Positions 1 through 64,000 of a stretch of 64,000 nt of DNA are shown here, in pieces. Source of the stretch: Trachythela sp. YZ-2020 (lineage: Eukaryota > Cnidaria > Anthozoa > Malacalcyonacea > Clavulariidae). How positions within the stretch are numbered: the stretch's first letter is position 1; each line of letters starts with the position of its first letter. A program made the translations under genes and the position numbers. Where the stretch lies: NCBI GenBank assembly GCA_016169945.1, contig JADLSH010000367.1, positions 2,542,001-2,606,000 on the forward strand, in the 5' to 3' direction. A model generated the notes under the pieces. That model made no database searches. It was not told the origin of the DNA and saw only the letters and a list, made by a program, of their open reading frames with translations.

Positions 1-164
1 GTTATCATTAATAAAAGACTTCATTGATCCAGTATCTAGAAGAGCATTGACCGGTACACCGTCAATGAAACATGTTACGAATGGGTGTGCAGGCAAGCTC
101 TCATTACAAACATTAGTACTATTAGCATTAAGAGAGTCACAGTGCTTACTTGTTTCGGGGCTGT
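1..164 (-). CDS. Partial pol (retropepsin) of a Ty3/gypsy-like element
   Basis: Read on the minus strand, a frame that overlaps the end of gag encodes a retropepsin-like segment with the active-site motif LLDTGS followed by MKSFI. It runs off the left edge. It lies directly downstream of the gag ORF in a different frame, as expected for gag-pro-pol expressed by frameshifting. No stop is seen in the visible part. The element's RT and integrase must lie outside the window. Family assignment rests on gag, LTR and primer-site structure. Confidence 0.7.
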
Positions 165-1031
165 CTACCGGCCTGTAGTTCCTCGAGACGCCCCTTGGAA
201 GTTTAAAGGTGCATAGTTTCCACAATCGCGAGCAAAATGTCCATATCTTTGACATTCATAGCACCGTACATTGGAATGGTTTTGACGTTGGCGTGGACTG
301 CGGCAATCACGAGCAAGGTGACCTGGTTTTCCACATTGAAAACATGTAGCTTTCGATCGCTGTCGATTTATAGGTTGGTTAACTGCGGCGGCATAGAACT
401 GTTCTGAAGTGGCCATCTGATCTTCGAGCGCCTTCTGTCGAGTGGCAAGTTCGTTCATGAGACCCACGAGTTGGTCCATGTCGGCGTTCGGTTTGGGTGT
501 TGCGGAGCTGGCGTTGGTTGTAAAGGATGAGTCGTGTTCTTCAATCGCACGATAACGCTGAACAAAGCCTAGCATTTCGTTCACGTTTGGTGTGGGGTTA
601 TGAGCCAAAAGCTTCCCTCTCATTGGTTTGGGTAGACCACGCATAAATTGGCGCGACAAAAGTGCAGATGTGGCTTCGTCACCGAGCGTTGGGTCGGCTT
701 TTTCCAGAAGTTGTTCCAGCTCCCACTTGAAAACTGATGGGTCTTCACCGCTCCGAAGCATTCGGGCCTCAAACTTGGCATAATAATTTTCCCTCTCGAC
801 TGGTGGGCACAGGGCTTGTTTCAAGCGCTTCGTCGCGGCGTCGTATGTGGCTCTCTCCTCGGCAGGAATGGCGTAGAAATGACTAGACGCGCGGCCACGG
901 AGAAACGCAGGTAATTTCTTGATCTTGTCGTCGTCTTTCCAACCATTGGCTACAGCACATGCATCAAACTCTCTTAGCCAGGCGACAACGTCGTCTCCGT
1001 CGAATTTTGTTGGCAGAATGCTCGTTGACAT
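165..1031 (-). CDS. Gag of a Ty3/gypsy-like LTR retrotransposon
   Basis: This is an uninterrupted ORF of 288 aa. The ATG at 1031 is preferred because the longer open frame (to 1094) runs back into the primer-binding site and LTR. The N-terminal two thirds look like a retrotransposon gag capsid domain (FDGDDVVAWLREF near the start; PKPMRGKLL later). The C-terminus carries two CCHC zinc knuckles, CFQCGKPGHLARDC and CYECQRYGHFARDC, which bind nucleic acid. The protein would form the particle that packages element RNA. The intact frame and adjacent LTR suggest a relatively young insertion, in contrast to the broken BEL/Pao pol it interrupts. Confidence 0.85.
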   Translation of the reverse strand: MSTSILPTKFDGDDVVAWLREFDACAVANGWKDDDKIKKLPAFLRGRASSHFYAIPAEERATYDAATKRLKQALCPPVERENYYAKFEARMLRSGEDPSVFKWELEQLLEKADPTLGDEATSALLSRQFMRGLPKPMRGKLLAHNPTPNVNEMLGFVQRYRAIEEHDSSFTTNASSATPKPNADMDQLVGLMNELATRQKALEDQMATSEQFYAAAVNQPINRQRSKATCFQCGKPGHLARDCRSPRQRQNHSNVRCYECQRYGHFARDCGNYAPLNFQGASRGTTGR

Positions 1032-1064
1032 GATTTCGTTTTTTGTTTTACCGCTGCCACCAAT

Positions 1065-1256
1065 TGTAGCGTGCCGATACTCAATAGACTTCACGAACTC
1101 GGTTTTAAACTCTTTATTTCCCAGTTATATTACAGAGGCTATAGCCTTTCATGTGCGACCCTCTCGCTCTGAGGTGCGCGTTCACTCCCTCGTCATCGGC
1201 TCAAGTCATTGTCTAGATCATCCACTGTCCGGAAACCACATCGGTTTCACATTACA
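1065..1256 (-). repeat. 5' LTR and primer site of the gypsy-like element
   Basis: On the minus strand this 192-bp stretch begins TGTA and ends TACA and contains an AATAAA-type signal (GGGAAATAAAGAG). It is followed at once by TTGGTGGCAGCGG, a typical gypsy-type primer-binding site, and then by gag. Its outer edge abuts BEL/Pao coding sequence at 1257, which sets the insertion point. The matching 3' LTR is outside the window, so the boundary is inferred from the TG...CA ends and the junction. Confidence 0.65.
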
Positions 1257-3835
1257 TATTGTATACACGTTACAAGTGGGGGACAAACCATCGAACAAGC
1301 CACAGAACGAAAGGGTAAAGCGAGTGAGATTTTCGAGGACGCCAAGTTTGTTCTTCACAAATGGTGCTCCAATGCTCCGGAACTGGAAGACGACAGTAAC
1401 AAAGTTCTGAGTGACGAGACAACCCTTGCTAAGAAGCAGTTAGGAACAGAACCAAGCGAGACGAAGGTACTTGGGCTGCCATGGGACAGAAGTACAGACA
1501 CTTTGTCTGTAAAGCTTCCAACTTGCGAGTCTATCCCAACCAAAAGAAATGTGTTGAGCCACCTAGCACAAGTGTACGATCCATAGGGGTTAGTGTCTCC
1601 ATTGGTTCTAGAGGGTAAATTTATCTATCGTGATATCTGCAATCAAAAGATGCCGTGGGATCATGAATTGAGTCCACCTCTGGCAAAGAAATGGTTCTGC
1701 TGGAAGAATTCCCTGCCGATTGATGTAACAGCATCACGGTCAGTTGCGAATTATAAAGAGCCTATTAAGAGTTGTGAATTGCACGCATTTGGAGACGCCA
1801 GTACGAAAGGAGTTGGTGCTGTCTATTCTGTGATCTGTCAACCCTCAGGAACGACTCAGCGTCTGGTAGCAGCCAAAGCTCGTTTGGCTAAACAAGGTCT
1901 AATAGTTCCACGCCTTGAACTTGTTTCTGCCCATATGGCGATGAATCTGGCAGTTAACGTGAAGAATACCCTTGGTGATCTACCTAGTCCCCTGATTTAG
2001 GTATGGCTAGACAGCACAGTGGCGCTCCACTGGATCTGTGGGAACGGTGAATATAAGCAATTCGTGAGTAACAGAGTCAACAAGATTCATCAGCATCCAG
2101 AGATCAGTTGGAGACATGTTCCCACCTCTCAAAATCCCGCAGATTTAGCAAGTAGAGGGGGTAAACCGACCTCGTTGTGGTGGAACGGACCAGTTTGGCT
2201 GCCCGAGAGTGATAAGTGGCCTCCCAACCTGGTAACTAACCCAATCTTAACGTCCGAAGTCGAAGCTAAGGTAATTAGGGAAGTAGTTACGATGACGAAG
2301 AAATCCTGTGATCAAAGTTTAGATGTGCTGCTAGAGAAGTACAACCTGCAGAAAGCGCTGAGAATCCTAGCATGGATGTCAAGATTAATTCAAAAGTGCA
2401 AAAAGAAGGAAACTCGAAACGGTCCTCTAACGGTTGAGGAAATCAAGGAAGTAAAGAGAAAATGGATCAAGCTTATTCAAGAAGAGGATCAGCTATCACC
2501 CAACTTCGATCAGATTCGCGGGCAACTTAACTTACAAGTGAATGATCAGGAGCTCTTAGAGTGTCGTGGCAGGATCGAAGGACGTTATCCCACATACCAC
2601 CAAACGCTGTTTTTACACGAAAGCTAATAGAGAAGATTCATTGTGAAACCCTACACGGCGGTGTTGGACTTACTATGTCAGCTGTTCGAGAGGAATACTG
2701 GATACCGAAGCTTAGAAGTATTGTTAAGTCTGTAAGAAGTGGTTGCTCAGGCTGTAAGGGATTCCAAGCAACGGCCCTAGCTGTTCCTCCACCTGGTCAA
2801 CTACCAGAAGATCGCACTAAGGGAGCTATCCCCTTCGAAGTTAATGGCGTGGACTTTGCTGGGCCAATTTATTATCGAAAGGCATCAAAGAGTCGAGGTA
2901 AATCCTATTTAGCCTTGTTTTCCTGCGGGTTAATAAGAGCTGTCCACCTCGAGCTTCTTCCAAATCTAGAGACAGGGACGTTCCTCCTTGCCCTCAAGAG
3001 ATTTATTGCTCGACGCGGTCGGCCCCGGAAAATCTATTCTGATAACGGCGGTACCTTCGTAAAGGCTGCAAAATGGCTCGAAAGAATCGGAAGAGATGAG
3101 AAGTTGCAAGGCTATTTGCTAAACCACGAGATGCAATGGCAATTAAATCTTTCGCGCGCCCCTTGGTGGGGCGGACACTTCGAACGACTTATAGGAGTGG
3201 TCAAACAAGCGATGCACAAGACAATCGGAAGGGCAACACTGATGTGGAGCGAGTTAAACGAAGTGATCCTTGACGTCGAAGTTCAAGTAAACCGGAGACC
3301 TTTGAGCTATGTTGAAGACGACATAACCCTTCCTGTTTTGACACCTTCATCATACCTGTTCCAAAGACCAAACCTTCTACCAGAGCAACAACCATGGCGT
3401 GAGGAAGATAAAAGTCTTCGAAAGAGATTGAAGTACCTAAAGACCTGCAAGGATGCATTATGGAAATGCTGGTCCAAAGAATACTTGACTGCCTTAAGAG
3501 AACGGCATAATCTTACCCATAATCGTAAGAAATTCGAGGTCGCAGTTGGAGAAGTCGTTATAGTAAAGTCTGACGAGAAGAATCGTGGTAAATGGCCATT
3601 AGCGATCGTACGAGAAGTATTTCCCGGTCGTGATGGAATAGTGCGAGCCGTCAGACTACAAACCGGAACTGGATTTCTAGAGAGACCGGTGCAACACTTA
3701 TTTCCCTTGGAACTGTCTTGCAGTAAGTCAAATTCGAAACGAGAAGATCTTAACCCGGAAGCTCAAACATTCCGACCCAAGCGAGTTGCGGCGATCGAAG
3801 CAGAACAAAGAATTAAAGAAATGGTGAAAGAGTGA
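1257..3835 (+). pseudogene. BEL/Pao retrotransposon pol, 5' truncated and broken
   Basis: Domains in order: the end of the reverse transcriptase (GGQTIEQATERKGKASEIF, LHKW), the Pao A17-type region (LGLPWDRS, LAQVYDP), RNase H (HAFGDAST, PRLELVSAH, WLDSTVALHWI), an integrase zinc domain, the integrase core with its three acidic positions (GVDFAGP, SDNGGTF, PWWGGHFERL) and a C-terminal DUF5641-like domain. In-frame TAG stops lie at 1584-1586 and 1998-2000, and a frameshift near 2560-2627 moves reading to the ORF ending at 3835. The RT catalytic box is lost and the upstream part is missing where the gypsy LTR begins. The copy is not functional. Confidence 0.88.
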
Positions 3836-3989
3836 ACAATGGCATTTAAAAACTTTTCGAAGAGACATGCAGTGCTAAATCGGTTTAGTATCTGAACATT
3901 GTGTTGACATTTTGTTATGTTTTGATATCTTAGAGTATTGTCTCCTTAATTGAACATACATATTTCGGGAAATCTGTATCGGGGGAGCG

Positions 3990-4128
3990 TGTCGGAGACA
4001 ATTGCTAGGGCTACTGTAACCAGACAGGGGGTGTAATAACATTGCGATTGACGGAGAACTTTCTATATTTTATGTTTGAGATTAATAAATGGTTTATAAA
4101 GCCGATGTGAGGCATAATTTCCAACACA
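3990..4128 (+). repeat. Candidate 3' LTR of the BEL/Pao element
   Basis: A purine-rich tract (CGGGGGAGCG, 3980-3989) precedes TGTCGGAGACAATT, which looks like a polypurine tract followed by an LTR start. An AATAAA-like signal lies near 4084. The 3' end is guessed at the ACA around 4128. There is no 5' LTR in the window to compare with. Confidence 0.35.
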
Positions 4129-4183
4129 TCCTCCAATTGTTGTAACCCCAGATATCGTTGAACCACCAACCGCTCCTGAACCT

Positions 4184-4543
4184 ATGGAGATAACACAACC
4201 AACCACTCCTAGATCTATCGAGATGGCACAACCTGTGCCTGCTACTCCTAAACCTGGCTTTCTCACACCACCACCAACACAAGGAGAACGACCCAAACTC
4301 AAACACAACTTTTTCCACAATTGGGTAGACTCGGCTGATTGGAGACCTAAAGATTTAGCAATGATGACTCCAGAGAAACGAGAAGGTTACGAACAAAGAC
4401 TGCTTCACGAGAGACCAAAATATATTCCTATGAAAGCTGAGGATATTGCAAGATTATCACCCGAAGACAGACAAGAATATGAGAACTCTTTAAATACACA
4501 AAAGACGCCTAAACGATATGCTCTTAGGAGCAGACCTTACTAA
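4184..4543 (+). CDS. Unrecognised 119-aa ORF, proline-rich then charged
   Basis: The frame is open from 4118, so the ATG at 4184 may be internal and the 5' part may have been displaced by the BEL/Pao element just upstream. The N-terminal half is rich in P, T and E (PTAPEP, QPTTPRS, PGFLTPPPTQGE). The C-terminal half is charged, with two similar blocks (LAMMTPEKREGYEQRL and IARLSPEDRQEYENSL), and ends KRYALRSRPY. Two AATAAA signals follow the stop within 30 bp, which suggests a genuine gene end. The product is not recognised. It could be the last exon of a host gene or an element-encoded protein. Confidence 0.4.
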   Translation: MEITQPTTPRSIEMAQPVPATPKPGFLTPPPTQGERPKLKHNFFHNWVDSADWRPKDLAMMTPEKREGYEQRLLHERPKYIPMKAEDIARLSPEDRQEYENSLNTQKTPKRYALRSRPY

Positions 4544-5043
4544 CGTTGTAAAATAAATTTTAAGCAATAAATATGTTTTAAAAATGAATTATGTGTGTAC
4601 ATTGTACAATATTTTCCCGTCCTATAATGATATATTCTCAATTTAAGCTAGAAAATCTCAATTACCCGTAATTACCTAACAAGCGCTAAATGTTTATATA
4701 CAATGTTTGTATATGCTTGTAAATCTCGCTTAAAAATCACTGCTTTTCCCACTCTGCTACATCTAAAACGCTTGAAACTTTGTAAGGTTTAAATCCCTTT
4801 AACATTCGCTTGGCAAAAATATATTTGTATCTCTCTATAAGACCTAAACTATGCCGATTGAACCTTAAGATCTTCTCGTTTTAGAAAGCTATATTTCTAC
4901 TTGTTATTATTTCGTATAAGGCAATAATATTTTACTAGGTTAAGCGTCGCTATATTAGTTGTCTAAGACGTTTCGTATAAGGTTATATTAGATACGAGAA
5001 TATGTCGAAACGGACTGTGTTTGGAACACGACGCTTGGCAAAC
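4544..5043. other. Non-coding AT-rich spacer
   Basis: Apart from the AATAAA signals at its start, this stretch shows no coding sequence, structural RNA or clear repeat. Confidence 0.5.
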
Positions 5044-5045
5044 TA

Positions 5046-5349
5046 CAGGGTGTATCAAAAAAACTGCAAATACCATAATTTGTATGCACGAGATCATACA
5101 TTAGAATTTCAATGGCTGTGCAAATAATTACGCTTCTGGGATTTGAAAATACGTTTCCACGTGCAGTACTATCAAAACAAGCACACAAAGTGAATTTTAA
5201 TTCACTTTGTGTGCTTATTTTGATAGTACTGCACGTGGAAACGTATTTTCAAATCCCAGAAGCGTAATTATTTGCACAGCCATTGAAATTCTAATGTATG
5301 ATCTCGTGCATACAAATTATGGTATTTGCAGTTTTTTTGATACACCCTG
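5046..5349. mobile_element. Palindromic mariner-type MITE (TA target site)
   Basis: The two halves (5046-about 5196 and about 5200-5349) are near-perfect inverted copies, so the whole element can fold into one long hairpin. Ends are CAGGGTGTATCAAAAAA and its complement. TA dinucleotides flank both sides (5044-5045 and 5350-5351), as for Tc1/mariner elements. There is no transposase; open frames inside are by-products. The same terminal sequence recurs at 23098-23108. Confidence 0.85.
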
Positions 5350-5351
5350 TA

Positions 5352-6100
5352 TATAGCTATTGTGATGGTTCAGATTAATGATTGTTTCGCCCAAACAAGC
5401 CTTTTGACTTAATCCCTTAATGAGTTAAGCTATTGTGCCTTTAGTTTACATTAGCAACAAATGCATCAAAATATTTATGTTTCTAACGCCAAAACGACAA
5501 TGTTTGTAAATCCCACTTGTATAGGCTTTACTAAATATACGCTTGAAACTTTGTAAACTTATTAGTATTGGTCGACTCAGAAAGAAATACTTCACTAGAT
5601 ACGAGATTGAAGGAGTTTATAAATCTCGCGACAACAAAACCATATTTTTTTGCACACAAAATATGCTGAACTCAACATAATGACCGTTTTGCCCAAACGC
5701 GCCTTGCATATCATTATGACGTCAATACATAATTAATGTTTATGTTAATAATGAGTTGCGGCACCCCGTGCCACCCCAGCTAATGACCACGTGCCACCCC
5801 GTGACACCCCAAAAAAGGGGGTCGAACGGCCCCTATATTACTACTAGTACGTCCTTTCAGTGATACAATAAGCACTGTTATCAACAGGAGCTCTGATGTT
5901 AACGTGGGATCGTTTGACAGTCCGAAAACACGTTTCTAATTGAAAACTGTGATACGTTAAATAGAGTCACTTTGTTATTTCATGTCATGCACTTGGATCT
6001 TTCCAAATTTTCTGAGGATTGTTTCTGTGCGCAACTTTAAGCCAATACCCTACATATGCATATATACAACAATATATCATTATAGACCCATCTATATTAC
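5352..6100. other. No gene seen; ABCC intron or flank
   Basis: No further ABCC exon could be recognised on the minus strand here, although the exon at 6101-6248 ends in a normal GT donor. A short direct duplication of GTGCCACCCCGTG-type sequence occurs near 5765-5810. Confidence 0.4.
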
Positions 6101-9100
6101 CTCCAATCACTTTAGCAAAAGGCCCTTCCCAAGCGTACATTTTGATTAACTTTATACAACTCAACACTTCATTCATCAATTTTACTCTTTGATCAGTTAC
6201 ACCAACTGCTTTCTCTCTCAAGTTTCCTGTAATTTTTCCAATAAAGGCCTATAGAGTATATAGATCACAAAAGAAACATGCATTATTGGAAAACTGGACT
6301 ATTATACACCTCGTTGATATAAATAGTTGATTCTTAGAAACAGGTTGATTATGAAATTGATCTTTAACTTACCTGAATTGGAAACATTAACAACAATATG
6401 AGACATCCAAGCAAGGCTGAAGGTCCTAATATGTATGTTGTGTAGGCTATAACAAGTATGAGTGCGATAGGTCCACCTATATATGAAGTTAAAGTAGAAT
6501 GTTTTGATCTTTTCAGGATTTCATTCCAAGAATTTTATAGAAACGTTACAAAAATAATGATTAATTCACTTGCCAATTATAAAAGATCCCATGAAGAAAC
6601 AGTAAAATACACGCTGGGCATCACTAGCACAAATATTAACCAGCTAAGTAGAAAATTAAACAATGAGCTACAACGACGCCTAAAATATAACTGCCTCATT
6701 ATAATTTTATGTTATGCGTCTGTAATACAGTATGTATGACGTACGTTCTTTTACAGTTTCTCCGGTTTAGCACACAGGAAAATCGTTTAATAATTTGTTG
6801 AATTGTTAAGCGAATTGGACAAAAATGCATTTATGCCTAGTTAAGAAGTCATAATATTAAATGGTTCATTCATTTTATTAAAAACGCATCAGAAACTCAT
6901 ATGCTGCAAAGACGTTGAGACTTAGTCTAACCCTTATTATAATATATGTTAGGGTTCGGGGTTGGGTGGGGGTTTGGGATTAATGTTATATAAATGTCGA
7001 TAAGGGTTACATGAAGTCCCTACCTGTACAGATGAACACCGCGGAAAGACGTCTGCGCATGCGTCAATCTTGACCGAAATTGCCTTGCAAACTTTATAAT
7101 CTAAAATTAGTGACGGCTTGATCTTAAAGTGTTCCGAAGGTTGCCGAAGACTCAAAATGCGAGCGAAATAATAAACGTGTCAACCTAAAAACTAGAAATA
7201 ATTATAGTCTACGAGTTTAAGAAATTGTATCATGCAAGAAAATGAACCAATGCCTCGATAAATTTATCGTGTGAAAGATTCTAATACAGAACCACGCAAG
7301 GTTTTGCAAGGATGTTTTCCGAAAGTTTATTTTATCCACATTTTATTCAATGTCTTTTTCTGCGTAGCATCAAGAATTTTTGCGTTGACAGATTGAGGAG
7401 ATTAGGACCCTGAGAATTTGCTTATACTTTAGACGTGAACTTAGGTAATTGGTACATCCCCACTCAAATAGGTTTTTCTCTTTAATTTCTATTTATTTTT
7501 ATATATTGAATGTTAGGACACTTGTCTTTATAACTTTGCATGAAAGTTGGAATTTAATTTGCACCCATTTTTAGTTCCTGCGCATGCACAGACATTTTTC
7601 CGTGGTGTTGCATAAAAAGGTGACATTTTTAGCTGTTAGGCATCTTGTTTTGAAGATACCAACAACTCTGCATATTTAATAAAATATATCATAACTGAAT
7701 CATAGCCCGCACTCAGGCAGCAACCGACGTTCAAGTGGACGTGGGTAATGATTCCTTTCATATTACATATTGCATCATTATATAGCATGTAGCGTAATTG
7801 ATTTATAGTGGTATACCCTGTTGTATAGCAATCACAAAATATCATAAAGAACATCATAATGGCTGCTAATTAGCACAATATTATACATACCTCTCCAATT
7901 GATTTATCTCCAGCGTTTTTCAACCTTGACATTTTGTTGTATACCATTATCCATACGATGGATCTTGCATTTGTACCATTTCTGAGGTTAATGAAGTAGC
8001 TTATTGATAGGAACCAACTTCGAGACACTTCGCTCACCATAAGACCCAGCACCTTATATCAATATAATTGGGAAAATATGAATGAATGAATGAATGAATG
8101 AATATGACTTTAAAATCCATCTTAGGTTAAAAAATACAATGGATTTACATGCTAGTATAAAAAAGATATTACAAGTTAATATTTACAGTACATTAAATTG
8201 CGAAATTACAGTAAATTAGTTATATAATTAGCTATATGTCATAGATATTTACAAGATCGAGCAACAAAAGATTGTTTGTGTTTATAAAATGACGCACTTT
8301 CCTTGTCCTGTTTCTCTTAAGTTATAATTATGATCTGTAGGCTCAGGTAACAGAACATGACAGGGGTGACTTGGTTCAGCCTGAATTCGTCTAATCTCAC
8401 GTATGGTAGCGAGCTATCTCCTGTCACTTAAGGATGGTAAGCTATCCTTATCCAAGCCAAGGATTAGACTCCTTATCTGTACACTTCTATTTCGTTCTTT
8501 AGATATGCTGGAAGACCTCCCCAGAAAGGAGAGGCATACTCTAGTATTGGTCTGATTTTAGATGTGTAGGTCATAAGACCAATCTCAGCTGGTAGTTGAG
8601 AATTTCTGCATTGGTTGAGATGGTATAGTCTCTTACTTGCTTTACGTGTAATTTGGTCTATGTGATTATTCCACTTCAGGTCATTTTGGCACCATACACC
8701 TAGCAGCTTAAAGCTGTTCACTCATTCAATTTTTTCGTCTTCAATTCGAATAGGAGGAGGTTCTGGGATTGAATCCGTGAAGCATATCCACTGACATATC
8801 CTTTGTTTTGGGGGGGATTTAAGAGCATTTTGTTAGTTTCAACCCATTCACACAGGCCGTGAATGACTTCCTTCATGGAGCTGCATGCCTTTTTCAATAA
8901 TCTAATCCCGCATATTTGCATGTGTTAATATGTAATTGGCGGGGAACAAGTACAATGTCCTCTAAGTCATTAATATGTACATTAAACGAAATAGGTGATA
9001 TAACTGAACCTTGCGGCACGCCGCAAGGCGCATTGACGACAGGATTCCATGTAAATTGGCTTGTTGGGTTCTACCTGTAAGGAAACTCTTGATCACAACC

Positions 9101-12100
9101 AGAATGATTTATTAACATTCATAGATGCTAATTTTTCTACAAGGATGTTATGGTCCACCAAATCAAAAGCCTTTCGGAAGTCAACTGATAAATAGGGCAT
9201 GGACAACTTTTCTAGCAGACTGAGAGTTATCCGTGGCATTGTACCAGTTCTGTGTCATAAATATCAGAGCGGAAACGGTAGACTGGCCACGGGTGAATGC
9301 ATGTTCTTTACTTTCAAATCCGAGGTATTTAGTTGAAGTTGTAGTTTATATATATATTTATAATATAACATTTATAGTACGCGCGTGCTGATTGGTCGAG
9401 AAGCGTGTTTCTATAACTATAGAAACACGGAAATTTTCCCGCCAAAATTTAAAATCATAAAATAATCAAATTTAATGCGAATTATAAAATCATTGAAAAG
9501 GGCAAAACAACTATATCATCTGAGTTAGCTGGTGTCGCAGTTTTTAAATTTAGCGAGCTAAGGAATAAAGACGAGATTGGTCGAGGGGGCTATTCGACCG
9601 TCTTGACGGCAGAATTACCGAACGGTGGAGCGCAAACTCATCAAAGAAGCGAGATTTCTGAATAATATTCCCTATTCTGTGCCTCATCCGTGTTTTATCC
9701 CCCCATCCGTGTTTTATCCCCTCATCTGTGTTTTATCCCCTCATCCGTGTTTTATCCCCCCATCCGTGTTTTATCCCCTCATCCGTGTAGCCAAATTTGA
9801 AGGGTGTGACTAAAAGGAGAGTTAAATCGGAGAGTTAAGATTTCGGAGAGTTAAGTTCGAGCCACGCCCACTTTTGTGAACGACCACGCCCACTTTATTA
9901 ACTCTCCCGATGGTATATTTGAACTAACGTCAGAGAGTTAATTTTGATTTAACTCTATTGCTTAAAAAAATAAAAAGGAAGAGAGAGTTAACTTTGTCGT
10001 AACTCTCAAAATGCCAAAAAATGCTAAGCGAGAGTGTTAAGTTAGTTTTTCGAATAAAATGGTGATATTGACGTGACAATAGTGATAAAATACTAATAGG
10101 CAACATCCGAGTCAAACAAAGAGAGCATAGTATATATAAACAATTTCGCTACCCATTAATCTTTCAGACCGCCCGTAAAAATTCCCAACCTCTTTCTCGA
10201 CTGGTATCTCAATAAATATTTACAATTATAAAACATGCTATGCCTCTTTTGAAAGCCTATATATCGAATTACCTTTCAGCATTATATTCGACTTTTCAAC
10301 AAACAGGCATCGCATTTGTAATAAATTAGCAAAATAAGCAAAACAATTCAATATCGTTAGATAAGTTATGTGTCGTCGTTAGATAAGTTATGACAATTAT
10401 GAATCGCTTGTGATCATCCTGACAAGATATCCGGTATGGGACACCATTTTATTCGAAAAACTAACTTAACTCTCTCGCTTAGCATTTTTGGGCATTTTGA
10501 GAGTTACGACAAAGTTAACTCTCTCTTCCTTTTTATTTCTTTAAGCAATAGAGTTAAATCAAAATTAACTCTCTGACGTTAATTCAAATATACCATCGGG
10601 AGAGTTAAGAAAGTGGGCGTGGTCGTTCACAAAAGTGGGCGTGGCTCGAACTTAACTCTCCGAAATCTTAACTCTCCGATTTAACTCTCCAATTTTAACT
10701 CTCCTTTTAGTCGTTCCCAAATTTGAAGCCCAAGATAAGGCTTGGTCCAATAGTTTTTCAGAAATGGATGGGTAGAAATCGACAATGTCAAACGAAATAA
10801 AACTGTGTCTGTCCTTATCTTTTATATTGCCAAACCACTGAATAACTTGTTTTGTGTTCCTCCATTGATTTAAATTCTCAGTTTCAAATTAGAATTAATT
10901 TTGTCCAAAATAACTTTGCTTATTTTTCCGGATTCGCTTTTAGCGGGATTAATTAATCGGCATTTTGGATTGTTTTCGATATTTTCTTTGTGATATAAAT
11001 GCTTCGCGTTTTTCATTTTTTCAATTCTGTCGCCGATCCCTAAATTGTTCGAAATGTTTTTTAGTTCTGAATCAATTTCATCTATAGTGTCCTCGGATCC
11101 ATGCTTATATGTTTTTGTGATGTTGTCATGTAAGAGCTTGTTGTATGCGTCGAGCGAGGTTAGAATAAAGCTTATTTGTGAGATATTTATTTAAAAGCTT
11201 ATTTATTTAAAATCTCTCCTTTTCAATACCGGAATTTCATGGATAAAAAAGATAGCGAGAGTTTGTTTGACGTTACCATGGGCAGTTTCGACGGCGCGGA
11301 AATTTGTGAGTTAGTAGGCCTTTTCATTTTAAACCACCTGAGTAAAAAATTTGGCAAAGAAAGCATCGGCCTATATAGAGATGACGGTTTGGCTATTATA
11401 AAAAGTAAATCAGCACGTTTAGCAGACAAAACAAGGAAAGACCTCCACAAAATTTTCGAGCAGTTTGACCTAAAAATTACCGCCGAATCAAATTTACGCA
11501 TAGTAAACTTTTTAGATGTAACTTTCGACCATAACAATGGAAAACATAGACCCTATAGGAAGCCCAATGACGATCCACTATACATAAATATGCACTCACC
11601 GAGCATCACAAGGCAACTACCGAGCATCACAAGGCAACTACCTGCATCAATTAACAAGCGCATCGCACTTCTTTCATCAGATGAGCAAACTTTTCAGGAA
11701 TCTGCACCCATATATCAGAACGCACTTAGGCATAGCAACTTTAATCATGAACTTAGCTACACTCAGCACACACCGCAACAACAACGCAGGAATAGGCAAC
11801 GCAACATCATTTGGTTCAACCCACCATTTAGCAAGAGTGTTAGCACAAACATAGGACGTAATTTCCTTAGTCTAATTGACAAACATTTTCCACCGCACCA
11901 CAAGCTCCATACATTTTTTAACAGAAATACAGTTAAAGTAAGTTACAGCTGCATGAACAATGTCAAGTCAGTAACACTAAACACAATGCACGCATATCTA
12001 GGAATAACAAGCCACAGGATAGGGACACTACCAATTGCAGTTGTGGAGAAAACACCATTTGCCCGCTTCAAAAACAATGCATGACTAGGGACATAGTATA

Positions 12101-13584
12101 CAAAGCACCAGTCACAGTAAGCAACACCAACACGATCAAAAATTACATTGGCATGACTGCAACCACATTCAAAGAGCGATTGGCCAACCACACTAAATCT
12201 TTTCAGCATATGAAAAAGCATGCAAATGACACGGAATTTTCGAAATATGTTTGGACATTGAAAGAAAACAATAAGGATTTCAGTATTAATTGGCAAATTT
12301 TAAAACATTATATTTCGTACACGGGAGGATCAAAACGATGCAATTTATGTTTAGAAGAAAAATTTTGTATTTTGAAAGAAAAAAACAAGAATTGTTTACT
12401 CAACAAAAGAGCTGAAATAATTTCACGGTGTCGTCATCGTAACAAATAGAGACCTTACGATGTAGGACGGCAACACGAACGACGACGGCTAAAACAAACT
12501 CCTTCAAATAAATCAATTAAATAAAAGTTGTCGTGTATTATCAATCGTATGAATTCACTTCAGTTTGAGGAAGTTGAGATAACGGCCTTTTGGTTTAGAA
12601 GATTTCTACTTCAGTACTGAGCCAATTTGCTGAGTACCACTTCTCGCTTCTTGAAATGCAGACGTTGAACACAATACGTAAAAATCTGTAGTTTACCGTT
12701 GTAAACAGAGCGAGGATGACGTCTAAAATTCCCGTGGGATTTTAATTATTCATTTCTATTCTAAAATACTATAAATTTCATTGTATTTATAGCCGTCGTC
12801 GTCACGTTGCCGTCTTAAATTTACGAAATGAAGTTCGCTTACTTAAGGTCTCTAGTTTCGCGTAAACAACGCAAGCAAAGCCATGAATGCACACATTGTC
12901 TCCCACATATACCCCCACGCTCCGGCAGGAAGCATATAAGCGGTCATTTCTTTCGATACTTGTCACTGCCTGATGATTCTTTTACAGATGAAACAGCCTG
13001 TTGCAGACAAGTTTTGAGGTAAGCGAATATATATATATATATATAGTAAAATCTGCAGACATGCATGTTTCGCCGTTCAACGGCTCGTCAGTGCAGCTTG
13101 TAAAGCAGTCTAGATGCGAGTGACTTCATATTTATACACCATACTCTTGCCCTCACCAAGCGCATGTGGTACAATACTCAGACACATGCGCATCCAGATA
13201 TATATATATACGTGTAGGTTTAGGTCTACGAAACGCAAAGAGTGCTCGACAACATATAGTTAGAGCAAATTATAGGTAGTGAGGTAAGCGAAAATATATA
13301 TATATATATATATATACGTGTATAGGTTTAGGTCTACGAAACGCAAAGAGTGCTCGACAACATATAGTTAGAGCGAATTATAGATTTTCGCTATATATAT
13401 ATTGAGCACTCTGGCCTCAAGACACTTCACGCATGTCTGGATGCGCATGTGTCTGAGTATTGTACCACATGCGCTTGGTGAGGGCAAGAGTATGGTGTAT
13501 AAATACGAAGTCACTCGCATCTAGACTGCGTTACAAGCTGCACTGACGAGCCGTTGAACGGCGAAACATGCATGTCTGCAGATT

Positions 13585-13618
<34 letters not shown>

Positions 13619-16600
13619 TTCATGCCTCTTGCAAGGCAAACATCAGGCGATAGAGTTTTTATATGCATCTACTCAAAGTCGTTTGAGTGAGATTGAAACA
13701 CTACCTCAAAAGTATAAAATTAAGCCCGATTGACATTTCGAGCTAATAAGGGCCTTGGTCCTGAAGACAGAAGTAGATATACAGGCTTTAGCATTTGGCT
13801 TCAGTCGAAACTTTCATCTTCTTCAAGTATAGTACTAGTGCTATAAACTAAACTAAACTTGCAACATTTTACTTCCTGCATATTTACTGGACTACGAGCT
13901 CCCTGGGGTACATTAATTATCCGTGCCCAATTTAAAAAGTGCCTACCAATGTGATTCCTTTTCCAATTGAATCCGTTCTCATCTCCACAAATTCTAAAAT
14001 TCTGCTAATTAGAAATGCCTAAAAAAGATAAAAGTACATTAAATTCTATGGCTTATAAAACTCCACGCATCTAAATTCTTCAATGCATGTATTTCCAAAG
14101 TTATGGAAGAACTGGTGGTGGAATGAAACCTGGAAGATAGATCCCAAGCAATTTGGTCGGGGTTCGTCTATACCACCGCATTGACATGTTTCATAAGGCT
14201 TTCGACAGAAGTGACTTAAATGTATTGATCACCAAGCTGATTGACATGGGGAGGTCTCTCATTCCATGGTTATATGATTGTTTATCTGCTGCAGGCAGAG
14301 TCAAACTTGGAGGGCCAGTATCTGAGTGCGCGTGTAAATGTTGGAGTCCCTCAGGGAACAAAATTAGGCCCAATTCGTTTCTTGGGAATGGTATAAACGA
14401 TCTAAAAACGTTAAACTCAGAGCACTGGATGTATATGTAGACGATATTACCATCTCAGAAGCCTTACCAAACATAGTCAATCTACGATGCAATCCGAATT
14501 AGATCATATAGCTGGGCCGGCCAAAATCATATGAAACTTAATCCAAAAAAGAATGCAAAGAATTAAGAGTGCATTTCTAACTTGATCTGCCTGACTTACA
14601 ACAAATACAGCAATCATGTCTTACTATAGGCCTAAAACATGCATAAAAAGGAAATAGATAAAATACGTTCGATATTTATAAGTTTACATGTTGATCCAAA
14701 CAGGCTTCCAAATACATGCACTTGACTTAAAATAGCGCCAATGTTTTGTGTTTTGAACCATATTAGGAAACAAAACTGGATGAACAGCAAAATGGGATAC
14801 ACTGACCTTGGCCTAGTCCGATTCCATTTCTAAAGCCGGGCACACACGCCATGATTTTTGTCCGCCGATTTATGGTTTAGATGCATGTTAAAACGAGAAA
14901 CATAACCATATGCACCTAAACCATAAATCGGCCAACAGTAAATAATTCGGTGTGTGGACTGTGCGCCTGGCTTAACAAAAAACTAGTCCATGTAAAAGTA
15001 ATTCAAACATACCGGTCCAACGAACGTAAGGAATAACGCCAGTGTATAAAATAGTCCACTAACAATGACTTTTGTTCTCACAGTTCTAAAAATCGCTTTT
15101 CCAATTGAAGCATCTTTTATTCCTTTCTTTTTTACTTCTTCCGCCCAGAATCGGTGAAATCTTCTGTAATTTACTGCCGCTGAATAATTCCGAGGTAGTT
15201 TGCCCAGGTCGGAAATCTCCAGAGGTTTCTTAAAACCTTTCATCAGAATTGGCGTACACCATGATAAGAATATAAACGAAATAAAACCACAGTCGTCTAA
15301 TGGGTGTTTAGCAGGGTGGCTGTTTCAGTAAAAAAGAAAATCAGGTTAATCGCAATGAAAATAGATATATTCAATCTATGTTATATAATTGTTTTTAAAA
15401 TTTATCACACACTTGTATCTTAATGTAACTATTTTCCTTTGTATATGACGTCATTACGTGTCACTGGGTGTCATTTTTTAAACTTTAACCGTTACATTCA
15501 GAGTTTATTTACTATTTACTGGGTTTTTTTGAAAAGAACCTGTCTTTGGCTCGATACGACCAGAAATAAAAATATATAGTTTATGCCTGTTTTGAAAAGA
15601 TTAAACTAAACTATTATACGGTTTTTCGGTAAACAGTATATCAGAAGCGATTTTTGTTGTTATTGTACTATTGCGCATGCGCGTTACGTCGACATCTAAT
15701 AATAAATTAGCACGGCGCTAAATCAAATCGCGCGTGCCTGTAATTAAATCCCGTTTAATTTTCCAGAAACAGTCGCTTCGCGCGAACAATTAAATATAAT
15801 TCGCCTAGAGGAAAACGTACTGAAATGTTGTCACGCAACAAATCGTCGGCAAACACCAACCGTCAAAGAATTGTTTTCTACTGTCTTTCCTAATAATCAT
15901 GACTGTAACCCAAATGTAACACTTGTTTATTCGGTAATACACAGAGCTCTTGTACATTTCGCAGTACTTTACTTTCTATTAGATATTTCTAGTTTATTTG
16001 GCAAACCTATCCATGAAAACAGCCTGGACGTAAAGGAAACATTAAGTGTTAAAACCCAAACACCTATAATTGTTAAAAAACTGCCAAAAATGTACAACAT
16101 TTTCGAAATGAAAAATATCTGTTCAAGTTCTATTTTTCTCACCGTCACCGTTGTGTATAGTCAACATGCTTTCAAAATTTTCTTTATATACGTATCTAAT
16201 TTGTGCTAATGTGATGGTTTACATGTTTAATAAGTTTCAAATGACGCGAGCTGGCGAGCAAATAGATCACGCATGTCACTTTTAGTATAAAAGAACGTGT
16301 GAATGGTAGCCTACGTCATAGACCTCTATGAGGCTAGTGAATGGAAACTAAGTCACAGATTAGAGAGATACAGATGTCCGTAAGGTGTTTTCTACTGCGC
16401 ATGACTTGCGACCATGTTCTTAGCGTCCATGTTATAGTCTCTATTCTTTGTGAATCGAAAGTTTTGCCAAATAAATAAACGTGTTTATCTCACTTCATAA
16501 ACATTCGTGACCCAGTTTTGAGACAGTCTTGAGAGAGGTCTGAACGTTAAACCCTGCATTAAATTCGAATAAAATAGTACAAATCATCTGTTAAAAGTAC

Positions 16601-17573
16601 GAAACAAAGTTCGGGCCGCTGTGGTCCTCACCACATAATGACGTAATCTGTGTAGGTATAACTTTTACAAAGAATCCAATTGGAATTCCGATGGGAATTT
16701 AAGTTTTCCAATTGGAATCCATTGAGTTTGTATGCTGCTGATTGCCACAAGATTCTCATAATTAAGTAAGCCCCAGTACGCTTAGCTTCTGCAACGCAGA
16801 CTGTGATTCGCTCCTCCGATGAGATACTGCACGATAATATGGTTCTTAAGGCCGGGCTCCACTTGCACGTACGTACGCACAATTGCACGCACGTATGTGT
16901 TTATACTTTCGTGAAATTTGATTGGTTAAAAACTTGACGGCCGCACAGAAAGTAGAATACAGTTCTACTGTCATACGTACAAAAAGTTAGCCGCGACGGT
17001 CAAGATTAGCGATCATTTTCGAGTCACAGAGCATGCGCAAAATCGGCCGCGCTACGTGCAAGTGCTCTGTGACTCGAAAATGATCGCTAATCTTGACCGT
17101 CGCGGCTAACTTTTTGTACGTATGACAGTAGAACTGTATTCTACTTTCTGTGCGGCCGTCAAGTTTTTAACCAATCGCAATTTATTTGTGTGCGTACTAG
17201 CTAGGTCTATAATATATACTCAGTGCAAATGACTGTTCTCGTTTTAATGTATAGACATGCATGTATGATCTGTAGTTGTTTGTACACCAGCCAACTACCG
17301 GGATGATTTAATAAATTAATATGCACTCAATCTAGACACTTACCATTTCGCTCTCGGTGCCCACGGTAAAAAGTGCTTCCAGTTATATTTCGTCCACCAT
17401 GAACTTGTCTTGTTCAAGTACCCGACATTAGTCGACGTGCTGGTGTCTTGCTGATTATATAGACCACTTTCATTTGCTAAATATCGTTGGTTTTTCTTTG
17501 GAGCGTGAACAGCTTTTCGAAATGATTGGTTTCGATCTTTATACAACTCATCTTCAAAAGCAGAGCTGTACAT
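6101..17573 (-). CDS. ABCC5-like: ABCC (MRP5-like) multidrug-resistance transporter, partial gene
   Basis: Exons on the minus strand: 17344-17573 (start ATG at 17573), 15013-15319, 7891-8052, 6373-6476 and 6101-6248. All have AG acceptors and GT donors, and phases fit where exons are adjacent (TG|C, CAG|GCC). Recognisable pieces, in order: HPLDDCGF with YRRFHRFWAEE, and FRTVRTKV starting membrane domain 1; then SRSWFLSISYF, LKNAGDKSIGE, GGPIALI and YILGPSALLG; then TDQRVKLMNEVLSCIKLIK before MYAWE. This is the ABCC TMD1 pattern; such proteins are ATP-driven exporters of organic anions. At least two short exons (between 15013 and 8052, and between 7891 and 6476) and everything after TMD1 were not found. 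The introns are full of elements. It may be a real gene running past the left edge or a decaying copy. Confidence 0.75.
6477..7890. other. ABCC intron, no recognised feature
   Basis: One ABCC exon of about 25-30 codons (after SIGE and before GGPIAL) is expected here but could not be identified. The open frame at 6458-6739 on the plus strand and the others here resemble nothing known. Confidence 0.4.
8080..9310 (-). mobile_element. Decayed LINE (Jockey/CR1-like) with (TTCA)n tail
   Basis: On the minus strand, frameshifted reverse-transcriptase pieces are readable in order: FRKAFDLVDHNIL near 9200-9140, GVPQGSVISPISF near 9030-8990, then LLGVWCQNDLKWNNHI and KIRPILEYASPFWGG in 8721-8473. A tetranucleotide run, GAAT on the plus strand at 8079-8104, forms its 3' tail. 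It lies in an ABCC intron next to the exon at 7891-8052. Confidence 0.8.
9683..9797. repeat. 19-bp minisatellite, about 6 copies
   Basis: The unit TCATCCGTGTTTTATCCCC repeats with a period of 19 bp. It adjoins the left target duplication of the element at 9802. Confidence 0.85.
9802..10718. mobile_element. Non-autonomous MULE-like element, 917 bp
   Basis: Long terminal inverted repeats of about 250 bp (9802-10062 and about 10444-10718) begin GGG and continue GACTAAAAGGAGAGTTAA. They contain repeated GGAGAGTTAA units; the right arm has one more unit than the left. A perfect 9-bp direct repeat AAATTTGAA flanks the element (9793-9801 and 10719-10727). Long TIRs with a 9-bp duplication are the pattern of Mutator-like elements. 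The interior (10063-10443) has no transposase. Confidence 0.75.
10728..11160 (-). pseudogene. Penelope-like element RT, N-terminal half, frameshifted
   Basis: The minus strand encodes a Penelope-type reverse transcriptase: PKCRLINPAKSESGKISKV, then after a one-base frameshift near 10890, NQWRNTKQVIQWFGNI and FISFDIVDFYPSISEKLL (RT motif with the first catalytic Asp). It breaks off at the target duplication of the 917-bp element, which interrupted it. It lies head to head with a plus-strand fragment that carries the later half. Confidence 0.8.
11190..12449 (+). pseudogene. Penelope-like element: RT C-terminal half plus GIY-YIG endonuclease
   Basis: 11239-12084 encodes RT motifs SLFDVTMGSFDGAEICELV and the catalytic box LYRDDGLAI, then NFLDVTFD and a basic linker. 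12081-12449 is in another frame and encodes a GIY-YIG endonuclease (NYIGMTATTFKERLANH, LSKYVW-like FSKYVWTLK, CNLCLEEKFCI, LLNKRAEIISRC). RT joined to GIY-YIG is diagnostic of Penelope-like elements. A one-base deletion just before 11239 and the frame break at 12084 make it non-functional. A 10-codon segment, SITRQLP, is tandemly duplicated near 11600-11640. Confidence 0.88.
12449..12852. mobile_element. TIR element, about 404 bp, TA target site
   Basis: The left end GAGACCTTACGATGTAGGAC and the right end (complement of AAGGTCTC) are inverted, with a second matching block GACGGCAAC...GACGACGGCTA further in. TA flanks both ends (12447-12448, 12853-12854). No coding sequence. It sits exactly at the stop codon of the GIY-YIG frame. 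Confidence 0.6.
12959..13011 (+). ncRNA. Candidate type I hammerhead ribozyme (diverged)
   Basis: Core CTGATGA (12970-12976) and GAAA (12990-12993). Stem II is TCT/AGA with loop TTTAC, but a T-T mismatch replaces the usual closing pair. Stem III is only CA/TG with loop GCC. The predicted cleavage triplet is GTT at 13000-13002. Stem I pairs TGC/GCA and, beyond a small bulge, CTTGTC/GACAAG. Short stem III type I hammerheads are known in Penelope-like elements. The closing mismatch and GTT site make activity uncertain. Confidence 0.5.
13053..13096 (-). ncRNA. Minimal type I hammerhead ribozyme (minus strand)
   Basis: It has the same 44-nt sequence as the plus-strand copy at 13538-13581. Read on the minus strand: stem I CTGCA (13096-13092), core CTGACGA, stem II GCCG/CGGC with loop TTGAA, core GAAA, stem III CA/TG with loop TGCA, cleavage triplet GTC (13060-13058), stem I return strand TGCAG. 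All core positions of a hammerhead are present. It forms part of the left arm of a larger inverted repeat. Confidence 0.85.
13538..13581 (+). ncRNA. Minimal type I hammerhead ribozyme (plus strand)
   Basis: Stem I CTGCA (13538-13542) pairs with TGCAG (13577-13581). The core CTGACGA is at 13543-13549. Stem II is 4 bp, GCCG/CGGC, with loop TTGAA. The core GAAA is at 13563-13566. Stem III is 2 bp plus the core A-U pair with loop TGCA. Cleavage is predicted after C13576 in GTC. Hammerheads with such short stem III are established in Penelope-like retroelements and in retrozymes, where tandem copies release small circular RNAs. Confidence 0.87.
14120..14560 (+). pseudogene. LINE reverse-transcriptase fragment
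   Basis: The ORF at 14153-14440 reads as a decayed RT: FHKAFDRSDLNVLITKLIDM, IPWLYDCLS, RVKLGGPVSE, then INDLKTLNSEHW. Just beyond, in another frame, is the catalytic box YVDD (about 14431-14442). Frameshifts and lost residues show it is dead. Confidence 0.75.
14590..15012. other. ABCC intron, no clear feature
   Basis: A pair of inverted copies of TAAACCATAAATCGGC-type sequence around 14860-14940 suggests a small degraded inverted-repeat element. No coding signal otherwise. Confidence 0.4.
15320..16845. other. ABCC intron 1, no recognised gene
   Basis: The open frame at 15871-16209 on the plus strand (112 aa) resembles nothing known and lacks gene context. No structural RNA seen. Confidence 0.4.
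16850..17201. mobile_element. TTAA-type fold-back MITE, copy 1
   Basis: TTAA (16846-16849) precedes GGCCGGGCTCCACTTGCACG. Arms of about 130 bp around a centre near 17045 are inverted copies (for example CGATCATTTTCGAGTCACAG and its complement). The right end is degraded. It is the same family as 28135-28535. Confidence 0.8.
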
Positions 17574-18170
17574 TTCTTGATTAGAACGTCTTTATCTTGT
17601 ACTAGTCTATGACTGAGGCTATGAGATCAGGAAACCAACATAACTGCTGCCGCTGCGAGCGATCCTTCAGCCGCGACTAATTTGATAACCGTGATTGATA
17701 CAGCTACGCAAAATCTCAATCTGCTAGAGACGCAATGCATTGTTCTCTTTTTGCGTTTGGTCTATAAATGACGTTTATGCAACCCAAATTATATTCAAGA
17801 TCAAGGCAGTTTGCCAAATTGAAACTGCACTCAGTGCTTCGAAGGCTGGAAGGCGAAAAATTTTCTCACAAGAATAGATAGAGAAATATACTACCATTTG
17901 AGGCGTATTACAACGTCTGTAAGTCAGAGCAATAAATTTTCGCGAGAGGAAAGACAGTGCTTCGCATGATTTCGTAGCAAAATAGACAATGTCTATCGTC
18001 TACGCAGTAAAATCAGTGAGTTTATAAATGTGACCTACTGACCTGTGTCTGAGTTCGATCACACAAATAATATATTGCGAATATAACGAAACATTTCGGT
18101 ATATGCAGGCTGGTGTTATGCTACCTATTATTATCTAAATGATGTTGACAGTTGAAGCAACCGTGTACTA
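17574..18170. other. Upstream region of the ABCC gene
   Basis: No coding sequence is recognised. The ABCC start ATG at 17573 has an in-frame stop seven codons upstream, so this region should hold the promoter or an untranslated exon, but no element can be named. Confidence 0.35.
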
Positions 18171-19674
18171 TACTGCAAAGAATAATGTGCCTGTGGTTGC
18201 AATAATGCTGTGGGAAAAAAAGCATGAACAACCTAACATAGGATAATATATCTACGACTACGAAGACATATTTCTTATTCTAGCACTGTTCAGTTCAGTT
18301 CAGTTATGTTCCAGTGTTAGTACAAAACAGATAATGAACATTTTCCTTGCTACTATAAGAACAATTCAAACTTGTTATATATGCATGTTAATAATGTTAT
18401 AATCGCATATAGTATGTAAGTAATCTGGAACATTTACAAAACTGGTGAATAACAGGAAATACGAACTATAAAAGCAATGATCGAGGAACTTTTAGTATTA
18501 TCTAATTTAATAATAAACAAGTTGGAATGTAAACGTAAGGGAAGTTGTGTATGTTGGTATGCTAAAAAGGCAGCATTTGCTACATTTTAGGTAACCTAGT
18601 TATTAAGATAATATAGGATACAATGTTAAGCTGAACCATAGGCATAGCTGAGCTTAGGCTGTATAAGCCTGCCTATCTAGTCATAGGTCTCCCGAAAACT
18701 TGTTTTATTTAGAAAAATCCATAAAATTGCTTCAATTGCTTGTATCATTCCCTAGACTAATCTGCAGTAAAACATCTATAATGCGTACTACATGAAGTAC
18801 TTACTATACCTCGGTTACGTCATTGTTTTTTTAAAATAAAACACGTTTTCGGGAGACCTACGACTAGATGAGGTATATCCGTTACTCAAATGTTGTTTTC
18901 AACCACGTAAAACAACCATGGAGTGCGCACGTCATTTCCGTCCGACCGCGTGCGTCATTCATAATGGCGTCGCCATCTTGATTGATCGTATTGTTCCCGT
19001 GCTCCATTATGAATGACGCACGCGGTCGGACGGAAATGACATGCGCACTCCATGGTTGTTTTACGTGGTTGAATTGAAAACAACATTTGAGTAACGGATA
19101 TACCTCACTAGATAGGCAGTCTTATACAGCCCAAGCTCAGCTATGCCTATGGCTCAGCTTAACATTGTATCCTATATTATCTTAATAAATATTAAATATA
19201 TATATCCACATAATTGTATCGAAGAGGTCATGAATATAATGTGTATATCGTATTACATGTTACCTGCTGAGTCTCAACACATTTATTAAGCTACAACTAT
19301 AGTAATGGTTCAATTATTACCTTTGTCTTGAACACGAACACCCGTGGTGATACTGAATCAGGTCACGTTCGAAATATCTTTCGACGTGCTTCTTGGGCTT
19401 GAACATCGGTATTATTAAGACGATATGCATCAAAGACAATTATAAATACTAGGTTACCTAAAATGTTGTAAATGCTGCCTTTTTAGCACAATCTCAACTG
19501 TTTCAAGAAGCATAAACGTATTTTTAGATTTTCTTCGTACATACATAATTCCCTTACGTTTTACATTCCAACTTGTTTATTAATTGATAATATGCTAATA
19601 ATTACTCGTTGCTTTTATAGTTCGGTATTTCCTGTTATTCACCAGTTTTGTAAATGTTCCAGATTACTTATATA

Positions 19675-19968
19675 TAGAGGATATTACACGGCGGCGCGAA
19701 AGTATGAATTTTATCTTCGAGTGGTGAAAACAATATTTTACGAATGAGCGCAGCGAATGAGTAAAATATTGTTTTCAACACGAAAAGATAAAATTCATAT
19801 CTTCAAGCCACCGTGTAATGTTCTTTTTATTATATAGTCATCGTGAAATTGACAACTTCAAAACACAAAGCCATTGGCGAGAAATGATCACGTGATCGAT
19901 ATTCTCACTAGTGAAGATATGGAAAATATGTCACGGCATATTTTCCATATCTTACTGTCTACTATATA
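19675..19968. mobile_element. MITE-like insertion in the palindrome's right arm
   Basis: The palindrome match stops at about 19675 and resumes at about 19968. The insert begins near TATAGAGGATATTACACGGC and contains an internal inverted repeat, ATTTTATCTTCG...AGTAAAATATTG type. Exact ends are uncertain because both edges are AT-rich. Confidence 0.5.
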
Positions 19969-20115
19969 ATAAAATACTATATGCGATTATAACATTATTA
20001 ACATGCATATACATATTAATTATTGATATACACTATAATATATTATTCTATTCTATTATAAGTTTGAATTGTTCTTATATAGTAGCAGGGAAAATGTTTG
20101 TTATCTGCTTGTACT

Positions 20116-20496
20116 CAGTGGCGCCGCCAGGATTTATTTTTGGGTCCGGGGGCATGCTCCCCGGGGAAAATTTTGAATTTTGGGTGTCTAAAATGCCATT
20201 TCATGCGTTTTGGAGGCACTTGGAGAGAAATATAAAGGTTTTAATAAATCACTTTTTAGGAGCATCCGGAACATAAATGATCTCCAAACAATCTATGAAT
20301 ACGAGTTCGTTTTTTTCCAATTGTAGAACTTTTAGTTAAAGTTCAGTAGATACGCGCAACTTACGTAGCACAGTTCATTCTCTATACACCCCGTCACCCC
20401 CTCCCCCTTTGTCACCAGATTTGGACGAATCTAGAAACCCATTCTGTAAAATATTGGGGGGGGCGGCCGCCCCCCCCCCCCTCGCCGGCGCCACTG
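20116..20496. mobile_element. hAT-type MITE, 381 bp
   Basis: Ends are CAGTGGCGCCG and CGGCGCCACTG. A perfect 8-bp target duplication CTTGTACT flanks it (20108-20115 and 20497-20504), the hAT hallmark. Removing the element and one duplication copy restores the palindrome arm, which dates it after the palindrome. The 3' interior contains long C/G homopolymer runs. Confidence 0.9.
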
Positions 20497-20619
20497 CTTG
20501 TACTAACACTGGAACATAACTGGCCATAACTGAACTGTAAATTGTATCGTATGTCAGGTTGTGCATGCCCCGCTTTTTTTCCACAGCAAGCACATTATTC
20601 TTTGCAGTGTAACTGTTTT

Positions 20620-21600
20620 AATTCAAGATAGATCGTGGGAATATCAATGTCGATTTATTGTATTATTGTCCATGCTGTGGCCTGTGCCACGTTTCTTTAA
20701 ATTCGCGGGCATGTTTAGTTGATGCTTGTCCTAGTAGTTTAGTATGTGACCAGTTGAATGTATGGCAATTGTCATATGTGTGTGCGGCGGGAAGTGATCT
20801 TAGGTCGTGTCTTTTGATGGCGTTTTGGTGTTGAGGTTTGGCCTATGTATTGCTGTGGGCAATTTTTGCATGGAATCATGTACATTGCATTGCCCGTTTC
20901 TATTGCATGTGGTTGTCTTGTCTTTGTGTTTTGTGAAGCATGATCTATGTTTATGTGTTGGTTTATGTGCTACGTCAATGTTGAATGGTCAAAGTAGTCT
21001 GGTAAAGAAACTCGTGTTCTTAAAATTTCAGGTTCTTGGTTCGGTTTGTTGTGTGATATGTCACTAATTGGTGGACGTTTCTTGGTTAGTATTTTGTTAA
21101 TGAAATTATTTGGGTATAGACTATAGTTGATTTTAATAAAAGTTGAGTAAAGGTTTTACGTTCTTCTAGTTTTTGCGTGTTCTGTGTTGCAGTGTGTGTC
21201 AATTCGGTTGAATAACGGCTTTATTCAACTTATCTTGTGTTGAGTAGGATGGTTACTGTTGTAGTTTAATATTTGGTCAGTGTGTGTTTCTAGTGCGATA
21301 CATCGTCATCAGTTTTTGTCAGTAAAACGTCGAGGAAAGTAAGTTGGTTGTTTTGTTCTTCTTCCTTAGTGAATTTAATGTTTTCTGTAGTGTTGTTTAT
21401 AGTCTGTAAAATGTCGTTTGTCTTGTCTTTCTTAACTGTAGCAAAAACGTCATCTACATATCTGTCCCAAGTCTTTATACCGTCGTTATTAGTTACGGAT
21501 CTCTTTTCTAGATCTTGCATCACTGCTTCAGCAAGTGACCAGGCCTTTAGGTGCAGCATTGCGTTCAGTAGTAGTTCGTTTCGTTCCAAAACAGTGTTTC
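20620..21600 (-). pseudogene. Second Penelope-like element (RT + GIY-YIG), decayed
   Basis: On the minus strand, 21589-21290 encodes the RT catalytic region (KTWDRYVDDVFATVKKDK, LTFLDVLLTK). Further along (about 20900-20650), broken frames read MIPCKNCPQQYIGQTS, a GIY-YIG endonuclease motif, with downstream remnants. It starts right after the palindrome and lies just downstream of GK5. Confidence 0.75.
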
Positions 21601-21639
21601 GTATGCAGAAGGCCTGTTTTTACTTGCTGTAGTCTGTAC

Positions 21640-21942
21640 ACTTAAAACTATCAGTGGAGTGACGTCACGTAATTACCTCTTATATTATACAGACACTTTG
21701 CTCTGTCCCTTCAGATTGCCACGTGTACACATAGTGCTTGCTAACAATTGTTTTATTCATTTTATTATTTTATTTTATTATTATTTAAACTTATTTAAAA
21801 ACGGAGAAAACCCTTCAATGCATACACGACTGATTTACAAGGGGCCGTAACTACTTATTCTCGTAAGTTAAAATTACTACATGAAACTTCAGTTTTCCTA
21901 CAACTGAGCTAAAAAACTACCTTGCCTCCCTAGCATCTTATA
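21640..21942. other. 3' flank of GK5
   Basis: On the minus strand several AATAAA-type signals occur at about 21755-21785, some 160-190 bp after the GK5 stop codon, and could serve polyadenylation. Nothing else seen. Confidence 0.45.
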
Positions 21943-24900
21943 TTAACTGTACCAACAACGACTCCGGGCTAAAGCTTCTTTCCATTTCTCATAATTTATT
22001 TCATGTCCATCTCTAAAGTCATAACGCGGCTGAAATATTTTCTCCGAGCAGCGAATAGCTTTAAGTTCATCACGTGATTTCCATACACCTGGAAAACAGA
22101 AGAGTGAAAGTGTTTGTTTGTTTGTTTGTTTGTTTGTTTGTTTGTTTAATAGCTGAAGGAAAAGCATCACATTAAAACATCCACTTTTGTTTTTCCTGCG
22201 GTTCGCGCTAATGAAGGGTTTTTGTTTCGAAATCTAAATTGTAATTAAAACCCAAATTAATCTCCTATGCAGCGATCAAAGTGCAATATGAAACCTTTAA
22301 GCAAATATTACTACAGCGAATATGGATGTGTAACACAAGTTTATGCAGTTTCATTACGAGAAACAGCAATTCGGTGAAAGCAAACAGCACATACATTAAA
22401 ATGCGATTAATAGTAACAATAACATAAAGAGGCGTCATGGTTTTTAATACACCGCTGCGTGGCGGGCACGCGTGGGAGGAGTGGATAATTGTACTCGAGA
22501 AACCGCAACCTACCAATTTACCTTTTTCGTATGAATGAAGATGAAGTCTTTAGCTGTCAAATGATATCTTGCGTGTATCACTGCAAACAAAAATGGCCAA
22601 ATACGATACGATTTGAAATTTCCGGTCGAAAACACATTTTCCACGTCTGTGCCTATGAATATTCTTCAAATTTCCGAACATTTGCCCAAATGGAGGTTGC
22701 CTATGTGGGTAGCATACTAGCATTAGGCATTGTTAGTTCTCTGCAAATTTCCAGTTTCGTAAAATGTTTTAACCAAGAAATTTCGTTGTTAAATTGCGAG
22801 TTAATACCATCTTTAAATTTACCAAGATTTTAAATTTGAATCCGAAATAAGAATCATTTCGATACTCAAACACTAGGTTAGCACTCAATTCCCAATGGTG
22901 AAATTAAAAAAGCAATTTGACCGTCCATTTTAAATCGGATCGCATTTGGCCATTTTTTTATCCCAATGATACAAAAAAGGTATCATTTGACAGCTAAAAG
23001 CCTAATTTTTATTCAGTTTATTGCTATGGAAAAATTAAATTTATATACCTAATACCTAACGCACGAATAACATTCCAATGTTGGATTATCTTTTTTATAC
23101 ACCCTGTATATACATCATACAGTTCCTAGTTAACAGTATCACCAGCAAAATAACAATCATACCGTATATACCTACCTGCAGCTAGACCTGCTAAAAATGC
23201 TGCTCCTAAACATGACATTTCAACTTGAGCTGGTCTTTCAATACTCTGTCCTGTCAGTGTACTCAGTAACTGCATTACAAAGTCGTTCCTACTTACGCCA
23301 CCGTCAGCTCTAGAAAAACAAGAAACATTTGTTAGACTACCAAACGATTCAAATAAATTGAGCGATCAATTGATTGTATCAGAGGTTAATGTTTTTGTGA
23401 TTTGCTTATTGGTTAATTAATTTATTACGTAGTCGAACTGAAGCGACATCCTAAATCTACGTTTTGAGTTAAACAATTAGCTGAAAAATATTATAAAAGA
23501 ACCTGTAACAAGTCATCCAGCTTGTCTGCCTCCTCCGCAGGCTCTTATTTTAGCATTTATCAGTGGCACATATAGATCAGTGTAGCATATATCAGTGGCA
23601 CATATAAATCAGTGGCAATAAATAGAGCGATGCTGAGTTGCATCCTCCGCGAGTCTATACTCAACTAATCAAACTGCCCCCCTGGAATTCAGTCCCCCCC
23701 TGGAATTCACTTCAAGCGACTGGGGACGAGGCAGCCAGCTTGTAGTAAGTCTGCTTGCATGCTTTTAACAACTTGTCATCAAGCTGCGAACAAGCAGTGC
23801 GAACACAACTTAATATTGGCTTGCTGGAACAATATTGCATGTGAAAAGTCTGCTATGGCTTTTATGGCCTTTATATATATGTATACCAATCTTTATTATA
23901 TAACAGAGTATATATGCAAGTCTTACTTTGTTGGTGATATAGTTGGGGGTGAAGTTTAATATGTTGAAATATATCATTTGGACAACTGGCAACTTTAGCA
24001 AGACAATAAATACAACAGACGCATTTTGTGGCATATATTTTGAGCAAGGAAGTGCTCGAACAGTCTAGAGGCTCTAGCGAACCTACGTTTTTACCTAGAG
24101 GAACAGGAGGACTTCTAGATTGCAGAGGGTTGAGCCAGCTCTGGCATGTTGTCCAGTGAGTTGAGACCTGATGGTCTAGAGACCACCATCGGTTATACTG
24201 AGACAGTAAGGGCACTCAAGACCAGACAGAGCATGCAAAAACTGTAGGTTTTTCTAGAGGAACAGGTGGACCTCTAGATAATAGGGGAACAGGCGGACCC
24301 CGTTCAGGTCAGTCAGGTCGTTGAAATTGAGTCCTAGTTGGACTGGTGACCAACTATTGGTGCACTGGGTACTCAACTATGTATGACTGACCCATCGAGT
24401 CTCTAGGTCAGGTCATTAGGTCGCATTTACGACCTGGATGACCTGTAAAATGCACTTCACGTCGTGAAGTGTTGTCCCAAAGGACAGCACTTCCCTGCCA
24501 TTATTTGTTTAATTCAATTCTTCAAATAGATGATCATAGAATAAATTAGAAATAATTACATATAGATGATCCAGGAATAAATTTGGGCATGTAGATTCGA
24601 TCGATTGATCGGTACTCGGCTCTGCCTATGGGGAGGTGGGTGGATTTTTTGTTGTGTACCAAGGTTTGATACGTTGAAAAAAAATTTGAAAAATGTCACT
24701 AGCACTGTTTACACACTGACTGAAATCTTGCGAATGAGCAGCACACGCATAAACTGTACCCAAATGTCTTTAATACAAAGAGGACCATTGTATGCATGAT
24801 GGTGACAGCTATCCTTAGGAGAATTTTTTGATTCGTTAGACCCAAGTTTGCATCAGTTGTTCACATGCTAAGTTGCCAAAGTTAATTTCTTTTGATATTT

Positions 24901-27900
24901 TATAATTAACAGGACACGAGAATAAACGCCTTGTTCTATCAAGGTACTTTCAGTGGACTGTCCAAAAACTCGGTTATAAATTATACAACACTTTTGAATA
25001 TTTACGTCATCATGCAAAGGTAACCAGTTAAGTTCTTTACATAGTTTTGCACTTTTTTCCCTTGTGTCTGCATCCAGAATGACTCGAGCTGCTTGCTTTT
25101 GTAACTTGAATACCCGTTGAAAATTCTCAGATGAACATGTACTCCATATTGTACATCCGTACATCATGATTGGCTTTATCATAGCTTCGTAGTACAATTT
25201 TCTTTCTTCAATCGGAAGATGACGTTTTATTTTATTCAAAACTCCAATTCGTTGTCCCAGTTTTTTGTATATTACATCGACATGTTCATTACAATTCAGT
25301 TCATTATCTATTATATAACAGAGTATATATCCAAGTCTTACTTTATTGATGATATAATTGGTATTTGTGTTTCCTCTTGAACTGTGGTGTAAAGTTGATA
25401 AATCCTACAAAATAGATAAAATATGTCGTATATTAAAAGATCGAATATTACAGACTGAGTCGATGAAACTTTTATATATACAAATACAAAGTGACTTAAA
25501 TTATCACAATTTAAATATACCTGTAAGCAATAGATTCTAAAATGGCTCGAACAATATGAGCTTTGGTTGTTGAGGGTGTAACACCAAACATCGAAGTACA
25601 AGCTTTATTATCATTGATAGGTGCCTGGGGAAATAACATGAAAATATTTAATAAAGAAGAGATATAAAATGAAAAGACGGGTTTGGTTGCCAATATCTAT
25701 ATACAGTGAAACCTGTATTAAGCGGACACCCTCGGGGAATAGGTTAGTGTCCGCTTAAGTTTACAGGATACGCTATGCACGTGTTTCAGGAAATCTACCA
25801 TTACTCGGCGAATTTTAATCCAATTTCTATCAAATTTTCGCCGAATGTAGTCAAATAGATGAAGAATAACATAGTTTCATAAACTATGTGAGAAAGAAAT
25901 AATTTTCCCGAATATTGCTACGAGTTTAAATTTGTGGTACCTTCGCGCCGCGATATACGACGCCGGTTTCACTAAAAACCTGTCAAACTATCACATTTAG
26001 CCTTCTCGGGGATTGTTATAAAAAAGGGTGTTCGCATGTTATTGTTGCTTTAGTTGTTACTTAGCTAAGACATATTCTTTCCCGACTTGTGTTATATTCC
26101 AACTAATGCACAACAAAAGGCTTGTATCTTTGCAACTAAAGGTCTGTAAAACTCGCGCGAACACCCTTTTGTAGCCAAGACATGCACCAAATTTATGAAC
26201 AATCGGTTAAAACGCAAGCTAAACGTTGCCTTCTTAGTGCGTGTATACGACTCAAAATTAATGTGACTGAAAAAATTAATAGTTTTCCCGCCAAATTCCT
26301 ACACAGCATATAGACTTCGAAAAGCGTTTTACATGATAAGTTGTTTAATAGCGTTGTCTCGACGTGACGTCACGAATTCCGACCCCCAAGACTCAGACAA
26401 ACATTGGCAACTCTTAATATAAATTGTATTATGATTGAGAGCTTGCTGTGAGTTATTTTGATAATTTGATAGTTTGTTTAAAGTTTATTTGTGCGGAATC
26501 ATACACACGTTGTACTTTTTGCTTTAGTCGAAGTGCCAGTGTCGATATTTTTGCTTTGGTAGTTGTAATATAGGCTATTTCATCGCTTTAGTATGGACTA
26601 TTCTGTCGCTGCTATAAATAGGTCTACTATCCTATATAGTCTATATTAATATATTGTTGCTTTCGTGTTTATACTAAGTTTGGACGCTTAAAAACCATTT
26701 TTTGTCGATTTAGTGCCCATTATTTTGCTCTTTTGGTGTTTTATATTCGCTTTTATAGTGCCCATTATTTTTAAAATTTACTATTTTGTCGCTGTATTAG
26801 TATCCACTATTTATAGTCTATTTTGTTTACCTTTTAGTTTTAATACTATAAAAGAAGCTAGGGCTAGGATTGTCTACTATTCTATCGACTATATTCTATA
26901 TTTAAAATACGGATTTATTTCAAATGAAAGATTAATTGTCACTTATACGTAAAATAATTTCAAATATAAACTCTTTTCACTGAGGAATCTTCCGTTGATA
27001 AGTAAAACTATTTTGATTTGACAATAAAAAAAGATGTTGAAAAAATATTTCACAAGCCGGTTAACTTATTGATTTAATAGTCTATTTTTAAATACAGTTC
27101 TGTAAAAGAGAGAACCGCCCTTTGGCACTGTGTCTGGTTTAAAAATGAATTCTACAACTAGTGCTTCTCCGATAAATTTAACAACTCTCACTGAAAACGA
27201 CGGCGTTCCCGGCTCATATTTTGAGCATGATCCATCAGATTATACTGTCGATCAACTCAAGCGGTGGTTAAAATGTCGAGGCTTGAAGCAAAGTGGTAAA
27301 CGCCGAAGGCCCTTTACCACTTTGGCCCTTTATCCGTGGGCCTTTTCTCGCCTGGCCAATGAACTGCACAAATATATGTGTTCCTATTTATCATTGATAC
27401 ATCAAAGTTTTTCCGCGAACATGCTGAAACCCAGCGACGAGACTTTTCAATTCCTTGCGACGGTTTTGGAAAAGGTATAAATACCTTTTGCACAGAAGCT
27501 CTCATTTCCTGAAGCGATTTCGGCAATTTTTCTGGATATCTCGAATCACTTGCACACGTTCCCCAGCAACAGTGCTTAGTACTAACCATGTTCTAACTTT
27601 GGTGTAAATTTGAATGAGTTTTAGTGCAGATAAAATAAAAAATATGCCAATGATAGTTCGCTGCTAGTATAATTCTATATTAAATAGTAGTTTGTTTGTC
27701 TGAGTCTCGTGGGGGGTCTTAGCTGAGGGAATCTATTTTTAGCTACGTGAGACAACGCTATTTGAAATTTTTTAAATTTTAGGGAGATGCTCGTCACCAG
27801 CCCCACCCCCCCCCCCCTCGTGAATAAATAGTTGTAAACATGAATTTCAACAAATGAACGGTGTGCGTATATTTCCAAAGATTTTAACTTTAACATGAAT

Positions 27901-30900
27901 AACAAAATGGCAAAATACTTGGTAAGTGAGGATCTTAAAGACGACTGTTTATTTATGAGTAATAAAGTTAAGAAATTATTGTTTGTGTGACTTTGAACCG
28001 ATTGCCGAATATCGTTAATATAGTTACTAAAGCGCAAAAATTGTAAAGATTATGAAAAATTAAGAAACTTTTGTCCGTTTGACACAGGTTTTTTGTGTCT
28101 TTTGGTGCCAATTTAGGTGTCCGCGTCCGCTTAAAGGCCGGGCTCCACTTGCACGTACGTACGCACAATTGCACGTACGTACGTGTTTATACTTTCGTGA
28201 AATGTGATTGGTTAAAAACTTGACGGCCGCACAGAAAGTAGAATACAGTTCTGTCATACATACAAAAAGTTAGCCCCGACGGTCAAGATTAGCGATCATT
28301 TTCGAGTCACAGAGCATGCGCAAAATCGGCCGCGCTGGCCGTACGTGCAAGTGCTCTGTGACCCGAAAATGATCGCTAATCTTGACCGTCGCGGCTAACT
28401 TTTTGTACGTATGACAGTAGAACTGTATTCTACTTTCTGTGCGGCCGTCAGGTTTTTAACCAATCACATTTCACGAAAGTATAAACACGTACGTGCGTGC
28501 AATTGTGCGTACGTACGTGTAAGTGGAGGCCGGCCTTAATAGAGGTTTCATTAATAGGATTTATATGAGATTCAATTTGGGACTTTACAAAGTGTCCCCT
28601 TAATACAGGGTGTCCGCTTTATGCAGAACTGCTTAATACAGGTTTGACTGTACTAACATGATTACCTGTAAACCGTTAAAGGCAGGAACAAAGTAGACTC
28701 CATTGCAGTCTAGGAAGAATATAGTAAATTATTGGAAAATAATGAATAATTCATTAATTAACGATAAAGTTGTTTGTGTCACATGAATACCCTGTTAGTA
28801 GAAATAAAGTTCGATTTCGTCAGAAAAGATTATGAGATTTACATCACTGCTGAATGACTATATGTGATCATGGAAGGCAATTGTGATAACGTTTAGGCTC
28901 AATATTAACAACCTGAATTTTAATACAAACTTAATCTTAATCCTAACTCTAATCCTAACTCTAATCCTAACCCTGACCTCAACCCTGATCCTAACCCTAA
29001 TCCTAACTCTAATCCTAACCCTGACCTCAACCCTGACCCTAATCCTAACGCTAATCCTTAATCCTAATCCTAACGTCAACCCTAATCCTAACCTCAACCC
29101 TGATCCTAATCCTAACGCTAATCCTTAATCCTAATCCTAACGTCAACCCTGATCCTAATCCTAACCTCAACCCTGATCCTAACCCTAACGCTAATCCTTA
29201 ATCCTAACCCTAATCCTAACGTCAACCCTGATCCTAATCCTAATCCTAACCTCAACCCTGATCCTAACCCTAATCCTAACGCTAATCCTTAATCCTAACG
29301 TCAACCCTGATCCTAACCCTAATCCTAACCTCAACCCTTATCCTAATCCTAATCCTAACGTCAACCCTGATCCTAACCCTAATCTCAACCCTGATCCTAA
29401 CGCTAATCCTTAATCCTAATCCTAACTTCAACCCTGATCCTAATCCTAACCTCAACCCTGATCCTAATCCTATTCCTAACGCTAATCCTAATCCTTACCC
29501 TAATCTTAACGTCAACCCTGATCTTATTCCTAACGCTAATCCTTAATCCTAACCCTAATCCTTACGACCTAATTTCGGGATAGTAATATGGAAAGTCACC
29601 CAACGTTCAGCTACCTTTAACAGAGCTTGCAATCTTAGATGTTTCTGCCACGTTGTCTTTCTGGTAAAAACCTGAAATAAGACAATATATGTACATCGTC
29701 ATTATATTGAGATATTGAGTCATTGAGATATTGTCAGTTTTTCGTAATAGAAATACGTGCTCCGAATAAAATACTTGGATTTGTATGATCACCGACTTTT
29801 TAAGGAGCTGTTACGCAAGCAATTTTTCACTTATTATCGGAGAGGCTGATAAAAAAATGCTCTAACTGTGCCAACCTGGTTGTAATTGTGCCAAGAAAAT
29901 CTCAAATAAATGTACTGTTTTAAATATTCTTACCTATTTCACCCGCCCATTCAATAGCACTCCCAGTCCCCGCAGCATTACCCTCGGCCAGATACGTCAC
30001 TTCCGATCCTATTTTCCACGCAACTAGTGGATATAATCCTGAAATTCAAACTACAGTAATTAGAATGTGAAGTAATAATACTAATACAAGTAAAGTGATT
30101 ATTTAGTTGTTGAAGCAAAGTGGCAGCGCAAATTGTGTTAAATACTAAGCCACTCGAAATCTGGCTTCTTCGTCCTTCAGTCAATTCTGCTCTAAACATT
30201 CACGTTTATTTTGTCTTACAGTCGATTTCAACTAACTTTGCGAAATTCAAAAGTTCATAATGAATTCGCAAGCAAGTTTGTAAACAAAGCCTCTGATTGT
30301 GTGCTAGAGAAAAAGCAACCAATCAAATGCTCAGTTTACAAACCGGTTCTGAATTTCATTATCAATCAATCAATCAATAAACTTTATTTAAAGAGGGTTA
30401 AAAATATTGTACATAGCCAATATACCTGGTAAGTCAAAAACTTATCTTCCCCAGGGCCCTCGCTGTTTAAGTTAAAACTACAAGTTAAATACAACATGTA
30501 GCATAGAATAGAATATTATTAGCATTAGAGATGCACTCTCTCTGTTTGAACTTAATGTGTTCCATATCTTTACACTGCTATATCCAAACGTATCCATATA
30601 TATATTTGTTTATGCTTTCCTGGAGGTAAGTACAAGTCGTTTGCAGAACTTGATCTAGTTGTCCTTGCATGGACTTGTCTAACAAACGTAAACATATTTC
30701 TCATATACTCCGGACACAAATGATTAAGACTTTTGTAGACCATAATGGCTTTACGATACTCAATACGATCCACGATGGATCCATTTCAGTGTCAAAAACA
30801 TATCCTTACTAGGATAACGATTATCTGTGATATCTAAAATTACCCGGGCTGCTCTCTTTTGCGTTAAAATGATCTTCTTTACATGAGGTGAACCACCCCA

Positions 30901-33900
30901 AACAATAGAACAATTCAAAGAATAGTTTTCGTGTCTGTAGTGGTAAATATCGTTTTATTCTACGAAGTAAAGCTGTATTCCTATTTATCTTTGAAACAAT
31001 GGTGTTTATATGATCCTCCCAAGACAAATTATGATTTATAGTGACGCCAAGTAATGGTTTTGAAATAACATTTTCCAATGGTATATTATTAAGGATTACA
31101 TTCATATGAACATTTGAACTTCGCAACGAATTTCCGAAGTTCGAAACGAAGTTCGGAACATTAGTGAAAAGTTAGTTGAAATCGACTGTAACGTTTCAAC
31201 CTCGTAACCAGGGCTTTTTGCTTCCGCGGTTGGATGGTCAGCGAAAATAGCCCTGGCTTCGGCTGGTCAGTTCTGCAACCTGATTGGTTAGTCTTCGAGC
31301 AAAAATTATTCGGGCGATAATAATTTATTCCATTTAAATTCAATTAAACAAGGAGCGATTTCAAATTTTTGCATTTTAAAATGATTAAATGAATAAGATT
31401 GTTTGGCGAATCAATGGTGTTTTTTTAGATTTTCCATCTACCGTGCACAAAACTTCTCTAGTAAGATATCTCTTTTTCGGAAATCGGTTTATATGAGAAA
31501 TTGTCTATAAAGGATATTGAAGTCCCAATACGGAGTTAAGATTTTTGATTAAAAAGGGCAGACTAGGGTATCTTTATAGAGATTTTCAAGTATAATTCGA
31601 TGGTGCTTCGGATTTCTCATCTACCGTGCACAAAATTCTGTGCATAGTATACGAAGAAGATTTTGCGTGCCTGAGACTAAGTGCAGGGCCGTCCTCAGAA
31701 AATTTATCAGGGGGGGTGTAAGGTCCTTTCAACCGACTGACTAACGAACTTGTACCGACTACATTGTTGTTAGTCATCAAAAATATTTTTGTCTGTCGAC
31801 TAAAATAGCATTTCTGCCGACTGAAACTCCAAATAGAAATTATCATTCTAAACACCCCAAAATTCAGGGTGTCATGTGACCTGCAAAAAGCCCTGGGTAC
31901 GAGGTTGGTAACGTTTATATGTATATATGCATGTGGGCAAGAGCAAGCAGGTTATACTAAAACTCACCTGCTACTGAGGCATGTGCATATTGGCCAGTAT
32001 TTATATTTATAAAACTTCCCGTTCCCATTGTAAGATTTATATCACCAACATCAAAACAACATTGACCAAACATTGAAGCCTGCTGATCTGCAATCTAAAC
32101 ACAGTTCATCATGAACATGTCAGTGTGACGTCTGAGTAACTCGGCTCTCAGATGAATCAAATCAAATCATATTATAGGGAGCCACCAGTACTTTAAAGTC
32201 ATAAGATAGACACCTCCCTATCACGTCTTAAGCAAACACACTTGCCCACATTCATTACCTCTTCTTACACGGGCATGAATACATACAATAGCCAATGAGA
32301 CTATTCCACCACTGAAGGCTTGCATGCATGAGGTGCTATGGGGAGTTTTCATTGCATATTGTACATATTGAAAAGCACCCTATATAAGCTTGTTTAATGC
32401 ATCACTTTGTGCAATTCAAAAAGGAACTGCCAGTGCTACGTTTACCAATTTAAACATAAGTAACTAATCCTGTGTACATGATTGTTGGCTTACATTCGGG
32501 TAGACTACGTGTCAGACGGTCTACCCGCGGCGGAACAGCGAAGGGTACAGTATATTCGGGAGCATACATTTGGTTAATGACATATAATACATAGTATAGA
32601 CATTTGCAGAATTACTGGAGCGAAGCATTATACACGCATAGCCTAGTCTTCATTCCTTCATTTTTTTTTAATATTACTTAATCCTACATGTTTGAAGTTT
32701 CTGTTTGTTTTCAAAATAATGAAGTCGAGGCTATCCGTACATCGGTACATGTATAATGCTACGCTCCAGTAATTCTGCAAATGGTCAGTACATGCACAAC
32801 ATACCACAGCTGTCACAGGTATTCGTGCTCCAAAAATATCTTCATGAGTTTCACATAATAAACCGCTAAATCAACGAGAATATTAGAGTTGAATAACTAA
32901 TAGTAAATCTATTCTAACTTCCATCTTGCAACGGGTCACGCATCTGGGCTGAAAGCAGGGTTTGTTGATGTACAAACACCTCATTTATAACACCATGCAG
33001 TACAGAATATAGGATTAAAATCTTCAATATATATTCACCATGATATACAATAATTTTTGGCAAGCTGACAAGAATTTTAAACATGCACACGCATTGTAGC
33101 TGGGAGTATCACATATTTCTCCAACTAAGGGACCGTTCATTTTTTATGGGCATGGGGGGACTTGTGGAATTCGAGGGGGGTCACCAAAAAAATAACGACA
33201 TTGCAAGGGGGAGCTACCCAAAAAATTAAAGCACCAAGGGGGGGTTAACCTTAAGAAATTTAGCATTGTTAATTTGTTATACCCTGTTCCCATACTGATC
33301 ATAACTATGTACGAAAGGTAAGCATACTGCATAATTATAACAGTTTAGATATTTTTGTAGGGGGGGTGTTACCAAAAATAAAAGACTACCCAAAGGGTGG
33401 GTCATACAAAAAAATTACATAATGATGAGGGGTCACGGAATTTCGGGTGACCGACTGCAAAATACCACCAGCCACCCCATGCCCATAAAAAATGAACGGT
33501 CTCTAAGTTCTCTTGATTTTTCAGACTTTATCTTATTTATCTCTTAATATGAAAAGGAGAAACTTTGCAGTCCTGAAATCTATTTCCTTTTGAGCATTCT
33601 ATACTACGACGTTTTGCGTCGTTAAGAATTTGTAAAATCTAAACGCAGCTAACTTAAATGCAGGAAATGGCATTCTGGGACTTAATATTCCAAATCCCCC
33701 CCCCCTAGATGTTCGCCCTTCGGCGCTCGTTTGTCCTCTCTACTTTCTTCACATTGGCGACGCCACTGAAGCAGCTATAGTGTCGGGTGACTTTCCATAT
33801 TACTATCCTGAAATTACGTCATTCAATTTTGCAATAAGTTTTTTCGGTGTTTCTTTTACTTTGTACAGTACCTTGTATCGACGACATCAGGCATCATGGA

Positions 33901-36900
33901 CAGCGGAATTTCAAGCAATGATGTCATCAACGAACTCCAACACATCTACTAAAAAAGAAATTCTAATTATTCAATTTAACCTTGATAATCTCTTTAGGCT
34001 TTGCAGAACTAAAAAAATTACAAGTTAATAGCAACGCAATAGAAACTATAAGCCTGATTCAACAATATAATTATGTAACGGTCAAAGATGCAACATCTCG
34101 ACTATAACATTAACAATTACAATATTAGCAGAAAAACACCAATTGAAAGCATTTTTCAAATGCGTGAAAAATATAGTCATACCCACCACAAAAGGATCAA
34201 ACATGCCCGTTGAACTGGCGTTGGAATAATCTGTTACATGACATTGTCCTAGAAAAAGATGAATTGTATTATGTAACTTTATTAATTTTAATCTTTCTAG
34301 TTAAAACAATATAGAATTTGACAAATTCTTTAATAGATTATTTAAGTTGGAGTATTAGCCAAACTTGACGTTTAAATACTTTCAGCTGATGCAAATGTTG
34401 GAAAAAAGACTACATGTACATTTGGTACATAACCATAACTAACAAAATACGGTAATATAGTTACAGAAACATTTTGCAAAACTCAAGATTATGCAAAACA
34501 ACATTAAATTTGATCGTTAGTAATATTTCATCTTTATGTCTTTTGGCTATATTTCTAGGATTGAACTATAGCTATAGAAAGATATTTTAATGGAAGTAAT
34601 TGGCAACGACTAGTGAGGGTTGGTTTTCTTATGGTTTATGCCTATGCTAGAGAGTAACAGTAGATTAAATTCGTTGTGAAGGACCTCATAAGCAAGGCTC
34701 TGTGGTAAAAATATAGCGGTGGTCTAACCTTTCGTTAATTTCCATAAGAGCCAAGTATCCAATGTAGCAAATAATACTGATCCTTGACTAGCTTTCTTTA
34801 TCACCTTTAAGTAAAGAAAACAGGAACCTAATTATTTAGTGCAAACCAGGGCAGTCCAGAGAGGAGGGGGAGAGGGGAAATTTCCGAGGGGCCCCAGCTA
34901 AAGGGGGCCCCCAAGTAAAAATGAAGTCAAATATGCATATATATAGTCTCCTGGAACACAGAAATTTGCAATTCAAAAGAGACCCTAGATTTCAAAATGT
35001 TTGAATGCAGTTTGAGAATGTTATTCAAACGTTCATGACTACAGGACGTAATCCAGCTGATTGTCCTAGAAGTTCAAGGGTATGGAAATCAGTTTTCTAA
35101 ACAAGCACACAACCCCAAAGATCTTTGACGATGGAAAATAACTAGGGCGCCAAAGTTATGTTTTGCTCCGGGACCCCAAATGTCTCTGGGAGCCCCTGGT
35201 GAGAACTTTCAGACTTCAGTAAAACATCTTCAGAACCTAAACCTATTTCCGTGTACTGCTCAAAACAACTTTGTTTTAACAGCTTGCTTTGAAAATGGGC
35301 GTTGAAATGAAAGCAAAACTATATACAGCTCAAACTTTTAATATCTTTTTCAATTTCACCTTAAGATTCTGCACTCAACATACTTTTTAAATGTATCTTT
35401 TTCTTAACGCTTTCAAATATTAAGCGAGAAAAGACCAGTCCTTATTTCACAATTTTAATTGCCAATACCTTTTAACATACACAAAAGGCATGGGAAGTGT
35501 ACCAGCGGAGTGAATAACATACGACATGTGTCCAAAATACATTTTAGGTTATATACAGCACAAATACCTCATCTATACATGATGGCTTTATGCATCAGAA
35601 ACAAAACTAAAATTACCATGCTGCCTTATGCTGGTGCATTTTGTACCAATGGGAAAAAGATTAACCTACCTCGTTATAATTTTTCATCACCCAATGTAAT
35701 CTCATAGAAACCTTAAAAGGATATTGAAAATATTTACATTGATATAGCTCATACAAAATTTCATGCAGCGTAACATATTTTTGTTACTATATATATAAAC
35801 CTACTAGGTAGACTAGGTAAACTTCAAAGCATCAAATATGAAAATTTTTAGACCTGTGTAAATGTAATTTAACTAAAGTCTCGTTTTCAACAAACTTCAC
35901 GGCCATGCAGTATGTCGAACATGTATGGTATAATTTCGGTTATATACATTTTTATACTCACATGTTGGGTTGAAAAGTTTATAACACTAGCAGCAAGAAA
36001 CTGTTTCCGTCTTGATAATAAATGTAACGCTTTAGCACTTAAATGTAAGCCCTAGAAAAAGAATGACACAATTAGGTATGAACAAGTTAGCATATACCAG
36101 AGTTGTTAACGAGTCCTATGTTGCAAGTCCAAATCAAGTCAAGTCAAGTCAAGTCACAAGTCAATTGCCAGCAAGTCAAGTCAAGTCACAAGTCATTTAT
36201 TTGTCAAGTCAAGTCACAAGTCATTTAGTTTAAGTCCAAGTCAAGTCACAAGTCATTCACTCCGAGTAGCAAGTCAAGTCATAAGTCATTTTGTCTGTGC
36301 GTCGCTATTTTATATCAGACATTTTATCACAAAGTTGACGCAAATTCTGTCGATGCGTCAAATTCTACAACACGCCGATCGATCGATCAAGACGACGAAT
36401 TTACGGTGCCATGCAGTGGTGGAAAACTTGATTTTCACTAGATATTTTCGAGTTTATGTTTGACTTGCGTTGGTAACAAGTCATTTCTTGCAAGTCCAAG
36501 TCAAGTCACAAGTCATTTTGTCCAAGTCCAAGTCAAGTCACAAGTCATCAGTCTCGGTAACAAGTCAAGTCACAAGTCACAAAAATTGCGACTCGAGTTC
36601 AAGTCGCACGACTCGAGTCTACAACTCTGGCATATACATGCCATTACAATACAGTAACTTTACTCACATTTTTTTATCATCCGCTGTACAGTATATATTT
36701 TGTACTTGATTGCAGTATGGTTTTCTATATATTTGTTCTGCATACGCATGCAATACATACATGTGCATGTGCAATGGCTTGTTTAAATCATATGCATCAT
36801 GTGCATGGTTATAAGTCTCGGAAAGAAATGCTTAGGCGTTGTTTACATGGTCCTGCTTTGGTGAGATGGGATAGGAGGTTGGATGATTTTGGGGCCACTT

Positions 36901-39900
36901 CGTTAATATCGTGAGCTCATTATTACGATTTACGGTCAGTATTCCCTTAAGACGGCTAAATATTTATGGCCCGTTTTTGAATATACTAGCGGGTTGTTAA
37001 CGGGGTTGCATGCACTATATTGAAAAAGTCACTAGATGGATGATAAACGGATGTCACTCCAATTAGCAAATTAACGTAATAAATGGAAAATAGACGGAAA
37101 TTGTATGGCGCGTTATGCCTCTAAAATGCATTTTGCATATACAATTAGTCAATTACAGTATAATATAATACAATTTGTATATTATACAAATTGTCATGCA
37201 TGTTAGCATGCAGGTCATGCATACAGTACATAGTACAAAGTGCTAAAGCTTCCAAAGTATTACACGCTATACAGTCCTTGAAACTCCCGAAATTTCAGGT
37301 CGGCAAGAAATTGCCGACCTAAAAGCAATAATTCTCAATCTAGGTCGGCAAATATTTTCAAAACAAATAGACAATATCCAAATGAAAATTTAATTTGCTT
37401 GCTGCAAATACGCGTATCTATAAACAGCAATTAATTGCAATCAATGCCAATAGCAAACAAAACAACTAACAAAATGTATGAACTCCAATCGAACAGTGCA
37501 TGTACCATGAGCAAGCAAATTATATTGACAGCCAATGACAAGATCGTGAGCGCTAAAATATTTGCCAATTCACGGGAGTCATGAATAGCTAATAAGTCTT
37601 GCTAAGGTCTAGCTAAGATCTTTGGTCTTTGGTCTTGCTAAGGTCTTTGCTAAGGTCTATAGCTAATAGTCTAGCACTCTAGCTAAGGTCTTGTTGTTGT
37701 ATATTTAGTCATTACATGTTAAGATTACAGTGTCAGGACTTTTACATAATACTTCAAGTGTCAATGGCCAATGTCTGGAAAATCTTGCACGCTACTCAAC
37801 ACTTGCAGTAACAAGATAGTGAAGATACTCACTAGACACTACAATTAAGCATTTTTTTACTAAAACAATGCTTATTTTAAACCTGTAGACTATAAATACG
37901 CAAAAACAGTTGCGCTGCAAAATGGGGAAAACCCCTGCACGAAAATATGTATTTGCTTGTGCGTGATAATTAAAACATCATCGTTGAAAATGCGTATATG
38001 AAAGATGCGTTCGCGGAAAAAAATGCCGAGACGTATTTGAAAGTAGGTCGGCAAAATTTTGCCGACCTAAATCTACACATATCGCTTTGCAGGTCGGCAT
38101 TTAGGTCGGCATTGCCGAATGCCGACCTGAGTTTCAAGGACTGCTATACGTGCGATGCGTGATCGCAGTACCTGAAACTCACGCGTGAAGCAGAGGCATA
38201 GCATAGCAAACCAAAGCCCCTGGGCACGAAGCAATTTGTTACCTTTAAAGTAAACGATTTGTTCCAATTCTCAGTCAATTCCGTTGCCCTCAAATCTTGC
38301 CAAGTAATGAAATTATGAATAGGACGACCACTGTGTCTACAGGAATACAAGACTTAGTTTAGTTGTTACACAAAGGTCGGCCAGAGAACCTGTCAAACAT
38401 TTGTGAAATCTTGTATAAACGCTCTGTTGCTCATTATACTGGTATAGTGATAAGGAACACTGCGGATATACGGGACGTGCACGTCTTTATTACTGCACCT
38501 CGTAGTATGCCAGGTCCAGGGCCGGATTAACGTCGCGCGAGGCCCGTGGCAGATTTTCAGCGCGAGGCCCTCCCCCCCCCTTTGAATTCAAAGACACAAA
38601 AAATTGTTAAATAATTCTTTCAATTTTATCCGCAAATCACCGCAATTTCTCAGCCAAGCTATCTCCAGCAGGATTTCTGAATAATTTTCCGTTACGTTCC
38701 CTAGAGGACCTAAATGCACGAGGTCCCTAAATTCGCGAGGCCCCTAAATTCGCGAGGCATCTAAATTCGCGAGGCACCTAAAATGGGCGTGTTCCAATAG
38801 AAAATGGTCGTGTTCTCGTAAAAATGGGCGTGGCACAGTAAAGCGTGAGGCCCCCCATAAGCGCGAGGCCCACGGGATATGCCGCATCTGCCACGTGGTT
38901 AATCCGACCCTGGCCAGGTCCACCACAGTCCACCAACATTCACTAATAAGACTTCCCCAATTTAGCCTTACTAATGAAAATTATTTTCCCTAACACGCGT
39001 GCAAATTGTTTAGAAAGAAACAGTTTGATTAGCATTCGTAACTTAAATAAACATTTTGTTTTACATAATATGGCTTATAAAAATGTAATTTACTTATCAA
39101 AATTTAGAAATGTTCCTCTCTGCGTAGATATACCAAAAGCAGCAATATCTTCATAACGGATATTTGCTCCTAGGTTTTAAAAAGAAGTGTTTACGACATA
39201 TTTCATTCATCTAGTACATTCATTGCGTTACGCTACAGCCAGCACTTTAGTTTGACTGTTTTATTATATACAGGAGTTTACGCGAAATCTCAGACACAGA
39301 CGCAGGTTGTACAACTTCTAGTCAGTTAAAGTTAGTTTTGTTGTAATAAATAAATTCCATTTACGATATCATGCATGCATGTCTGTACAAAAACGAAAAT
39401 TTCATCTTAGTAAATATATATGGAATGCCTCCTCGGCAAACATTGAAATCAAGATGTACCTTCAACTGCCTCTGTTACAACATCCAGAAATTGTTCCCAC
39501 AATGTTTCTGGATCCATTTCAACCCATCCTGGCTTCGGGTGCAGCAATTCAATCTAAACATTAAGAATGTTAACTGGTTAAGCAAAGGGATGGGGAGGGT
39601 TCATTCGCGAGATCGGGCCACATAAAATGCAACTTTTTAAGAGTGTATATGCTCACTGTGCATAATTTTGTAGGAACAACATGCTATCTGGAGTGAAATA
39701 ATGGCAGATTTACAAGAATATCATTATGAAACAAAACAATTAGTGGTTCTTCAAGGGAGGAATGCAACAGAATAAATCTCAGAAAGGAAAAGAAAATGTT
39801 TAATAACTGAACATTGAACTATCAAAAGGATGCATGCAGACAAAAGATTGACACTCACAAGTACTTGCAATATACAGTGATTGACCAGTCTATTTTTATT

Positions 39901-42900
39901 CAACTTTTTGACACCATTCCCCTCTATAAATTATGTCCATATATAGCAGTACATCATTATATCATATATCCTATTATTATTCTCCACATAAACCATAATT
40001 TATAGGAGTGCATAGAATAATAATTTAGGAGTGCTGGATGGATATCAACTAGGCATCCTTTACAGTATACCAGGTCCATGCCTTCATTTCAGGTTATATA
40101 ATTATTTGAAATGGTGGACAACACAAGGGTGTGGTTAGGTCTTTGTACTGGATTGCTAAGATGACAGTCTTTCAATTCAAATCACTATTTCACCTGAAAA
40201 GAAGCCCTGAATCTGACATGAAAGTAGACATACAAAAATAGTTAAATGTCTGTTAAAGTTTTGTTCTAATACAAGTGTCTTCAGGTTCTAGTTGCATGAT
40301 CATCTTGTAAATTCTGAAAGTTTCAGCAACTTCTGGAAAACCAGTAATTGGGGTAAAATGCACCAGTCAATATAAGCCCAGGCCACAAATTGGCAGAGAC
40401 CGGGTTTTGAATGTGGGTAAAGTATTACAGGCTTCACCCCTCGGCAAACTTGTGAAAAGAAAATATCCACTTTTTCTGTTAAGGCTCTAAGTTGTGATAA
40501 CTCACAACAAGTTAGGTCTGTGACACAGACTAACTAAAAGAACGCTCAAGTTATTTCACACACAAAGAGTTAATTAAATGACAAGCAGCTGAAACTGGCA
40601 ACGTTTGAGAAAGAGTAATCTTAGTTTCCAGACTTCTATATTTCTGAAATTTTCCAGATCCAACAGCACAGATATGATAAAATGGGTTTAGGGATCACAT
40701 CTTGGCCTTGGGGGCGTCAAAACTAGAAAATGCTTTGTTATGCCAAGTTTATGTGTAGTAGCAGAGATGCAAATTGACTGGTGCATAATATCTCTGTAAT
40801 CGACTTGCTCCAACAGATAACTTCCATCCTGGATTACCTAAATCATAATTTAGAGAGATTGTATTAACTTTCGCTAAAAATGCTGTCGTGGGTTTGTGTT
40901 GGAACTACAGTGAAAAAAATGTAAAACACTCCGATGTTCACAGAGGAAAGGCAAAGGCCAATGCCATGCTACTGATTTTCTGAAAACTTCCAAGTGTTTT
41001 GAATCTTCTTTAGGTACAGTAGTTCCAACATATTAAAACCCATGGCAGTTGATCTTTAAGACTTTAGACCTTTATATAATTGAGAATGGTGACAAACTGG
41101 CAATGTACACCCCTTGCTTTGCATTAATGGAGGAAAAAGAAACTCTCAAGCACCCAAGAGAGCAATGTAATTGTGTCATGAGAACATGATCTATTGTATA
41201 CATTATGAATGCCTGTATTTAACAAGGCAAGGGCAAAGGGTGAACTGTCCGTCTGTCAACTGTATCAAAAGTATAAAACACAATACTAAATACTCAGAAA
41301 AACATTTTAATTACATGCGAAATATGTTTATCAATGTCTTACCTTTGTAATTTGTATTTACTCACTAATCTTTGTTTTCTTCTTTCAAAATAATATGAAA
41401 TTTCACATAAAAGAAGCGAAATTTGTGTCGGCCGCCATCTTTGAAGCCACTCGCCATGGACGTATGGAGCCGGAAAAAACACCACTTGGGAAACATGGAT
41501 TTACTCACGTTTTACAGTAGTTACAGCAATGACTTCAATACCTGGGCTTTAGCACAAAACAAGTTTTGGGACCGTCGAAATGTTTTAAAGAAGCTTTTTT
41601 CGAAGTTGAAGAGCAAAGTTTGCTTCGAGACATTTGCCTATTTTATGAATACAAAACTGGTACCCCTCGAATTTTTGCTGGAACTAAGTGTAGAACAGTG
41701 AGATCTATCCAGAAAACTTGCTCATTTTTGCTCAAAAACAAGCTTTTGACTGAATTTCAGTGTGACCAGATCTTAAAAACAGATTGTGATAAATTATGTT
41801 AAATTGTTAAATGTCAACCCTTTAACAAGCCACAGTGCTGTTAATATGTAATAAAAGTAATAAAGAGCGATCGCCTGCTTCATCCGCAAGCCCTCCCAAC
41901 TGGTCGCTGCAATAGAGAACGAGTAAGAATAAAAGACTAGGGAATTAATTTGGCTCCAAATAACCAGTTTTGGCAAGATGTTCAGGCTTTTTTCTTAAAG
42001 AAAGGCTCGTTCATGGTTTTAAAAGGAGGTATTTTATCATCTTACACTACACAAATGCTTATCCTGTAACTTTATGATAAAATTGTGCTAAACTTTTCAT
42101 CATGCTAAACTTCTTCCTCAAATGGTAAAATTATGCTAAACTAGCATAATTATGCTAAATCTGGTCACACTGCTGAATTTTCCACTCCTCGAAACTCTCC
42201 CTAGTCCTTTTGAAAGTGCATTTTCCCCACGCGGTTACTGCTCCTAGCTTCATATTGGATTCATCCAATCACAGGACTTGATCATTGGAGTTAGCGTTCC
42301 AGTTTATGTTGAGTTCACTGGGATATACATGAGCCCCCATGTTTGTTACAAGCTTGTTGTGTCGAGCTTGTTACAATTTGATTTTGACAAGCTTGCTACA
42401 GCTTTGTTATCGACAAACTTGTGCCAAGTTGTTGACAAGCTTGCTACAAGCTTGTTGGCAACAACCTTGCCACAGCTCTGTCACAACAACCTTGCTGCAA
42501 GTCTGTGAACAAGTTGCTACAAGCCTGTTTCAACAAGCTGGGATCAAACCGTGCAAACACATCCTGTTGACAAGTTGTTGATGCAGACTTGCTACTGCAG
42601 GTTTGTTACAAGTTGTGCGTTTTTACATGTGTATGCAGGCCCTTTTCTGCTAGGACACTTCTTCCACATCACTGAAATCTTTAATGATGCAATTTTTGCT
42701 GTACCAAAAATTGAATTAGGAATGGTGAGTGACTGCAGATTGTTTCAATTGTGACTTTTTGACCTTTTAAAATTCATTTTATCCTTCCCTCTTTCCAATT
42801 CCTTCTTTCCTCTCATTCTCCTTTCTTCCTGTTTTTTTCCTTTTCTTCTCTGTTCTTTATTCCTTCCCTCCATCTCCCTCCCCCTCCTTTATTCCTTCCT

Positions 42901-43584
42901 TTACTCCCTCATTCCTCACTCACTCCTATCTATTGCTTCCTATTTCTACTTCCCTGTCTAATTTCTTGATTGCTTCTTTCTCTCTTTACTTTATTTTTGT
43001 AACCATCTTTCTCCCTCCCTCCTTCTACTGCTAGAAAGCAAAAGAGCTGGGAAGGTGATGTGAGGGATCAAGGAAAGGAATGGAAGGAATTTGGCCAATT
43101 CATTAATTCTTTTCCCTTATCCCTTCCTCCTTTCATTTGTGTCTTTCTTCCCATCCTTCCTAAATCCTTCCAATCCATCAATCTTTCCTGGCAAGAATTT
43201 CAAATCAAGCATTTGTTGAAACAGATGTTGACAGAATTTTTCATAAAAATCCAACAATCAAAAAACCCACCCGGCTACCCCTAGCATATCAAGATACAAA
43301 TCTGTCCATTATTGAACTCCTTTCAACTTTCTTTGATAAATCACATACCATATATCAAAATTAACGACACTATAATGTAAATTCCAAATTCTAATCGCAT
43401 ACATGTACTTTAAATCAAAAATTCAAAATATGTATAAATACTATACGTATGTGATTTGCGAAGTGTTACAAACCTTTCTGACTGCGCCATATTTAGAAAT
43501 ACCAGCGTTATCAAAGACATGACACGTTAGATTTGTTGTTCCAACATCTACAGCAAGTACAAAACCTGCAGAATTCTTTGCCAT
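21943..43584 (-). CDS. GK5: Glycerol kinase 5-like FGGY kinase, complete, 18 exons
   Basis: Minus-strand exons: 43474-43584, 39460-39553, 39094-39169, 38243-38336, 35962-36051, 35670-35711, 34729-34804, 34187-34248, 33872-33945, 32805-32865, 31968-32094, 29934-30038, 29615-29671, 28666-28709, 25521-25624, 25342-25404, 23176-23309 and 21943-22088. They total 1560 bp, every junction is AG/GT with matching phase, and they encode 519 aa (human GK5 about 530). Motifs: VLAVDVGTTNL (9-19, phosphate-binding start of the FGGY N domain), GISTQRGTF, ITWQDLRA (about 103-109), DTWLLWKLT, IADQQASMFG and LTMGTGSF (about 261-288), AILESIAYR, ADGGVSRNDFVMQ (C domain, from 427). The family phosphorylates a sugar or polyol with ATP; glycerol as substrate is inferred from the name. 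No break seen. Confidence 0.95.
22110..22146. repeat. (TTTG)n microsatellite
   Basis: About nine copies of a TTTG unit lie in the last GK5 intron, 20 bp upstream (in GK5 sense) of the last exon. Confidence 0.9.
22550..23108. mobile_element. Fold-back mariner-like element
   Basis: TAGCTGTCAAATGATA with ATGGCCAAAT...CGAT (22550-22615) recurs inverted at about 22910-22998. The right end is TACACCCTGTA (23098-23108), the same terminus as the MITE at 5046-5349. The left terminus could not be placed. It lies in GK5 intron 17. Confidence 0.55.
23895..25361. repeat. 52-bp imperfect direct repeat flanking a 1.36-kb insert
   Basis: 23895-23946 and 25310-25361 match at about 48 of 52 positions. The right copy includes the end of GK5 exon 16 and its donor. 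The left copy is a duplicate of that exon end lying in the intron. The intervening segment (23947-25309) holds unclassified repeat-like sequence (24040-24480, with GGAACAGG(T/C)GGACC repeats and a CACTTCACGTCGTGAAGTG hairpin) and a LINE fragment. Confidence 0.7.
24868..25310 (-). pseudogene. LINE reverse-transcriptase C-terminal fragment
   Basis: The minus strand reads HLPIEERKLYYEAMIKPIMM, YGCTIWSTCSSENFQRVFKL, QKQAARVILDADTR and LCKELNWLPLHD, which is the thumb and C-terminal region of a CR1/Jockey-like RT. It is truncated at both ends and sits in GK5 intron 16. Confidence 0.8.
27145..27295 (+). CDS. SAP-domain first exon (transposon-encoded)
   Basis: The ATG at 27145 opens a 50-residue exon. 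It contains YFEHDPSDYTVDQLKRWLKC and RGLKQSG, a SAP-like DNA-binding helix-extended loop-helix. A GT donor (GTAAAC) lies at 27296. Reading on without splicing gives a 27480 stop and loses similarity. In related elements such a domain heads the nuclease protein; that role is inferred. Confidence 0.55.
27318..27589 (-). CDS. THAP zinc-finger exon (transposon-encoded)
   Basis: The minus-strand ATG at 27589 begins MVSTKHCCWGTCASDSRYPE. The THAP pattern is visible: C-x3-C near the start, FIPFPKP, a conserved Trp and Cys in RRWVSACSRKNF, and CAVHW as the C-x2-H pair. It ends at a GT donor (27317-27316). THAP domains are the sequence-specific DNA-binding part of several transposases. The catalytic part is not recognised downstream. 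Confidence 0.7.
28135..28535. mobile_element. TTAA-type fold-back MITE, copy 2
   Basis: Perfect TTAA duplications (28131-28134, 28536-28539) flank ends AGGCCGGGCTCCACTTGCACG and its near-complement. The whole element is a long hairpin like copy 1 at 16850. A TTAA target points to piggyBac or Kolobok mobilisation. It is nested in the ISL2EU-like element. Confidence 0.88.
28911..29575. repeat. Degenerate telomere-like array (CCTAA family)
   Basis: About 660 bp of 6-mer-like units (CCTAAC, CCTGAT, CCTCAAC, CCTTAAT) are arranged in a loose higher-order order, TAACGTCAACCCTGATCC recurring. It lies in GK5 intron 13, not at a chromosome end. Overlapping open frames rich in R, V and I, or in L, T and N, are translations of the repeat. 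Confidence 0.85.
30219..31188. mobile_element. TA-flanked TIR element containing a LINE
   Basis: Ends are CAGTCGATTTCAACTAACTT and its complement, with TA on both sides (30217-30218, 31189-31190), as for mariner-type elements. Most of the interior is the LINE fragment below. Confidence 0.6.
30356..31130 (-). pseudogene. LINE 3' end with (ATTG)n tail
   Basis: The minus strand reads LLGVTINHNLSWEDHINTIV, KINRNTALLRRIKRYLPLQT, then frameshifted sequence, then DRIEYRKAIMVYKSLNHLCP and TTRSSSANDLYLP. This is the C-terminal part of a CR1/L2-like RT. It ends in AAATAAAGTTTATTGATTGA on the minus strand near 30360-30390, the type of tail also seen on the SINE at 49092. Confidence 0.82.
31197..31907. 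mobile_element. TIR element with 9-bp target duplication, 711 bp
   Basis: Ends CAACCTCGTAACCAGGGC and the complement of GCCCTGGGTACGAGGTTG are inverted. A perfect 9-bp repeat GTAACGTTT flanks them (31188-31196, 31908-31916). Inside, a CATCTACCGTGCACAAAA block occurs twice in direct orientation (about 31434 and 31619). No coding sequence. Confidence 0.7.
32095..32804. other. GK5 intron 10, no recognised gene
   Basis: A pair of inverted blocks (TACTGGAGCGAAGCATTATAC near 32612 and its complement near 32750) suggests a short inverted-repeat element, about 32580-32785. Nothing else is seen. Confidence 0.4.
33129..33503. mobile_element. Harbinger-type MITE, 375 bp
   Basis: Ends are GGGACCGTTCATTTTTTATG and the complement of CATAAAAAATGAACGGTCTC. 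A TAA trinucleotide flanks both sides (33126-33128, 33504-33506), fitting PIF/Harbinger. It lies in GK5 intron 9. Confidence 0.75.
34805..35669. other. GK5 intron 6, possible decayed TIR element
   Basis: 34853-35205 is bounded by CAGGGCAGTCCAGAG and GGGAGCCCCTGG and is G/C rich at both ends. It may be an old hAT-like MITE; no target duplication is seen. Confidence 0.35.
36098..36629. mobile_element. hAT-type MITE with CAAGTCAAGTCA repeats
   Basis: Ends are CAGAGTTGT and ACAACTCTG, with a perfect 8-bp duplication GCATATAC (36090-36097, 36630-36637). Both sides of the interior carry short tandem arrays of CAAGTCAAGTCACAAGTCAT-like units. It lies in GK5 intron 4. Confidence 0.9.
37273..38142. 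mobile_element. TIR element with AGGTCGGCA hairpins, 870 bp
   Basis: Ends are AGTCCTTGAAACTC and GAGTTTCAAGGACT, flanked by a 7-bp repeat GCTATAC (37266-37272, 38143-38149). Subterminal inverted pairs AGGTCGGCA...TGCCGACCT occur near both ends. Similar AGGTCGGCA sequence reappears at about 57225-57390. No coding sequence. It lies in GK5 intron 4, about 100 bp before exon 4 coordinates. Confidence 0.75.
38517..38912. mobile_element. hAT-type MITE, 396 bp
   Basis: Ends are CAGGGCCGGATTAAC and GTTAATCCGACCCTG, with a perfect 8-bp duplication GCCAGGTC (38509-38516, 38913-38920). The interior repeats CTAAATTCGCGAGGC units. It lies in GK5 intron 3. Confidence 0.9.
39554..41400. other. GK5 intron 1, no recognised feature
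   Basis: No coding sequence, clear element or RNA gene was seen. The open frame at 39371-39625 on the plus strand is the shadow of GK5 exon 2. Confidence 0.45.
41456..41701 (+). CDS. Unrecognised 81-aa ORF, antisense in GK5 intron 1
   Basis: The ATG at 41456 has a good Kozak context (CGCCATGGA) and opens MDVWSRKKHHLGNMDLL. An overlapping second frame (from 41566) also looks protein-like (EVEEQSLLRDICLFYEYKTG), so a frameshift within a once longer coding region is possible. A hAT MITE interrupts it at 41758. Not recognised; it may be element-derived. Confidence 0.3.
   Translation: MDVWSRKKHHLGNMDLLTFYSSYSNDFNTWALAQNKFWDRRNVLKKLFSKLKSKVCFETFAYFMNTKLVPLEFLLELSVEQ
41758..42172. mobile_element. 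hAT-type MITE, 415 bp
   Basis: Ends are CAGTGTGACCAGAT and ATCTGGTCACACTG, with a perfect 8-bp duplication CTGAATTT (41750-41757, 42173-42180). The 3' part repeats ATTATGCTAAA units. Confidence 0.9.
42330..42640. repeat. Degenerate CAAGCTTGTTGACAAG-type repeat
   Basis: About 300 bp is built of loosely repeated, partly self-complementary units around CAAGCTTGCTACAAGCTTGT. The local self-complementarity would let it form many small hairpins. Confidence 0.7.
42775..43032. repeat. Polypyrimidine (CT-rich) tract
   Basis: About 260 bp consist almost entirely of C and T on the plus strand (TTCCTTCCCT-like), with few purines. Such tracts can form triplex DNA; no function is implied here. Confidence 0.8.
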
Positions 43585-45248
43585 ATTTTCTTGTTATTAC
43601 CGTTTCAGTAATTACAGAAAAATATGCTGAACGTGTGCATAGAAATTTGCATAGATTTGGAGCAGAGGAGTTAAAGTAAACATGCGCCCGCGTTTGTAGT
43701 TAACCAGTGGTAACTTTTTGGAGGGGAATTTGAAAATTGAAATGTTTTGAAACTTGAAGTTTGATAATAAATGGTTTCCATGCCCGAGAATAAGGTAATT
43801 TTTTTGTATGTATATAATATAATATAATATATTTGAATGTATACTTTTGTGACTGTTGGCGGATTGGCAGTCTACACAACTGTTTCATAATTATAAAGCT
43901 GCCAAATTCAACAAGTACTCGATTTGTGCCAGGCTGCAGAGTATGGCAGCGGCGCACCCAAGCTATAAATTAATGCAATAACAATGGCGCACTTAGGGGC
44001 GAGCATTAGAAAAGTGATGAGGAGGAGGACTTTTTTCCCATGCACGATATTTTTTTGGCTGCTTTTGATTTGCAGAAATATTTTGGCACTAAAATTTTGT
44101 GCATGAATTTTTCCATGATTATGAAAACTCTGATTGAAATTTGGAACATGAGCAAATAAAGCAGGCATGCATGGAATAACAGGGCCTTAAGAATTCTTCA
44201 GTGGGGGACCATTAATGTAAAGGGACCTAGACAAGCGGTGGTAAAGTGCATGAGAGTGCAGGGGGATCTGGCGGTCCTCCCCCTGCATTTTAGTGACAGT
44301 TTTTTAGTCTATCCCCTCTAGACAGAATGATTTGTGCACACACTCGCAGAATTTTTTTTTGCATTTGATCCCATGAGAAATTTCTCCTTCATTTTTTTTT
44401 TGTTGTTTCCATATGCATTTCAAATGCAAGGTAGTTTTTAGGTAGTTTTTTTATGCCACTCACTTCAGGTGCTTGCTGCTTGGAGCAACATCTTCTGTGT
44501 CAGATTGTAGACTGGTCTGTTGTGGCGGGGCAATATATCCAATATATGAGCAACTAATCCACCCTAACCTAACATAAATAATAATGGCTATTTCTTCTGC
44601 TCATATATCGAAAAGAAACCGATTTGTGCCTTGTTTATTTATATATATTTTTATAGACTATATACCAGAACTAGATTTACTGTTTGTTGGAAAAAATCAA
44701 TGTTTTTTTTTATTATATAGTCTACTCTCTCCCTCTAACTTTAACTCATTTATTAACAATGCAATAATGGTAAATGTATGACGTATTTTTGCTATTTTAC
44801 TCTAAACTCTAAGTCTCCAATTATATCACCAATTAGTCTTACATTATTAATTATCTTATACAGTGTTAACAGTGTTGCCTATTTTGTCTTATATAATACC
44901 ATATAACACTCCAGACACCCCACCCCCACCCACCCAATAATTTCTCAAAGCCTTTGAATGATAGCTGATTAACTGTGTAACAAAGCTGTTAATTTTTTAC
45001 AGTATCTATGATTTTACAGCCACGAAAGGTTTGATAGGCTATAATTGAAGTAAGTTAACTTTGCATAAAATTTAAGCCAAAATGGTTCAGCAACAAAAGG
45101 GTGGTTATATGTTGGCAACCTAAGTTCACACGCCCAATATTTTGCGAAGTGTCCGCCACTGAATATTTATATTTACATTTTATACACATATTTTTTGTCT
45201 TTGCTAGTGGAAGAATGCCTTTACTGTAATAACAGATGATGAGTTGTG
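43585..45248. other. Spacer between GK5 and the AUNIP-like gene
   Basis: The two genes diverge from this 1.66-kb stretch, so both promoters should lie here. No TATA box or named motif can be assigned with confidence. Open frames inside have no similarity. Confidence 0.4.
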
Positions 45249-45658
45249 ATGAGTATGAATGCTTCACAAAGCAAAGGACGGGAGGAAGGATGTGGTAAAT
45301 GGTTAACAACAAAAGGCAAATCAACAGACAGTATAAAACAGAATATTAAACAGAATCAACTGCACTTTAGACCTTATGCTACAAAGACATTAAAACCAAT
45401 AATTTTTGAACCTAATGTTGGTGAAAATAAATCATTGAAAATGAAGCAACGTACAATGAGTCAATTTCTTGTGGAGAAAACTAGTAAAGTGAAAAAAGAT
45501 GAAAGTAATTCAAATGACAAATATATATCAACCTCCAAAGACAAAGTTCCTGTTGTATTATTTTTGAAAAAAGGAGTATCTTCAGCACTTACTGAATATG
45601 GTTAGTAATCTGTTTTCTTAATTATCCAGTCCCAGCACTTTCAATAACAACTACAACT

Positions 45659-45727
<69 letters not shown>

Positions 45728-47022
45728 TCTATTTGCATTCCTATTTACATAGATGGTATTGTTTGGTATTGCATACAGTACAACAATAAAAATGAAATTA
45801 AGTTAAAGTAGCTTTAATCGTATTAACTAAATATCATAACCTTACTTCATTGTATCTACAACAGTCAACAGCAAAATAATGCAAAATTAGCTCATGAAAC
45901 ATTCCAAATTTCAACCAAAATCTTATCATAAACGATCTTACAAATGCCCTGATCATTTATTACATTTCGTACTTTAAGGGGTAGGGCGTTTATTGCAGGG
46001 GGATTTTTCTCAGTTTTACGCTTCATAAACAACACTTTCTAGCAGTTTGCATGACTTCAACTTTTATAGTCCATTATATACTACATTACACTTATTCTCC
46101 AACACTAATAATTCAACAAGCGTTTATTACATGTAAATGTTTATATGCCCCTGTATGGAAGGTGCTTTTGTTAGGTAAGCGGCGTAAGGGTAGAGAGAGG
46201 CGTCTATTGGTAAACTCTGCGCGTTTATTGAATCATTTACGGTATTTAAGGCTTAGCATTGTCAATGTAGCAAAGAAAATGAGAAAAAGGTGCCATATCG
46301 TTCGCTGTTTTTATCCAAATGATGTAATTAGCTGGAAAATCGTAATTTATGTTTTTGTAATTATAAGACAAAAAATCCTCATTTACTTCCTTTGTTTGTG
46401 AATATTTTAGAGGATCTTTGGGGAAGTGACAGTGATGAGAGTGACACATGTCAAACGGAAGTAAACGTACAAAAGACAACTCAGGAAGAAAAACCGAATA
46501 TATTGAAATACTTACCTACAGTATATTGTAAAGATGCGCAAATTGATAGCAGTTTTAAAAGGAATGACGTTTCCACCAATGAAGAACAACAAGATACTGA
46601 GAAGCTATTTCCCTCACCAAAGAGACTTAGAAAGTCAAAAGACATTATGGACCCAGGCACTGCAGCAAGAACTATTAATTCAACAAGAAACGAAGTCCAA
46701 TTTACTGAATGGTTTGAAAATAAAGTTGATGCATTTATTCAGCATCGTAATGAAGGAAAGAACGTACTAAATAAAGAAAATTTGTCGTCAATGTCTTGTC
46801 GATGCTCTTCCTCTTGCAAACCTTCAGATTCCGAGGAGGAATCTACATTAATACCTCAGTTCAGTGAATGGTTCAATGAAGAGATTAAAAAGATGGATGA
46901 TAAGGAGTTACCCGCGCGCAGCTAACATATTACAATCACCTGCAAGGGATGTATCACAAAACAATTCTACATTCACACAATGGTTCGAGGCGAATATAGA
47001 AAATATTAAAAGTCCAAGTTAG
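45249..47022 (+). CDS. AUNIP-like protein gene, two exons, 3' frameshift
   Basis: Exon 1 is 45249-45600 (ATG at 45249, two TGA codons just upstream). Exon 2 starts at 46411 (G|AG junction, giving YEDLWGSDSDESD). As read, 288 aa end at 46925. The N-terminus EEGCGKWL and a PIP-box-like QRTMSQFL recall vertebrate AUNIP (EEACGVWL and an analogous Q..I..FF motif), a DNA-end resection and Aurora-A/ninein partner. Three similar motifs follow: FTEWFENKVDAFI, FSEWFNEEIKKM and, beyond the stop in another frame, FTQWFEANIENI, ending at a TAG at 47020-47022. The third motif suggests a one-base frameshift around 46915. The family call is a similarity judgement, not proof. Confidence 0.55.
45651..45727. 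repeat. (AAC)n microsatellite
   Basis: About 25 copies of AAC lie in the intron of the AUNIP-like gene. Confidence 0.95.
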
Positions 47023-48149
47023 CTATTTACAGCGTCCTGTTTACGTCACCCAGTGTTGCGAGGAAACGTTCTTTAATGGGATTAATTTGATGTATTGAAA
47101 CACGTCTACAACTATATGTATACTATACAGTATATAATTCCTGTTAAACAGATCCATTTAAATCTAGTAATCCATTTAAAACATATTTGGCCGTATTTCC
47201 GTATAAAATAGACTAAGTCTATTTCCATGTAACAATTAATATTTTACCGAATCAAACGTAACTCGTAACGAGTAACGACGTAAGGCATTTTAATACATCA
47301 AATCATTCCCAAGAAATTCCGTGCGGCAAAGTGAGTTTATATGTACATGCAGTTGATAGTTGTGCCTATCGTTTTGTTTTACTTATTCGTTTTGTTTTGT
47401 TTATTATTTGTATTGTTTTAAGTGGATTTATAGGTACAGTAACAGGGCCTAAATATATATAATGTAAGCAAAATACATGTGCTCACTTAAAATTTCACAT
47501 TCAAGGTAATACCTTTATTTGTATTTTGCAAATATTTATATTAATTAGCGCAATTGAAATAAACTACATTCTACAAAATAATGTAAAAATAATTTTGTCG
47601 TTGTGTTCCAGTTGTTGTTTGGCATAACTAGATTAAAATTACTGGAAAATTGTCATATATTCAGGCAAGCATGAAACTTGAAACAACCCTGGCTTATTAC
47701 AAGCCTCGTGCCTCATAAAGTTTTTCATGGAAAACACCACTGCTCTATTTGGTAGATCTGTTGATCCGCAAGCTATTGATGATCATCATTAGTGCATATA
47801 ATATTGTTTCCAAATAACATTTATTTATACTGATGCATGATGACCCAGGCTTATAATATACGGACTTAAAACTGTACGAAATAAATAGTTATGGTGTTTT
47901 CCACAAAAAGAACAATATGCTTAAAAAATAGATATTATTTTCCATGTATAGTTTCACAACTTCCTTCAACACTGACTAATCTTATATTATCTGCTTATAA
48001 AGAGACGCAATTAGACTAATTGATATAAGATGATGATAACTTAGATTAAGCAGCGAGAACACACCCTCCAACTTGTAATTGGTATGTCTGTACACTTTGA
48101 TGCCTGTTTATATGTGCTATAAAGTATTTGTTTCTGCCTTCGTCAAATA
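47023..48149. other. Convergent 3' spacer between the AUNIP-like gene and NKAP
   Basis: An AATAAA signal on the plus strand at about 47560 and one on the minus strand at about 47822 could end the two converging transcripts. Nothing else is recognised. Confidence 0.45.
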
Positions 48150-57730
<9,581 letters not shown>

Positions 57731-58738
57731 TCTTACGACTTAGTTTCTTGCCATATTCATTAAATTAGTACATAACCCAACCATCAATTACATGAATTTG
57801 TGAAAGACGAACAGCGATTGAATTTTTACCAAGACAAAAGCTGGTAAAGAAGAAGTTTGTAGTTACAAAAACACAATCACTGCTTCGTTTTTCTTCGTTT
57901 GGACCATTGCCCGCGCGCACTGCAGGCCAGTGAGCTCTATATATATATATCTGGAGTGAGAACTTATGTCCAAAAAGTGAAGCCAAAGATGGCGGAAATT
58001 GACGTCCAGTGCCAATCCCTTTCTATTGTTTTCGACCGCGCGGTTTGCACAAGCCGGCAAGGAGTGTGCCGAAATTTCGTGTTTTTACTCCGATGTAAAC
58101 AATAACATCATGATTTTATGAACTAATAACTTGATTAGCGATGCGATCTGTTAGTATAAACTGGAATTAGCTAGAAAAATGGTATGAAAACTGTTTATGA
58201 CCTTCATGAGTTTGGACGTCAATTGCCGCCATCTTTGGCTTCACTTGGCCTATTGGCCGAACATTAGAAGTTCTTACTCCAGATATATATATGGAGCTCA
58301 CTGCTGCAGGCTCGTATAAAGAACCTGGGTCCCAGAATAGAATAACGTGCAACTTTCAGTAATTCACTAATTCAGCATAGATTTTCTACATTTTTGCTGC
58401 TGTTATTTATTTTTTTTCTTTCATTGTAATTCACAAGTTTGCTTTTTGTCAATACAATAATGATAAAAACATTAAATATTGTTGATAGCTTGTGTAAACA
58501 CACTGTTAAATATCAACGATATTACACGAAGTAATCTATCTTCAAACACCGCTGACTCATCACATAAAGAAATTATTTTGATTCAAGTGAAAATTTATTT
58601 GTAAACAAATCTACTCGTATTGTCAGATTTGTAAATCGTAATGACAATGACATTAAAATTCAAAACTGGTAAAAATATGGGCAAAAGTGAATAATTTTTT
58701 TAATTTATGATTATAAAATCAAGTGGAGAGGTTTAGAA
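57731..58738. promoter_or_regulatory. Shared intergenic region of NKAP and ANKRD39
   Basis: The start codons of the two genes face away from each other 1008 bp apart, so both promoters must lie here. No core promoter motif is clear. Its middle is occupied by an inverted-repeat element (57919-58312). Confidence 0.55.
57919..58312. mobile_element. Inverted-repeat element between NKAP and ANKRD39
   Basis: The left arm (CCAGTGAGCTCTATATATAT, CTGGAGTGAGAACTT, AGTGAAGCCAAAGATGGCGG, about 57919-58012) recurs inverted at about 58214-58312. The arms are about 90 bp with small gaps. No coding sequence or clear target duplication. Confidence 0.65.
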
Positions 58739-61667
58739 ATGTCAACCCACATGCACAATGGCACTAACTGCCAATGTATGGCAAGGTCTGCAGCATATTC
58801 TCAAAACCTGGATGAGATGGATTTTACCAGAGGGATTTGGTCTGCTGCAATGAATGGTGAAATAGATCAAGTTCAAAAATACTTGGATAAGAAATGTTCC
58901 CCAGATGTTTTAGATAGTGCTGGTTATACTGCTTTGGTAAATATACTTATCACATACTTGTGCCTTTATCAGGGCGATGACAGGATGACATAAAAACGAT
59001 ATGTCCCTGGGGACGATATGGTTTTTATTTCCCGCTGCTTATCACCCTGATAAAGACACTAGATGTGATAATGATATCGGTACGATATCATAATCTAGAG
59101 TCCCTGGAATGCGATTCCTAGCATTTTGGGGGTGAGATTTTGAAGAATTCCGAAGATTATAAAGTAAATGAAAGACATGATATTTCATGATCTCACAAAT
59201 GTACCTACTCCCAAACATTTCTCCTCGGAATAAAATGAATTGGAAAAAAAACAAGTTTTAAGGCGATAAACTGCAAAATTTTATAACTTTTCACAAGATA
59301 CTGAATATAGATTGAGAGGAAATATTCATTCTGTAACAATGGCACACAGTCATGTATTTAACACTTAAAAATACGGTATTTCCTGCATTTCGAGGGTACT
59401 TTGCAGTAAAATAGAATTGTCAGGATCGTTACAAAACATAGATTCTTCCTCAACAAAATGTGAATTCCCCCCACCCCTCTTTAACGACACTCCTGCTTCA
59501 ATGGACATCAGCATAAGATTTTATGACCTTCCTTGCTTCATGGTTGTTCTCATGCAGTCTAGACTTACAATGGTAAGCAACCCGCAATATCTGATAATTC
59601 GCGATATCGCAATATCTGATGAAAATAGCTTTGACACTGCTACTTACATCAACAAGTGCACAAAGGGCATTCTCGAAGCTAAAACCTGAATGCCCTTTGT
59701 GCACTTGTTGATGTAAGTGGCAGTATCAAAGCTATTTTCATCAGATATTGCGATATCGCAAATTATCAAATATTGCGAGTTGCTTACCATTGTCTTGTTT
59801 TTACAATTTGGTACTTGGGTTTGGATTTTGATACCGTGTACCCCCCCCCCCCACACATTTCTATACGGATTTAGACTTTGTGATAATGGTCTTGGTTGTG
59901 ATTGGGGGGGGGCGTTGCCACCCTCACCCCCCCTTGATTACGCCACTGCCGATATATATCTCGGTTGTGTGATACAAACTTTACAGAGTGGGGTGCATGC
60001 ACAGTGCCCTTGTGCGATTGATATCCGGATACTGATGCTGTGTGGATTGTAATGGTCAGTATTTGACTGATCAAATAAAACACAGTTTTCTTTACCAAAA
60101 TACCAAAATTAGTCTCTTTGAACGAAAGTTTGAGTGTTAAAGTTCCAAATGTTAAGATTGTACTTTTAATTCAATTATATGTAGCTTTATATGATAGAAT
60201 GTGATAAAGTTCCCAGGAACATAGCAATTTTTAGGTGTTGAGTTTTAATAGTGCTGGGCACTGCCATTGGTTGTGTGCATTATTCATATGTATAAACCCT
60301 CCTAGATACATGTTACCAACTGATGGTATATTTTACTCTGCAAAGGCTGGGATATATTCACTCTGTTAGTCTGTCCAACACTAGACAATTTTCAGTCAGG
60401 ATCTGAATGAAGCACCTCTGCAACCATACGTTTTTTCTGCCATAAAACTAAAGTCAAACACCTTCCAAGTTGGTGAAGCCAGACATCAAAGCTGCGAAAC
60501 CAGCTGGAACCAAAAAACAGGTAATCCCCCTTCATATCACATACTCATCAGAAGTCCTGAGAACTCTCAATTAAAGCACTCTGACTAAAGTTGTTAATTA
60601 ATGCCTGTCTAATGATATGCTGTCATTGTTCATAACAAAGTTAAAATTATATTATTTTCTATTTCATAGCATTATGCAGCTCGTCATGGTCATTTACATG
60701 TGTGCAAGATCTTATTAAAATATGGTGCTAACCCTGATAGTTTAACACGTGCTGGAAAGGCCAATCCATTACACAGAGCAGCTTATAGTGGACACAGTGA
60801 CATTGTAAAAATATTAGTTGAACATGGAGCAAAATTGGATTTAGCTGATATTGATGGACAAACAGCATTACACAAGGCAATGTTGATCTAGCCAATATAT
60901 ATACTCATGCTAAATTGTGCATAATTCTGATTGGCTGAGCTACATCCAATCTCCAGCCATCAGAGGTGTGCAAATCCAATTAAATTTGCAAATTTTGAGT
61001 GCCAGAATTGTATTAATTTTGCTATTTCTGGCATTGTCAAGGAGGGACAGAATCTAGGAAATAAGGGCAAATTCAAAGTACTTCTCAATCTGCCTTAGTT
61101 CCTCCATACTTTAGTTATTCACTGAAACTGATTAGAGACCTCCACAGTATCCATACATTATACTCAGTACAGACAGTAGTGAATAAAATACGTTATAATC
61201 AGGGGTGAAAACCTTCAGGTATGGATGACATCATAAGTAACCCCCAATCCCATGAATGCATTTTTATACCACATTCATGCCTGGATAACTGATGCTTAAA
61301 GAATGAAAACTATGGGGAAATTATGAATGTGTAAGCATTCTAGCAAAATAAAATGTGGGCTCAGCCCCCCCCCCCCCTCCCCTAAGTTTCGTGGATAGGG
61401 AATTGCCTAAGCTACTAGAAGTTTAAAATTAAGGCATAGGTCATACTTTTCATAGTTTGTGACACATAGACAACAGTAAAAATTATACCAATTTTTACTT
61501 CATAGGCTGCACAGAAATCACATATAGAAGTGATCCAACTTCTCATGAAGCACAAGCCAAGTTTATCATCAGTGAAAGATAAATGGGACAAACTGCCCAT
61601 TGATTATGTTACTGAAACAAATAGTGAGATACAACTATTGCTGAAACCTTCACATTACGAACCATAA
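58739..61667 (+). CDS. ANKRD39: Ankyrin repeat domain-containing protein 39, complete
   Basis: Exons 58739-58936, 60670-60876 and 61506-61667 (all phase 0) encode 188 aa; human ANKRD39 has 183. The N-terminus has a Cys-rich HNGTNCQCMARS followed by the family signature LDEMDFTRGIWSAAMNGEID. Ankyrin repeats follow: DSAGYTAL|HYAARHGHLHVCK across intron 1, ANPLHRAAYSGHSDIVK, and DGQTALHK|AAQKSHIEVIQ across intron 2. Intron 1 is GT-AG. Intron 2 begins AAG|GCAATG and ends TAG, so it is GC-AG; without splicing the frame stops at once (AMLI stop). The function in animals is poorly known; ankyrin repeats bind proteins. Confidence 0.93.
59567..59793. mobile_element. Perfect-hairpin MITE in ANKRD39 intron 1
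   Basis: ACAATGGTAAGCAAC and its complement end two arms of about 100 bp that pair almost perfectly around a centre near 59682 (TGCCCTTTGTGCACTTGTTG and complement). CTT flanks both ends and may be the target duplication. Confidence 0.8.
59840..60669. other. ANKRD39 intron 1, 3' part
   Basis: A C/G-rich remnant with GATTACGCCACTG (59937-59949) near 59840-59950 resembles a hAT-type MITE end. The rest is featureless. Confidence 0.4.
60877..61505. other. ANKRD39 intron 2
   Basis: Non-coding, with a poly-C run at about 61365. No element recognised. Confidence 0.45.
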
Positions 61668-62084
61668 TGGTATACGTAAAGATATAAAGATGTACTAAAA
61701 CATCGGAAGTAAGAAAGTCATAACATGATGACAAAGAAGAACTGCATCCATATCCATAATTATTATTTATTTAAAAAATTCCTGGTTTCTGATTGGCTAA
61801 CAGCCAACTGTGAAATCGTCATATCAACTCAACAACCTCGTGTCCAGGCTCTTTACGCGGCGACAGCTTGCCAAATATGGTCAAGCGAGTCAATATGATA
61901 ATTATTGACGTGTCAATATGACTTCGTTGTCATGGTTTTCGCGTGTCAGTAGCCTAAATGATATCGTTTTATCGCTGCAAGCGACGGGGAATATTATGCA
62001 ACTTCTTTGTTGACCTCGCGCATTTCGTAATTCTTGACTGTCTAGCACGCAAGATATTTTTAATTTTTTAAATAAATAATAAAA
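61668..62084. other. 3' flank of ANKRD39
   Basis: Non-coding; an AATAAA-type signal lies at about 62068. Confidence 0.4.
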
Positions 62085-62235
62085 CAATTATTGAACTCGG
62101 TTTTCGCGTGATATGAAGAATTATCATGCCCTCAGTTTGCCGTTATCAACCTCAGCCTGCGCGGCTTCGGTTGATAACGGCAAACTTCGGGCATGATATT
62201 TCTTCATATCACGCGAAAACCGAGTTCAATAATTG
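62085..62235. repeat. Near-perfect hairpin, 151 bp
   Basis: CAATTATTGAACTCGGTTTT...and its complement close arms of about 65 bp (CGTGATATGAAGAATTATCATG and GTTTGCCGTTATCAACC blocks) around a small GC-rich loop near 62160. Probably a tiny fold-back element. Confidence 0.8.
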
Positions 62236-62269
62236 CTAATTGGTTAACCCATTAACTGCCAGTTCCCTA

Positions 62270-62306
<37 letters not shown>

Positions 62307-62839
62307 GAAATAGTAAAGTAGGGCGCATCAATACATCATTGGCTAATGGGTTAATCATTGTCAACAGTCAATCTGTTCCTTATATTTACTAACTATATCA
62401 ATGCTCACAGTGGGTTGTCTCTTTGAACCCATATTTTGTTCATTTGCTGTTGGTTGATTTGTTTGATCCAGTGGGGCAGTGGTCTGATCTGGGACAACAA
62501 ACTCGTTTTAGACATTGCCTCAATTTTCAGACATGAAGAACAGGTAGATGAGAAGAGAAAAAATGAAACTGTAAAGAGTACAATGTGAGTACCTTTATAG
62601 TAAATCACCAAACTTAGTCAAGAGCGTTTAAAGTTGTGAAACAAAGTTTGCAAGCTGTGAGGGACCTATAGTTTGACATGACGACGTTGTCGATGAAGCG
62701 ATTAACTATAATCAGTTAATCGAAAATATAGGGAAAAGAAACTTAATTAGTGCTTGTGCATAAAGTGAGTTGAAGAATTAAAAGAACTCTTATTATTGAA
62801 AGTAACTTTTCATATTAATTCTGATAGTGCAAAGAGCAG
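62236..62839. other. Intergenic, no feature
   Basis: No coding sequence, RNA gene or clear element seen. Confidence 0.4.
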
Positions 62840-63780
62840 CAGAAAAGCAAAATGGGGGCAGAATTATAGAACTGCACGAAATAGAGTAGTCCATTTAATT
62901 AGAGACGCTAAACGTTACGTTCTTTTCTGATTCTATTATTAATGCTGATCTTGATAACCCAAAAAATATCTGCCTCTGGAAAATAATTCGTAACATTGCT
63001 CCTTCAAGGTCAAATCCTCTAACTCTCCTAACCACTTGATTATTAATGAGAGACAATTACCAACCTTTGAAAGATATCGTTGACTCGTTTAACGATAATT
63101 TTACTAGCATAATAAATTATCTTTCGCTTAATGAATAATGTAATGACTAATGTCTTTACTAACAATTCAAATTGGGATTACCTCGCAAATTTTGTTTCTT
63201 CTAAAATTTCTCCAACTATCCCACCAATTTCGGAGGATTTTGTTTTTAGTCATCTGTCTATATCTAAAGCCGCTGGTTTGGATGGAGTAAGTGGCTACTT
63301 TCTCAAAATAGCTACACCTGCTATTTTACCTATCCTGACGAAGATTTATATTCATTATCATCTCAGTATTATTAAATTCGGCTAGTTTTCCCGAGTTACG
63401 GAAAATTGCAAAGGTTTCTCCTCTTTTTAATTCGGGCTCGCTATTTGACCGTTCCAACTTTCGTCCTACTGTATCTCTGTTTTGGCCATTATCTCTAACA
63501 TTCTTGAACGTCGATCGTCGTGTTCATATTTCATTTTACCATTTCTTAACTGAGGCTGAGCACAATATTTTTGTTGACAATCAATTTGGGTTTAATTAGG
63601 ACATCTCGTTCATGTGAACTTGCAGTCACTAATCTTACTGATAAAATTCTAACTAATATTGATAACAAACAATTGAATGGACTTCTTATTGAATATTGAT
63701 TCCAAAACCTTGATCTTGTTGATCACCAAATCTTACTTCTGAAACTTAAAATGATGTTCTTCATTAGTATTGAAATGGTT
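62840..63780 (+). pseudogene. Decayed LINE reverse transcriptase
   Basis: Frameshifted pieces in order: WGQNYRTARNRVVHLIRDAK, IIRNIAPSRSNP, FSHLSISKAAGLDGVSGYFL (63131-63385), FRPTVSLF-like motif, SCELAVTNLTDKIL, then FDLVDHQI-like remnant near 63710. This is the fingers and palm of a Jockey/CR1-like RT. There are many stops and frameshifts. Confidence 0.78.
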
Positions 63781-64000
63781 TACTTCATATCTTCGTAAAA
63801 ATACGTTTATGCTCACTCAATAATTGTTAACTATATACTCAAAACACCCTTGCCAAGGCTTGTTCATTCCTTCAAAGTACAGTATATAGGTTGTATATAT
63901 CATGGTCACCAGAGTGAAGAACTAGATTATAAAACTATTTCCTATGCCTATGGCTATGATCTGTTCATCGTAACTGACCTTTTTTTGGATATAACCTTGT
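63781..64000. other. No feature seen
   Basis: Short AT-rich end of the window without recognisable sequence. Confidence 0.4.

Follow-up and report, generated by a model that had tools for sequence, protein, structure and literature searches.

The question raised by this locus is why two copies of what appears to be one hammerhead ribozyme lie close together, in opposite orientation, in the genome of an anthozoan. The window, as we call the whole stretch of DNA that was analysed, comprises 64,000 nucleotides of a contig from Trachythela sp. YZ-2020 (JADLSH010000367.1, positions 2,542,001 to 2,606,000), and all coordinates are counted from its first letter. An initial annotation, made from the letters alone, had proposed that the hammerheads end inverted units of about 145 bp, representing either a rearranged retrozyme or a distinct two-strand self-cleaving element. 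We argue below that two copies from a family of animal non-LTR retrozymes, or derivatives of such copies, lie here joined head to head amid (TA)n runs, a reading to which we assign a probability of about 0.68.

Two predicted type I hammerheads on opposite strands

The two 44-nt sequences were found at the positions first reported for them, and they are identical.

13538..13581, plus strand: predicted type I hammerhead ribozyme (descriptor match; Rfam hammerhead models below threshold; palindromic stem III and dimer co-fold)
13053..13096, minus strand: predicted type I hammerhead ribozyme, the same 44 nt (descriptor match; Rfam hammerhead models below threshold)

Each copy contains the CTGACGA/GAAA core, a 5-bp stem I (with an internal loop, by eye, in the plus copy), a stem II of 4 bp, or 5 when an extra U-A is counted, and a stem III of 2 bp plus A15.1-U16.1 that is closed by a TGCA loop. 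The predicted GTC cleavage site ends at C13576 in the plus copy and at the base opposite 13058 in the minus copy. These are the parts that had been listed in the initial annotation, namely the core, the 4-bp stem II, the short stem III with its tetraloop, the GTC and the 5-bp stem I. The motif had also been called minimal, a label that does not quite fit: Penelope hammerheads, the published minimal ones, are described in PMC7761336 as lacking helix III or tertiary contacts, whereas in the hammerhead of this locus a helix III of 2 bp is retained.

The window was scanned with a strict descriptor of the type I motif, which requires, in this order, CTGANGA, stem II (≥3 bp), GAAA, stem III (≥2 bp, with a small loop), UH and stem I (≥4 bp). 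In the 64 kb, both strands included, it matched the two 44-nt copies only. Any match was seen in 1 of 100 windows generated by a first-order Markov model and in none of 400 generated by a second-order model. A loose regular expression for the hammerhead was not significant by itself, giving 5 matches in the window versus 3.75 expected. A loose core pattern matched 5 stretches in viral contigs and 19 in genome contigs; none of the 24 had the hammerhead helices, and we therefore took all of them as chance matches. A weak similarity at 57924-57955 is mostly a TA run.

A covariance-model search had been suggested as a check. At the gathering thresholds of Rfam, no match was obtained in the whole window, which, taken literally, is the outcome that the initial annotation had named as a refutation. 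When matches with E values up to 10 were admitted for 12801-13900, 23 appeared, every one under its cut-off; the top two were mir-297 (35 and 28.5 bits), which is TA-rich, and four were hammerhead models. RAGATH-1-hammerhead scored 22.9 and 22.6 bits (cut-off 56.3), with the core and the cleavage site correctly placed in the alignments, and Hammerhead_3 scored 19.2 bits twice (cut-off 48.5; scores only, without a displayed alignment). Hammerhead_1 was absent among the matches on 12801-13900 in this search, which drops overlapping members of a clan. Because the sub-threshold alignments and the descriptor with its null models agree on the motif, we do not take the threshold result as a refutation. 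Judged by sequence, both copies are type I hammerheads, beyond what chance would give, and they would be expected to self-cleave.

The predicted stability of the lone 44-mer is not unusual (z −1.06; 27 of 200 shuffled sequences were equally stable), and the fold depends on its surroundings. With 68 nt of context, stems I and II of the plus hammerhead form with a probability of about 0.75; in the 187-nt unit, the probability of stem I falls to 0.23. In its own flanks, the minus hammerhead forms stem II and not stem I (probability 0.007), a result that counts against our reading of the locus.

Stem III and its loop lie inside the palindrome ACATGCATGT, and two 44-mers co-fold at −34.9 kcal/mol, versus −11.6 kcal/mol for one alone. 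The co-fold is a double hammerhead in which both cores are open, a 10-bp stem III is shared and two 5-bp stems I are formed. Descriptor and co-fold together show a conserved core, three helices, an NUH site and a ribozyme open at stem I. The energy gained by the dimer, −11.7 kcal/mol, was matched by 34 of 200 shuffled 44-mers and by 16 of 200 random pieces of the window and is not unusual, so that it is the shape of the co-fold, and not its energy, that lends support to a dimer. According to PMC3088659, a palindromic loop III with possible dimer action occurs in the metazoan repeat hammerheads of newt and Aedes and was suggested for Nematostella; dimer action is known in newt, and it was suggested for the Aedes and Nematostella hammerheads, which stayed uncleaved when tried singly.

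Unit anatomy, the junction and the likeness to retrozymes

The units to which the hammerheads belong are made up of the following parts.

13433..13581, plus strand: retrozyme-like body of 149 nt (hairpin and hammerhead), 98% identical to the minus body, with 3 differences
13053..13201, minus strand: retrozyme-like body of 149 nt, from comparison with the plus body
13384..13432, plus strand: 5′ spacer preceding the plus body, like the minus spacer at its beginning and in a GAGCACTCT block and different elsewhere (by eye)
13198..13298, minus strand: 5′ spacer of the complete minus unit, about 100 bp, with internal (TA)n (repeat search and alignment)
13306..13383, minus strand: truncated repeat of the minus spacer, in tandem with the first and without a hammerhead body after it, 94% identical to 13198-13275
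13587..13615, no strand: (TA)n run of 29 bases bordering the plus unit on its 3′ side (sequence)
13027..13045, no strand: (TA)n run of 19 bases bordering the minus unit on its 3′ side (sequence)
13498..13505, plus strand: TATAAATA box-like sequence of putative function, upstream of the plus hammerhead and within the hairpin
13129..13136, minus strand: TATAAATA box-like sequence of putative function, minus copy, within the hairpin
13347..13412, no strand: imperfect palindrome at the head-to-head junction, with a 9-nt loop at 13378-13386 (DNA fold)

The 98 nt upstream of each hammerhead are predicted to form one long hairpin. For the plus body (13434-13531) its energy is −42.8 kcal/mol (z −4.89), which none of 200 shuffled sequences equalled, and for the minus body (13104-13201) it is −38.3 kcal/mol (z −3.63; 2 of 200 equally good). 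GC content lies between 0.39 and 0.497 over five stretches of the locus, and no stop-free stretch in 13016-13616 exceeds 51 aa, which characterizes the locus as non-coding. Three hypothetical circular monomers were predicted to be 60-70% paired, a figure computed without a control.

The initial annotation was right about the inversion and too low on size. The inverted repeat proper has arms of 175 nt that are 97% identical, and it continues imperfectly to the 9-nt loop. A global alignment of the arms gave 192 identical columns out of 241 aligned, and it did not align the 5′ spacers sensibly. Because it missed their likeness, that likeness rests on a reading by eye and on the fold of the junction. 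As DNA, 13346-13413 folds at −15.1 kcal/mol (z −5.67), and none of 200 shuffled sequences folded equally well; for the inner junction alone (13365-13397) z was −2.98, with 3 of 200.

The description as two units had overlooked the additional copy of the spacer on the minus side. Furthermore, the beginning of the spacer, at 13281-13291, recurs at 13016-13026, beyond the (TA)n run that follows the minus body. Given the truncated second spacer without a body and this repeated start, the minus side resembles the remnant of a tandem array in which one body, situated between (TA)n runs, may have been lost. Partial tandem repetition is confined to the spacer, and the descriptor matches each strand of the window once. 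A direct tandem of hammerheads, in repeats of 150-450 bp, was looked for on both strands of the window and was not found, which counts against the assignment to retrozymes.

Animal retrozymes, as described in PMC7229834, are repeats of 150-450 bp with a GC content below 50%, self-paired circles and type I hammerheads; they are reported from stony corals, jellyfish and anemones, where they are expressed as linear and circular RNAs of 170-400 nt. Our comparison was made with these published descriptions, not by sequence. The locus resembles the metazoan non-LTR retrozymes of the coral Acropora millepora and other hosts (PMC7229834) in its type I hammerhead, short unit, GC content below 50%, non-coding nature, self-paired body, cnidarian host and the probable Penelope-like element nearby. 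It differs from them in that its copies are head to head and not in direct tandem, and in the (TA)n between modules. With the satellite retrozymes of newt and axolotl (same source) it shares a weak helix III, whereas those are tandem repeats of about 330-350 bp in vertebrate hosts. One of the two axolotl types has a palindromic tetraloop and the other a 2-bp stem with a tetraloop, and both work better as dimers (PMC7229834).

The observed basis for our reading is the sequence, the predicted folds (which include a highly self-paired RNA), the dimer co-fold and the inverted and partly tandem anatomy. From these we infer membership of the family, self-cleavage, circular RNA and a Penelope step. 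The best reading is that the locus is a rearranged, retrozyme-derived pair, as one suggestion of the initial annotation had it and as the unit anatomy supports. Because the direct tandem of hammerheads that defines retrozymes was not found in the window, we call it a variant of retrozymes and not a proven member. We found no description of inverted retrozymes in the literature accessible to us, outside which most subscription papers lie. The main text of PMC7229834 contains neither "inverted" nor "head-to-head"; in the parts seen of PMC11722881 and PMC6431247, "inverted repeat" refers to back-splicing and viroids and to other transposons, respectively.

How the inverted pair may have arisen

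One could envision that the locus is a non-autonomous DNA transposon, or foldback element, that was inserted at TA and carries the hammerhead by chance in its long terminal inverted repeats. The 175-nt arms at 97% and the TA runs on the flanks would suit such an element, as would the foldback element with 249-nt arms nearby, at 9816-10690. This account does not predict the additional tandem spacer on the left side, nor the repeat of the spacer start at 13016-13026, beyond the arm; moreover, the 5′ spacers of the arms differ, both by eye and in the alignment, and a hammerhead with a self-paired body is the anatomy of a retrozyme. We consider a DNA transposon improbable.

Slightly less probable still is a second scenario, in which two retrozymes were inserted independently, in opposite directions, into one (TA)n microsatellite. 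It would account for the differing 5′ spacers and for the (TA)n around and inside both units. The imperfect palindrome that runs through the junction to the 9-nt loop (z −5.67), however, is not expected from two chance insertions.

The third scenario concerns the RNA. In a through-transcript of the whole locus, plus or minus, all 44 bases of the hammerhead pair with the antisense arm, and the transcript adopts a rod-like fold (−386.7 kcal/mol for plus and −379.1 kcal/mol for minus). Some viroids carry one hammerhead per strand that is hidden by pairing with its complement in a rod, and the locus could accordingly be imagined as a viroid-like element whose rod-shaped RNA, about 580 nt long, has one hammerhead in each polarity and replicates by a symmetric rolling circle. 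Against this stand the single unit in the window, without a tandem copy, and the fact that two stricter exact patterns taken from the hammerhead matched no stretch in viral contigs, although such patterns would miss diverged relatives. We regard a viroid-like element as very improbable, and the related proposal of a distinct two-strand self-cleaving element is not supported, each strand having one hammerhead that the antisense arm masks in through-transcripts. A false palindrome produced by an error of sequencing or joining is just as improbable: inverted repeats are a recognised kind of assembly error, but here the two arms show 3 mismatches over the 149 nt of the body, and they match neither in their spacers nor in how many spacer copies they hold.

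If the pair is derived from retrozymes, each unit would begin with an AT-rich spacer, continue with a body that pairs strongly with itself and close, on its 3′ side, with a type I hammerhead. In an ordinary tandem array of such units, transcripts would cut themselves at each hammerhead, either singly or paired via the palindromic stem III, and the released monomers would be circularised and then copied back by a helper reverse transcriptase. With one hammerhead per strand, excision of a monomer in cis is impossible at this locus, and since that hammerhead is also masked by the antisense arm in a through-transcript, the locus probably releases no monomer. The antisense arm would be missing from a transcript that began within the locus, such as one starting after the TATAAATA sequence at 13498 (plus) or 13129-13136 (minus). 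Retrozymes seem to be without promoters, according to the review PMC7761336.

The inversion itself might be explained by a Penelope-type reverse transcriptase that started from a palindrome in its own product or switched template. In PMC7229834, Penelope elements are called a strong candidate for the helper of animal retrozymes on circumstantial grounds, the mobilising enzyme being unproven. Penelope elements of the rotifer Adineta vaga form mostly head-to-head inverted repeats with palindromes at the junctions, attributed there to self-priming, and simple AT-rich sequence is reported as their favoured target (PMC3846280); the locus resembles them in its head-to-head inverted repeat, palindromic junction and AT-rich surroundings. 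Unlike Penelope-like elements, its unit contains no reverse transcriptase frame, the longest stop-free stretch being the 51 aa given above. In PMC11167929, unprocessed RNA is the main insertion substrate of an Anolis Penelope element, and the presumptive hammerhead site coincided with neither the start nor the end of any read, which counts against our explanation.

Taken on its own, a Penelope-type reverse transcription step behind the inversion seems to us possible, at somewhat less than an even chance. It is a fit and not a proof, given the single locus, the differing spacers and the Anolis data. Since the two units carry different 5′ spacers, the locus is not fully accounted for by one cDNA simply folding back, and any target-site duplication would be hidden by the (TA)n at both ends. 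A stronger proposal is that a single event, in which a Penelope-type reverse transcriptase used retrozyme RNA as template, gave rise to the pair, and that inverted retrozyme pairs with palindromic junctions recur in genomes as a signature of the enzyme that mobilises animal retrozymes; we hold it to be rather unlikely. Inverted pairs with Penelope-style junctions would offer a straightforward genomic check on the identity of this enzyme.

Sequences neighbouring the locus

A candidate for the kind of helper discussed above lies upstream of the locus.

11182..12449, plus strand: two overlapping open frames, 11182-12084 and 11937-12449, a candidate kind of helper whose tie to the element is putative

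We read these frames as probable remains of a Penelope-like element, namely the tail of its reverse transcriptase with a GIY-YIG endonuclease, a reading that Pfam did not support. The piece at 11182-12084 matched 4636 proteins at E≤0.001, with a best identity of 84% among the matches listed; the two that carried an organism name among the 120 listed were from the sea cucumber Apostichopus japonicus (58 and 56% identity), not from an anthozoan. Pfam gave no family above its cut-off for either frame and one weak match to Dam (E 0.2); this was the sole comparison for the piece at 11937-12449. A comparison with the PDB, made for the piece at 11182-12084 only, returned no match.

Near the end of the Penelope-like frame, a foldback repeat seems, by eye, to have been inserted at 12420-12860; it is absent from our repeat search, which had a minimum of 25 nt. 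The arms of the foldback element at 9816-10690 are 98% complementary and lie 377 nt apart. Two sequences that face each other on the flanks of the locus, at 12969-13007 (plus) and 13618-13650 (minus), are CTGATGA/GAAAC-like and by eye resemble decayed Penelope hammerheads. At 14130-14480 (plus), the sequence resembles, again by eye, a decayed non-LTR reverse transcriptase frame.

Pieces of an LTR retrotransposon, presumably of the Bel/Pao type, occupy 165-3835 and include a zinc-knuckle ORF at 165-1124 (minus) and an integrase with DUF5641 at 2546-3835 (plus), both assigned by Pfam. The integrase ORF had at least 1402 matches at E≤1e-50, and all 10 of those named by organism among the 120 listed were from anthozoans (Dendronephthya, 4; Actinostola, 3; Montipora, 2; Oculina, 1), as would be likely for an anthozoan host. 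No tRNA genes were found in the window. A host-like ORF at 46332-46925 had 7 protein matches, one of them named, as "hypothetical protein". Finally, about 630 bp at 28932-29562 consist of degenerate 6-bp repeats (TAATCC unit) and lie within a stretch that has a strong GC skew (−0.252).
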